From contig JAUNWQ010000008.1 of assembly GCA_030540225.1 (NCBI GenBank), positions 3,248 through 45,167 of the forward strand: a DNA stretch of 41,920 bases, read 5' to 3'. The notes below the pieces were generated by a model. That model was given only the letters and a program-made list of their open reading frames with translations, searched no databases and had not been told where the DNA came from. Shown piece by piece: positions 1 through 41,920 of the stretch (the first letter of the stretch is position 1; each line of letters begins with the position of its first letter). Origin of the DNA: Coriobacteriia bacterium (GTDB taxonomy: Bacteria; Actinomycetota; Coriobacteriia; Coriobacteriales; Eggerthellaceae). Made by a program: the position numbers and the translations under genes.

Positions 1-329
1 ATGAGGTCCTTCAACGCGGGACCGTACGTGTCAATCACCTCATGAAGGCGATACAGAATCGGATCGGTATTGCCCTTGTAAGGGTGCTCGGTGAGGAAAG
101 CCGTCTTCTCTGCCGCGATTCCCAAAGCCTCGGCAAGCTTCTGGGCATACTCTTCCGGTACGAACTGCTGTCCTTCGAAGGCGGAAGCGAGCCAAACTTT
201 GTTCACCCCGATTTTTTCGGCAAGTTCCTGATATGAAAGTCCGGCGGCCTTTTTCGCCTCCTTCAAAGCATCGAGGTCATCGGCATGCTGCAGTCGGATA
301 AGGTAGTCGGCGTTGCTCATGGGGGTCAT
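1..329 (-). CDS. cynS: Cyanate hydratase (cyanase), 3' end beyond window
   Basis: Cyanase converts cyanate and bicarbonate to ammonia and CO2 in the cytoplasm. The visible 109 residues cover the N-terminal helical DNA-binding-like domain (KKAAGLSYQELAEKIGV) and the start of the catalytic domain. The segment TDPILYRLHEVIDTYGPALK matches the E. coli CynS segment carrying the catalytic Arg and Glu (YRFYE in E. coli, YRLHE here). The catalytic Ser and the C-terminus lie beyond base 1. The chosen ATG at 329 follows a purine-rich GAGAGGA; a second in-frame ATG lies three codons in. An amidase gene upstream on the same strand also yields ammonia, which suggests nitrogen scavenging or detoxification. 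Identification is firm; the short signal-peptide-like ORF lies between the two genes. Confidence 0.9.
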   Translation of the reverse strand, partial: MTPMSNADYLIRLQHADDLDALKEAKKAAGLSYQELAEKIGVNKVWLASAFEGQQFVPEEYAQKLAEALGIAAEKTAFLTEHPYKGNTDPILYRLHEVIDTYGPALKDL

Positions 330-702
330 GATGTAGTCCTCTCTACTCAAGCCAGTCGATAGGAGATAGCCGAATGCGGCTCTTTGAATTCCCGTCGATT
401 GAATTACCGTGCCATCGGGCACAGTCTACCCCTCAAACGTTTCGAAAGGATTGCCCGAAACGCAGCTTTGGTTCTCAACAGCTTAGCGACGCTTCCCCAA
501 AATCGTCGCACCACGACTTGTGGTAAGTGTATCCTACGACACTCAAACAGACCAGACGGACTCCCCCATTCTTTTGGCGAGGTCTTTCATTACGTAAACA
601 CTCCGAATCGCAAGCCATGCATTCAAGAAGGCAAACCCCCTTCCTTTTCGAGTTCGGATGAAGAAGAAGGGGGCAATCACCGCGCTTTAAGCTGGGCTTA
701 CT
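330..702. other. Intergenic spacer upstream of cynS
   Basis: No credible gene is seen here. The plus-strand open frame across it has atypical composition and no supporting start site. The spacer holds a GC hairpin (636-673) and a small stem GTGCC-ATCG-GGCAC near 410-425. No convincing -35/-10 pair for cynS was found, although its promoter must lie here if cynS is not read from the amidase gene. Confidence 0.5.
636..673 (-). terminator. Terminator-like hairpin downstream of the short ORF
   Basis: Read on the minus strand, CCCCCTTC and GAAGGGGG form an 8-bp stem with a loop of about 22 nt, followed by TTTGCC. The stem is strong but the loop is long and the U-run short, so this is a moderate terminator call for the amidase transcription unit. 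Confidence 0.5.
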
Positions 703-840
703 CTAGGATTCCCCAATCGACGGCGCGCGCGAGGACCACGGCGGCGCTTTCTCGGCGGGCACGAGGGGACAAAGCGATACGGTCAGAACTGTGGCGAGCA
801 GTGGCTTTAAGACCTTCTCGGCGGGCTTGGAAGCGCTCAT
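703..840 (-). CDS. Short ORF with signal-peptide-like N-terminus, possibly a truncated secreted protein
   Basis: This 45-codon ORF has a good ribosome site (AAGGA, 7 nt before ATG) and starts 9 bp after the amidase stop. Its N-terminus is basic (KPAEKVLK), followed by a hydrophobic stretch (LLATVLTVSLCPLVPA) and a plausible signal-peptidase site near PAEKA. It ends about 15 residues later. That looks like the 5' end of an exported-protein gene whose body has been lost, or a genuine tiny secreted peptide. I do not recognise a family. Nothing similar to a mature domain is visible in the downstream spacer. Existence as a translated unit is inferred from the ribosome site and signal-like sequence. 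Confidence 0.4.
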   Translation of the reverse strand: MSASKPAEKVLKPLLATVLTVSLCPLVPAEKAPPWSSRAPSIGES

Positions 841-849
841 ATTCATTCC

Positions 850-1746
850 TTATAACGAAAAGCCGATAGCGTCGAGCACGTATTTCGGGACCATGAAGCG
901 AACCGTCTTCTCGGGATCGACCATCTGGCAGATGCGTACGTCGGCTACAAGCGAAAGCAGCATGACAAGGTCAGCTTCCGACTCGTTGGTGCGCGATGCA
1001 AGCAAATCGACCATTTGCTGAACCGCGAGTTCGGCAGCCTTATCGAGCGATTCGGCGGAAACGATGATGCCGAAATGCGTTTCGTTCTCGATCAGGGGGT
1101 TCGAGACCGAAAGCTCGGGCAACGCGGTCAGCGTCACCGTCGCATAACCGGCAACTTCCGCGCCCGATACGCTCACCTCGCCATCGCCCATGACAGCATG
1201 CATGTCGCCGCACCCGAACAGCGCACCGTCGACGGCAACGGGGAAATACAGCGTTGCACCTGCGGCGATGGCGGTGTTGTCCATGTTGCCGCCATGCTTG
1301 CCCGGCGTCCCGCAATTGACCGGCTCGCCTTCGGGGGCAACACCGATGACGCCGATCATCGGGGCAACCGGGATGCTCAGACGATCATCCCACACGACCT
1401 TTCCGTCCTCAACCTTGCAGAAATGCGTCGCCCAGTCACTGAAGCGGTCACCGCAAACACCCTCGTCTTTTCCGGTGCAAGAACTTGTCTGCGCATCGAG
1501 TTCGATATTGTCGATATGGACCTTCAGCGTGCCGCCTGCAACAGCGCCTTCGACATAAATCGGGCCCGTGGCGGGGTTGATCGCCTCCCAGTCAATTTCG
1601 CTCAGTTGATCTTCGGGGCCTTGTAGCTGGTTGCCGAAGCAGTCCTTCGTGCGGATGCGCACCGTCTCGCCCGACGGCACTTTCAGCACCGGCTCCAAAT
1701 CCTTGTCGAAAGAAAACAGTGTCTTGGAATCATCAAGTTCAATCAT
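850..1746 (-). CDS. Acetamidase/formamidase family protein
   Basis: Predicted cytoplasmic amidase that hydrolyses short amides such as formamide or acetamide to the acid and ammonia. The 298-residue length and the order of conserved blocks fit the FmdA/AmdA family: VPSGETVRIRTKDCFGNQ near the N-terminus, NPATGPIYVEGAVAGGTL, IGVIGVAPEG, GKHGGNMD, GALFGCGDMHAVMGDGEV and ENETHFGII. The GGNMD and GDMHAVMGDGE segments carry the metal/active-site residues of the family. The start at 1746 is preceded by AGGGAGA at good spacing. The thioesterase lies 33 bp upstream on the same strand. Substrate within the family cannot be told from sequence; cyanase nearby supports a role in ammonia release from small nitrogen compounds. 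Confidence 0.88.
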   Translation of the reverse strand: MIELDDSKTLFSFDKDLEPVLKVPSGETVRIRTKDCFGNQLQGPEDQLSEIDWEAINPATGPIYVEGAVAGGTLKVHIDNIELDAQTSSCTGKDEGVCGDRFSDWATHFCKVEDGKVVWDDRLSIPVAPMIGVIGVAPEGEPVNCGTPGKHGGNMDNTAIAAGATLYFPVAVDGALFGCGDMHAVMGDGEVSVSGAEVAGYATVTLTALPELSVSNPLIENETHFGIIVSAESLDKAAELAVQQMVDLLASRTNESEADLVMLLSLVADVRICQMVDPEKTVRFMVPKYVLDAIGFSL

Positions 1747-1779
1747 GAGAAATCTCCCTTTCAAACGTTGCCGTTATTC

Positions 1780-2223
1780 TCATTGATAATCTGGCCCGAG
1801 CGCCGCTTTATAGCGCTCGTAAAGCTCCGGTACCGCCTTTTTCATGCTCACCGGCTTGAAATCATCGCGCCGAATAAGACAATGCTCGCTCATTCCTGTC
1901 GCAAACGGCTTCGCCACGTCGAAATCGAGCGCTTCTCCATCGAAGACTTTGTAGCGAAACTGCACCTTCGTCGGTTTAAGCGCGGTGACGGCAAGCTGCA
2001 CAACGACCTTGTCCCCGTATCGAACGGACTCGCCGTAGTCGCACTCGACATGGAGTACGGGAGAGATAAGTCCCCGCGCTTCCAAGTCCGCATAGGGAAA
2101 TCCTAGCTCAGCGAGATATTTCTCACGAGCATCCTCAAAGTAGAGGATGTAGTTGGCATGATAGACGACTCCCATCATATCGGTTTCGCCGTAGCGAACG
2201 GATATGGGCACATTCAGACGCAT
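1780..2223 (-). CDS. Acyl-CoA thioesterase, 4HBT/YbgC-like hotdog fold
   Basis: Hydrolyses an acyl-CoA to the free acid and CoA. The 147-residue protein has the 4-hydroxybenzoyl-CoA thioesterase signature near residues 9-30 (RYGETDMMGVVYHANYILYF), including the Asp placed as in YbgC and FadM. The rest matches a single hotdog domain (VRYGDKVVVQLAVTAL, FRYKVFDGE). The ATG at 2223 is preferred over an upstream GTG because AGAAGG sits at workable distance from it. The gene is divergent from menA and shares a 92-bp intergenic region with it. In menaquinone-making bacteria a hotdog thioesterase releases dihydroxynaphthoate just before the MenA step; the adjacency makes that role possible but not shown. 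Confidence 0.82.
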   Translation of the reverse strand: MRLNVPISVRYGETDMMGVVYHANYILYFEDAREKYLAELGFPYADLEARGLISPVLHVECDYGESVRYGDKVVVQLAVTALKPTKVQFRYKVFDGEALDFDVAKPFATGMSEHCLIRRDDFKPVSMKKAVPELYERYKAALGPDYQ

Positions 2224-2315
2224 AGCGAGCACACCTTCTAAAAAACGGTAGAATACCTCTTAGTATGGTAGCGCATTGCGGCGCGTTGAGATATCAAGAA
2301 GGGCAAAACGAGACA

Positions 2316-3269
2316 ATGACCGATTCAGCTTCAAGCAAAGACCAGCAACCTTACGAGAGATTCACGTTGAAGATGGCTGTCGAGCTCGCCGCACCGCACA
2401 CATGGCCCGCATCCATTCTGCCCGTGCTCGTCGCCACAAGCTGCGCGGTCGTGCACTCCCCCGCCCTCGACGTCCTTATGGTGTGCGCGCTGCTCGCCAT
2501 CTGCATCCTCATGCAGGCTTCGGTCAACACCTTCAACGACTACTACGACTTCGTCAAAGGCGCAGACAGCGAAGAGGATAATGTCGACATAACCGACGCT
2601 GTGCTCGTGTACAACCATATCAACCCCGCGTCGGCGCTTCGCCTGGCAATTGGATTGCTCGTCGCCGCCTTCGCGATCGGCATCTACGTCATCTATTGCG
2701 CTGGATGGATCCCGCTTGTCCTTGGAATCATCGGCGCAGTGATCGTCATCGCCTATTCCGCAGGCAAAACGCCTATCTCCTACCTTCCCATCGGAGAAGT
2801 GGTAAGTGGGTTCGTCATGGGCGGGCTCATTCCGCTCGCGTGCTACCAAGTCCTCACGGGAGAACTCGATTTCGTCGTGCTTGTCTGGTCGATCCCAACA
2901 ATCATCGGGATCGGGCTCATCATGATGACAAACAACACCTGCGACATCGAGAAAGACATCGAAGTGAGCCGCCGCACGCTGCCGACGCTGCTCGGCCGGC
3001 CGCGCGCTCGCAAGCTCTACCATGCACTCGTCTTCTGCTGGCTCGCTGCGATCGTAGTCGTTGTTGCGGTGTTCTTCTCGCGCGGCGCGATCGTCTTGGT
3101 GTTCGCGCTGTTAGCTTCCTATCCTTTGTTAAAGGCGCTCTTGAGCAACCCTCTCGCTCCCCCGGCCCGCATTGGGGCCATGGCGCAGATCTGCAGCGTG
3201 AACATCGCGCTTGGGTCGTTCTATGCCGCCGCAATCCTCGCGAGCAGCGCCATCGCCTTCATCGCCTAA
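2316..3269 (+). CDS. menA: 1,4-dihydroxy-2-naphthoate polyprenyltransferase (UbiA family)
   Basis: Membrane prenyltransferase that joins a polyprenyl chain to 1,4-dihydroxy-2-naphthoate to make demethylmenaquinone. The 317-residue protein has eight or nine hydrophobic segments and the two UbiA Asp-rich motifs: NTFNDYYDFVKGAD in the first cytoplasmic loop and NNTCDIEKDIEVSRRTLP in the second. The first binds Mg-diphosphate and is intact. The start at ATG 2316 is chosen because translation from 2265 would add a hydrophilic leader without a ribosome site; ATG 2373 is an alternative. It is the only plus-strand host protein gene in the window and is convergent with the universal stress gene. A menaquinone-based anaerobic respiratory chain is implied. 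Confidence 0.88.
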   Translation: MTDSASSKDQQPYERFTLKMAVELAAPHTWPASILPVLVATSCAVVHSPALDVLMVCALLAICILMQASVNTFNDYYDFVKGADSEEDNVDITDAVLVYNHINPASALRLAIGLLVAAFAIGIYVIYCAGWIPLVLGIIGAVIVIAYSAGKTPISYLPIGEVVSGFVMGGLIPLACYQVLTGELDFVVLVWSIPTIIGIGLIMMTNNTCDIEKDIEVSRRTLPTLLGRPRARKLYHALVFCWLAAIVVVVAVFFSRGAIVLVFALLASYPLLKALLSNPLAPPARIGAMAQICSVNIALGSFYAAAILASSAIAFIA

Positions 3270-3341
3270 GAGGCCGCCAAAGCGTCAATGCCTCGACCCT
3301 ATTGACGGCAGTACGCGCGAGCACTCATATTCCCGTCGCAT

Positions 3342-3384
3342 AAAAATGCCCTGCACCCCGAAGGTTGGCATCGGAATGCAGGGC
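3342..3384 (-). terminator. Intrinsic terminator of the universal stress gene
   Basis: Perfect 8-bp stem GCCCTGCA/TGCAGGGC (3348-3355 and 3377-3384). On the minus strand it is followed by ATTTTTA. It lies 37 bp after the minus-strand universal stress gene. The plus-strand side lacks a T-run, so it is probably one-directional. Confidence 0.8.
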
Positions 3385-3420
3385 GCATATCGCTTTCGCG
3401 AACGACCACGTGGGAAGGCG

Positions 3421-3867
3421 TTACTTCGTCACGAGAACGGGAATCTCCGACTCGCGAAGAACCGCCGTCGAAACGCTGCCCAACATCGAGCGGACAGCAC
3501 CCAAGCCGCGGCTTCCCATGACGATGAGCCCGCAGCCCTCCGCCTTCGCAATCGAGATTATCAGCTCATGCGGTTTGCCAAACGCAACGCGCAGCGTCGT
3601 GACTTCCTCATGGCCGACGACGCGATCGCCGACGTTCTTCTTCAAATTGGAAAGCGCTTCCTCTTCGTCGCCGATAGAGGTGAGAAGAACGCCCGCAGCG
3701 CGCGCGGCTGCATTGAACGCTGGGTCACCCGTCTTCGCCAAATCCGTGACCGTGACGACGACCACACCTTCGGCCAAGCCGTGATCGACGAGCTCATAAG
3801 CGTCAGCAAGCGCGCGGTTCGAAGCGTCGGAGCAATCGTAACCTACGAGAATCTTTGAGTATCCCAT
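3421..3867 (-). CDS. Universal stress protein (UspA family)
   Basis: Single-domain 148-residue UspA-fold protein. It begins with the typical first strand KILVGYDCSDASNRAL and ends with the nucleotide-binding signature G-2x-G-9x-G(S/T), seen as GSRGLGAVRSMLGSVS near residues 118-133. It therefore probably belongs to the ATP-binding branch. A GAGAGG ribosome site precedes ATG 3867. It is a stand-alone gene with its own terminator, convergent with menA. The specific stress or partner cannot be told from sequence. Confidence 0.9.
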   Translation of the reverse strand: MGYSKILVGYDCSDASNRALADAYELVDHGLAEGVVVVTVTDLAKTGDPAFNAAARAAGVLLTSIGDEEEALSNLKKNVGDRVVGHEEVTTLRVAFGKPHELIISIAKAEGCGLIVMGSRGLGAVRSMLGSVSTAVLRESEIPVLVTK

Positions 3868-3928
3868 GATGAAACCTCTCTTTCATACGACGACGAGAAC
3901 GCCGCCTATCCCCTAGTCGGACAGGTTA

Positions 3929-4846
3929 TCAAATCCAGGCTATCTGGATTCTACCATGAAGGTCCTTAAGCGAGAAGCAAGAAAGAAGCTGCTCGGGATT
4001 TGCTGGATCTGCCGTGGGTGCAAGGCCCGTGATCCCTGCGATATGTCCGATAATCGCCTCAGGGGAGCCGTACCTTGCGAGCAAGGCATCAAGCGATGCG
4101 TCGCGATCGCGCTTCGAGAGGCGACGGTCGCGCTCGGCGACGAGGAGTGGGATGTGGCCGTAGGCGGGATGCGGCAGGCTAAGCAGGTTCTGAAGGTAGA
4201 TTTGCTGCGGGGTCGAGCATAGCAAGTCGACGCCCCTCACCACGCTGTTCACCCCCTGTGCGGCATCGTCGACGACGACGGCGAGCTGATAAGCGAAAGC
4301 TTGGTCGGAGCGGCGAACGAGGAAGTCGCCGCAATCGCGCTCAAGGTTTTGGGAGTAATCGCCCTGGATGGTGTCATGAAACGAAATGATCTCGTCAGGT
4401 GTTCGCAGCCGCATGGCAGGCATTCGCCCCGAAGCCTCCTTCGCCGCTCGCTCCTTGACGGAAAGCGACCGGCAGGTTCCCGGATAGACGAGCTTTTCCC
4501 CGCGATGAGGGGCAGATGCCGCATGCAAGTCTGCGCGCGTGCAGTAGCAGGGGTAGATAAGGCCCCTCCCCTTGAGCGAATCGAAGGCGGCGGCGTAGGC
4601 CTCGTCCCTATCGTGTTGAAAGAAGGGGCCGCGATCCCATGTCAAGCCAAGCATCTCGAAGTCGCGTTGCACTGCGTCGATATACTTCGGCTTCGAGCGC
4701 TCGCGGTCCAAATCCTCGATGCGCAGAACGATATCGCCACCCTGGGACTTCGCGACGAGCCACGCCGTAAGCGCAGCGTAGATGTTGCCCGCATGCATGC
4801 GCCCCGTGGGCGACGGAGCAAAACGCCCGACCACCTTCTCGCTCAC
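3929..4846 (-). CDS. gluQ: Glutamyl-Q tRNA(Asp) synthetase
   Basis: Paralogue of glutamyl-tRNA synthetase lacking the anticodon-binding domain; it attaches glutamate to the queuosine base of tRNA-Asp. The 305-residue length equals the truncated GluQ form. Class I signatures are present: RFAPSPTGRMHAGN (HIGH-equivalent HAGN) and RLSKRD (KMSKS-like). The zinc site CYC at about residues 101-103 with Y...C in YPGTC fits the GluQ pattern. The start is GTG at 4846; no better ATG precedes the RFAPSPTG block. The last 19 coding bases form a small inverted repeat (AATCCAG/CTGGATT, 3932-3950). Function is well supported by family architecture. Confidence 0.88.
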   Translation of the reverse strand: MSEKVVGRFAPSPTGRMHAGNIYAALTAWLVAKSQGGDIVLRIEDLDRERSKPKYIDAVQRDFEMLGLTWDRGPFFQHDRDEAYAAAFDSLKGRGLIYPCYCTRADLHAASAPHRGEKLVYPGTCRSLSVKERAAKEASGRMPAMRLRTPDEIISFHDTIQGDYSQNLERDCGDFLVRRSDQAFAYQLAVVVDDAAQGVNSVVRGVDLLCSTPQQIYLQNLLSLPHPAYGHIPLLVAERDRRLSKRDRDASLDALLARYGSPEAIIGHIAGITGLAPTADPANPEQLLSCFSLKDLHGRIQIAWI

Positions 4847-4918
4847 CGCATAACCCCTTTCGCTCCCTCATGATGCGAAAACAAGAACAGACCCCGAGCC
4901 CCGCGCAAGCCAGAGCCC

Positions 4919-4957
4919 CAAAACAACGATGCCGACGACAAACGCCGCCGGCATCGA
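4919..4957 (-). terminator. Intrinsic terminator after paaK1
   Basis: Stem CGATGCCG/CGGCATCG (4928-4935 and 4950-4957), followed on the minus strand by TTGTTTTGG. It sits 15 bp after the paaK1 stop and closes the ior/paaK transcription unit before gluQ. Confidence 0.75.
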
Positions 4958-4972
4958 ATAAGACCAGAAGCG

Positions 4973-6364
4973 CTACTTGCGCAGGTCCTTTACGTGTTTC
5001 GTCTTTCCGGTCGAGCGCTCGATGCCACCCGGCTCGACAAGCTTCACCTTCACGCCAACAAGCAGCGTGCCTTTGAGCTTTTCGGCGACCATCTGGCGGA
5101 AATCGTCCATCACCTCGAACGAGTCGCTGAATGCCTCAGGCTTGAGCTCGACGTTGACCGTCATGCGATCAAGACCGGTCTCATTGTCAACCACAATGAG
5201 GTAGTGCGGGGTGACGCCCTCGATGCCCGCGAGCACGTCCTCGACCTGGCTCGGGAACACGTTCGTACCGCGGATGATGAGCATGTCGTCGCAGCGCGCG
5301 CGGACCTTCTGCATGCGCGCATGCGTGCGGCCGCAGCTGCACTTCTCGGTGACAACGCGCGTCAAGTCGTGCGTACGGTAGCGAAGCACAGGGATGCCTT
5401 CTTTGTCGAGCGGCGTCAAGACAAGCTCGCCCATTTCGCCTTCAGGCACGGGCTCGCCGGTCACCGGGTCGACGACCTCCCACAGGAAATGGTCCTCCGC
5501 GATGTGCTGCATATCGCGCTCAGCAAGGCACTCGCCCGACACGCCCGGGCCCATGACCTCGGTCAACCCGTAGTTGTCAGTGCATACGATGTGCATGCGG
5601 CTCTCGATTTCCGCCTTGAGCGCAGGCGGGCAGGGCTCACCGCCGAAGAGACCGACGCGCAACGTCGACTTCTTCCAATCGTAGCCCATCTTTTCCCCCA
5701 CCTCGCAAATATGGAGCGCATAGGTGGGCGTCGCGATGATCACAGTCGTACCGTAGTCCTCGATCATCTGGATATGGCGCTCGGTGTTGCCCGAACCCGC
5801 CGGAATCATCGTGCAGCCAAGTTTCATGCAGCCGTAATGGAGGCCGAAACCGCCGGTGAACATGCCGTAGCCGAATGCCATCTGCACCCGATCGCCCGGG
5901 ACGACGCCCGCCATGCTGGCAAGACGCGCAATGCAGTCGCTCCAAACGGCCATGTCGTGCTTGGTATAGCCAACGACAATCGGCTTGCCCGTCGTTCCCG
6001 AGGACGAGTGCATCTCGACGATCTTGTCGAGCGGCTGGGCGAAAAGCCCATAGGGGAACGTCTCGCGCAGCGCGTTCTTATCGGTGAAGGGAAGCTTGCG
6101 GATATCTTCGAGCGTCTTGATGTCCTCGGGCCTCACACCCATCTCGTTCATCTTGTCGCGATACCACGCCACGTTCTCGTAGGTGTAGGCAACCTGCGCG
6201 ATCAGCTTCTCAAGCTGGATTGCGCGGATGCGCTCGCGGCTCGAGGTCTCCATGGCGCGGTCGAACATGGGAAGCACGTCGAAATTTCCCGCAGCAGCAG
6301 CCTTGAGGGCGGCACCTTTCACGGAGGGATCGAATATCTCTTCAGCGGTACTGTTCACTATCAT
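4973..6364 (-). CDS. paaK: Phenylacetate-CoA ligase family protein (copy 1)
   Basis: AMP-forming arylacetate-CoA ligase that activates phenylacetate-like acids to CoA thioesters. The 463-residue protein has the adenylation P-loop (SSSGTTGKPIVVGYTKHD), the DNYGLTEVMGPG aromatic/AMP pocket, the hinge region YRTHDLTRV, and a C-terminal domain ending GIERSTGKTKHVKDLRK with the likely catalytic Lys. A PaaK-type four-Cys-like patch CSCGRTH is present. ATG 6364 is chosen over the GTG just upstream. It is the last gene of the run iorA-iorB-ACT1-paaK1, 18 bp after ACT1. This context suggests the aryl-CoA it makes, or uses, is the substrate or product of indolepyruvate oxidoreductase. Exact acid specificity is unknown. 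Confidence 0.88.
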   Translation of the reverse strand: MIVNSTAEEIFDPSVKGAALKAAAAGNFDVLPMFDRAMETSSRERIRAIQLEKLIAQVAYTYENVAWYRDKMNEMGVRPEDIKTLEDIRKLPFTDKNALRETFPYGLFAQPLDKIVEMHSSSGTTGKPIVVGYTKHDMAVWSDCIARLASMAGVVPGDRVQMAFGYGMFTGGFGLHYGCMKLGCTMIPAGSGNTERHIQMIEDYGTTVIIATPTYALHICEVGEKMGYDWKKSTLRVGLFGGEPCPPALKAEIESRMHIVCTDNYGLTEVMGPGVSGECLAERDMQHIAEDHFLWEVVDPVTGEPVPEGEMGELVLTPLDKEGIPVLRYRTHDLTRVVTEKCSCGRTHARMQKVRARCDDMLIIRGTNVFPSQVEDVLAGIEGVTPHYLIVVDNETGLDRMTVNVELKPEAFSDSFEVMDDFRQMVAEKLKGTLLVGVKVKLVEPGGIERSTGKTKHVKDLRK

Positions 6365-6382
6365 CACAACTTTCTTAAGCGG

Positions 6383-6805
6383 TTACGCAACGAGATGCGC
6401 AAGATCATCCTGGCCCAGGAGCTCAACGGGCTCGCTTTCGAGCATCCTCTCGGCGGCAGCGACGTCGTTCACCGAGAGGACGATATACGTGCTGATGAGC
6501 GAATAGCTATACGTTACATTGATGTGGCAGTCGGCGATGATTCCCATGACGCGCGCGAGCTCGCCAGGCGTGTCCTCCAAACGCAGCACGAGCACCTCGG
6601 ACTTCGCGCAGGCGGCGTTCTGTTCACGAAGCACCGCGAGCGCCGCATCGGGGTTGTCGACGATGAAGCGCACGATGCCGTAGTCACCGGTATCGGAAGC
6701 GCTGTAACCGCGGACGTTGACACCCGCCTCGACGAAGGAATCGAGCACGCGTACGAGATGGCCGGGCTCGCTTTCGATGAAGACGCTGATTTGAGAAACG
6801 CTCAT
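6383..6805 (-). CDS. Tandem ACT-domain regulatory protein (copy 1)
   Basis: A 140-residue protein made of two ACT folds: residues 1-70 (ISVFIESEPGHLVRVLDSF..AGVNVRGYSASD) and 71-140 (LVLRLEDTPGELARVMGII..CHINVTYSYS). ACT domains bind amino acids; stand-alone tandem ACT proteins are commonly found next to paaK and ior genes. It most likely senses an aromatic amino acid and adjusts the neighbouring ligase or oxidoreductase, by inference from context. An AGAAGGAG ribosome site precedes ATG 6805. It lies 18 bp after iorB and 18 bp before paaK1, so co-translation in one operon is expected. Confidence 0.85.
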   Translation of the reverse strand: MSVSQISVFIESEPGHLVRVLDSFVEAGVNVRGYSASDTGDYGIVRFIVDNPDAALAVLREQNAACAKSEVLVLRLEDTPGELARVMGIIADCHINVTYSYSLISTYIVLSVNDVAAAERMLESEPVELLGQDDLAHLVA

Positions 6806-6823
6806 AAGACCACTCCTTCTCGC

Positions 6824-7405
6824 TTATTCCGCGGAAAACGAGGCACCCAGCTTGAACGCCTCGAGGTTGACATCGAGATACTTCTCGGGAACGCGGGCAG
6901 CGATAACCCGATTCCATACATCCGTCGGGAAGCCGAGAGCGCGTGAGAGCGCGCCGAGCAGCACGACGTTGGCCGCCTTCGTGGTGCCCGCTTTTCGAGC
7001 GAGCTCAGTTGCGGGAATGAGCATGGCCCCCGCATCGCGCAACCGCTCGCGCGCATGCTCGGGCATGGAGGCGCGACCCGTGGCGACGGGAAGCGGCTTG
7101 ATCGACTCGTCGTTCACAAAGAGGCTGCCGCCTTCCTTCACGTAAGGAAGGTTGCGAAGCGCCTCGGTCGTCTCGAACGACACGACGCAGTCCGCCGAGC
7201 CCAGATCGGCGATCATGGACTGGACCTTCTCGCCGAAGCGCACGACGGTGGTCACCGCGCCGCCGCGCTGGGCCATGCCATGGATCTCGGAAACCTTCAC
7301 ATCGAGCCCGCTCTCCTCGGCAGCACGGGCAAGCAAATCGGCAGCGAGAATCGTGCCTTGGCCGCCAACGCCGCAAAGAAGAACCGTTTTCGTGTTCGAA
7401 CTCAT
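6824..7405 (-). CDS. iorB: Indolepyruvate:ferredoxin oxidoreductase, beta subunit
   Basis: Gamma-domain-type subunit of the 2-oxoacid:ferredoxin oxidoreductase that oxidatively decarboxylates aryl pyruvates to aryl-acetyl-CoA with reduction of ferredoxin. The 193-residue length is typical. Recognisable blocks are LLCGVGGQGTILAADLLARA near the N-terminus, EIHGMAQRGGAVTTVVRFG, and the C-terminal NVVLLGALSRALG. The start at ATG 7405 follows an unusual run of eight G on the minus strand that includes the ribosome site. It lies 13 bp after iorA, so the two subunits are co-translated, and 18 bp before ACT1. Confidence 0.93.
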   Translation of the reverse strand: MSSNTKTVLLCGVGGQGTILAADLLARAAEESGLDVKVSEIHGMAQRGGAVTTVVRFGEKVQSMIADLGSADCVVSFETTEALRNLPYVKEGGSLFVNDESIKPLPVATGRASMPEHARERLRDAGAMLIPATELARKAGTTKAANVVLLGALSRALGFPTDVWNRVIAARVPEKYLDVNLEAFKLGASFSAE

Positions 7406-7418
7406 CGGGTCCCCCCCC

Positions 7419-9149
7419 CTAATCCTGAACAATGAAGCCACGTGCACAGTACTGCGCGCACTGCCCGCAGCCGATGCACATGTCGCGATCGATAAGCGCC
7501 TGGCCGGTCGACTCGTCCTTGGAAATCGCAGGACAGCCGAGGGTGATGCACACGCCGCATGCCGTGCACTGGGAAGAAACCTCGAATGCAGGCTCGCGAT
7601 GGCGCTCGAGCAGAACGCACGGAGCCCTGAAGACGATCACCGAAAGCGTATCGGTGGAGGAAGTTGCCTCTTTCAAGGCGCGGCGGACGGCCCTCGCGTC
7701 GTGCGGGTCGACCGTGCGCACGTCCTCGATGCCGAGCGCCTTCAAGACGCCTTCCATATCGAGCTCGCGCGAGGGGCGGTGCTGGAGCGTCTCACCGTTG
7801 AACGGGTTGCCCTGGCGACCGGTCATGGCAGTCGTGCGGTTGTCTAGAATGCAGACGGTGCCCGCGCCCTTGTTGTAAACCGTCGAAATAAGCGACGAAA
7901 GGCCAGAATGCGCGAACGTGGAGTCACCGATCACAGCAACGACGGGACGATGCTCGCGACCCGCGAACGCAAGCTCGAAGCCGTGGGCCATCGACACGGA
8001 TGCGCCCATGTCAACGCAGGTATCCATTGCGGAAAGTGGCGGCAAAGCACCCAACGTGTAGCAGCCGATGTCGCCCGTCACGATGGCCTTGCAGCGCGAG
8101 AGCTCCTTGAAGACGAGGCGATGCGGACAGCCGGGGCACAGCGCAGGAGGGCGACCCGGAACGTCTGCCTGAGCGGCAGCGTGCGCGGGCTCGGGGAACC
8201 CAAAAGCGGCGCGGATGAGCCCGACCGAGAGCTCGCCGTCGCGCGGCAGGGGCTCGGGGAAGGCAGCAACATCGATTCCGAGCGCGGACACGGCATCGGT
8301 CAGATAGCACGACGCCTCCTCGACGACGTAGAGCGCATCAACGCTCTCGGCAAACGAGCGAAGCGCCTTCTCGGGAAGGGGCCATGTGCATCCGAGCTTG
8401 AAGACCGATGCATCGGGCAGCCCTTCCAGCACATGCTGGGAAACCGCGCCGGCGCAGACGACGCCAATCTTGTCGCCATGCCTTACGACCTGGTTGTACG
8501 CGCAAGTCTCGGCCCATTCGGAGAGCGCCTCGATGCGCTCGAGCTGCACCTTGCGGCGCGGCTTCGCGAACGCGGGCATCATGACCCACTTTGCAGGGTT
8601 GCTCTCGTAGGGAGCGGGCTCGACCTCTTTTCGGGACCCGACCTCGACCGGCGTCTTCGTATGCGAGACGCGCACCGAAGAGCGGATGAAGAAGGGCACA
8701 TCGAATCGCTCGGAAAGCTCGAACGCGTCGCGCGTGAAAGCGAGCGCCTCGGCGGAATCAGCGGGGTCGAGCATGGGAATATGCGCCGCGCAGGCATAGT
8801 AGTGGGAGTCCTGCTCGTTTTGCGAGGAGTACATGCCCGGATCGTCGGCAGCCAGCACGACAAATCCTCCGCCAACGCCGGTATAGGCAGCAGTGAACAG
8901 GGGATCCGCCGCGACGTTCACGCCGACGTGCTTCATGGTCGAAAGAACGCGGGCGCCACCGGCAGATGCGCCGATGCCCACCTCAACGGCAACCTTCTCG
9001 TTCACGCACCACTCGGCGTAGACGCCGTCCTTCTTCGCGAACGCCTCGAGCGTTTCGGTCGAAGGGGTACCCGGGTATGCGACGCCGATGCGCGCGCCGG
9101 CTTCCCAGGCGCCTTGCGCAATGGCCTCGTTTCCGCTTAGCAGTTCCAT
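7419..9149 (-). CDS. iorA: Indolepyruvate:ferredoxin oxidoreductase, alpha subunit
   Basis: Catalytic subunit of IOR with thiamine diphosphate and two [4Fe-4S] clusters. Domain order: N-terminal pyrimidine-binding domain (SGNEAIAQGAWEAGARIGVA, YPGTPSTE), central linker domain, C-terminal ThDP-binding domain (GDIGCYTLG, VIGDSTFAHSG, DNRTTAMTGRQGNP), and a ferredoxin tail with two Cys sets, CTACGVCITLGCP and CIGCGQCAQYC. The 576-residue length is normal for IorA. The four Cys of each cluster appear intact. It is encoded 43 bp after the FHA gene and immediately before iorB. With paaK and ACT genes around it, a role in aryl-acid/aryl-pyruvate interconversion is likely; the in vivo direction is not determined. 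Confidence 0.95.
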   Translation of the reverse strand: MELLSGNEAIAQGAWEAGARIGVAYPGTPSTETLEAFAKKDGVYAEWCVNEKVAVEVGIGASAGGARVLSTMKHVGVNVAADPLFTAAYTGVGGGFVVLAADDPGMYSSQNEQDSHYYACAAHIPMLDPADSAEALAFTRDAFELSERFDVPFFIRSSVRVSHTKTPVEVGSRKEVEPAPYESNPAKWVMMPAFAKPRRKVQLERIEALSEWAETCAYNQVVRHGDKIGVVCAGAVSQHVLEGLPDASVFKLGCTWPLPEKALRSFAESVDALYVVEEASCYLTDAVSALGIDVAAFPEPLPRDGELSVGLIRAAFGFPEPAHAAAQADVPGRPPALCPGCPHRLVFKELSRCKAIVTGDIGCYTLGALPPLSAMDTCVDMGASVSMAHGFELAFAGREHRPVVAVIGDSTFAHSGLSSLISTVYNKGAGTVCILDNRTTAMTGRQGNPFNGETLQHRPSRELDMEGVLKALGIEDVRTVDPHDARAVRRALKEATSSTDTLSVIVFRAPCVLLERHREPAFEVSSQCTACGVCITLGCPAISKDESTGQALIDRDMCIGCGQCAQYCARGFIVQD

Positions 9150-9192
9150 GTGAAATTCCCTCTCGTAAATCTCGCCTTATGCGCCGATGCGT

Positions 9193-9633
9193 CTATTCCT
9201 CCCGATAGACGAGGCAGAACGCGCCGATCTGCACGACATCGCCCTCGTGGAGCTCGCGCGCCTCGACGTTATCGTTGTTCACCCACACGCCGTTGAAGGA
9301 GCTGTCGTCGGTGATCGTGTAGCCATCGCCTGTCGGCTCGACAACCGCGTGGCTGCGCGAAACCGTCATATCGTTTAAGAAGATATCGCACTGCGGATTG
9401 CGCCCGACGCTCATCGGCGCATTGCCGAGCCTGTAGACCATTCCGATTTGGGGACCCTTGACAACTCTCAGCACGAACTGGTGTTGCGGATGGTCTGCCG
9501 CAGGCACGTCCCTTCCCTCAATGGGAAACGGCTTGAAGCTCTGCGTTGCGCCAAGCAACTTGAATCCGCAGGTCGGACACGCAGAAGCATCTGGGTTAAG
9601 AGTTGCACCGCATACGGGGCACGTTTCAGTCAT
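9193..9633 (-). CDS. Zinc-ribbon plus FHA domain protein
   Basis: A 146-residue cytoplasmic protein. Residues 4-22 form a short zinc ribbon (CPVCGATL..CPTCG). Residues about 52-140 form an FHA domain with the phosphothreonine-binding signature GRNPQCDIFLNDMTVSRSHA and the later SSFNGVWVNN. FHA domains read phosphothreonine left by Ser/Thr kinases. The partner kinase is not in the window. ATG 9633 is preferred because GAAGGACG precedes it. It sits between dacA (43 bp) and iorA (43 bp), so it is probably carried on a readthrough transcript. A link to cell-wall control is plausible from general knowledge of actinobacterial FHA proteins but not shown here. Confidence 0.85.
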   Translation of the reverse strand: MTETCPVCGATLNPDASACPTCGFKLLGATQSFKPFPIEGRDVPAADHPQHQFVLRVVKGPQIGMVYRLGNAPMSVGRNPQCDIFLNDMTVSRSHAVVEPTGDGYTITDDSSFNGVWVNNDNVEARELHEGDVVQIGAFCLVYREE

Positions 9634-9676
9634 AATGCTCGTCCTTCTTTCGTCTTGCATATGAAAGTGTAGCGAA

Positions 9677-11089
9677 TCAGTACTTGGCCTTCGTCTTGTC
9701 GTTGATGAGCGGGGTGTCGTTCAAGTCAACGGACGTTGCAACGGTCTGACTCCCGGTGAAATGAGACAGAAGCCTGCCCACCCAAATACCGGCAGCTTCA
9801 AGAGGATTCGGCGCCGCAACGTCCTCGCACGCGACAAGGTCGACCGTGGCAATCGTCTCGTTGTGCTGCTTGAAGACAGCGCTACCAACTTTGTCGCCCT
9901 CATGCACATTCCCGCTCACGTTGTCGAAACTCATTGTACAGCTCACGTTGCCTTTGAGCGAGAACACGTCGACCGAGCCGTCTGGTTCGGAGAAGGTCGC
10001 TTTAATCGTCTTATCCGTCCAATCGCCATGCGCGACCTCGGCAACGACGGGAACTTCCTTGGTGGAAGAACCCCAGGACATCGTAGCCGTTTCGCTCGCA
10101 TGGGCATACGGGTAGTTCACACTATTGGCGTATACCCAGTCGAAAAGCGTCTTCGCGTCCGTGAAGCGCTGCTGCTCGCTTGACGAGTTGAGCACGATTG
10201 CATATAAGTCGAGCCCATCGCGGTTGCAGGCACCCGCAAAACATTCCCCGGCGAGCGAGGTGAATCCCGTCTTTATGCCGCAAGCACCCTCGTAGACGCC
10301 GATAAGCTCATCGGTCGATTCCAGCTCGAGCGGAGTTGCTACTCCCCCGCGCGTGACCGTGATCGTCGCCTTGTCCTTCGAGACGATATCGCGGAACGTC
10401 TGGCTTTTCATCGCGTAGGCGGACATCGTTGCCACATCGCGGGCCGTACTGTGCATATCGCCCGCATACTGGTTGAAGTCGAGCCCATGGGGATTCGCGA
10501 ACAGTGTGTTCGCGCATCCGAGAGCCGCCGCCTTGGCGTTCATCGCGGCAACGAATGCCGCCTGTGCGCCGCCCTCGCCTCCAAGCTTCGCACCGACAGT
10601 GTCCGCAATAGCGATCGCCGCGTCGTTGCCCGACGAGGTGAGAAGCGCCTTGATGGCGTCCTCCATGGAAAGCACGTCGCCCTCTTTGAGCGACGCGGAG
10701 GACTCGCCGATGGAGGCTGCCTGAGCACTAACCGTCACCTGGTCGGTGAGCTGGGAGTTCTCCAGAGCAACAATCGCCGTCATAATCTTAGTCACCGATG
10801 CGATATGCGTCTGTGTGTCCGGGTTACGCTCGAAATACACCGTGCCGTTGCCGTCGACAACATAGGCATACGTCGCATCGATGCTTGGGCACTGAGAGAC
10901 GGCAAGCCCGCGCGACTCAACGGTCTCGCCAGCGACGACATCGGTTTTCGCGACGCCGGCGAAAGCGGTGGCGGGCATGAGGGCGAACGAGAGCGAGACT
11001 GCAAGAACGCAGGCGCAAAGCGCGGAAAGCGCCCGCGCCCCGAAGGGGGCACGGGCGCTGCGCGCGATATGACGAGAGCTAGCAATCAA
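9677..11089 (-). CDS. D-alanyl-D-alanine carboxypeptidase (S11, DacA/PBP5-like)
   Basis: Exported low-molecular-weight penicillin-binding protein that trims the terminal D-Ala of peptidoglycan stem peptides. Serine penicillin-recognising motifs are complete: SVTK (about 98-101), SGN (about 153-155) and KTG (about 273-275). A signal peptide is clear: basic RHIARSAR, hydrophobic ALCACVLAVSLSFALM, cleavage near ATAFA-G. The C-terminal domain after the catalytic part resembles the PBP5 domain; the final 40 residues may be a weak membrane-anchoring helix. No ATG fits before the signal core, so TTG 11089 with upstream AGAGG is chosen; it overlaps the ACT2 stop by 11 bp. A strong hairpin lies inside the signal-peptide codons. 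Confidence 0.87.
   Translation of the reverse strand: MIASSRHIARSARAPFGARALSALCACVLAVSLSFALMPATAFAGVAKTDVVAGETVESRGLAVSQCPSIDATYAYVVDGNGTVYFERNPDTQTHIASVTKIMTAIVALENSQLTDQVTVSAQAASIGESSASLKEGDVLSMEDAIKALLTSSGNDAAIAIADTVGAKLGGEGGAQAAFVAAMNAKAAALGCANTLFANPHGLDFNQYAGDMHSTARDVATMSAYAMKSQTFRDIVSKDKATITVTRGGVATPLELESTDELIGVYEGACGIKTGFTSLAGECFAGACNRDGLDLYAIVLNSSSEQQRFTDAKTLFDWVYANSVNYPYAHASETATMSWGSSTKEVPVVAEVAHGDWTDKTIKATFSEPDGSVDVFSLKGNVSCTMSFDNVSGNVHEGDKVGSAVFKQHNETIATVDLVACEDVAAPNPLEAAGIWVGRLLSHFTGSQTVATSVDLNDTPLINDKTKAKY
11029..11058 (-). repeat. Strong hairpin within the start of dacA
   Basis: Minus-strand arms GCGCCCGTGCCCC and GGGGCGCGGGCGC (one mismatch) with a CTTC loop, followed by TTTCC. 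It has the look of an intrinsic terminator for paaK2-ACT2, yet lies within the codons for the basic part of the dacA signal peptide. Confidence 0.6.
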
Positions 11090-11510
11090 GCTGGTAAACC
11101 TCTTCCGGGGATACGGTTGCGAAGCCAGCCTCTTCGAGCTTGGCCTCGATGCCTTCCGCTTCACCAATTTTCAGTACGTCGATCGCCATTTCGGGATTGA
11201 CGGAGAAGCAGTATCCGTACTCGATGTTGACGGACTGCTGGTCCAAAAACTCAAGCAGAGTCGCAAGTCCGCCCTTCACATTGGGAACGCGAACGGCGAG
11301 AACCGGGGTGACCATCGCACGATAGCCGGCCGCACGAAGCGCTTCGGCGGCGGCGTTCGGAGTATCGGCGAGGACGCGAGCGACGCCGAAGTCTGCCGTG
11401 TCAGCAAGGTTTAGGGCGTGCAGGTTCACGCCCGCATCACTCAGCACGCGGCATGCAGCGGCGAGACGGCCCTTGTCGTTCTCCAGGAAAACAGTCAGCT
11501 GAGAAATCAT
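11079..11510 (-). CDS. Tandem ACT-domain regulatory protein (copy 2)
   Basis: A 143-residue protein with two ACT folds: LTVFLENDKGRLAAACRVL..AGVNLHALNLAD and LAVRVPNVKGGLATLLEFL..SVNIEYGYCF. It is a distant paralogue of the ACT protein at 6383-6805. Its start codon overlaps the paaK2 stop by one base, which indicates translational coupling. It probably binds an aromatic amino acid and modulates the ligase; that is inferred from context and the common paaK-ACT pairing. Confidence 0.85.
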   Translation of the reverse strand: MISQLTVFLENDKGRLAAACRVLSDAGVNLHALNLADTADFGVARVLADTPNAAAEALRAAGYRAMVTPVLAVRVPNVKGGLATLLEFLDQQSVNIEYGYCFSVNPEMAIDVLKIGEAEGIEAKLEEAGFATVSPEEVYQLDC

Positions 11511-12817
11511 TAGTGCTTCCCTTCTCTCAAATCGATGACGCGCTTGGCCTTGCCTTCGCTGCGCTCGATAGACTTCGGCTCGACGATCTTGATGTCGACC
11601 TTGATCTGCAGGTTGCTCTTGAGCTCGGCACCAAGGCGCGCCTTCAAGTCCTCGAGCTTGCGGATCTCATCGATCGGGAACTCGGGCACGGTCTCGACGT
11701 TCAGCGTGACCTTGTCGAGCGGGCCGTTGTCGGTGAGCACGATCTGGTAGTGCGCCGTGATCTCGTCGAAGCCGGTGATAATCTGCTCGATCTGCGACGG
11801 GAACACGTTCACGCCGCGGATAATCATCATATCATCGGAGCGGCCGATGATGCGGTCGATCTTGCGGTGGGTGCGCCCGCATGCGCACTCCTCATTGATG
11901 ATGCGGGTGATATCGCGGGTGCGGTAGCGCACAAGCGGGCAGCACTCGCGCGTGAGCGTGGTGAACACGAGCTCGCCATAGGTGCCGTCGGGCACCGGCT
12001 GAAGCGTTTCGGGGTCGATGATCTCGGCGAAGAAGTGGTCTTCCGCCAGGTGCAGGCCGTGGGACTCGGAGCACTCCATCGCAACGCCGGGGCCCATAAC
12101 CTCGGAGAGGCCATACACGTCGCAGTAGCGGATGCCGAGCTTGTCGCGGATTTCCTGGCGCATGTTCTCGGAAGCGGGCTCGGCGCCGAAAATACCGGCG
12201 GAGAGCTTGAAGTCCTTCGCGGGGTCATAGCCCATGCTGATAGCCGTATCGGCCAGATAAAGCGCGTAGGAAGGCGTGCAGCACAAGATGTCGGTGCCAA
12301 GGTCGACCATCATCTGGATCTGGCGCTTCGTGTTGCCCGAAGAGGTCGGGATAACCGAGCAGCCAGCCGCCTCCGCGCCGTAATGCGCACCGAGACCGCC
12401 CGTGAACAGGCCGTAGCCGTAGGACACCTGAACGGTCGAATCGGCGGAGCCGTCAACCATATAGATGCCGCGGGCGAAGCAATCGCCCCAGTTCTTGATG
12501 TCGTTTGCGGTATGCCCCACAACCGTCGCCTGACCGGTGGTGCCGGAGGACGCGTGGATGCGAGCGACGTCTTTCTTCGGAACGGCGAACAGGCCGAACG
12601 GGTAGGCGTCGCGCATATCCTGCTTGACGACGAACGGGAACTTCGCGAGATCCTCGAGGCAGGTCAGGTCGTCGGGCGTGACACCCGCCTCGGCGAAGGA
12701 CTTCTTATAGAAATCGACGTTGTCATACGCGTGACGAATCGACTTCTTCATTCGCTCGAGCTGCAACTCGCGCAACTGCTCGCGCGGCATGGTCTCGATT
12801 TCTTCTTGGAAATACAC
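11510..12817 (-). CDS. paaK: Phenylacetate-CoA ligase family protein (copy 2)
   Basis: AMP-forming arylacetate-CoA ligase of 435 residues, close to the length of characterised PaaK. Conserved parts: N-terminal LRELQLERMKKSIRHAYDNV, P-loop SSGTTGQATVVGHTANDI, DVYGLSEVMGPGVAME, YRTRDITRI, CACGRTHRKIDRIIGRSDDM, and the C-terminal ERSEGKAKRVIDLR with the catalytic Lys. It is closer to classical PaaK than copy 1, which carries about 30 extra N-terminal residues. The start is GTG at 12817 with upstream AAGGA. It heads the minus-strand run that continues through ACT2, dacA, FHA and iorAB. Phenylacetate or indoleacetate are the likely substrates, by family. Confidence 0.9.
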   Translation of the reverse strand: MYFQEEIETMPREQLRELQLERMKKSIRHAYDNVDFYKKSFAEAGVTPDDLTCLEDLAKFPFVVKQDMRDAYPFGLFAVPKKDVARIHASSGTTGQATVVGHTANDIKNWGDCFARGIYMVDGSADSTVQVSYGYGLFTGGLGAHYGAEAAGCSVIPTSSGNTKRQIQMMVDLGTDILCCTPSYALYLADTAISMGYDPAKDFKLSAGIFGAEPASENMRQEIRDKLGIRYCDVYGLSEVMGPGVAMECSESHGLHLAEDHFFAEIIDPETLQPVPDGTYGELVFTTLTRECCPLVRYRTRDITRIINEECACGRTHRKIDRIIGRSDDMMIIRGVNVFPSQIEQIITGFDEITAHYQIVLTDNGPLDKVTLNVETVPEFPIDEIRKLEDLKARLGAELKSNLQIKVDIKIVEPKSIERSEGKAKRVIDLREGKH

Positions 12818-12988
12818 CTCAAGTCCTTCCTTGTCTTACCTGGCGCATGCGCGCCCTTGCCCACGTCACCAAGCTATTGGATGCAAAATTTGACCCGATA
12901 GCTAGGGTTAACTCGTACAGTGTAGCGTTTGTGCCCACCCCGTCATAGGAAAAGGGCGGCAAAACTAGATTTCCTGCGCCTGAAAGCG

Positions 12989-13657
12989 TTATTCGGCACG
13001 CATTTCACGCTTCGCAGCGGAAAGCTTGAGCGCCCCCGCCGCGACGTAATAGATCGTCGTGAACGCGCCGACGATAAGGCCTGCATAGACAAACCAGATA
13101 CCCCACGAATAGGGGTCCGAGGAGAAGCCGGGAAGCCACGAGAAAGGCACGACCCCCATGCCTACAAGGACAGGCCAATTGAGAAGGAGCGCCGCGAAAC
13201 CGACGAACAAAAACGTCGTCGCCACCTTGCCAGGATAAATCACCGCCACGCGGATGCGCCACCTCTTGAGAAGGTACGCCCCGCCGATGAGAAGCAGCAG
13301 GTCGCGTCCAAGAACCAAGACGACGATCCACAGCGGCAGGCGTCCGACGGCAAGCAGGCACACAACACCAGAGATCATGAGGATGCGATCGACGGCAGGA
13401 TCGAGCAGACGACCGAGCTTCGAGACCGTGTGCGTTCGGCGAGCGATCTGCCCGTCGATCCAATCAGTTCCCGCCGCCACGGCAAAAAGGACCGTTGCGA
13501 GAATGTCGTAGCCGGTCAAAAGCAAAACGATGAAGCAAGGGACCATGCACAAGCGAATCGTCGAGATGAGATTTGGAATAGTGAAGATGGTGTCGAGCAC
13601 CTCGTCTTCCTCGGGTGTCAGGTCATTTTTCGCGGCCTTGTCTATCATCTTCGCCAT
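12989..13657 (-). CDS. pgsA: CDP-alcohol phosphatidyltransferase (PgsA-like)
   Basis: Integral membrane enzyme that transfers phosphatidyl from CDP-diacylglycerol to an alcohol, probably glycerol-3-phosphate. The full signature D-G-2x-A-R-8x-G-3x-D-3x-D is present (DGQIARRTHTVSKLGRLLDP followed by AVD, about residues 67-90). Five or six hydrophobic segments follow the usual topology. A 30-residue acidic N-terminal extension precedes the first membrane segment. ATG 13657 is chosen over the TTG nine bases upstream. The glycerophosphate specificity is inferred from similarity to PgsA; other CDP-alcohol transferases share the motif. Confidence 0.82.
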   Translation of the reverse strand: MAKMIDKAAKNDLTPEEDEVLDTIFTIPNLISTIRLCMVPCFIVLLLTGYDILATVLFAVAAGTDWIDGQIARRTHTVSKLGRLLDPAVDRILMISGVVCLLAVGRLPLWIVVLVLGRDLLLLIGGAYLLKRWRIRVAVIYPGKVATTFLFVGFAALLLNWPVLVGMGVVPFSWLPGFSSDPYSWGIWFVYAGLIVGAFTTIYYVAAGALKLSAAKREMRAE

Positions 13658-13718
13658 ATAAGCCAAGCCCCCAGTAAATAAATCCCCAGCGGGTCAGTCG
13701 TGTCATTTGCAGCGAATT

Positions 13719-13724
13719 ATTATA
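13719..13724 (-). promoter_or_regulatory. Probable -10 element for pgsA
   Basis: A perfect TATAAT on the minus strand, 61 bp upstream of the pgsA start. No good -35 hexamer is seen at 16-18 bp, so this is a weak promoter call. The rest of the 237-bp spacer 13658-13894 shows no gene. Confidence 0.4.
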
Positions 13725-13894
13725 GCGCCCTGCCTTATCCGAAGCGGCGCACTTCGCCGATTCCCCACGGAGATGTTGCCGACCCGTTTCGTTCGTTTCA
13801 ATGGGCTTCACAAGACGCCTCGACATGACGGTCGAGCCCGAATGAAATCGCCGCGCCCGCCTTCATCGACGCTTTTGCCCAACTTCAAAGAAAC

Positions 13895-14797
13895 CTAATC
13901 CAAGAAATCCTCGTTTATGCCCAGACCCAAGTTGCGGGCGATAGCGCGCAGTCCCTCGTCGGAGATGGTGTTCGCAAACTCGCCGCCTCCGTTGAGCAGC
14001 CGCGCCCTTACGTAGATATCCGACGCCTTTTCAATGGTGTGCATAAGGCCGAACGCGGAATCGAAATCAGAGCCCGAGCAGAACAGCCCGTGCTGTGCCC
14101 AAATGACCGCATCGTAGGTCTTCATAAGCTCGGAGGTCGCCATTGCAATCTCGGCACCGCCCGGAACCATCCACGGCAGAACGCCGACACCCTTCGGGAA
14201 GGCGATGATGCACTCCGTCATGGCTTTCCACAGCGTGCGCGTGATGGTGCGAGCATCGAGCGGCATCACGGAGGTGAGCGCGACCACGTTTATCGGGTGG
14301 GCATGGTAGAGAACGCGGGACGAGCCGCCGGTCACGTCCACGCGAACCGAATGGATCATGAAGTGCGAGGGGAATTCCGAGGAAGGCTTGCCGCCATCTT
14401 TAAGGCCCCACACAATACGGCACGCGTTGCCTTCAGGGTTGATCTCGACGATCCCCACGTTCTTCGCAGTGTCGAGCGGGACGTTGCGCATATAGCGTCC
14501 CGCGCCCGTCACGGCAAAATACGCACCGCGAAGGTTGTCGGCTTGAACGCCCAAGGGAATCCAATTGCAGGGGTTCTCGTAAAAGAAAGGGCGGCAGTCC
14601 GCCACTTCCCCATCGGTCATGCGGTACGTGAGGTTTCCGCCGTTGCGCTCGTGCCAGCCTTGGTTCCAGCCGTCGGCGCACAGGCGCACAAAACCCTTCA
14701 TGAACGGCTGCCGCTCCACAGCGACGCCTGAAACGACGCCTTTCGCTGTCGAAACGCCCTTGTCAATCACATCTTGCGCGCTGTCGAAAAAGCCCAT
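13895..14797 (-). CDS. rhaD: Rhamnulose-1-phosphate aldolase
   Basis: Class II, zinc-dependent aldolase that splits L-rhamnulose 1-phosphate into dihydroxyacetone phosphate and L-lactaldehyde. Blocks align with E. coli RhaD: GWHERNGGNLTYRM, FAVTGAGRYMRNV, SSEFPSHFMIHS, YHAHPINVVALT (zinc His residues), FPKGVGVLPWMVPGG and WAQHGLFCSGSDFDSAFGLM (third His). Compared with E. coli it has about 25-30 extra N-terminal residues that look like a helix plus linker (MGFFDSAQDVIDKG). ATG 14797 has an upstream GAAGG. No rhamnose kinase or isomerase is in the window, so the enzyme stands alone here and its physiological substrate could be another sugar phosphate. Confidence 0.88.
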   Translation of the reverse strand: MGFFDSAQDVIDKGVSTAKGVVSGVAVERQPFMKGFVRLCADGWNQGWHERNGGNLTYRMTDGEVADCRPFFYENPCNWIPLGVQADNLRGAYFAVTGAGRYMRNVPLDTAKNVGIVEINPEGNACRIVWGLKDGGKPSSEFPSHFMIHSVRVDVTGGSSRVLYHAHPINVVALTSVMPLDARTITRTLWKAMTECIIAFPKGVGVLPWMVPGGAEIAMATSELMKTYDAVIWAQHGLFCSGSDFDSAFGLMHTIEKASDIYVRARLLNGGGEFANTISDEGLRAIARNLGLGINEDFLD

Positions 14798-14904
14798 CGT
14801 TTCGCAACCTTCCACTATTCGTAGCGCATCGCGCGCCTTTCTTGCCGACAGGCCCGACTATACCGCTCGATTCACGTATAAACCCCGAGAACAGCGGAAT
14901 CAAC

Positions 14905-14937
14905 GCAAAACGAGAAGGGACCCCGCAGGGCCCCTTC
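14905..14937 (-). terminator. Intrinsic terminator of the ech operon
   Basis: Minus-strand stem GAAGGGGCCC with GGGTCCCTTC, short loop, followed by TCGTTTTG. It lies 53 bp after the echF stop and before rhaD. Confidence 0.75.
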
Positions 14938-14989
14938 GAAGCGCGCAATAGGAAGCCTTCGCCCGATGGGCGAGACGAGAACGCTGCTG

Positions 14990-15358
14990 TTAGCTTACCT
15001 TCTTCATCGGCTTGGGATGCTCGGGGACGTCTACCGACTCGATGTACATCTCCTTCGAAGGCGCCGGCCAGCCAGGCTCCATCGACAGGCAGTGCTTCGG
15101 GCATTCGAGCACGCAGGTTCCGCACTGGACGCAGCGGAACTTGTCGATGGTCCATTTGCGGTTGGGCTTCTCAACCACGATGGCAGCGCATGGGCAGCGG
15201 CGCTGGCAGATGCCGCACAGGATGCAAACATCTACATCGTTGACGATATGCCCCTTAAGTCCTGCGGGAGCCTCTTTTTTCTCCATGGGATATAGCACCG
15301 TCTCAGGCTTTTTGAACAGCGAGCCGAGCGTCATCTTTCCCAGTTTGAATCCACCCAT
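14990..15358 (-). CDS. echF: Ech hydrogenase subunit F, 2[4Fe-4S] ferredoxin-like
   Basis: Electron-transfer subunit of the membrane-bound energy-converting hydrogenase; it accepts electrons from ferredoxin and passes them to EchC. The 122-residue protein carries two [4Fe-4S] binding sets, CILCGICQRRCPC and CVQCGTCVLECPKHC. It ends with a hydrophilic tail rich in Pro and Lys. It is the last gene of the operon, 6 bp after echE. The order A-B-C-D-E-F matches the canonical ech operon, which supports the assignment more than the small ferredoxin itself does. Confidence 0.88.
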   Translation of the reverse strand: MGGFKLGKMTLGSLFKKPETVLYPMEKKEAPAGLKGHIVNDVDVCILCGICQRRCPCAAIVVEKPNRKWTIDKFRCVQCGTCVLECPKHCLSMEPGWPAPSKEMYIESVDVPEHPKPMKKVS

Positions 15359-15364
15359 GTTCTT

Positions 15365-16453
15365 CTACCTTTCCGTGCAGCTGATGCAGGGGTCGATGGT
15401 GAGGATGATGTTGTTCACGTCAGCCAGATCGCAGCCCTTGAGCGCCGCGGTCATTCCTGCGAGGTTTTGCGAGGTTGGCGTGCGCATGCGCATGCGCTCG
15501 AGGTTCTTCGTGCCGTTGCCGCGGGCGTAGTAGTAGCACTCGCCGCGCGGCTGCTCGACGACGTTGGACGCCTCGGATCCGGCAACCGGAGAGCCCTTCA
15601 CGGCAACCGAGATGTCACCCTCGGGAATCTTGGAGATCATCTCCTCGATGATATCGATCGACTGCAGCACCTCAAGCGCGCGAACCTTGCAACGAGCATA
15701 GCAATCGCCCTGGTCGTCGAGGATGGGACGGAAATCGGCGAGCTCCGCGTAACCGCCGCGCCCGAGCATGCGCACATCATAGTTCACGTTCGAGGCGCGG
15801 GCGAAAGGACCCACCATAGAAAGCGCGAGGGCGTCCTCATGGCTCACATGGCCCACCCCGACGGTGCGGTTCTTGACCGACGAGTCCTTCAGGAAGGCGT
15901 TCATAATTTGGCGATAGTCGTCTTTGATGCCCTCGAGCACGCGTTTGATCTCAGCAAACTGCGCCGCATCGATGTCGCGCACGACGCCGCCGACCTTCAC
16001 GACCGAGAAGATGACGCGGCCTCCCGTCGTCTTCTCGAAGATATCAAGGACGCGCTCGCGCAGGCGCCAGCAATGCATGAACAGGCTCTCGAAGCCAAAG
16101 GCGTCAGCGGCAAGGCCGAGCCACAGGATATGCGAGTGGATACGCGAGAGTTCGTGCCAAATGACGCGCAAATACTCGGCGCGCTTGGGGATCTCGACGC
16201 CCATGAGGCTCTCGACGGTCTCGGCGTAGCCCATAGAGTGACCGAACGCGCAGATGCCGCAGATGCGCTCAGCGATGAAGATGAACTGGTTGTAATCGCG
16301 GGTCTCGACGAGTTTCTCGAGGCCGCGATGGACGAAACCGATTTGGGGAATCGCCTCGAGCACCTTCTCGTCCTCAACAACGAGGTCGAGGTGAAGCGGC
16401 TCGGGCAGCACGGGATGCTGCGGACCGAAGGGGATGACGGTTGCCTTGCCCAT
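15365..16453 (-). CDS. echE: Ech hydrogenase large subunit (group 4 [NiFe])
   Basis: Catalytic NiFe subunit that reduces protons to H2. Both nickel-ligand motifs are present: RICGICAFGHS near residues 63-73 (L1) and DPCISCTER at the C-terminus (L2). The protein ends directly with the second motif and has no cleavable extension, as in Ech and unlike group 1 enzymes, so no maturation protease step would be needed. The 362-residue length is that of EchE. HPVLPEPLHLDLVVED and VGFVHRG-like IGFVHRGLEKL are typical of the NuoD-related family. It is encoded 2 bp after echD and 6 bp before echF. Hydrogenase maturation genes are not in the window. Confidence 0.93.
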   Translation of the reverse strand: MGKATVIPFGPQHPVLPEPLHLDLVVEDEKVLEAIPQIGFVHRGLEKLVETRDYNQFIFIAERICGICAFGHSMGYAETVESLMGVEIPKRAEYLRVIWHELSRIHSHILWLGLAADAFGFESLFMHCWRLRERVLDIFEKTTGGRVIFSVVKVGGVVRDIDAAQFAEIKRVLEGIKDDYRQIMNAFLKDSSVKNRTVGVGHVSHEDALALSMVGPFARASNVNYDVRMLGRGGYAELADFRPILDDQGDCYARCKVRALEVLQSIDIIEEMISKIPEGDISVAVKGSPVAGSEASNVVEQPRGECYYYARGNGTKNLERMRMRTPTSQNLAGMTAALKGCDLADVNNIILTIDPCISCTER

Positions 16454-16455
16454 CG

Positions 16456-17340
16456 CTATTCACCGTCCTTTCCGGTATTCGCCGCACGCTCGGCGGTTTC
16501 CTGGCGTGCCTTCGCATCGAGGGCAGCACGGACCTTAGCCGCACGCTCGGGGTCGAGCTGCGCGAGCTTGGCCTCGATTTCGGCATCGCGCTCGACGTTG
16601 GTCGAACCGACGGCGCGCTTCGCCTCGGCGGCCTTCTTCTTGCGCTCGAGGGCCGCGCGGACCTTGGCGGCCTTCTCGGGATCGAGGTTCTCGAGCTCCG
16701 CCGCGCGGGTGGCGCGCTTGCTCTCGCGGGACTGCTCCGCCTCGGCGGCCTTTGCCGCCTTCGCCGCGAACGCCGCCTTGATGCGCGCGAGCTTCTCGGG
16801 GTCGGTGCCCGCGAAGCGTTCCTCGAAATCGGCCATCTGCGCAGGGTCGATACCCGAGACCTTCTGCTTCATCTGCTTCATGGCATCGGGGTGATCGGCT
16901 GCGTACTCGGTCTCGGCCACCTTCGCAGCGCGGGCGCGCTTGGCTTCCGCAGCCTTGGCGGCCTTCTCGCGAGCAGCCTTCTGAGCAGGCGAGATGATAG
17001 TCATCGGCTCGGATTTCGCAAGCTGGTAGAACTTGCCGCCGAAATCAATGGCGATGCCCTCAATCGTCACGCCGAACAAGTCATGGATTTCGTTCTCGAA
17101 CACGAAGGCCGCGAGGAAGTTGCCGGTAATGGAGGGCACGACGTCGGTCTTCTTTACGCCCTTGACCTCGTAGTTGCAAAGCGTGCCGCCGTCCATCATG
17201 AACGAGTACACCAGATCGACGCCCGCATCGGTGTTTACCGCGAGGATCTGAACGAAGCGCGCGCGCTCGCTTTTCATGCGGTCGGAGAGCGCCAGCACGT
17301 CTGCCAGCTTAAGCGGAATGAACTCGGAGGAGAATTCCAT
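16456..17340 (-). CDS. echD: Ech hydrogenase subunit D with long charged, repeat-bearing C-terminus
   Basis: NuoC-like subunit of the energy-converting hydrogenase. Residues 1-108 form the usual domain (FVQILAVNTDAGVDLVYSFM, FENEIHDLFGV, FGGKFYQL), about the whole length of a normal EchD. Residues 109-294 are an Ala/Lys/Glu/Arg-rich extension, predicted helical or coiled coil, with a repeated motif: TDPEKLARIKAAF (179-191), LDPEKAAKVRAAL (219-231) and LDPERAAKVRAAL (262-274), and a looser GIDPAQMADFEERF (163-176). The extension more than doubles the protein. It is a single uninterrupted reading frame in the middle of the operon, 5 bp after echC. Its function is unknown; binding a partner or scaffolding the cytoplasmic arm is a guess. 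Confidence 0.88.
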   Translation of the reverse strand: MEFSSEFIPLKLADVLALSDRMKSERARFVQILAVNTDAGVDLVYSFMMDGGTLCNYEVKGVKKTDVVPSITGNFLAAFVFENEIHDLFGVTIEGIAIDFGGKFYQLAKSEPMTIISPAQKAAREKAAKAAEAKRARAAKVAETEYAADHPDAMKQMKQKVSGIDPAQMADFEERFAGTDPEKLARIKAAFAAKAAKAAEAEQSRESKRATRAAELENLDPEKAAKVRAALERKKKAAEAKRAVGSTNVERDAEIEAKLAQLDPERAAKVRAALDAKARQETAERAANTGKDGE

Positions 17341-17345
17341 AAGTC

Positions 17346-17789
17346 CTACGCTCCCTTCTTCTGTTGCGCCATAGCCTTCGCCTTCTCATCGAGGATGCCG
17401 ATAGCCTGTACGACGCCGTCGATGATCGCCTCGGGGCGGACGGCGCAGCCTGGCACGTACACGTCGACGGGGATTGCCTTGTCAACGCCACCGAGCACGT
17501 TGTAGCAGTCGTGGAAGACACCGCCCGAGCACGCGCAGATGCCGCAGGCAACGACCGCCTTCGGCTCGAGCATCTGGTCGTAAATCTCCTGCACGACTTT
17601 GATGTTCTGCTCGTTTACGCTACCAGTGACGAGAAAGATGTCGGCATGCTTGGGGTTGCCGGTGTTGATGATACCGAAGCGCTCGACGTCGAAGCCCGGG
17701 CAGAGCGCCGCGAGCACCTCGATGTCGCAACCGTTGCAGCTCGAGGCATCGTAGTGGATGACCCAAGGTGATTTCGAGTTGTAAGCCAT
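17346..17789 (-). CDS. echC: Ech hydrogenase small subunit
   Basis: NuoB-like small subunit holding one [4Fe-4S] cluster next to the NiFe site. The 147-residue protein has SSCNGCDIEVLAAL, then a third Cys in ACGICACSGG and a fourth in VPGCAVRPE, which is the family's ligand set. The start at ATG 17789 follows GGAGG at good spacing. It lies 12 bp after echB and 5 bp before echD. The short C-terminal Lys/Gln tail is ordinary. Confidence 0.93.
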   Translation of the reverse strand: MAYNSKSPWVIHYDASSCNGCDIEVLAALCPGFDVERFGIINTGNPKHADIFLVTGSVNEQNIKVVQEIYDQMLEPKAVVACGICACSGGVFHDCYNVLGGVDKAIPVDVYVPGCAVRPEAIIDGVVQAIGILDEKAKAMAQQKKGA

Positions 17790-17801
17790 AAGTGAGCCTC
17801 C

Positions 17802-18680
17802 TTACAGGTAGGCCAGAACGGCCACGTTCAAACCGCCGGCGACGAGCGCGACAAGCCATGCGGACTTCAGCATGAGCTGCCACTTCACGCGGGCGAAGTT
17901 GTTATCGATCCAGATCTCGAGGAAGTACACCGCGAGAACAACAACGATCGCAAGGATAATCGAGAGCGGGTTCGACCAGATGAAGAACATCGCGACCCAC
18001 CCCATGAACAGTACGTTCTCGCACCAGTGCATCACTTCCACCAAACCCAGCGTAGGACCACTCATCTCAGTCGTGACGCCGCGAACGATTTCCTGGTGCG
18101 CATGGTGCGACATGGAGATGTCGAAAGGCGACTTGCGCAGCTTGATCGTGAGCACGAACAAAAAGCCCAAGAACGCGAGCCACGCCGTCGTGATTGCGGG
18201 GGCATCGAGGAAGAAAACTCCCGCCACATCGAACCAACCGGACGCCATGAAAAACGCCACGCACATGAGATAGAGCATCGGCTCGTACGCCATCGCCTGC
18301 AACGTCTCGCGAGCAGCACCCACTTCCGAATACGGCGAGCGCGTGGAATAGGCGGCCACGATGAAGAGCAGCGAGGAGAGCGTCACGAGGAACACGCTCA
18401 GAAGCAGATTGCCGCCCGAGAAGAACACACCGCCCGCGACCAGCGTGAAGATGAACGCGAACAGGATGTAGGCATGCTCGGAGGTGTTCACCGAGGCGTT
18501 TTCCTTGGAGAAGAGCTTGCGCACGTCGTAGTAAGGCTGCAAAAGCGGCGGTCCGACGCGTCCCTGCATGCGCGCGGAGATGATGCGGTCGAGTCCCGCG
18601 AGCAAACAGCCGATGATGGGGCCCGCAATCGCAAATGCGATGATGCCCAGAACGGTTGCAAGAGTCGTCATCAAAGCCAC
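17802..18680 (-). CDS. echB: Ech hydrogenase membrane subunit B (NuoH-like)
   Basis: Membrane subunit at the junction of the cytoplasmic arm and the ion pump. The 292-residue protein has about eight hydrophobic segments and the NuoH-type conserved loops: GLDRIISARMQGRVGPPLLQ early and SPYSEVGAARETLQAMAYEP in the middle, with a SPFDISMSHHAHQEIVRG block. Glu residues in these loops are those implicated in ion transfer in complex I relatives. It is encoded 4 bp after echA and 12 bp before echC. Confidence 0.93.
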   Translation of the reverse strand: MALMTTLATVLGIIAFAIAGPIIGCLLAGLDRIISARMQGRVGPPLLQPYYDVRKLFSKENASVNTSEHAYILFAFIFTLVAGGVFFSGGNLLLSVFLVTLSSLLFIVAAYSTRSPYSEVGAARETLQAMAYEPMLYLMCVAFFMASGWFDVAGVFFLDAPAITTAWLAFLGFLFVLTIKLRKSPFDISMSHHAHQEIVRGVTTEMSGPTLGLVEVMHWCENVLFMGWVAMFFIWSNPLSIILAIVVVLAVYFLEIWIDNNFARVKWQLMLKSAWLVALVAGGLNVAVLAYL

Positions 18681-18684
18681 CTTC

Positions 18685-20658
18685 CTAGACGAAGAGATTC
18701 ATAAATGCGATTACAAGCCATGCTAGCCCCAACGCAATTCCGGCGACCATGACGAGAGTGCATATCGCCGAAGCGATTGGCGTAATCCTCGTCTCTCCGA
18801 AGATGTTGTCGAGGTACATGTTGCGCGACGTCGCGGCAACGGGTTGCGACATCGAGCCGCGAAACGTGCGCGCCATGTTGTCGGCCGAAGCGCCCGCAAG
18901 GTACACATCGACCTTCTTTTGCTTCGAGGAACGCCCCAGCCCCGCAAAGAGCATGAGGATAATAGCAACCGCGCAGATAGCCGCAATCCAGAGGTTGTCA
19001 TCGTCTATTCCCTGCCCCGACACGCCGAAGACCTCCTCGACGTAGGGGACGACGAGCCCCGACGACATCAGCGGAAGAAGCACGCACGTCACGCAAACGA
19101 GACCCGCCATCAAAAGAAGCGCCACCCACTCCGTTTTATGCACGGTGAGCTCGACGTTTTGCGGCTCGCCTGCAATCCCCGAGAGCTTGCCGAGCCACTT
19201 CGCCCAGAACATGAAGGTCGCCGCCGAACCGAATGCGAGCAGGATGATAAGCGCGACGTTGCCCGTTTCAACGAACGATACGAGCGTCGCCCACTTCGCG
19301 ATGAGCATGCCGAAAGGCGCCACGAACATGCACATGATTCCGAGCATCATGAAGCGAGCAAGACGCGGCATGCGCTCGAAGAGCAGGTCCATGTCCTCGA
19401 TGTTGCGGCTGCCGATATGATGTTCGGCGGTACCGACGCACAGGAACAGCAGGCTTTTCGCAACCGCGTGGAAGATGATGAGCAGGATAGCAGCCCAAAC
19501 GGCTTCCGGCGTTCCGACACCCGCGCATGCAGTGATAAGGCCCAGGTTCGCAATCGTGGAGTACGCGAGCACGCGCTTGGCGTTGCTTTGAGAGATGGCC
19601 AATAGCGAGCAGAATAGAAAAGTGAACCCGCCAACGAGAATGACCATAACCGACGCCGGAAGACACGCGGCAAAGACAGGCGAAAGCTTCACCAACAGGA
19701 ACACGCCTGCCTTGACCATGGTCGACGAGTGCAAAAGAGCAGAGGTCGGCGTCGGAGCAACCATAGCGCCCAAAAGCCAGGTGTGAAAAGGAATCTGAGC
19801 CGCTTTGGTCATGCCCGCGAATGCAAGGAGCACCGTCGGAAGGAGCACCACATACGGCTGTGAGGAAGCAAACTGGATGAAGTACGTAAACATGAGAGGG
19901 ACACGAAAACTCGCCAAGAGGATGATGGCCACCTGGAAAGCGATGCCGCCGAGCATGTTCATCACAATCTGACGAAATGCGTTGTTAATGGCCTCTTCGG
20001 TCTTTGTGAAGCCAATGAGGAGAAACGAGCAGAGTGTGGTGACTTCCCACGCCGTGTACATCCACGTCATGTTGTCGGCAAGCACGATGATGAACATTGC
20101 GGACAAGAATGCGAACATAAGGGCAAAAAACCACGGGCGGCGGTCTTTCGCCTGCGGGTTCTCATGCAGCTCATGAGCCTGGAAGTCCTTCATATAGCCA
20201 AGCGCGTATACGCAGATACCCGAGCCCACGATGCCGATGATGAGCACCATAATCACACCGAGTGCATCGACATGCACGGCGGTGGTGAGGTCGGTCCCGA
20301 GCCACAAAGGCTTGGTGCGGGGTGCGAAGAATTCAATCCATAGCGCGAAGAGGATCTGCACAATCGCCAGCCCAAGCGCAAGCGGACGCTTGTAGCGCAC
20401 GGCATAGCACACGATGAACGCGGCGACCACAAGGTCAATCGCCAAGCTCACGAGCGAAAGCAAGTTCTCAAGGTTGGGGGTGACGCTGTAGTCGACGGGC
20501 CCCGTGCCCGCAAACACCACTGCAAAGGCAATCGAGAGAACCGCGATAAGAGCAGCGAAAGCTACACCTATCACGTCGCGCGCGCGGTCGTTCTTGATCA
20601 CGAGAAGCAGCAATGCCGCAACTACGGGCACCACAATGAGGGAGGCAATTAGCTCCAT
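18685..20658 (-). CDS. echA: Ech hydrogenase membrane subunit A (NuoL-like antiporter)
   Basis: Ion-translocating subunit related to NuoL/Mrp antiporters. The 657-residue protein has some 16-17 hydrophobic segments. Conserved parts include NMTWMYTAWEVTTLCSFLLI (Glu of the pump), KAAQIPFHTWLLGAMVAPTP, SALLHSSTMVKAGVFLLVKL and ISQSNAKRVLAYSTIANLGL. The protein is the right length for EchA. Its ATG at 20658 has the strong site AAAGGAG. It is the first gene of the operon; the upstream spacer has a perfect 12-bp inverted repeat but no clear promoter hexamers. Confidence 0.93.
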   Translation of the reverse strand: MELIASLIVVPVVAALLLLVIKNDRARDVIGVAFAALIAVLSIAFAVVFAGTGPVDYSVTPNLENLLSLVSLAIDLVVAAFIVCYAVRYKRPLALGLAIVQILFALWIEFFAPRTKPLWLGTDLTTAVHVDALGVIMVLIIGIVGSGICVYALGYMKDFQAHELHENPQAKDRRPWFFALMFAFLSAMFIIVLADNMTWMYTAWEVTTLCSFLLIGFTKTEEAINNAFRQIVMNMLGGIAFQVAIILLASFRVPLMFTYFIQFASSQPYVVLLPTVLLAFAGMTKAAQIPFHTWLLGAMVAPTPTSALLHSSTMVKAGVFLLVKLSPVFAACLPASVMVILVGGFTFLFCSLLAISQSNAKRVLAYSTIANLGLITACAGVGTPEAVWAAILLIIFHAVAKSLLFLCVGTAEHHIGSRNIEDMDLLFERMPRLARFMMLGIMCMFVAPFGMLIAKWATLVSFVETGNVALIILLAFGSAATFMFWAKWLGKLSGIAGEPQNVELTVHKTEWVALLLMAGLVCVTCVLLPLMSSGLVVPYVEEVFGVSGQGIDDDNLWIAAICAVAIILMLFAGLGRSSKQKKVDVYLAGASADNMARTFRGSMSQPVAATSRNMYLDNIFGETRITPIASAICTLVMVAGIALGLAWLVIAFMNLFV

Positions 20659-20760
20659 CGCATACTCCTTTACTTGAATAGTGACCTTCCTGCTCCAAGC
20701 GCAAACGGGGAAGGCGAACGCGAGACTCGCGTGACGTCTACTCTAGTAAAAAGGAGGCTA

Positions 20761-20791
20761 TTCGACCTGCACCTTTGGAGTGCAGGTCGAA
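20761..20791. repeat. Perfect 12-bp inverted repeat upstream of echA
   Basis: Arms TTCGACCTGCAC and GTGCAGGTCGAA separated by 7 bp. It lies 102 bp upstream of the echA start and 52 bp downstream of the tRNA-Pro terminator arm. On the minus strand a TTTTT run comes only about 10 nt after the stem, so it could be a second terminator or an operator for the ech operon. Confidence 0.8.
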
Positions 20792-20830
20792 ATCAGTCGG
20801 TAAAAGGGCTATCGCTGAGGTAGCAATTGC

Positions 20831-20875
20831 AAAAATGAAGAAAAGCGGGTCAGAAGACTTATTTCTGACCCGCTT
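20831..20875 (-). terminator. Intrinsic terminator of tRNA-Pro
   Basis: Perfect 13-bp stem AAGCGGGTCAGAA/TTCTGACCCGCTT (20843-20855 and 20863-20875), followed on the minus strand by TTCTTCATTTTT. It ends the single-tRNA transcript. Confidence 0.9.
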
Positions 20876-20883
20876 GTGTAAGC

Positions 20884-20960
<77 letters not shown>

Positions 20961-20997
20961 ATTCATTTGTTTGCCGTCCGCTTAAGACAGCTTGTTT

Positions 20998-21026
20998 ATA
21001 ATACCGTTACCTTCGATAGGTTTCAA
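20998..21026 (-). promoter_or_regulatory. Sigma-70-type promoter of tRNA-Pro
   Basis: On the minus strand TTGAAA (21021-21026) and TATTAT (20998-21003) are separated by exactly 17 bp. Expected transcription start is near 20990, about 30 nt before the mature tRNA 5' end. Confidence 0.85.
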
Positions 21027-21030
21027 GCCC

Positions 21031-22275
21031 CTATTTCAAGAATTCTAGGGCTTTATCGAGAATTCGATCGGCGAGTTCGCGTTTGCCCATTTCAGGAAGA
21101 TGCTCCTCCCCCGAAGCCGAGACAAAAGCCACCTCGTCCGAATCAGCACCGAAGCCCTGGCCGCGCGAAACATCGTTCGCTACGATGAAATCGGCCTTCT
21201 TGCGGGAAAGCTTGCTGCGTGCGTTGCCAACAACGTCGTTCGTCTCAGCAGCGAACCCCACGACCACCTGGCCCGTACGCTTCGAGGCGCCGCACGAGGC
21301 GAGAATATCGGGATTCTCAACGAGATCAATATGTGCAAGCGCCTCATCATCAGCGCCCTTCTTGAGCTTGCGGCCGGGTGCCTCGCGCGGGCGGAAATCG
21401 GACACCGCCGCGGAGAAAATGGCGATATCGGCAGACGGAAACGCCTCGTCAACGGCAGCTTTCATCTCGCAGGCCGTGCCCACGCGCACCATTTGCGCCC
21501 CGGCAACGTCGTCAAGGCTCACAGGACCCGTGACAAGCGTGACCACGGCGCCGCGCTCAAGGGCAGCCTCGGCGATCGCGAAGCCCATCTTGCCCGTCGA
21601 GGGATTCGAAATGAACCGCACGGCGTCGATCGGCTCGACGGTAGGGCCGGCTGTCACAACGACGTGCTTCCCTTCCAAATCCTTTTCGCGCCCGAGCATA
21701 CCAAGAACGCTCGCGACGATGTCGGCAGGGTTGGCCAGGCGGCCACGACCAACGTCTCCGCAGGCGAGATAGCCTTCGCCGGGCTCGATGAAGCTCACCC
21801 CGCGAGATGCAAGCACCTGCATGTTATGCTGCGTCGCCACAGCCTCGTACATGTGCACGTTCATCGCGGGCGCCACCGCAATCGGCGCCGTACAGGCAAG
21901 CGCGGTCGTCGAGAGCAGGTCATCGGCAATTCCCGCCGCCATCTTCGCAAGCACGTTGGCCGTGCAAGGCGCGATAAGGAACAAATCGCACTCCTCGGCA
22001 AGCGAGACGTGATGGATCGGGTCCCCCGGACCGTCACCGAAGGTGTCGATGGCGACAGGCTCGTGCGTTAGGGCGCGGAAGGTGGTCGGCCCGACGAACT
22101 CGCAGGCATTCTTCGTCATCACGACTTTCACACGCACGCCCGCCTTCTGAAGCCCGCGCAAGATCTCGCAGGATTTATAGGCGGCGATGCATCCCGTGAC
22201 ACCGAGGAGCACCAAGGGCGCTGCGGCGTTTTCGGTTTTCCTATCGTATGTCTTCGCTTGGCAGGTATCACTCAT
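21031..22275 (-). CDS. coaBC: Bifunctional phosphopantothenoylcysteine decarboxylase / phosphopantothenate-cysteine ligase
   Basis: Two steps of coenzyme A synthesis in one 414-residue protein. The N-terminal flavin-dependent CoaC domain shows LLGVTGCIAAYKSCEILRGL, the active-site His in DPIHHVSLAEE and PAMNVHMYE. The C-terminal CoaB domain starts near residue 190 with HVVVTAGPTVEPIDAVRFIS, then NPSTGKMGFAIAEAALERGA and AAVSDFRP. ATG 22275 is chosen because AAGGAG lies 9-10 nt upstream; it overlaps the hemH stop by 8 bp. It is the last gene of the ileS-lspA-rluD-hemH-coaBC run. Confidence 0.95.
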   Translation of the reverse strand: MSDTCQAKTYDRKTENAAAPLVLLGVTGCIAAYKSCEILRGLQKAGVRVKVVMTKNACEFVGPTTFRALTHEPVAIDTFGDGPGDPIHHVSLAEECDLFLIAPCTANVLAKMAAGIADDLLSTTALACTAPIAVAPAMNVHMYEAVATQHNMQVLASRGVSFIEPGEGYLACGDVGRGRLANPADIVASVLGMLGREKDLEGKHVVVTAGPTVEPIDAVRFISNPSTGKMGFAIAEAALERGAVVTLVTGPVSLDDVAGAQMVRVGTACEMKAAVDEAFPSADIAIFSAAVSDFRPREAPGRKLKKGADDEALAHIDLVENPDILASCGASKRTGQVVVGFAAETNDVVGNARSKLSRKKADFIVANDVSRGQGFGADSDEVAFVSASGEEHLPEMGKRELADRILDKALEFLK

Positions 22276-23302
22276 GATGTCGCTCTCCTTCCCCAAGATA
22301 TGGCCTCAACACATCGCAGAGAGCCCGCACGTGCGCACGGCTCCGGTTCAAGCAAGGGACGTACACGAAGCGGGAGTCGTCCGCCGGATGACCCGCCGCG
22401 CGCAAGCTCTCGCGATACAAGTCGCCGAACTCGATTTCCACATCGAAGCGCGTCTCCAGGCAGTCGACGGAGAAACCAGGGCAGACGATGAAGGTGCGCC
22501 CATCGTCGACCTCGGCCAAACGAGCAAGCGTGTCCTTCGTGAAGGGGGACAGCCACGTGCGAGCATTGTCGAAGCGGCAATGGTAGCTTATCGTCCACGT
22601 TTTTCGATCGAGGCCCAGCTCATCGGCAACATGTAAGCTCGTGGACCCCGTTTGCAGCTCGTATGTGTCCCCGTCTTCGATATCGACAAGCGGGATGGAG
22701 TGGAACGAGAACACGAGGCGGTCGCCAGGCTGCTGGCCGAACCCGGCATGCTCGATCGAGGCGGCGAGCGCGCGGATATAGCTCGGATGCTCCGCATACC
22801 CCTCTACGACCGTCGTGTCGCCCTTCCAGTGCGCACGGCGCACCGCGCGAGCGACCGAGTCCTTCACGGAGAGCGTCGTGCTGTGCGCGGTTTGCGGGTA
22901 AAGCGGCAGCACGACAATGCGGTCGCATTCGAACTCGCGAAACTCACGGAGAGCCTTCTTGACGGGCGGCTCGCCGTAACTCATCGCGATGCGGACGGGG
23001 GCGTCGAAACCCTCGCTTTCAAGGCGCGCTTCGAGCGCTGCGGCGAGCGCCTTGTGCGTCACGAGCAAGGGCGACCCCTCGGGCGTCCAAATCTGTTGGT
23101 ACTTCTCTGCCGATGCAACGCTTCGCTTCGGCAGGATGGCCAAATGGAGGATGAACCACCAGATGAAACGGTTCATGGGCGCGATGTGCTTGTCCATAAG
23201 AAACTGTGCCAGATAGCGCTTGACGGCCTTCGGCTCAGGCGCCGACGGCGTCCCGGTGTTCACGAGGAGCACGCCCACTTTATCTTTGCCATGCAACGCC
23301 AT
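22268..23302 (-). CDS. hemH: Ferrochelatase (protoporphyrin or coproporphyrin type)
   Basis: Inserts ferrous iron into a porphyrin. The 344-residue protein has the family blocks VGVLLVNTGTPSAPEP at the N-terminus, AMSYGEPPVKKAL, VLPLYPQTAHSTT, the metal-binding His in VFSFHSIPL, and PGFSVDCLETRFDVEIE with the conserved Glu. In Actinobacteria the orthologue usually acts on coproporphyrin III, so CpfC activity is as likely as classical HemH. Other haem genes are not in the window. The start is ATG 23302, 12 bp after rluD; the stop overlaps coaBC. Confidence 0.92.
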   Translation of the reverse strand: MALHGKDKVGVLLVNTGTPSAPEPKAVKRYLAQFLMDKHIAPMNRFIWWFILHLAILPKRSVASAEKYQQIWTPEGSPLLVTHKALAAALEARLESEGFDAPVRIAMSYGEPPVKKALREFREFECDRIVVLPLYPQTAHSTTLSVKDSVARAVRRAHWKGDTTVVEGYAEHPSYIRALAASIEHAGFGQQPGDRLVFSFHSIPLVDIEDGDTYELQTGSTSLHVADELGLDRKTWTISYHCRFDNARTWLSPFTKDTLARLAEVDDGRTFIVCPGFSVDCLETRFDVEIEFGDLYRESLRAAGHPADDSRFVYVPCLNRSRAHVRALCDVLRPYLGEGERHHE

Positions 23303-23314
23303 AACGCATCACTC

Positions 23315-24367
23315 CTATTCGGGTAGCTCGCCTTCGATCGAGGGGTGAGGGGCGTCCGCCAAGAGGGCGGCCACCTCATGGCCGGCATCGGTCAAGCCGC
23401 GACTTCGGTCGGCCAGGACACTGAGTACCTCTGCCAAGTCGCGCGGCAGGTTATCGGCGAACTCGAGCTCCTCGGAGGTCTCGGGGTGGGTGAACCGGAT
23501 TCTGAACGAGTGGAGGAACTGCCGCTTGAGCCCCAGCTGGGCACGCGTATCCTTCGGCCCGTTCGCCGTGTAGACAGGGTCGCCGACGAGCGGGTGCTTC
23601 GCATACTGCATATGAACGCGAATCTGGTGCGTGCGCCCCGTGAACAGCTTGCAATCGATCAGCGTGTACCCGTCGTCATGCTGGCGCGGCTCGAAGCGCT
23701 CGAGCACGCGAAAGGTGGTGACGGCGTCGCGGGCAGAAGGCACATCGCGCACGGCCATGCGTGTTCGCTCGTTGGCGCTTCGCGCGATCGGCGCGTCGAT
23801 CATGCCTGTGTCCGGTGCAATCACGCCGTGAACGAGCGCGAGGTAATGGCGATCGACCGCGCGATCGCGGATATCCCCCATAAGGGCATAACCAGCCGCA
23901 TCGGTCTTCGCAGCGAGCATAAGCCCCGATGTGTCGCGATCGAGCCGGTGCACGATGCCGAGGCGATCGTCCTCGCCCTGCACGTTGCAGAGGTGGTCGA
24001 CCCCACAATGGTAGATGAGCGCGTTCACGAGCGTCCCATCGACGTGGTCGACAGACGGATGACACACAAGCCCGACCTGCTTGGACAGCACGATAAGGTC
24101 GTCGTCCTCGAAGCGGATGTCTAGGTCGATTGGCTGTCCTGTTACCGGGCCCGGCTCGACCTCTTCCTCTTCCTGGTACACGATCATGTCGCCCGCAGCG
24201 ACTGCGTACTTCTTGGCAACGTTGACCCCGTTCACGAAGACGTCGCCCGACTCGATCGCCCGCGCGGCGGCGCTGCGGCTCGCAAAGCACGACCGCGCGG
24301 CGAGAAGCGAGTCAAGCCGCTCCCCCGCATCGAGCGCCGTGGCGGAATAGCTCAGCATGCGCGCCAT
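23315..24367 (-). CDS. rluD: 23S rRNA pseudouridine synthase, RluD family
   Basis: Converts uridines of 23S rRNA helix 69 or a related site to pseudouridine. The 350-residue protein has an N-terminal S4 RNA-binding domain (ERLDSLLAARSCFASRSAAA, VFVNGVNVAKKYAVAAGD) and the catalytic domain with HRLDRDTSGLMLAAK, where the Asp is catalytic, followed by GRTHQIRVHM. The last 40 residues form a family-atypical acidic tail. The start directly follows the lspA stop (TAGATG), as in many genomes where lspA and rluD are coupled. Exact target positions are inferred from the family. Confidence 0.93.
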   Translation of the reverse strand: MARMLSYSATALDAGERLDSLLAARSCFASRSAAARAIESGDVFVNGVNVAKKYAVAAGDMIVYQEEEEVEPGPVTGQPIDLDIRFEDDDLIVLSKQVGLVCHPSVDHVDGTLVNALIYHCGVDHLCNVQGEDDRLGIVHRLDRDTSGLMLAAKTDAAGYALMGDIRDRAVDRHYLALVHGVIAPDTGMIDAPIARSANERTRMAVRDVPSARDAVTTFRVLERFEPRQHDDGYTLIDCKLFTGRTHQIRVHMQYAKHPLVGDPVYTANGPKDTRAQLGLKRQFLHSFRIRFTHPETSEELEFADNLPRDLAEVLSVLADRSRGLTDAGHEVAALLADAPHPSIEGELPE

Positions 24368-24922
24368 CTATTCCCCACCCCCGTTTTCGCTCCCGCACAC
24401 CGCGTTCTTCGCCTCGGTGCGCTGATGGATGAAAAGCGACACGATAAACAATATGATTCCGCAGGTCACACCGATGTCCGCAACGTTGAAGATAGGAAAG
24501 TCGATGAACGTCGGCTCGATGAAATCAACGACGAAGCCGAGCGTGAAGCGGTCGATCGCGTTGCCGATACCGCCCGCGACGACAAGCGAGATCCCGATGA
24601 GCTCACCCGCGTTCGGGCGCTGCGGGGTAAGCACAAGATACGCCGTGAGCGCAATGCAGACCACGAGCGAGAACGCACCGAGAGCCCTGGTGGCGCCGGA
24701 GAAGATGCTCCAGGCACCGCCCGTGTTGTAAACGAGATGGAAGCGGAATATGCCGAGAATCGGGTCGGAAATCACCTGTCCCGCATGATATGAGCCGTTG
24801 AAGAACAACTTCGATGCCTGATCAAGGACAAGCCACACCACCACGATGGGGATAAACACGGCGAACCGCCGCGCAACTGCGCGCACGGTCCGCCCGTTCT
24901 CGAAATCTTTGTCGGCGCTCAA
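24368..24922 (-). CDS. lspA: Lipoprotein signal peptidase II
   Basis: Membrane aspartic protease that cleaves the signal peptide of prolipoproteins. The 184-residue protein has four hydrophobic segments and both catalytic Asp motifs, GGIGNAIDR and FNVADIGVTCG, with the conserved YNTGGAWSIF block. It begins with a TTG codon preceded by GAGG from the ileS end; no ATG fits. A hydrophilic tail of about 20 residues follows the last helix. The order ileS-lspA-rluD is a widely conserved cluster. Confidence 0.93.
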   Translation of the reverse strand: MSADKDFENGRTVRAVARRFAVFIPIVVVWLVLDQASKLFFNGSYHAGQVISDPILGIFRFHLVYNTGGAWSIFSGATRALGAFSLVVCIALTAYLVLTPQRPNAGELIGISLVVAGGIGNAIDRFTLGFVVDFIEPTFIDFPIFNVADIGVTCGIILFIVSLFIHQRTEAKNAVCGSENGGGE

Positions 24923-24925
24923 GCG

Positions 24926-27766
24926 CTAGTCCTCCTCGGAAAAGCCGATCGAGTCGAGCACGTCGCCGCAGCGCTCGCAGACATGCGGATGATGGGCGTT
25001 GCCACCGAGCTCGCGCACGTTCCAGCAGCGCGGGCACTTCTCGCCTACCGCAGGAGCGACGGCACAGGAGAAGCCCTCGCCCGAGACGACTTCCACCGCC
25101 GCGCAGACGAAGACCTCGGCGAGGTCGACATCGGCCAAAGCGGCGGCGACATCGGCGGGAAGGGTGAGCGTGGCGGAAGCCGCCTGGCTCGTGCCCTCCG
25201 TCACGACGCCCGCTTCCTTCGCTTCCTCGAACGCCTTGGTGAAGACGTCGCGCGCTGTTGCGAGCTGGTTGTAAGCGGACAGCAGCGCGGAGGCTTCCTC
25301 TGCAGACCAAGGAGCCTCGTACCAGTCGAGCAGAGCAGCGCGGGTCTGACCGTCGCGAATCGACTCGGGCAAAAACGCCATAACCTCGTCACAGGTGAAC
25401 ACGAGAATCGGCTGCAGGTCGTGCACGAGCATCGAGAGAATCTGCGCCCACACGGTAAGGGCGCTGCGACGTTCCTGGCCGTCAGCCTGGCCGCAGTAGA
25501 CGCGGTCTTTGGTAGCGTTCAGGTAGCCGTTAGAAAGCTCAGTCACGTAATCGTAGAGGTTGCGGTACACCACGTTGAAGCGATAGCCCTCGTAGGCTTC
25601 CGTCACGATCTCGTGCACCTGGCAAAGGCGGGCAAGCGCGAGCTTGTCGTAGCCCGCAAGGTCGTCTAGCGCCACGGCGTCGGTCGCGGGATCGAAGCGA
25701 CCCTCGATCTCGCCGAGCAGGAAGCGGAGCGTGTTGCGAATCTTGCGATACGCCTCGCCCACGTGGGAGAGGATCTCACCGTCGCAGGTCACGTCGTTGG
25801 AAGTATCGACGGAAGAGACCCACAGGCGCATGACGTCGGCGCCACGGGTGTCGCATTCCTTGTTTGGATCGATGACGTTGCCGAGTGACTTGGACATCTT
25901 GCGTCCCTGGCCGTCGAGCGTGAAGCCCTGCGAGACGACCGCCTTGTAGGGAGCTGTGCCGTACGCGCCCACCGAGGTCATGAGCGAGCTCATGAACCAA
26001 CCACGGTGCTGGTCGGAGCCTTCGAGATACATATCGGCCGGGAACTCAAGGTTGTCGCGGTGCTTGCACACGGCGGTGTGCGAAACGCCCGAGTCCCACC
26101 ACACGTCGAGGATATCCTTGTTCGCCTTCAGGTGATGGCCGCCGCACTTGGGGCAGACGCACGCGTCGCCGAGGTAGCTTGCTGGGTCGTCGGTGAACCA
26201 GCAGTCGGAGCCTTTCTCGCGGAAGAGCGCGATAACGGCGTCGAGCGTTGCATCGTTCACGACGGTTTCACCGCAGTCTTCGCAGGTGAAGGCAGGGATA
26301 GGCACACCCCAGTTGCGCTGACGGGAGATGCACCAGTCGGGACGGCCCTCCACCATCGACCCGATGCGCTTCACGGCATGGGGCGGGTAGAACGCAACCT
26401 TCGAGAGCTCCTCGAGCGCCTCCTCGCGCAGCGTGCGGCCGTCGTCGAGCGCTTTGTCCATCGAGACGAACCACTGGCTCGTGGCGCGGAAGATGACAGG
26501 CTGCTTGCAGCGCCAGCAGTGCGGATAGCTGTGGTTGATGTCCTCGTGAAGGATGAGCGTGCCGCGCTCGCGCAGCCACTCGATGATCTTCGGGTTGGCC
26601 TCGTTGACCTCCATGCCGGACCAGGGGCCGCCCGTGCCCATCTCGTCGCCCTTGTAGAAGCGACCGTCGTCGTCGACGGGCATGACCACGGGAATATCGA
26701 ATTTCATGCCGACGAGGTAGTCGTCGACGCCATGCCCGGGAGCACCATGGACGATGCCGGTGCCGTCATCCAAAGTGACGTAGTCGGCGTAGACGAACTC
26801 GCCCTCGACTCCCTGGTCGCCGAAGATGGGCTGCTTATACTTGTTGTGGGCCAGCTCGATGCCGGTCATGCTCCAAGGCTCGCCGTTGGCGCCGCGCACA
26901 AGCTCGACTTCGCCATAGCCGAACTTCTCGCAGTCCTTCTCCACGAGCGCCTGCGCCATGATCTCGGCCTTGCCGTCGTGGATGACCGCGACGTAATCGG
27001 CCTCGGGGTGCAGGATGACGATGTCGTCGGCGGGCAGGGTCCAGGGAGTGGTGGTCCAGATGTCGACCCAGAGCTTGCCTTCCCAAGCCTCAAGGCCCGC
27101 GGGCACCGTCGTCATCTCGAAGCGCACGAAGATGGCGGGGCTGACCTCGTCGCCGTACTCGATTTCCGCCTCGGCGAGCGCCGTGTGGCAGTGCGAGCAC
27201 CAGTGAACCGGCTTGCGGCCGCGATAAATTGCGCCTCGATCGAAAATGGCCTTGAAGATCTCGACGTCGGTGGCATCGTAGTCGTTCACGTAGGTGAGGT
27301 AAGGGTTTTCCCACTCGGCAAGCACACCCAGTCGCTTGAAACCCTGGCGCTGCGTGTCGACCTGCTCGACGGCCATCTTGCGGCAGAGCTCGCGGACCTT
27401 CTCGGTGGGCAGCTGGTTGAATTTCTCAGTACCGAGCATGGTCTCGACCTTGTGCTCAATCGGCTGACCGTGGCAGTCCCAGCCGGGCACATAGGGGGTG
27501 CGGAAGCCGCGCATCGCCTTGTAGCGGTTGATGATGTCCTTCGAAATCTTGTTCTGCGCGTGGCCGAGATGAATGGGGCCGTTCGCGTACGGGGGGCCAT
27601 CATGCAGAACAAAGGGCTTAGCGTCCTTGTTCTTCTCCTGCAGCTTCTCGTAAACATGGTCCTCTTCCCACTCCGCGAGGCGCTTGGGCTCGTTTTTCGG
27701 GAGATTACCCCTCATCGCGAAGTCGGTAGTGGGCAGGTTCATCGTTTTCTTGTAATTGCTCGCCAT
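24926..27766 (-). CDS. ileS: Isoleucyl-tRNA synthetase
   Basis: Charges tRNA-Ile. The 946-residue length fits bacterial type 1 IleRS. The Rossmann domain shows PYANGPIHLGHAQNK (HIGH-equivalent HLGH) near residue 60, and KMSKSLGN near residue 600. The editing domain lies between (TTTPWTLPADD, GIVHGAPGHGVDDY). The C-terminal zinc finger CPRCWNVRELG..HVCERCG is intact. It heads the run of five minus-strand housekeeping genes. No T-box or other recognisable leader signature was found upstream; only a short GC hairpin lies in the presumed 5' UTR. Confidence 0.97.
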   Translation of the reverse strand: MASNYKKTMNLPTTDFAMRGNLPKNEPKRLAEWEEDHVYEKLQEKNKDAKPFVLHDGPPYANGPIHLGHAQNKISKDIINRYKAMRGFRTPYVPGWDCHGQPIEHKVETMLGTEKFNQLPTEKVRELCRKMAVEQVDTQRQGFKRLGVLAEWENPYLTYVNDYDATDVEIFKAIFDRGAIYRGRKPVHWCSHCHTALAEAEIEYGDEVSPAIFVRFEMTTVPAGLEAWEGKLWVDIWTTTPWTLPADDIVILHPEADYVAVIHDGKAEIMAQALVEKDCEKFGYGEVELVRGANGEPWSMTGIELAHNKYKQPIFGDQGVEGEFVYADYVTLDDGTGIVHGAPGHGVDDYLVGMKFDIPVVMPVDDDGRFYKGDEMGTGGPWSGMEVNEANPKIIEWLRERGTLILHEDINHSYPHCWRCKQPVIFRATSQWFVSMDKALDDGRTLREEALEELSKVAFYPPHAVKRIGSMVEGRPDWCISRQRNWGVPIPAFTCEDCGETVVNDATLDAVIALFREKGSDCWFTDDPASYLGDACVCPKCGGHHLKANKDILDVWWDSGVSHTAVCKHRDNLEFPADMYLEGSDQHRGWFMSSLMTSVGAYGTAPYKAVVSQGFTLDGQGRKMSKSLGNVIDPNKECDTRGADVMRLWVSSVDTSNDVTCDGEILSHVGEAYRKIRNTLRFLLGEIEGRFDPATDAVALDDLAGYDKLALARLCQVHEIVTEAYEGYRFNVVYRNLYDYVTELSNGYLNATKDRVYCGQADGQERRSALTVWAQILSMLVHDLQPILVFTCDEVMAFLPESIRDGQTRAALLDWYEAPWSAEEASALLSAYNQLATARDVFTKAFEEAKEAGVVTEGTSQAASATLTLPADVAAALADVDLAEVFVCAAVEVVSGEGFSCAVAPAVGEKCPRCWNVRELGGNAHHPHVCERCGDVLDSIGFSEED

Positions 27767-27805
27767 AAAAGCGGCCCAGCCTTTCCCGATCGGTTCCTAT
27801 GCAAA

Positions 27806-27843
27806 GCGCACGAGTGCGCCATCCGTCAAACCACAAAATTATA
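27806..27843 (-). promoter_or_regulatory. Probable ileS promoter (-10) and 5' UTR hairpin
   Basis: On the minus strand TATAAT (27838-27843) lies 72 bp before the ileS ATG; the -35 region at 17 bp (TGGAAT) is weak. Downstream, 27806-27819 forms GCGCA-CTCG-TGCGC, a compact hairpin in the leader. Confidence 0.5.
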
Positions 27844-28076
27844 TCTTTTTAGCTTTCATAATTCCATCAAGCCCATGACCTGCACATACTATTCCAATAG
27901 TCCCAGGAATTGCACTAAAAACAGGGACTTAGGCAATGGGAAGGTAACGTTATTTCGGTGCCTTTCCGTTAGGGATTGGACGACTCATTGATGGTGAGCG
28001 TGCCGGGATGGCGCTCCGCATAGGCGTACTCGTCAGCTGTCATTTATGAATGAAATATGATGATACCCCCATAATA
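27844..28076. other. AT-richer junction between host and prophage-side genes
   Basis: No convincing gene. It is visibly more AT-rich than the flanks. It contains a spaced inverted repeat AGTCCC/GGGACT (27899-27904 and 27924-27929) and, at 27969-28043 on the minus strand, a 24-codon frame beginning MTADEYAYAERHPG without a ribosome site. It may hold the phage attachment site or a gene remnant. The other prophage end is outside the window, so the core repeat cannot be identified. Confidence 0.4.
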
Positions 28077-28104
28077 TTGCATTATATAGGGGTTGCCCTA
28101 TAAT
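28077..28104 (+). promoter_or_regulatory. Promoter of the small-peptide/RHH unit
   Basis: TTGCAT (28077-28082) and a perfect TATAAT (28099-28104) with a 16-bp spacer. Expected start near 28111. An 18-bp palindrome fills the spacer and overlaps the -10. Confidence 0.75.
28085..28102. promoter_or_regulatory. Palindromic operator-like site
   Basis: Perfect dyad TATAGGG-GTTG-CCCTATA placed between -35 and -10. Its position would let a bound protein block RNA polymerase. The RHH-like protein encoded 210 bp downstream is the obvious candidate repressor, by inference. Confidence 0.65.
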
Positions 28105-28114
28105 AATAGATGTT

Positions 28115-28134
28115 GGAAGGCGATAGGGCCTTCC
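28115..28134 (+). repeat. 5' leader hairpin
   Basis: GGAAGGC and GCCTTCC form a perfect 7-bp stem with a 6-nt loop, beginning about 4 nt after the predicted transcription start. Such 5' hairpins protect transcripts or tune translation. Confidence 0.65.
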
Positions 28135-28159
28135 GAAGAGAAGCGAAAGGGGGAAAGCG

Positions 28160-28231
28160 ATGAAGAGGGTCAGCCTGGAGCTGGCCATCGGGAAGTGGGT
28201 AATTCGAATCACCGTTCGAAAGGCTCGATAA
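28160..28231 (+). CDS. 23-residue peptide, amphipathic beta-hairpin-like
   Basis: A very small ORF with a strong ribosome site (AGGGGG about 7 nt before ATG 28160). The peptide MKRVSLELAIGKWVIRITVR, ending KAR, alternates hydrophobic and charged residues on both sides of a GK turn, a beta-hairpin-like pattern with net positive charge. It is framed by a promoter and 5' hairpin upstream and a 12-bp hairpin 18 nt downstream. I do not recognise a named family. It could be a leader peptide controlling the downstream gene, a small toxin or membrane peptide, or a protein-binding peptide. Translation is inferred from the ribosome site and organised surroundings. Confidence 0.6.
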   Translation: MKRVSLELAIGKWVIRITVRKAR

Positions 28232-28249
28232 CCCAACCCGACGACCAAA

Positions 28250-28277
28250 GGGGCCGCTTGCAAAAGCGGGCGGCCCC
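28250..28277 (+). repeat. 12-bp hairpin with AAAA loop after the 23-residue ORF
   Basis: Arms GGGGCCGCTTGC (28250-28261) and GCGGGCGGCCCC (28266-28277) pair over all 12 positions with two G-U pairs and an AAAA tetraloop. No T-run follows, so it is not a standard intrinsic terminator. It lies between the small peptide and the RHH-like gene. Confidence 0.85.
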
Positions 28278-28312
28278 GCTCCAGGCCGATTGTACCATCG
28301 CTTGACATAGAC

Positions 28313-28489
28313 ATGGCAACGGAAGCGCAGAAAAAGGCGACGGACGCCTACCGCAAGAGGAACGTGAAGACGTTCAATGTGAAGTTCTTCCCCGCCGACA
28401 TGGAGCTGTACGAATGGCTGCAGGCTCAGGACGGCAAGAACCAGTACGTCAAAGACCTGATCCGCAGGGATATGGAGGGAAGATTCTGA
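28313..28489 (+). CDS. Ribbon-helix-helix-like small protein
   Basis: A 58-residue basic protein. After a polar N-terminus (MATEAQKKATDAYRKRN) it has the pattern of an Arc/CopG/MetJ ribbon-helix-helix unit: strand KTFNVKFFP, helix A ADMELYEWLQAQ, turn with Gly-Lys-Asn, helix B QYVKDLIRRDM. RHH proteins bind DNA as dimers and commonly repress their own promoters. No ribosome site is visible before ATG 28313, so its translation may depend on upstream events or a leaderless transcript. It lies on the strand opposite to the prophage genes and is followed by its own terminator. DNA binding is predicted from pattern only. Confidence 0.75.
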   Translation: MATEAQKKATDAYRKRNVKTFNVKFFPADMELYEWLQAQDGKNQYVKDLIRRDMEGRF

Positions 28490-28523
28490 AAAAACTTTGC
28501 TGACCTCCGCGACAAATTAAGGA

Positions 28524-28556
28524 CCCCGCACCGCCAATGAAGGTGATGCGGGGTTT
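28524..28556 (+). terminator. Terminator-like hairpin after the RHH-like gene
   Basis: Stem CCCCGCA/TGCGGGG (28524-28530 and 28547-28553) followed by TTTACTGT. The U-run is short. It closes the plus-strand unit; the spacer on to 28627 also has TTACG-TTAT-CGTAA near 28590. Confidence 0.6.
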
Positions 28557-28627
28557 ACTGTATCCGCCCACGGGCAGGACGCTTTTACGTTATCGTAAGC
28601 GCGTTTGCCGCGAGCTCCTATCTTGGC

Positions 28628-29176
28628 TCAGTCGTCCTTTTTCTTGCTGTTCTTGAAGTTTACGGCTATCGTTATGGCTGGAACTGCCATGAAACCGAAC
28701 GACACCCAGCTGCCAGTCGTCACGAAGGCCGCAAACGTCAGCCCCGAGAACACGACGTTGAGGGCGAAGGTGAGCCATTGCTCCCTCGTCACGCTCTTTA
28801 TCGATGCGTCAACAATCCTGTCGAGGCGCTTCGACTCCTCGATTGTCCGAGCATCGTTCCATGAGACCATAGCTCGTTGAGCGTACTCCGGGTACTTGAG
28901 AAACGACTCAGGCGCTGGAAGCTCTCCGCTCCATTGGGTAACAAGTCCCATGAAATGTTCTTCCGCTAGCTCGTCGCGTGCATCAGCCGGCAAACTGTCG
29001 AAATAATCCTCCGCTACTTTGAGCCGCCCTTTTTCACGCTCATTGCCGCTGCCGCCCTTCTCTGTGCTACCGAGTTGACACGCATTCTCTTCTGCGAGTC
29101 TTTCCTCAGTTTCAGCATCTTCGATTTTCCGCTCATACCCGGAACCGTCAGCAACTCCATCATGCTCATCGCCCAC
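28628..29176 (-). CDS. DUF2335 family membrane protein, prophage-end accessory gene
   Basis: A 182-residue protein with an acidic, low-complexity N-terminal half and a C-terminal pair of membrane helices. The region GELPAPESFLKYPEYAQRAM, followed by a charged helix (RTIEESKRLDRIVDASIKS), EQWLTFALNVVFSGLTFAAF and SFGFMAVPAITIAVNF, fits the DUF2335 predicted membrane protein family often seen in phages. The start is GTG 29176 because AAGGAGG lies just upstream. It lies beyond the lysis genes, separated by a terminator, and has its own extended -10 promoter, the usual layout of a lysogeny-expressed accessory gene. Superinfection exclusion is a possible role, by inference from location only. Confidence 0.72.
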   Translation of the reverse strand: MGDEHDGVADGSGYERKIEDAETEERLAEENACQLGSTEKGGSGNEREKGRLKVAEDYFDSLPADARDELAEEHFMGLVTQWSGELPAPESFLKYPEYAQRAMVSWNDARTIEESKRLDRIVDASIKSVTREQWLTFALNVVFSGLTFAAFVTTGSWVSFGFMAVPAITIAVNFKNSKKKDD

Positions 29177-29292
29177 GCCTCCTCCTTCGCGTCCTTTCTT
29201 CCAAAGTCGCCCTGGGTAGGTAACGGTAAACACCGCTGAAAACGCTTGGTTCGTTTGCCCAGGTTCGCAGCGCGTCTCCGCCTGCACCCTGA

Positions 29293-29301
29293 AGTATAGC
29301 A
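29293..29301 (-). promoter_or_regulatory. Extended -10 promoter of the DUF2335 gene
   Basis: TGCTATACT on the minus strand (TGn plus TATACT). No clear -35 is seen, as often with extended -10 promoters. It lies just after the lysis-operon terminator and would give a leader of about 110 nt. Confidence 0.55.
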
Positions 29302-29320
29302 AATCAACGTCCTTTTAAAG

Positions 29321-29365
29321 AAACAAAAAAGAGCTCCGCGCGCCATATAATCCAGGCGCGGGGCT
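29321..29365 (-). terminator. Intrinsic terminator of the prophage late operon
   Basis: Minus-strand hairpin with arms AGCCCCGCGCC and GGCGCGCGGAGC around a 10-nt AT-rich loop, followed by TCTTTTTTG. It lies about 95 bp after the endolysin stop. Confidence 0.82.
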
Positions 29366-29425
29366 TGTTGGTTTCGGGATAATCTAGGGTCTAGTTTATC
29401 CCTCGTCTATCCGACTTATCCGGGA

Positions 29426-29455
29426 TTGTCGGAGCTTGTCGGAGCTTGCCCGAGC
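29426..29455. repeat. Three tandem 10-bp units after the endolysin gene
   Basis: TTGTCGGAGC occurs twice exactly and a third time as TTGCCCGAGC, directly downstream of the endolysin stop. The following 60 bp contain further related TTATCC/GGATAA words. Purpose unknown; possibly protein-binding sites near the prophage end. Confidence 0.6.
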
Positions 29456-29459
29456 TGGT

Positions 29460-30173
29460 CTAGCCCAGCTTCTCGATGAGCTTGTCAAGCTTAGCGTCGA
29501 CTGCCTTGATGTAGTCGGCATTGTCGGCACATTGCTTGGCAATCCACTTGATGTGGTCGTGGTCGTTGAGCTCCATGCCGCGACCCGTTGGGTCGTAAGT
29601 CCCGACGCACTGCTCGTAAATTGTCGCCAGTAGCTTGTCCTGATGTTCGGTGAGTCCCATGTCCTCTTCCTCCTGATTCTCGTTGTAGTCTGGCCGCACG
29701 ACGCAGCGCACGGAGCCGTAGCCTCGCTGGCGCCGTGCGACGACGCCGCCGTTCGACTGCGAGCCGCCATCGCCGCTGCTGGTGTTGCCCTCGATGGTGG
29801 TCATGTACCCCTCGCCATGGTGGTTCTCCTCGACGATGCCCACGTGGTCTGCCAGGCCGTCGCCGCCCCAGTCGAACAGCACGAGGTCGCCAGGCTCGGC
29901 GTCCTCGCACGAGACGGTGGCCCCCGCGTCATCGCCCGCGCTCACGATGTCGGGGCAGTAGGCGGACGGCATGCCCGCGCAGGGGACGCCCGCCCAGTCC
30001 AGGCAGTATGAGGCGAACATGGCGCAATACGGGACGCCTGATGTTCCGAAGTACGGCTCGCCCCTCTTCTCGGCGAACCATCGCCCGAACACGGTGCCCT
30101 CCTCTGGGTCCGTCCAGCGCGAGTAGCCAATCCAGTCCCGCGCGCAGTAGAGCACGTCGCTAATCGTCCCCAT
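29460..30173 (-). CDS. Endolysin, N-terminal CHAP-type amidase/peptidase
   Basis: Phage lysin of 237 residues that cuts host peptidoglycan after holin release. Residues about 15-155 form a CHAP/NlpC-P60-like cysteine hydrolase: the nucleophile in VPYCAMFASYCLDWAG, the His in LADHVGIVEENHH, and IEGNTSS further on. A linker (YNENQEEED) leads to a 66-residue C-terminal region (MGLTEHQDKLLATIYEQCVG onward) that may bind the cell wall. Start ATG 30173 follows GGAGGGCGGAG and overlaps the preceding small gene by 14 bp. The Met at the start of the C-terminal region has its own ribosome site, so a separate short product is likely. No signal peptide, so holin-dependent. Confidence 0.88.
   Translation of the reverse strand: MGTISDVLYCARDWIGYSRWTDPEEGTVFGRWFAEKRGEPYFGTSGVPYCAMFASYCLDWAGVPCAGMPSAYCPDIVSAGDDAGATVSCEDAEPGDLVLFDWGGDGLADHVGIVEENHHGEGYMTTIEGNTSSGDGGSQSNGGVVARRQRGYGSVRCVVRPDYNENQEEEDMGLTEHQDKLLATIYEQCVGTYDPTGRGMELNDHDHIKWIAKQCADNADYIKAVDAKLDKLIEKLG
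29658..29674 (-). promoter_or_regulatory. Internal ribosome site and start inside the endolysin gene
   Basis: AGGAGG (29669-29674) lies 8 nt before an in-frame ATG (29658-29660) precisely at the linker/C-terminal-domain boundary. It would yield a 66-residue C-terminal product. Confidence 0.6.
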
Positions 30174-30261
30174 CTCCGCCCTCCTTCGGCTCGAAGTCGG
30201 GCTCGTCGTGCGAGTCCTGCGACTCGATGAGCCGCTTTCTCTCATCGGTCAGCTCGTCCAT
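30160..30261 (-). CDS. 33-residue acidic protein in the lysis cassette
   Basis: Small ORF between holin and endolysin, beginning MDELTDERKRLIESQD and ending in an acidic Gly/Asp-rich tail. AGGAGGG precedes ATG 30261, and the ORF overlaps the endolysin start by 14 bp and follows the holin stop directly, consistent with translational coupling. No family recognised. It may only serve to couple endolysin translation. Confidence 0.6.
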   Translation of the reverse strand: MDELTDERKRLIESQDSHDEPDFEPKEGGDGDD

Positions 30262-30263
30262 CG

Positions 30264-30521
30264 CTAGCCCTCCTTCGGCTCGGTGTATGTCATCGCCTGC
30301 TCGCTGTCTCCCACGCCTGCCGTGGTCGGGTCGGCCACGATGCCCAGGATTGCGAGCAGGGTAAAGACGGTGCCCACGATCGCCACCAGTTGGGTTTGCA
30401 GCTCCCCGAAGTCCAACGCCACGCCGAAGACGGCGCACACCTGCTGGACGAGGAGCAGGGCGGCGGGGATGATGGCCACCCAGAATGCCTTGTTCTTGAT
30501 GCGTACCTTCCAGTTAATCAT
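30264..30521 (-). CDS. Phage holin (phi LC3 type)
   Basis: An 85-residue membrane protein that forms the lysis pore. It begins INWKVRIKNKAFWVAIIPAA, the classic start of the phi LC3 holin family, followed by a first membrane segment (WVAIIPAALLLVQQVCAVFG), an acidic turn, a second segment (LVAIVGTVFTLLAILGIVAD) and a hydrophilic C-terminus with DPTTAGVGDSEQAMTY. The ATG overlaps the stop of the preceding gene by four bases. Confidence 0.92.
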   Translation of the reverse strand: MINWKVRIKNKAFWVAIIPAALLLVQQVCAVFGVALDFGELQTQLVAIVGTVFTLLAILGIVADPTTAGVGDSEQAMTYTEPKEG

Positions 30522-30805
30522 TGAGTTCCTCCAATCTTCATGTCTTCCAGTCTCTCCACTCTCTCAGACAGCTCGTCGTGCCGCTTCCAGGCGGTCGCCG
30601 CGTCGGTTTCGAGCCTGAACGTGCGCTCCACAACCGAGTTGTGCTTCTCGACCTTCGTGGAGAGCCCGTCCATCTTGGTTTCCAGTACCGACAGGCGGTT
30701 GCTTATCGCCACGTACACGCCGCACGCCGCGAAGACGGCCGACAGCACCGCCGACGCGATGGGGACTACCAGGGTTGAAATCTCAAGCTCTATCACACGC
30801 CCCAC
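30518..30805 (-). CDS. XhlA-like membrane protein of the lysis cassette
   Basis: A 95-residue protein with one N-terminal membrane segment (LVVPIASAVLSAVFAACGVY) and a C-terminal helical coiled-coil-like region (ISNRLSVLETKMDGLSTKVE, then WKRHDELSERVERLED). This layout resembles haemolysin XhlA-type proteins that accompany holins in Gram-positive phages, though XhlA usually has its helix at the other end. The start is GTG 30805, immediately after the preceding stop, or GTG 30796, better placed behind AGGTGG. It may assist the holin or be a second one. Confidence 0.65.
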   Translation of the reverse strand: MGRVIELEISTLVVPIASAVLSAVFAACGVYVAISNRLSVLETKMDGLSTKVEKHNSVVERTFRLETDAATAWKRHDELSERVERLEDMKIGGTQ

Positions 30806-31570
30806 CTAAGCCTTGAGGTACGTGACCGACCACGTCTCGCTATTGCCGACGGCCTCGGTCACCTGCACGATCATGTCGGAGTCCTTGCCGAGCGTGGCTG
30901 TGATCGCTGGGGCATTCCATGTGGAGTTGCGCCCGAACACCACGCCAGCGCGGACCTTCGCCTTCGGGGACCCAGTCAGGGTCGTGCTCAGCCATCCAGG
31001 CTCGGTGGCGTTGATGCGCCCGGCCATGAAGACGAGCCCTCCGCAGGCCGTGCATGCATCGACCGATATGCGCGCGTCGGACGAGCTCACGGCGTAGGTC
31101 GTCTGCCCGAGGGCAGACAGCGGAGCGACCGTCTCGAAGAGCTTCACTGGCGCGCCGGCGTTGATGCCGTCGAGCGGGATGCGCCAGAGCTTGAGGTCGT
31201 TCGCCGTCACCTCCGGGTCGGCGGCGGCGTCCGTGGTGGGCGTGCCCTTGATCACGACTGGCGTGATGGACTCGATGCCCGCGCCCGTCTTGGCGTACCG
31301 CGCCACCACGAGGTCGTTGCGCTTCTGGCCCTGCGTGCCGCTCTGGACGGTCAGGCTGATGGCCGCCTGGTTCCAGAAACGCTTACCCCCGACCATGCCC
31401 ACGCCCGTGCCGATGAGACACGTGTTCGCGCTCGTCATGACCGCCTTGAAGTCATCGCCCCACTTCATCACGCAGTCGCGCTTGCCGATGGTGGCCTCGT
31501 TGAGCGCCGCCAGGTCGTCGCTGGAGATGTGCGGCGTGCCGAAGCACGCGTCCACAGCCTCGAATGCCAT
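30806..31570 (-). CDS. Tail-tip/baseplate-associated protein, uncharacterised
   Basis: A 254-residue structural-type protein between the tail fibre genes and the lysis cassette. Recognisable is the segment SGTQGQKRNDLVVARYAKTG followed by VVIKGTPTT and LWRIPLDGINAGAP, a pattern common to uncharacterised tail-tip proteins of Gram-positive siphophages. The second half is rich in beta-strand-like sequence. ATG 31570 is chosen with AAAGGA nine bases before it. By position it probably belongs to the host-binding apparatus; no enzymatic motif is seen. Confidence 0.6.
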   Translation of the reverse strand: MAFEAVDACFGTPHISSDDLAALNEATIGKRDCVMKWGDDFKAVMTSANTCLIGTGVGMVGGKRFWNQAAISLTVQSGTQGQKRNDLVVARYAKTGAGIESITPVVIKGTPTTDAAADPEVTANDLKLWRIPLDGINAGAPVKLFETVAPLSALGQTTYAVSSSDARISVDACTACGGLVFMAGRINATEPGWLSTTLTGSPKAKVRAGVVFGRNSTWNAPAITATLGKDSDMIVQVTEAVGNSETWSVTYLKA

Positions 31571-31571
31571 G

Positions 31572-31937
31572 TCATGCCGTCCTTTCATAGAGAAATGCGC
31601 CCACGGAGGGCCTTTCGACCCAGGTCCCGCCGTACAGCGGCCCCGGGTTGGTGTGTACCGTCGTCATGTAGACGCACCCGACGGGATGCGCCTGCAGGAA
31701 CCCCGCCGCCGACGCCGACGCGGCCAGGTTCACGGTCACGTCCGCCGACCCGTCGAACGTCGCTGAACCCGTCACCGCGCCCGTGAAGGTTATCTTGCGC
31801 GCGGCCTTGAGCTTCGCTGCGCTCACCGCGCTCACGCCGTCGTCGGAGCAGTCGGCCTTCTTCGAAAGCAGGTCGTCGATCATGGCGCGCAGCTTGGCGA
31901 ACGCCTCCGGGCCCATCAGGCCGCGCGAGCCGCCCAT
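31572..31937 (-). CDS. Short tail fibre / baseplate protein
   Basis: A 121-residue protein. The middle (ITFTGAVTGSATFDGSADVT) is the trimeric-fibre repeat seen in many tail fibres, and the C-terminus (HPVGCVYMTTVHTNPGPLYG, GTWVERPSVGAFLY) resembles the C-terminal tip domain of short fibres. Its ATG overlaps the stop of the large fibre gene by one base (TGATG), indicating coupled translation. Both fibre genes probably form one adhesin complex. Confidence 0.68.
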   Translation of the reverse strand: MGGSRGLMGPEAFAKLRAMIDDLLSKKADCSDDGVSAVSAAKLKAARKITFTGAVTGSATFDGSADVTVNLAASASAAGFLQAHPVGCVYMTTVHTNPGPLYGGTWVERPSVGAFLYERTA

Positions 31938-33130
31938 CAGGCGAACCAGACCTTGACGTCGTTGGCGGTCACGTAGTCGACGTTGCTCTGGATGACGTCG
32001 AAGTCGCTGTCCGAGACGGAGGCGCCCTTTTCCTTGTTCGCGATGATCATGTCGCCGCTCTCGCACTGCTGCCCGGCGTACTCCCCGGCGGTGCGTACGA
32101 ACCAGTACCAGCCCGGCTTGTACGCCGTCTTGACGATTTCTGTGTAGCTGTTCGCCGCGCCCTGGTAGGCGGCGGCGCTGGTGACCGCTGCGTTGACCGC
32201 GTTCTGCACGAAGGCCGTGGTCGCGAGCTGCGTGTTGTTGCTGCCCGCCGTCGGCGTCGGGGCGGTCGGCGAGCCGGTGAGCTGGGGCGAGGCAAGCGGC
32301 GCCTTCTTGTCGAGCGCCGAGCTCACGGCCTTGTTCTGGACGGGGTTGGCGCTGGTCGAGGAGAGCTCGGAGTCGATGGTCGGGTACGGCGGCACCTGCC
32401 ACGTGCCGTCGCTGCGCAGGTAGCGCGTCGCCGCGCCCATCGCCGGCGCGGGGACCAGGCCGCGCGAGCCCGCCGCCGACGCGGTGGCGCCCTTGAAGTC
32501 GGCGTAGGTGGTGTCCTTCTCCGCCTGCCACTGCGCCGTGCCGTCGCTCGCCCACGCGAGGATTTGGCCCTCAGCCCCGCCGGCAGGGATGTGCTTGTTG
32601 CCCGGGGTCGTCGGGTGCGAGTAGTTGTTCGCGCCCTCCGCCACGCCGTCGAGCTTCTTCTTGTCCGCCGCCGTCATGAGGCCGTGCGCGCTCTGAGTCG
32701 CGTCGGCGTAGGTCGTGTTCGTGTCCTTGTAGTAGGGCACGCCGTCGATGATGGGCGACGGAGTGTAGCCGACCGCGCTCGTCACCTCGCTGGTCGTCTT
32801 CACGCCTCCAAGCGCCCCCTTGCCGGCAGGGGGCAGGACGTAGTTGTTCGCGCCCGCCGCCACGCCGTCAAGCTTCGCCTTGTCCGCGGAGGTCATCGCG
32901 CCCGCCGCGGCCTGGCTCGCCGTTGGGATCGTCGCCGTGCCGATGATGGCCGGGGACGACTGCCCGTTCATGAGCTGGATCTGCAGGCCGCTTATGCCGA
33001 TGCCCGCTGCGAAGTTGCTTCGCGTCTGCACCGCCATCTCGCGCCCGGCGTCCTCGCTGAGCACGCGCCCTGTTGACGTCGAGCTCGCCGCATCGTAGGG
33101 CGCGTCCGTGGGGAGGTTCCCGTTTGCCAT
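31937..33130 (-). CDS. Tail fibre protein with repeated KLDGV motifs
   Basis: A 397-residue fibre. Two copies of the motif MT(S/A)ADKxKLDGVAxGANNY occur near residues 86-105 and 160-179. They are followed by a region with SPQLTGSPTAPTPTAGSNNT and QLATTAFVQNAVNAAV, typical of trimeric fibre shafts. A C-terminal domain (GWYWFVRTAGEYAGQQCESG, DMIIANKEKG) is probably the receptor-facing part. ATG 33130 is preferred because AGGAAAGAAC precedes it. DNA repeats underlie the protein repeats, so recombination could alter length. Confidence 0.78.
   Translation of the reverse strand: MANGNLPTDAPYDAASSTSTGRVLSEDAGREMAVQTRSNFAAGIGISGLQIQLMNGQSSPAIIGTATIPTASQAAAGAMTSADKAKLDGVAAGANNYVLPPAGKGALGGVKTTSEVTSAVGYTPSPIIDGVPYYKDTNTTYADATQSAHGLMTAADKKKLDGVAEGANNYSHPTTPGNKHIPAGGAEGQILAWASDGTAQWQAEKDTTYADFKGATASAAGSRGLVPAPAMGAATRYLRSDGTWQVPPYPTIDSELSSTSANPVQNKAVSSALDKKAPLASPQLTGSPTAPTPTAGSNNTQLATTAFVQNAVNAAVTSAAAYQGAANSYTEIVKTAYKPGWYWFVRTAGEYAGQQCESGDMIIANKEKGASVSDSDFDVIQSNVDYVTANDVKVWFA
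32621..32898. repeat. Imperfect 59-bp direct repeats in the tail fibre gene
   Basis: Copies at 32621-32679 and 32840-32898 share about 50 of 59 bases and encode the two KLDGVAxGANNY protein repeats in the same frame. Confidence 0.75.
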
Positions 33131-33144
33131 GTTCTTCCTTTCCC

Positions 33145-34395
33145 TCATGCGAACCATGCGTTCGCGTCGCTAGCGCCGGCGCACTCTACGCCGACTGTAA
33201 CCCGCCGCTCCGCCTTCTGGACCGTCACGGGGTATGCGGCGGCCACGTCGCCGACAGTGCCGGCGGCAAGGTCCCCGACCGCCTTGCGCGCGGCGTCCGC
33301 CTTGGCCTCCACAGCGTCGAGCGCCGCCGCGTCGACCTCGGCGCTGAACGTGTAGTTGTCAAGGGTCAGGCCCTTGCCCGCCAGGTAGGCGTGCCCTCCC
33401 CCGCTGCTCTCGGCGGTGCCGCTGGAGCTCGTCTTGGTCGTGGTCTCGCTGCCGACCTCGTATGAGTACGTGGCCACGCCGCGCGAGACCTTCACGATCT
33501 TCTTCGCCACCTCCGCGGTCACCGTGCGCCCGTGGGCGTTGTCGCGCGCCGAGATGACGTCGCCCACGTCCACGTCGATATCGTCGTGCGCGTTCACCTC
33601 GACGCTGCCCTGGGTGTGGTACTCCTCAAGCTTCTTCCTGCCCTCCTCCTCCAGCTCCTCCTCGTCGGCGTTGCTGTAGTCGTAGAGGGCGGCTATCTCG
33701 TCGACGCCGAAGAGCGTCTGCGTGTGCGAGACGCTGCCCGCCGCGTCGGCGTAGAAGTGCACGACGGCGCGCTCCTCAAGCTCGCCAGTGCCCGCGCAGA
33801 CCAAATGGTTGACGCATCGGTGAACCGACGTCAGCGTGAAGTCCAAAAGGTCGCTGTCCACCTTGCTCGCATAGTCGACGACGGGCGGCAGCGAAAGCTC
33901 GACCTTGCCGCCCTTGCGGCGCATCGAGACCTTGCGGCCATTGGCCTTCGCGAGAGCCCTGAGGCCGCTGTAGCAGTCGCAGAAGCGGTCGAATGTGTAG
34001 CTCACCGCCGTGCCGTCGGACGCAGCCGAGAAGAGGTCGGACAGCCCCATGCGCCCGATGAGCGACGCGAGCACCTCGCCCGCCTTCCCGTCGACGCTGA
34101 GGCGGGCGCTGCCGTCGTCTGGGAGCAGGCGCTTGCCCGCCAGGACGCCGTGCCAGGTGCGACCCTTGCACGTGACGGTGCCCGACGCGTCGCGCCCCGC
34201 CTCGTAGCTGGCCTCGTCCACCACGCCGCCGTACTCGCTGTCGTCGACGAAGACGAGCTGCCCCTCGGCCGGGGCGACGCCTGCGGCGCACGTCAGCTCG
34301 AAGGCGTTCTCGTCGCTGCCGAACGCGAGGTCGAGCGAGAAGTCAGAGAGCTCGCGCACGTCTCCCAGCTCGGAATCGTGCACCACTAGGACCAT
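33145..34395 (-). CDS. Tail protein, siphovirus ReqiPepy6 Gp37-like family
   Basis: A 416-residue tail-tip protein. The N-terminus (VLVVHDSELGDVRELSDFSL, GSDENAFELTC) and the later IGRMGLSDLF, VSYTFDRFCDCYSGLRALAK and VDVGDVISARDNAHGRTVTA fit the Gp37-like family that occupies the tail-associated lysin/hub position after Dit in Gram-positive siphophages. No peptidoglycan hydrolase motif is evident. ATG 34395 overlaps the Dit stop by 10 bp. The C-terminal 80 residues (helical VEAKADAARKAVGDLAAG) may connect to the fibre encoded next. Confidence 0.8.
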   Translation of the reverse strand: MVLVVHDSELGDVRELSDFSLDLAFGSDENAFELTCAAGVAPAEGQLVFVDDSEYGGVVDEASYEAGRDASGTVTCKGRTWHGVLAGKRLLPDDGSARLSVDGKAGEVLASLIGRMGLSDLFSAASDGTAVSYTFDRFCDCYSGLRALAKANGRKVSMRRKGGKVELSLPPVVDYASKVDSDLLDFTLTSVHRCVNHLVCAGTGELEERAVVHFYADAAGSVSHTQTLFGVDEIAALYDYSNADEEELEEEGRKKLEEYHTQGSVEVNAHDDIDVDVGDVISARDNAHGRTVTAEVAKKIVKVSRGVATYSYEVGSETTTKTSSSGTAESSGGGHAYLAGKGLTLDNYTFSAEVDAAALDAVEAKADAARKAVGDLAAGTVGDVAAAYPVTVQKAERRVTVGVECAGASDANAWFA

Positions 34396-35216
34396 GGCGG
34401 CTCCCCCTCCTCCTCGTACCACGTCAAGTCGAAGCCGAAGGACTTGTCCCACTCGACCTCGTGGGTGCCCGCCGATGCGGGCTGGAATATGTACTCGCCG
34501 CCGCCGAGGCCCTCGCCCCTGCGCGCCTTGGAGAAGGCGTCGACGGTCGAGCCGTCTGCGTTGACCAGGGTCACGGCGCGCGGAACCGCGAGCGGGTCGA
34601 CGACGAGGTAGCCCCCGTCGGGCACCGTGGCGTCGACGCGGTACCAATTGCCGTCAATTCGGACGGCGGGATTGGTGCATGGGCCGTAGATGGTGAACCT
34701 CAGCGGCGCCGCACCCCACTCGCCCACGTCGATGTAGCTGCGAGCCGACGGCACGCCGAGGTCGCAGGGCAGGTCGTAGGGCAGGTCGAGGAACTCGTCG
34801 CCGCCCTGGGTCGCGGTAAGCGGCTCGAACGACACCGTGTGCCCGCGCCGCCACACTCCGTCGAGGAGCACGACGGTGAGAGACATGGTCACGTGGCTTC
34901 GTGAAATCGACGACGGCTCCGCCTTCGCGATGTAGGCGCGCTGCGACCATCCGTCGATTTGGAGCCTGCCGGGAGTACCTTCGGACATGTCCCTGTCGGC
35001 GAGCCTGCGCAGGGCGTCGGCCGAAGCCAGCCCGATGAACACCACGGAGAGCGAGCACTCGCGCGCGGCGCGCGTCACACCCGAGAGCGACATGTAGCCG
35101 ATCGTGTATTCCCATTCCCGACCGCGTATCCCCGCGGCGGTCCCGGCGAGCGCCGAGCGACAGTCGAGCGACACCTCGGCGCCGCCCGTGCCCGATATGT
35201 AGGAGAGCCTATGCAT
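34386..35216 (-). CDS. Distal tail protein (Dit-like)
   Basis: A 276-residue protein directly after the tape measure, the normal place for Dit, which forms the hexameric ring at the tail end. Sequence features agree: an N-terminal galectin-independent beta domain (REWEYTIGYMSLSGVTRAAR), then a region of tail-protein type (LPYDLPCDLGVPSARSYIDV) and a C-terminal beta-rich part (FQPASAGTHEVEWDKSFGFD). ATG 35216 overlaps the tape-measure stop by 8 bp. Assignment is by position and general similarity. Confidence 0.75.
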   Translation of the reverse strand: MHRLSYISGTGGAEVSLDCRSALAGTAAGIRGREWEYTIGYMSLSGVTRAARECSLSVVFIGLASADALRRLADRDMSEGTPGRLQIDGWSQRAYIAKAEPSSISRSHVTMSLTVVLLDGVWRRGHTVSFEPLTATQGGDEFLDLPYDLPCDLGVPSARSYIDVGEWGAAPLRFTIYGPCTNPAVRIDGNWYRVDATVPDGGYLVVDPLAVPRAVTLVNADGSTVDAFSKARRGEGLGGGEYIFQPASAGTHEVEWDKSFGFDLTWYEEEGEPPWS

Positions 35217-38200
35217 AGGCAGCCGCCTTCCTGACCTTGCGGCCGAACTCCTTCTCCCCCATGACGGGGGTGCAGTCGGCGATGATCGCGGGGAGGTTGC
35301 GCGAGAGCCACGCGATCACCTCGGACCCGCCGCCCTCCGCCTCGATGCCCTCGCCGATCCCCCGGAGCACGGACGGCCGCAGCGGCACGACCGCCTCGGG
35401 CCCCGCCTCGCCGACGCCGATCACCGACGCCGAGCTGAAGACGCCGCCCTTCGCGTACCAGTCGACCGCGACGGACGGGACCGACCCCGACTCGGGGTCG
35501 AACCTTCCGTCGAGGCGGAAGTGCGGCAGCGCGCCCACCTCCATCCTCGGGATGGTCAGGCGCATCGAAGACACCGTCGCGCTCATGAGCGAGCAGGCTG
35601 CCGACACGGCGGAGGCGGCAGCCGCAGACGAGCTCCTGGCCGAGCTCGCGAAGTCGGAGAATGAGGACTGCCCCGCCGTCGCCATCGACTGCGCGGCCAT
35701 CTTCGTCTGGTCGAGGCCGCTGCGAGCCTCCTCCGTGGCCGTCTCGACCGCCGACCCCATCGAGCCGACGGAGCTCGACGCCGAGGAGCACGCGCCCGCG
35801 AAGGCCTCCATCGCGGGCGTGCCCGCGAGCAGGCCCGGCACGGCGGCTGTTGCCGCTGCCGCGAGGGCTGCGACGCCGCCCGCAGCGCCGGGGGCGGAGT
35901 CGGCCACCGTCGGGAGCGCCGAGCCCATCGTCTCGAATCCGCTCGCCGCGAGCAGCACCGAGGCCGCGATGAGCGTCATGCCCGCCGCGAGGGCCCCGAC
36001 GCCGATGGCCAGCGCCGCGATGCCGACCGCGAGGACCAGGACGCCCGCGCTCAGGACGAGCGTCGCCGCAGCTGCTGCGACGACGCCCACGGCGAGGGCC
36101 GCGATGCCGACGGCCGCCACGAGCGAGCCTGCGCCGAGGACGATCATCCCAGCGCCGAGCGCCGCTATGCCGACCGCGGCTGATGCGCCGTAGGCGGAGA
36201 CGACGGGGAGCATCGGGGCGAGCGCGGCGAGGCCCGCCGTGGCGAGCAGGATGCCCGCGCCCACCATGAGCACCGCCGCGCCGAACGCGACCAGGCCGAC
36301 CGCGCCCGCCGTGAGGGCGGTGCCAAGGGCCGCGGCTCCGAGTGCGAGGGCCGCGACGCCGGCCACCATGCCGAGCATCGCGACCGCGGCTCCCGGGCCT
36401 GCCGAAGCCACCTGGATGGCGGCGGTCGCCAAGAGCAGGATGCCCGCCGCCGCCAGAGCGACGCCAGCGCCCACCAGGAGCACTGCCGCGCCGAGCGCGA
36501 GGACCTGCTTCGCGGACAGGCTGGCGGCCGTGCCCGCTGCCGTCTCGCCGCCCGCCATCGCGGTGAGCCCGCCTGCGGCGAACGTCGAGAGGGTCGACAC
36601 CGCGGTCAAGGTGCCCGAGAGGGACTTGACCGCGCCGGCGACGGCGGAGGCGGCCTTCATGGCCACGAACCCGACCGCGAGGGCGCGGACGGCGGGGGCC
36701 GCCTTGGCGGCGTTGTCCTTCAGCCATGCCGCGCCGTCGGCGATCTTCTGGACGATGGGGTGCGCGGCGTCGAGCGCGGACTTCAGCGTGTCCGCCGCCC
36801 CCGCCGCGTCGCCCGCCCCCGGCTCGATGCCGAGAACCGCGGCGGCGAGGTTTCCCACGGCCCCCATCGTGTCGAGCGCCGCCCCGCCGAGGAGCGACAA
36901 TCCGTCGGAGAGCTCCTGGACCGCGCCGTTGTCCCCGCACTTCGCGAGGAAGTCGGCCACGGAGTCGCCGATGCCGTCGATCACCCCTCCCGCCGCGGAC
37001 ATGCCGCCCGTTATGATGGGCTTGAAGGCGTCGAGCACCTTCGTCCCAGCCGAGACGGCGGACGCCTCCAGGTTGCCCATCGCGCCCTCGATCGTCGCCG
37101 TCGAGGTCGCCGCCTCCTTGGCGACGTCGGTCATGCCGAGCTGCATGATCGCCTGGTTGAACTCCTCGGCGGATATCTCGCCCTTCTCCATGGCGTCGCG
37201 GAAGTTGCCCGTGTAGGCGCCGTTTTCCCTCATGGCCTCCTGGAGCTTGCCCGACGCGCCCGGGATGGCGTCGGCGAGCTGGTTCCAGTTCTCGGTCGTG
37301 AGCTTCCCCGCGCCCGCGGTCTGCGTCATGACCATGGCGACCGACTTGAAGGTGTCGGCGTTGCCGCCCGCGACGGCGTTGAGGTTGCCCGCCGCCTCGG
37401 CGAGCTGGGCGTAGTCGTCCACGCCGTTCGCCGCGAGCTGCGCCGTGGTGTTGCGGATGTCGCCGAGGTCGTAGATGGTATCGTCGGCGTACTTCTGGGT
37501 GGACGCCGTCAGGGCCTCGATGGTCGAGGAGTCCACGTCGCCGAAGCTCAGCGTGCTCGCGAACTTCTGCGCGGAGTCGGACGCGCCCGCAATCTCGCCC
37601 GAAAGCGATGACAGTGCGCCGAACAGCTTGGCGCCGATCGCAGATGCCGCTCCGCCCACCGCGCCGGCAACGACCGCCATCTTCGCGCTGAAGCCGCTCG
37701 CGGCAGCCGAGCCAGACCTGAACTCGCCCGACAGGCTCTTGACCGTGCCGGCAAGCCCGCCTAGCGCCGATTTCGGCTGCTTGGAGGCGTTGGCGAGCCT
37801 GCTCTGCGCGGACGCGAGCCTCTCCTCAGCCTCCTTTGCGCTTTCGGACGCCCTTTCCTGGTTGTACTTCGCCTGGATGAGGTTCCGCTCCGCGCTAATC
37901 GCCTGCGAAGAGCTCGATCCGTACTTCGCAAGCGTCTCGTTGTACTTTGCCTGCGCCGCCTCGGTGGACAGCGTCGCGGTCTTGGCGGAGACCATCGCCG
38001 ATTTGAGGTCCGCCGCCGCAGTATCGGCCTGGGCTTGCAGGGCTTTGAGGGCGTCACCGTTCGCCGACGAGGAAAGCCCCGAGGAGAACGCCTCGCCCGC
38101 TCCCGTCCCGGCGCTCTTGAACTTCGAGAGCAGGCCGCCGGATGCGGGGTTCGCCCCGTCGGCGAACGACTTCGAGAACGCGGCGCCGCCGGACGCTCCC

Positions 38201-38292
38201 GCGCTGCCGAGGCCCTTGTTGACCTTCGCCGCGAAGCCGCTCATGCTCGGCATGATGGTCACGGACGCCGAGCCGACGTTTACTGATGGCAT
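35209..38292 (-). CDS. Tail tape measure protein
   Basis: A 1027-residue tape measure that sets tail length and later enters the host envelope. N-terminal residues 1-200 are helical with coiled coils (SAQSRLANASKQPKS). A tape-measure domain follows around residues 220-410 (ALTASTQKYADDTIYDLGDI, ENWNQLADAIPGASGKLQEA, MEKGEISAEEFNQAIMQLGM). Residues about 530-825 are an extended Ala/Gly/Val-rich hydrophobic stretch of repeated segments. The C-terminus is ordinary (SRNLPAIIADCTPVMGEKEF). The ATG follows the gpT stop without a gap. Length suggests a tail of roughly 150 nm by the usual rule of about 1.5 angstrom per residue. Confidence 0.92.
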   Translation of the reverse strand: MPSVNVGSASVTIMPSMSGFAAKVNKGLGSAGASGGAAFSKSFADGANPASGGLLSKFKSAGTGAGEAFSSGLSSSANGDALKALQAQADTAAADLKSAMVSAKTATLSTEAAQAKYNETLAKYGSSSSQAISAERNLIQAKYNQERASESAKEAEERLASAQSRLANASKQPKSALGGLAGTVKSLSGEFRSGSAAASGFSAKMAVVAGAVGGAASAIGAKLFGALSSLSGEIAGASDSAQKFASTLSFGDVDSSTIEALTASTQKYADDTIYDLGDIRNTTAQLAANGVDDYAQLAEAAGNLNAVAGGNADTFKSVAMVMTQTAGAGKLTTENWNQLADAIPGASGKLQEAMRENGAYTGNFRDAMEKGEISAEEFNQAIMQLGMTDVAKEAATSTATIEGAMGNLEASAVSAGTKVLDAFKPIITGGMSAAGGVIDGIGDSVADFLAKCGDNGAVQELSDGLSLLGGAALDTMGAVGNLAAAVLGIEPGAGDAAGAADTLKSALDAAHPIVQKIADGAAWLKDNAAKAAPAVRALAVGFVAMKAASAVAGAVKSLSGTLTAVSTLSTFAAGGLTAMAGGETAAGTAASLSAKQVLALGAAVLLVGAGVALAAAGILLLATAAIQVASAGPGAAVAMLGMVAGVAALALGAAALGTALTAGAVGLVAFGAAVLMVGAGILLATAGLAALAPMLPVVSAYGASAAVGIAALGAGMIVLGAGSLVAAVGIAALAVGVVAAAAATLVLSAGVLVLAVGIAALAIGVGALAAGMTLIAASVLLAASGFETMGSALPTVADSAPGAAGGVAALAAAATAAVPGLLAGTPAMEAFAGACSSASSSVGSMGSAVETATEEARSGLDQTKMAAQSMATAGQSSFSDFASSARSSSAAAASAVSAACSLMSATVSSMRLTIPRMEVGALPHFRLDGRFDPESGSVPSVAVDWYAKGGVFSSASVIGVGEAGPEAVVPLRPSVLRGIGEGIEAEGGGSEVIAWLSRNLPAIIADCTPVMGEKEFGRKVRKAAAYA

Positions 38293-38688
38293 TTACACAC
38301 CCCCTTCGTGCATTCCGAGGATCGTGTCTATCTCTTCGCGCGCGGCAAGCGCGCTGTCGCGGCGGCGCTCCGCATCGGCCCGCTCGGCGGGAGTGCGCAG
38401 CGGCTTGGGCCTGTTGCGGTTGTGCTGGCCGTCCTTGGTCCTCTGCCACGCGATGACGTCGAGCGCGTGCACCGCCATCGCGAGCATGTACTCGGCCTCG
38501 CTCCACCTGAGCTCCGGGGACTGGCGGCGCGCCGTGCGCGACTCGCGAGGCAGCGCGTACCAGAGCAAAGCCCAGCGCGAGCAGTCCTCGTCGGTCGGCT
38601 CTATGGGCAGGTCGATCCCGTAGAACTGCCTGAAGTCCGCCACCACGTCGGCGCGGTTGTCGAGCCAGTCGCGCGCGAAGGACGTCAG
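38293..38688 (-). CDS. Tail assembly chaperone, frameshift extension (gpT-like)
   Basis: This is the -1 frame extension of the upstream chaperone. Codons from 38688 (LTSFARDWLDNRADVVADFR onward) add 131 residues to the 96-100-residue first product, giving a fusion of about 227 residues. The reading frame has no ribosome site or plausible start at the overlap, as expected for a frameshift-only product. It contains FYGIDLPIEPTDEDCSRWAL and a central charged helix. The fused and unfused chaperones bind the tape measure and major tail protein during tail assembly, by analogy with lambda G/GT. It ends immediately before the tape measure start. Confidence 0.85.
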   Translation of the reverse strand: MTSFARDWLDNRADVVADFRQFYGIDLPIEPTDEDCSRWALLWYALPRESRTARRQSPELRWSEAEYMLAMAVHALDVIAWQRTKDGQHNRNRPKPLRTPAERADAERRRDSALAAREEIDTILGMHEGGV

Positions 38689-38694
38689 TTTTTT
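38685..38694 (-). promoter_or_regulatory. Programmed -1 frameshift site A AAA AAC next to stop
   Basis: Minus-strand heptamer AAAAAAC (38694 to 38688) in the phase A AAA AAC, directly followed by the zero-frame TGA (38687-38685). It matches the X XXY YYZ rule and links the two chaperone frames. Confidence 0.9.
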
Positions 38695-38975
38695 GGGGCG
38701 ACTACCTCGGAGACCGCCGACGTGAAAGCCTGCCAGTCGTCGCTCGTGCACCCGAGCTCGTCGGGCATCTCGCCGTCCTCGCCTGGGATGCGCCCGATGT
38801 ACTCGACGACCCTCCCGCAGCAGATGAGGTTCATCGCCTCGTTCGCCGCGCGGGGGTCCTTGTCGCCGAGGTTGAGCGCCGTCTGCACCTTGAGCGACGC
38901 GAAGGCGGTCTTGTCGATGTCGAACTCCTGGCCGCGGAACCCGACCTGCACCACTTCGTGCTTCTTCTTCTCCAT
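38685..38975 (-). CDS. Tail assembly chaperone, zero-frame product (gpG-like)
   Basis: A 96-residue protein (VVQVGFRGQEFDIDKTAFAS, NEAMNLICCGRVVEYIGRIP) in the position of lambda gpG between major tail protein and tape measure. ATG 38975 has GGAGGAG just upstream; an in-frame TTG at 38987 lies in that site and is rejected. The last codons read CCA AAA AAC TGA, a slippery site abutting the stop. Part of the ribosomes should shift into the gpT frame. Confidence 0.87.
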   Translation of the reverse strand: MEKKKHEVVQVGFRGQEFDIDKTAFASLKVQTALNLGDKDPRAANEAMNLICCGRVVEYIGRIPGEDGEMPDELGCTSDDWQAFTSAVSEVVAPKN

Positions 38976-38984
38976 GCTCTCCTC

Positions 38985-39018
38985 CAAAAAAAGAAAAGGC
39001 GGGGCGCGCGGCCCCGCC
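38985..39018 (-). terminator. Terminator between major tail protein and chaperone genes
   Basis: Minus-strand stem GGCGGGGC/GCCCCGCC (8 bp, 5-nt loop) followed by TTTTCTTTTTTT. It lies 23 bp after the major tail protein stop and just before the chaperone ribosome site. Confidence 0.9.
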
Positions 39019-39041
39019 GTACGGTCCTCCCCCGTCGGGCG

Positions 39042-39620
39042 CTAGGCGGCCGCGATGGTCTCGGTCGACTCGAAGTAGTCGTAGCAGGTGTTCCCTTGGT
39101 CGTCGGTGAGGTACTTCATCGTGAGCGCGCGCTGGCAGAGCTCGGAGCTCGCGATGGTGAGGTCGTCGAGCTCGGCGGACTTGCCCGCGGGCACGACCTT
39201 CCGCCAGCGGCGCCCGTTCTTCAGCACGAGCTCCAGCACGTAGGAGAAGATGTCGTGGGAGTCGGCGTTGTGCTTCACCGTGATGATGCCGTTCGCGTCG
39301 GTGACGTTCTTCTCGCCGTACTGGCGCTTGAGCGTCTCCGCCTTGATCTCGGCAAGGGTGAGCTGGGCGGACTCGACGCGGTTGGAGTTGGTGGAGTCCA
39401 TGATGTCGCCGCTCAGGTCGACGAGGTCGTCGGAGTCCTCGTCGACGGTCTCGACGTAGCCGTCCTCACTGATGAACCCCAGGCACTTGAACGCCGGGTC
39501 GAGCTTGGTCTTGATGTCGGCCGGCAGCACCGTGCCGGTGGGCGCGGAGAAGATGTAGCCGCCCTTCACGCCCTTGGCGGAGCTCACGTTCGCCTGGTTG
39601 TTGGTGTTGGTATCTGCCAT
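39042..39620 (-). CDS. Major tail protein
   Basis: A 192-residue tube-forming protein. Features: ADTNTNNQANVSSAKGVKGG at the N-terminus, YIFSAPTGTVLPADI, KCLGFISEDGYVETVDEDSD, LTLAEIKAETLKRQYG, and VVPAGKSAELDDLTI. This is the familiar pattern of Gram-positive siphophage major tail proteins. GGAAGGAG precedes ATG 39620. The terminator right after it matches the need for higher expression of this gene than of the tape measure genes. Confidence 0.85.
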   Translation of the reverse strand: MADTNTNNQANVSSAKGVKGGYIFSAPTGTVLPADIKTKLDPAFKCLGFISEDGYVETVDEDSDDLVDLSGDIMDSTNSNRVESAQLTLAEIKAETLKRQYGEKNVTDANGIITVKHNADSHDIFSYVLELVLKNGRRWRKVVPAGKSAELDDLTIASSELCQRALTMKYLTDDQGNTCYDYFESTETIAAA

Positions 39621-39638
39621 GTGGCAGGCTCCTTCCTG

Positions 39639-39983
39639 TTACTCGCAGACCCAGACCTGGATCTGCACGATGTAGCGAGAGCGCCCCGTGTCGGGGTCGT
39701 TCTGCCTGTAGCAATTGGTCACTTTGGGGTTGAAGAGGTTCGGCTCCTCGTCGAGGTCGTATGTCGCGGCCTTGACCTTCTCGGCCAGCGCGAGCGCCTG
39801 CTTCCTCTGCTTCTTCTTGGCCCAGCAGTCAACGGCGAGCTGGGCGGGCTCGAACATGGAGCCGCCCCCGCCGATGAGCTCGACGCTGACGAACGAGTCG
39901 GGCGGGCTCTCGGGCACCACCACGAAGCCCTTGACGCCGACCGCCTGCGCGATCCTCCGCGCGACCACCGCTTCCACGTCCAT
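39639..39983 (-). CDS. Tail terminator / tail completion protein
   Basis: A 114-residue protein located between the HK97 gp10-like gene and major tail protein, the position of the tail terminator. It includes FVSVELIGGGGSMFEPAQLA and ALALAEKVKAATYDLDEEPN, NPKVTNCYRQNDPDTGRSRY, which fits the small alpha/beta tail terminator family. The start is ATG 39983, two bases after the preceding stop. Confidence 0.75.
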   Translation of the reverse strand: MDVEAVVARRIAQAVGVKGFVVVPESPPDSFVSVELIGGGGSMFEPAQLAVDCWAKKKQRKQALALAEKVKAATYDLDEEPNLFNPKVTNCYRQNDPDTGRSRYIVQIQVWVCE

Positions 39984-39985
39984 AC

Positions 39986-40258
39986 CTACCCCCTTGCCGC
40001 GCCGAGCGCCTTCGAGAGCGTCTTGCGCTTGGCTTCCGAGTACCTTGCCTGGTCCGTCTTCGTGCGGACGACGCGCCCGCGGGCGAGCTTGCCCTCGATC
40101 TCCTTGACCTCGTGGCCCTCGTAGCGGTACCCGCCGTCCGACAGCGCGGAGTCGGCGGCGGCCTTCACGGCCTCCGCCTTCCCCTCTATCACCGCCTGGA
40201 CCTGCGGCGAGCCCATGAGCGCGGCGTATCCCGCGCGGTTCGGCTTGAACCTACCCAT
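39986..40258 (-). CDS. HK97 gp10-like head-tail joining protein
   Basis: A 90-residue basic protein (GRFKPNRAGYAALMGSPQVQ, AAADSALSDGGYRYEGHEVK, then TDQARYSEAKRKTLSKAL) characteristic of the HK97 gp10/tail-component family. The true start is ATG 40258, overlapping the preceding stop by 8 bp (GATGGGTAG). The longer frame upstream is Arg-rich shadow of the neighbouring gene and was ignored. Confidence 0.8.
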   Translation of the reverse strand: MGRFKPNRAGYAALMGSPQVQAVIEGKAEAVKAAADSALSDGGYRYEGHEVKEIEGKLARGRVVRTKTDQARYSEAKRKTLSKALGAARG

Positions 40259-40589
40259 CGGCCCTCGCCACCTCGACCGCCATGTTCCAGGGGCCTGGCG
40301 TCGCCGCCTCGGCCGTGCGCATCGGGTCGCCCACGACGTCGAAGACCTCGCCGCGAACCTCCACCGAGCAGCCGCGCAGGTCGCCCTTGTACGTCTTCGG
40401 GAAGTGCAGCGTGTAGGCGATCCGGACGCCGTTCGGGCGCTCCGCCCCGAGGTCGGAGGTCGACCCCGGGCACACGACGCAGCGCACCGCCTCGCGCGAA
40501 GCCTCCGAGCCGACCGGCTCGCCAAGGTCGTCGAGCGCCGCCGCCTCGCGGATCACCGCGACCTCCTCGTCGGGGATGAGGCTAACCAC
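40251..40589 (-). CDS. Phage head closure / stopper protein
   Basis: A 112-residue protein with beta-rich sequence: VRCVVCPGSTSDLGAERPNG, TLHFPKTYKGDLRGCSVEVR, GEVFDVVGDPMRTAEAATPG. The order connector-stopper-gp10-terminator is standard. GTG 40589 overlaps the previous gene by 8 bp. Confidence 0.65.
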   Translation of the reverse strand: MVSLIPDEEVAVIREAAALDDLGEPVGSEASREAVRCVVCPGSTSDLGAERPNGVRIAYTLHFPKTYKGDLRGCSVEVRGEVFDVVGDPMRTAEAATPGPWNMAVEVARADG

Positions 40590-40983
40590 GGTCCGCCCCC
40601 GTCATCGCGTCGATGCTGCCGATCCTGCACCCGGCAAGCCCCAGCCGCTTCAGGTCGGACTTCCCGAGCCAGAGGTCGCCCGTGGGGTTCGCGAAGTTCA
40701 CGAAAGCGTTGTAGCTGCCGGCTGTCTGGCTGAGCTGGCTCGCGCCGGCCATGCCGAGCGGCACGTTCACCGCGCGGGAGACGACGGAGCACGCGACGGA
40801 GCATGCCGCGCGGTCAAACGCGGGGTGGTCGCCCGCCTTGTACCCGCCCCACGCCGACTCGTACGCGGCGAGCAGGGCGTCGCTCGCGTCCGCCAGGAGC
40901 GCGGAGACCCTGTCCCCGTCGCCGTCGGCAACCGCGCCGTACCTCAGCTCGTAGTCAGCGAGCGTCGCGAACCCCTCGCTCAC
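40582..40983 (-). CDS. Head-tail connector protein (gp6/Gp19-like)
   Basis: A 133-residue mainly helical protein: FATLADYELRYGAVADGDGD, VSALLADASDALLAAYESAW, ACSVACSVVSRAVNVPLG and a C-terminal segment NFANPTGDLWLGKSDLKRLG. This fits the first connector ring protein that follows the capsid genes. Start GTG overlaps the upstream stop by four bases (GTGA). Confidence 0.72.
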   Translation of the reverse strand: MSEGFATLADYELRYGAVADGDGDRVSALLADASDALLAAYESAWGGYKAGDHPAFDRAACSVACSVVSRAVNVPLGMAGASQLSQTAGSYNAFVNFANPTGDLWLGKSDLKRLGLAGCRIGSIDAMTGADRG

Positions 40984-41300
40984 AGCTGCTCCAAAAGCTC
41001 GGCGAGCTGCGCCTTCGTCGCCTTCTTCGGCGCGAAGCCGCCCCTGGCCTCGATCTCTGCCCGCAGCTGCGCGGCGGTCATCTCCCGAGGCGGCTCGTGC
41101 TCGGCCTGCGCGGGCCCCTCGGGCTGTGCGGCCTTCTCGGGGGCCGGCTCCGCAGGCTCCCCTGCCTGCTCGGGCGCGTCGACGTAGCCCGCGGCGGACA
41201 GCTCGGCGAACCTCTCCGCGGTCAGCTCGACTTCGTCTCCCGTGCGGTGGACCTCCAGGGTCTCGCGGTCGCGGTAAGGGTACGTTACGGTTGCTTTCAT
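40980..41300 (-). CDS. Small HeH/SAP-like protein downstream of the capsid gene
   Basis: A 106-residue protein. The N-terminal 45 residues (TVTYPYRDRETLEVHRTGDE, ERFAELSAAGYVDA) resemble small phage proteins of the capsid-connector interval. A Pro/Ala/Glu-rich linker leads to a C-terminal helix-extension-helix unit, EMTAAQLRAEIEARGGFAPK followed by KATKAQLAELLEQL, resembling SAP/HeH domains that bind nucleic acids. AAGGAG precedes ATG 41300. It may act as an accessory head protein; function unproven. Confidence 0.65.
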   Translation of the reverse strand: MKATVTYPYRDRETLEVHRTGDEVELTAERFAELSAAGYVDAPEQAGEPAEPAPEKAAQPEGPAQAEHEPPREMTAAQLRAEIEARGGFAPKKATKAQLAELLEQL

Positions 41301-41313
41301 GTCTGCTCCTTCT

Positions 41314-41920
41314 TTACGCCGTCGCGGCGACGGTGCCCTTCACGATGAAGTCGACGTATTCGGCGAAGAACACGAAGCCCGTGTAGGCGACGGTGTCGTA
41401 GGTGATGGAATTGAGCGTCGCGGAGTGGGAGACGGAGATGAGGCCGCTCTCGTCCGTGTAGAAGTCGAAGAGGTCGTCGCCGTCGGTGGGCGCGGTGTAG
41501 ACCTTGATGTTGTTCTTCACCGTGGCGTAGACGGTGCCGGCGGTGACGGTGCCCGTGGAGACGAGCGTTCCGAGCCCCGCCCAGTTCTCGATGTAGGAGA
41601 TGCCGAAGGCGGAGAACACCTCGGACTCGCCGATCTGCTTGGCGAAGTCGAGCGGGTTGACGAAGAAGACGGCCTCCACGTCGCCGAAGCCGTAGTCCTC
41701 GACGGCGTTGGAGAGCGTCGCCCACGCGGTCGCGGCGGTCGCGGTGAGGCTCTTGCCGGTGACCGCGGTCACGCCCTCGCCGCCGAGCACGCCCACGAGG
41801 CTCTTCTTGATGTCGCGCTGGATGTCGGAGAGCATCGCGGCGTCGGTCTTGTCCACGGCCGCGTCGTAGCCGCGCTTCTTGATCTCCTGCAGGGTGGTCT
41901 GCTTGCGGTAGGGCTTGATG
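41314..41920 (-). CDS. Major capsid protein, N-terminus beyond window
   Basis: The coding frame runs off the window edge; about 200 C-terminal residues are visible. Segments EAVFFVNPLDFAKQIGESEV, FGISYIENWAGLGTLVSTGT, VYATVKNNIKVYTAPTDGDD, FDFYTDESGLISVSHSATLN and FFAEYVDFIVKGTVAATA fit the C-terminal half of major capsid proteins of Gram-positive siphophages. An internal GTG at 41856 is not the real start, since coding continues upstream (KPYRKQTTLQEIKKRGYDAA). HK97-type fold is inferred. Confidence 0.82.
   Translation of the reverse strand, partial: IKPYRKQTTLQEIKKRGYDAAVDKTDAAMLSDIQRDIKKSLVGVLGGEGVTAVTGKSLTATAATAWATLSNAVEDYGFGDVEAVFFVNPLDFAKQIGESEVFSAFGISYIENWAGLGTLVSTGTVTAGTVYATVKNNIKVYTAPTDGDDLFDFYTDESGLISVSHSATLNSITYDTVAYTGFVFFAEYVDFIVKGTVAATA

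Follow-up and report, generated by a model that had tools for sequence, protein, structure and literature searches.

The window, a stretch of 41,920 nucleotides that is part of contig C92 of the Coriobacteriia genome G000, holds at positions 28077 to 28556 a group of small elements packed around a tiny open reading frame, and we wanted to know whether these elements belong together and what they might do. A sequence-only reading had proposed a self-contained unit at a host/prophage junction, perhaps an autoregulated switch or small-peptide system. Every element that it had named was found in place when the DNA was read directly. These elements are:

28077 to 28104, plus strand: promoter, read directly, with TTGCAT as -35 (28077-28082), 16 nt, and TATAAT as -10 (28099-28104)
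28085 to 28102, no strand: palindrome TATAGGG-GTTG-CCCTATA, read directly, predicted operator of the RHH-like protein; the promoter regions of relatives have other palindromes
28113 to 28136, plus strand: hairpin at the 5' end of the mRNA, obtained by folding, with 9 pairs, G-U included
28160 to 28231, plus strand: 23-aa class A peptide MKRVSLELAIGKWVIRITVRKAR, predicted toxin, whose family profile finds new cassette loci and whose relatives' ORFs point to purifying selection
28250 to 28277, plus strand: 12-bp GC hairpin, read directly and folded; on the opposite strand, predicted 5' stem-loop of an antisense RNA
28313 to 28489, plus strand: 58-aa RHH-like protein, predicted autorepressor, with an AlphaFold2 model and a family present in 68/396 Coriobacteriia genomes
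28521 to 28556, plus strand: terminator-like stem-loop with a short T tail, read directly

The unit lies just inside the left end of a prophage

We looked at the surroundings of the unit by comparison with G001, a genome of the same genus. Upstream lies the host gene ileS (24926-27766, minus strand, named by eye from its sequence), and identity to G001 stops shortly after it, at 27843. Past this junction, G001 continues into a region that is located on contig C150 in G000, where the other prophage end was found beside a tyrosine-integrase-like reading frame (read by eye). Both junctions have the core ACCACAAAA-TATA in common:

27830 to 27843, no strand: attL core at the host/prophage junction, where identity to G001 ends, with an attR-like copy on C150 of G000 by the integrase-like frame

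Because the identity to G001 ends here and the core is common to both junctions, the second of them by the integrase-like frame, the left end of a prophage falls within the window. The unit sits inside the prophage, about 235 bp from the left attachment site, on the strand opposite to the adjacent phage genes such as the endolysin gene (29460-30245), so that both the junction and the strand proposed for it were borne out. Two side observations concern the same region: a short stretch 5' of the promoter (27984-28031) matches elsewhere in G001 (C16) and partly in G000 (C127), and a long ORF runs on the minus strand from 28033 to 28314. A blastn search of phage DNA gave no match, tblastn of the RHH-like protein gave two weak records in phages and none in plasmids, and three single-protein viral scans added few new loci. 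With Rfam at the gathering score, tRNA was the sole match.

This location invites the idea of a phage regulatory or immunity switch made of a small repressor and its operator, or of superinfection exclusion near the attachment site, the peptide blocking incoming phage. The unit has its own promoter and a phage context, and accessory genes commonly sit after the lysis genes near attL. However, such a function explains by itself neither of two features described below, a lock on the peptide start and an antisense promoter motif, and PADLOC gave no defence family match for the window's proteins. We consider it very unlikely as an account of the unit, although it is compatible with a toxin, which could serve exclusion.

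The small protein resembles an RHH repressor and the promoter carries a palindrome

In the AlphaFold2 model (mean pLDDT 88), the 58-aa protein has a helix at residues 4-17, an extended stretch at 18-26 and two further helices at 27-38 and 42-57. These modelled elements fit those expected of an RHH monomer, in agreement with the RHH-like label given before. No Pfam or NCBIfam match was found, and the PHROG matches were weak, their function being unassigned. The best PDB profile match was 2kke_A (E 0.034). Fold searches of the monomer against the PDB, Foldseek among them, gave no match, which is uninformative, since the RHH ribbon forms only in the dimer. Autorepressors of the Arc/CopG type have about 58 aa, a strand followed by two helices, and a palindromic operator over the promoter; compared with them, the protein of the window has an additional N-terminal helix (4-17) and lacks a Pfam match. 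A relative 58% identical to it is encoded in a Slackia sp. MAG. Besides the 68/396 Coriobacteriia genomes, the profile found relatives in 33/138 genomes of the window's family and in 33/140 of another family, in sets that overlap.

The promoter had been described as carrying an 18-bp perfect palindrome. Promoter and palindrome are both there; the perfection extends to the two 7-bp arms, which surround four unpaired bases (7/9 pairs). The palindrome covers the promoter spacer and extends four bases into the -10. Neither the promoter nor the 3' stem-loop was among the sites of a strict sigma-70/terminator scan, and only three T follow the stem-loop, so that the label 'terminator' is weak even though the structure itself was confirmed.

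We then compared the 95 bp upstream in 34 loci, sorted into the classes A and B described below. Class A (16 loci, combined p 1.4e-9) and class B (18 loci, combined p 7e-11) both had palindromes in excess of shuffles. The best palindrome had its centre in the -10 or within the 20 bp preceding it in 24/34 loci and lay away from the promoter core in the other 10, the window's locus among them: there, another inverted repeat, upstream, scored above 28085-28102. Palindromes of 18 bp with at least 8/9 pairs were present in 10/34 loci, against 0.44 in shuffles, and nine of these 10 have TATA or TATG at the left end and TATA at the right end, with inner bases that differ. The window's palindrome has the same 18-bp frame.

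The peptide, hairpin and RHH order is conserved in relatives

The upstream regions of 103 distinct RHH loci were sorted by eye; the class A, class B and 39-locus sets used here were chosen from them by eye, not blind. In class A (12/103 loci), one short peptide is followed by a GC hairpin and the RHH gene, as in the window. Two class A loci, L154 and L155, were recognised later, at RHH genes already in the set (L042 and L034). In class B, a sister layout, a peptide of 36-58 aa is followed by a hairpin, a second peptide of 22-35 aa and the RHH gene. Neither cassette was recognised in about 60 of the 103 loci, where other accessory genes may replace the peptide. The flanking ORFs of the 34 loci (50 and 65 ORFs) matched 43 and 70 PHROG families, counted per family and not per locus. 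Among the best 25 of the 43 and the best 25 of the 70, endolysins, HNH endonucleases and terminase large subunits lead and integrases are present; the cassette is therefore largely a phage gene set.

A purine-rich site precedes the 23-aa ORF, as expected from the ribosome site noted before. Class A peptides share the pattern K/R-V/I-x-L/I/V-E-L/V...V-I-R...V-R-K/R, and four loci, designated A', have MSVTVRIWRF-like strands instead. When a class A profile built from 8 rows was run on 396 Coriobacteriia genomes, 11 places reached E<1e-3; another four, with E 0.016-0.034, were set aside. Seven of the 11 were the profile rows or L106, a near-copy, as expected, and four were new (L154-L157). In 396 phylum-wide genomes, few of them Coriobacteriia, only the window's own genome gave a place at E<1e-3. 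In ten of the 11 places, an RHH-family gene follows directly (in one case truncated at the end of a contig), so the order of peptide, hairpin and RHH gene is kept in relatives. It is this conservation across relatives, and not the window alone, that makes the cassette a more-than-chance unit, and it supports the idea of a self-contained one, which a lack of such conservation would have refuted.

The eleventh place, L157 (contig C9 of G320), lies upstream of a 71-aa HTH_17 gene. Peptide, hairpin and lock arm are all there, and the HTH_17 gene stands in the position of the RHH gene, as if the regulator had been exchanged.

Synonymous differences exceeded non-synonymous ones (pS > pN) in 8/8 pairs of peptide ORFs from three groups, the pairs not all being independent. 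L035 and L046, for instance, differ by 7 synonymous and 2 non-synonymous changes, and the pair L087/L106 differs at two sites only. Judged from these substitutions, the class A peptide ORF is coding and under purifying selection, to which RNA structure inside the ORF may contribute. The peptide frames of L015, L154, L155 and L046 seem to start at ATA, CTG, ACG and GTG, respectively, each after a purine-rich site, and such starts may limit peptide output. In L035, L046 and L018, the peptide ORF contains an inverted repeat of the type GAGCTAACG ... CGTTAGCTC, which could pair early codons with the ORF end, so the coding region may be structured. None of 14 class A peptides reached a 17-residue Kyte-Doolittle mean of 1.6, and they are not membrane helices like the described type I toxins. 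In class B, 17/19 first and 15/18 second peptides are hydrophobic by this value, enough for a membrane helix.

The operon layout and the operator would also fit a type II-like pair, with the RHH-like protein as an antitoxin that would both repress the operon and act on the peptide by direct binding; RHH antitoxins commonly autorepress. Type II toxins, however, are far larger than a peptide of 20-30 aa. Neither the window's peptide nor its RHH-like protein matched a known toxin family in Pfam, NCBIfam or PADLOC, the regulator differs in L157, and the lock and antisense motif would be left unexplained. We regard such a pair as very unlikely.

Class A mRNAs are predicted to fold back on the peptide start

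By eye, the stretch 3' of the hairpin looked complementary to the ribosome-binding and start site of the peptide of the same locus. The complementary arms of the window, from complementarity and folding, are:

28155 to 28162, plus strand: lock 5' arm AAGCGATG, with the start codon within
28173 to 28181, plus strand: second 5' arm of the lock, GCCTGGAGC
28278 to 28286, plus strand: second 3' arm of the lock, GCTCCAGGC
28296 to 28303, plus strand: lock 3' arm CATCGCTT

The hairpin between the two sides (28250-28277) has a tandem U.G step. We paired each start site with the stretch of its own locus and with that of every other locus. With the whole interval as target, class A gave p 5e-5, and the same method gave no signal in 18 class B loci (p 0.27). 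With the target limited to the part 3' of the hairpin, 11 class A loci gave -20.8 kcal/mol for their own stretch against -13.9 kcal/mol for swapped ones, a difference reached in 0/200,000 permutations; L106 had been left out before these counts as a near-copy of L087. When each locus's own target was shuffled, nine of the 11 loci were equalled by at most 6/300 shuffles. With the short start-site window, L001, which is the window's locus, and L046 alone were within the shuffles (85/300 and 87/300). When the start-site window was extended to +35, so that the second helix of L001, between 28173-28181 and 28278-28286, was included, L001 came first of 16 in both directions, with 1/500 shuffles as good.

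Five further loci, whose hairpins and starts were set by hand, gave 351/20,000 alone and, with the others, 0/200,000 for all 16. Among these five, L126 had already been inspected when the test was made and also contributes a row to the peptide profile, the peptides of L126 and L156 are similar, and L154 and L155 are those that lay at RHH loci already in the set. L154 did poorly: its own stretch ranked 11th of 16 start sites, and 262/500 shuffles were as good with the long window.

We also computed the openness of the start site in ensemble folds. The mean was 0.31 for the full leader against 0.57 for RNA cut after the hairpin, and the full leader was the less open one in 15/16 loci (Wilcoxon 9e-5). 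With the 3' stretch reversed, openness was 0.43, the full leader being lower in 12/16 loci (p 0.02). Because the 3' stretch is complementary to the ribosome-binding site of the peptide and covaries with it between loci, we predict a lock on the full mRNA, which in these folds would open when the RNA is cut after the hairpin. A closed start site in the toxin mRNA, which is common, not universal, in type I systems, was found in silico for class A only.

To account for the inverted arms, we also weighed an invertible DNA segment; it was dismissed on reasoning alone, as the arms differ between loci and some pairs are G.U. A protein 91% identical to the RHH-like protein, P0004, has an N-terminal extension that looks like the translated hairpin and lock stretch. 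This suggests that the stretch is conserved and that the extension is a mis-called start.

The same elements could be a non-toxic regulatory leader. Peptide ORF, hairpin and fold-back would then tune the RHH gene by attenuation or translational coupling, and the RHH-like protein would act on the phage, with neither toxin nor antisense RNA. The RHH gene is indeed commoner than the cassette (68/396 genomes; about 60 of 103 loci have no recognised cassette), the lock arm of L001, 10-17 nt 5' of the RHH start, could affect that gene too, and some peptide starts are non-standard by reading (CTG, ACG, ATA). The complementary partner is, however, the peptide's own start site, L157 keeps the peptide though an HTH_17 gene replaces the RHH gene, and a leader leaves the strand-specific antisense -10 unexplained. 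We consider a leader of this kind unlikely.

An antisense promoter-like motif follows the hairpin

Next to the 3' side of the hairpin, an extended -10, TGNTANNAT, can be read on the minus strand. The window has:

28289 to 28297, minus strand: antisense extended -10 TGGTACAAT in L001, from best-match tests and the 39-locus count, with a predicted start near 28282 and a course across the peptide ORF

In best-match tests, the combined p was 3e-13 in class A (11 loci) and 3e-6 in class B (18 loci). On the antisense strand, 24/39 loci have a hexamer that agrees with TATAAT at 5/6 positions or more; on the sense strand, 5/39 do. Shuffles gave 4.0 (sd 1.8), and 0/2000 reached 24. The antisense -10 had a G in the TG position in 14 loci, against 0.9. 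Of the five further loci, four have the antisense -10 (2/5000 shuffles). For the four A' loci, the top-scoring antisense match coincides in part with the start of the RHH gene and may be the RHH spacer; two of these loci (L037 and L095) are among the 24/39. By eye, no convincing consistent -35 was seen before the antisense -10, and the strict scan gave no terminator-like site on the antisense path of the window. An RNA started from this motif would contain the complement of the hairpin first and would then run through the peptide gene. Class B shares the antisense motif and the palindromes with class A, without the lock.

A probable type I-like module under its own repressor

The self-contained unit proposed for the window is supported, and the lock, the antisense motif and the two-peptide sister cassette, which had been missed, turn the proposed 'switch or small-peptide system' into a specific type I-like prediction. 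Since the lock and the antisense -10 occur together with the promoter palindrome, the best reading is that the cassette is probably a type I toxin-antitoxin-like module under a repressor from its own operon, with toxicity, antisense RNA and repressor binding as predicted properties. By binding the palindrome, the RHH-like protein would keep the promoter repressed. The full mRNA would fold back through the helices 28155-28162/28296-28303 and 28173-28181/28278-28286, which would close the peptide start while the RHH gene could still be read; the complementarity and covariation of these arms are observed, and their folding and the RHH translation are predicted. Trimming of the mRNA from the 3' end to the GC hairpin would remove the lock, in line with the in silico truncation that opens the site, and the peptide would be made. 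In cells that keep the prophage, an antisense RNA started at the observed motif and running from the hairpin across the peptide gene would neutralise the short mRNA. By analogy with known modules, the target of this cationic and strand-like peptide is probably the membrane; were the cassette lost or silenced, processed mRNA would remain with no antitoxin to counter it, so that loss of the prophage would be penalised.

Known systems resemble parts of this scheme. The abstract on yonT/SR6/yoyJ of the B. subtilis prophage SPbeta describes a type I module with a polycistronic mRNA, in which the antisense RNA SR6 overlaps two genes, the first toxin gene at its end and a second small toxin gene at its start, a layout like that of class B; a repressor gene and a fold-back arm are absent from this abstract (PMC5848175). 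Unlike these toxins, the peptides described here reach no known toxin family cut-off. Toxin mRNAs that are locked, opened by processing and then targeted by antisense RNA are outlined as textbook type I (PMC4147584; PMC11228461). As in this hok/sok type, the start site here is predicted to be closed by mRNA structure, but the lock arm lies between the peptide and repressor genes of one mRNA, and no leader ORF of the mok kind was noticed. The type I toxins reported from C. difficile prophages have a hydrophobic N-terminus, a lysine-rich tail and a convergent antisense RNA (PMC6563280; model NF047374). The first peptide of class B resembles them in make-up and shares the prophage location (PMC6563280); only 2/19 match the model NF047374, weakly and below its cut-off (best E 0.018). 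The hydrophobic class B peptides are in this respect like prophage type I toxins. Neither PMC6563280 nor PMC7699646 contains the word 'ribbon'. Judged by titles and the starts of abstracts, no paper in the literature searched describes such a module from Coriobacteriia or one with a same-operon repressor.

Compared with known type I modules, the cassette is new in having a repressor gene conserved within the operon, a lock that covaries and locus-specific promoter palindromes. Also new are the HTH protein that takes the repressor's place in L157 and the lack of a membrane helix in the class A peptide. More tentatively, the cassette might represent a new kind of type I system, which we rate as somewhat less likely than not, in which a strand-forming cationic peptide toxin, a fold-back lock, an antisense antitoxin started from the shared hairpin and an exchangeable repressor (RHH or HTH) provide three layers of control, with operators and locks diversifying from phage to phage.

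If the type I-like reading is true, a toxin family not yet described is present in a common gut lineage. The covarying lock and the operator would then be a test set for the evolution of locked toxin mRNAs and of repressor specificity, and the class A peptide, with about 22 residues, would be an unusual strand-type toxin.
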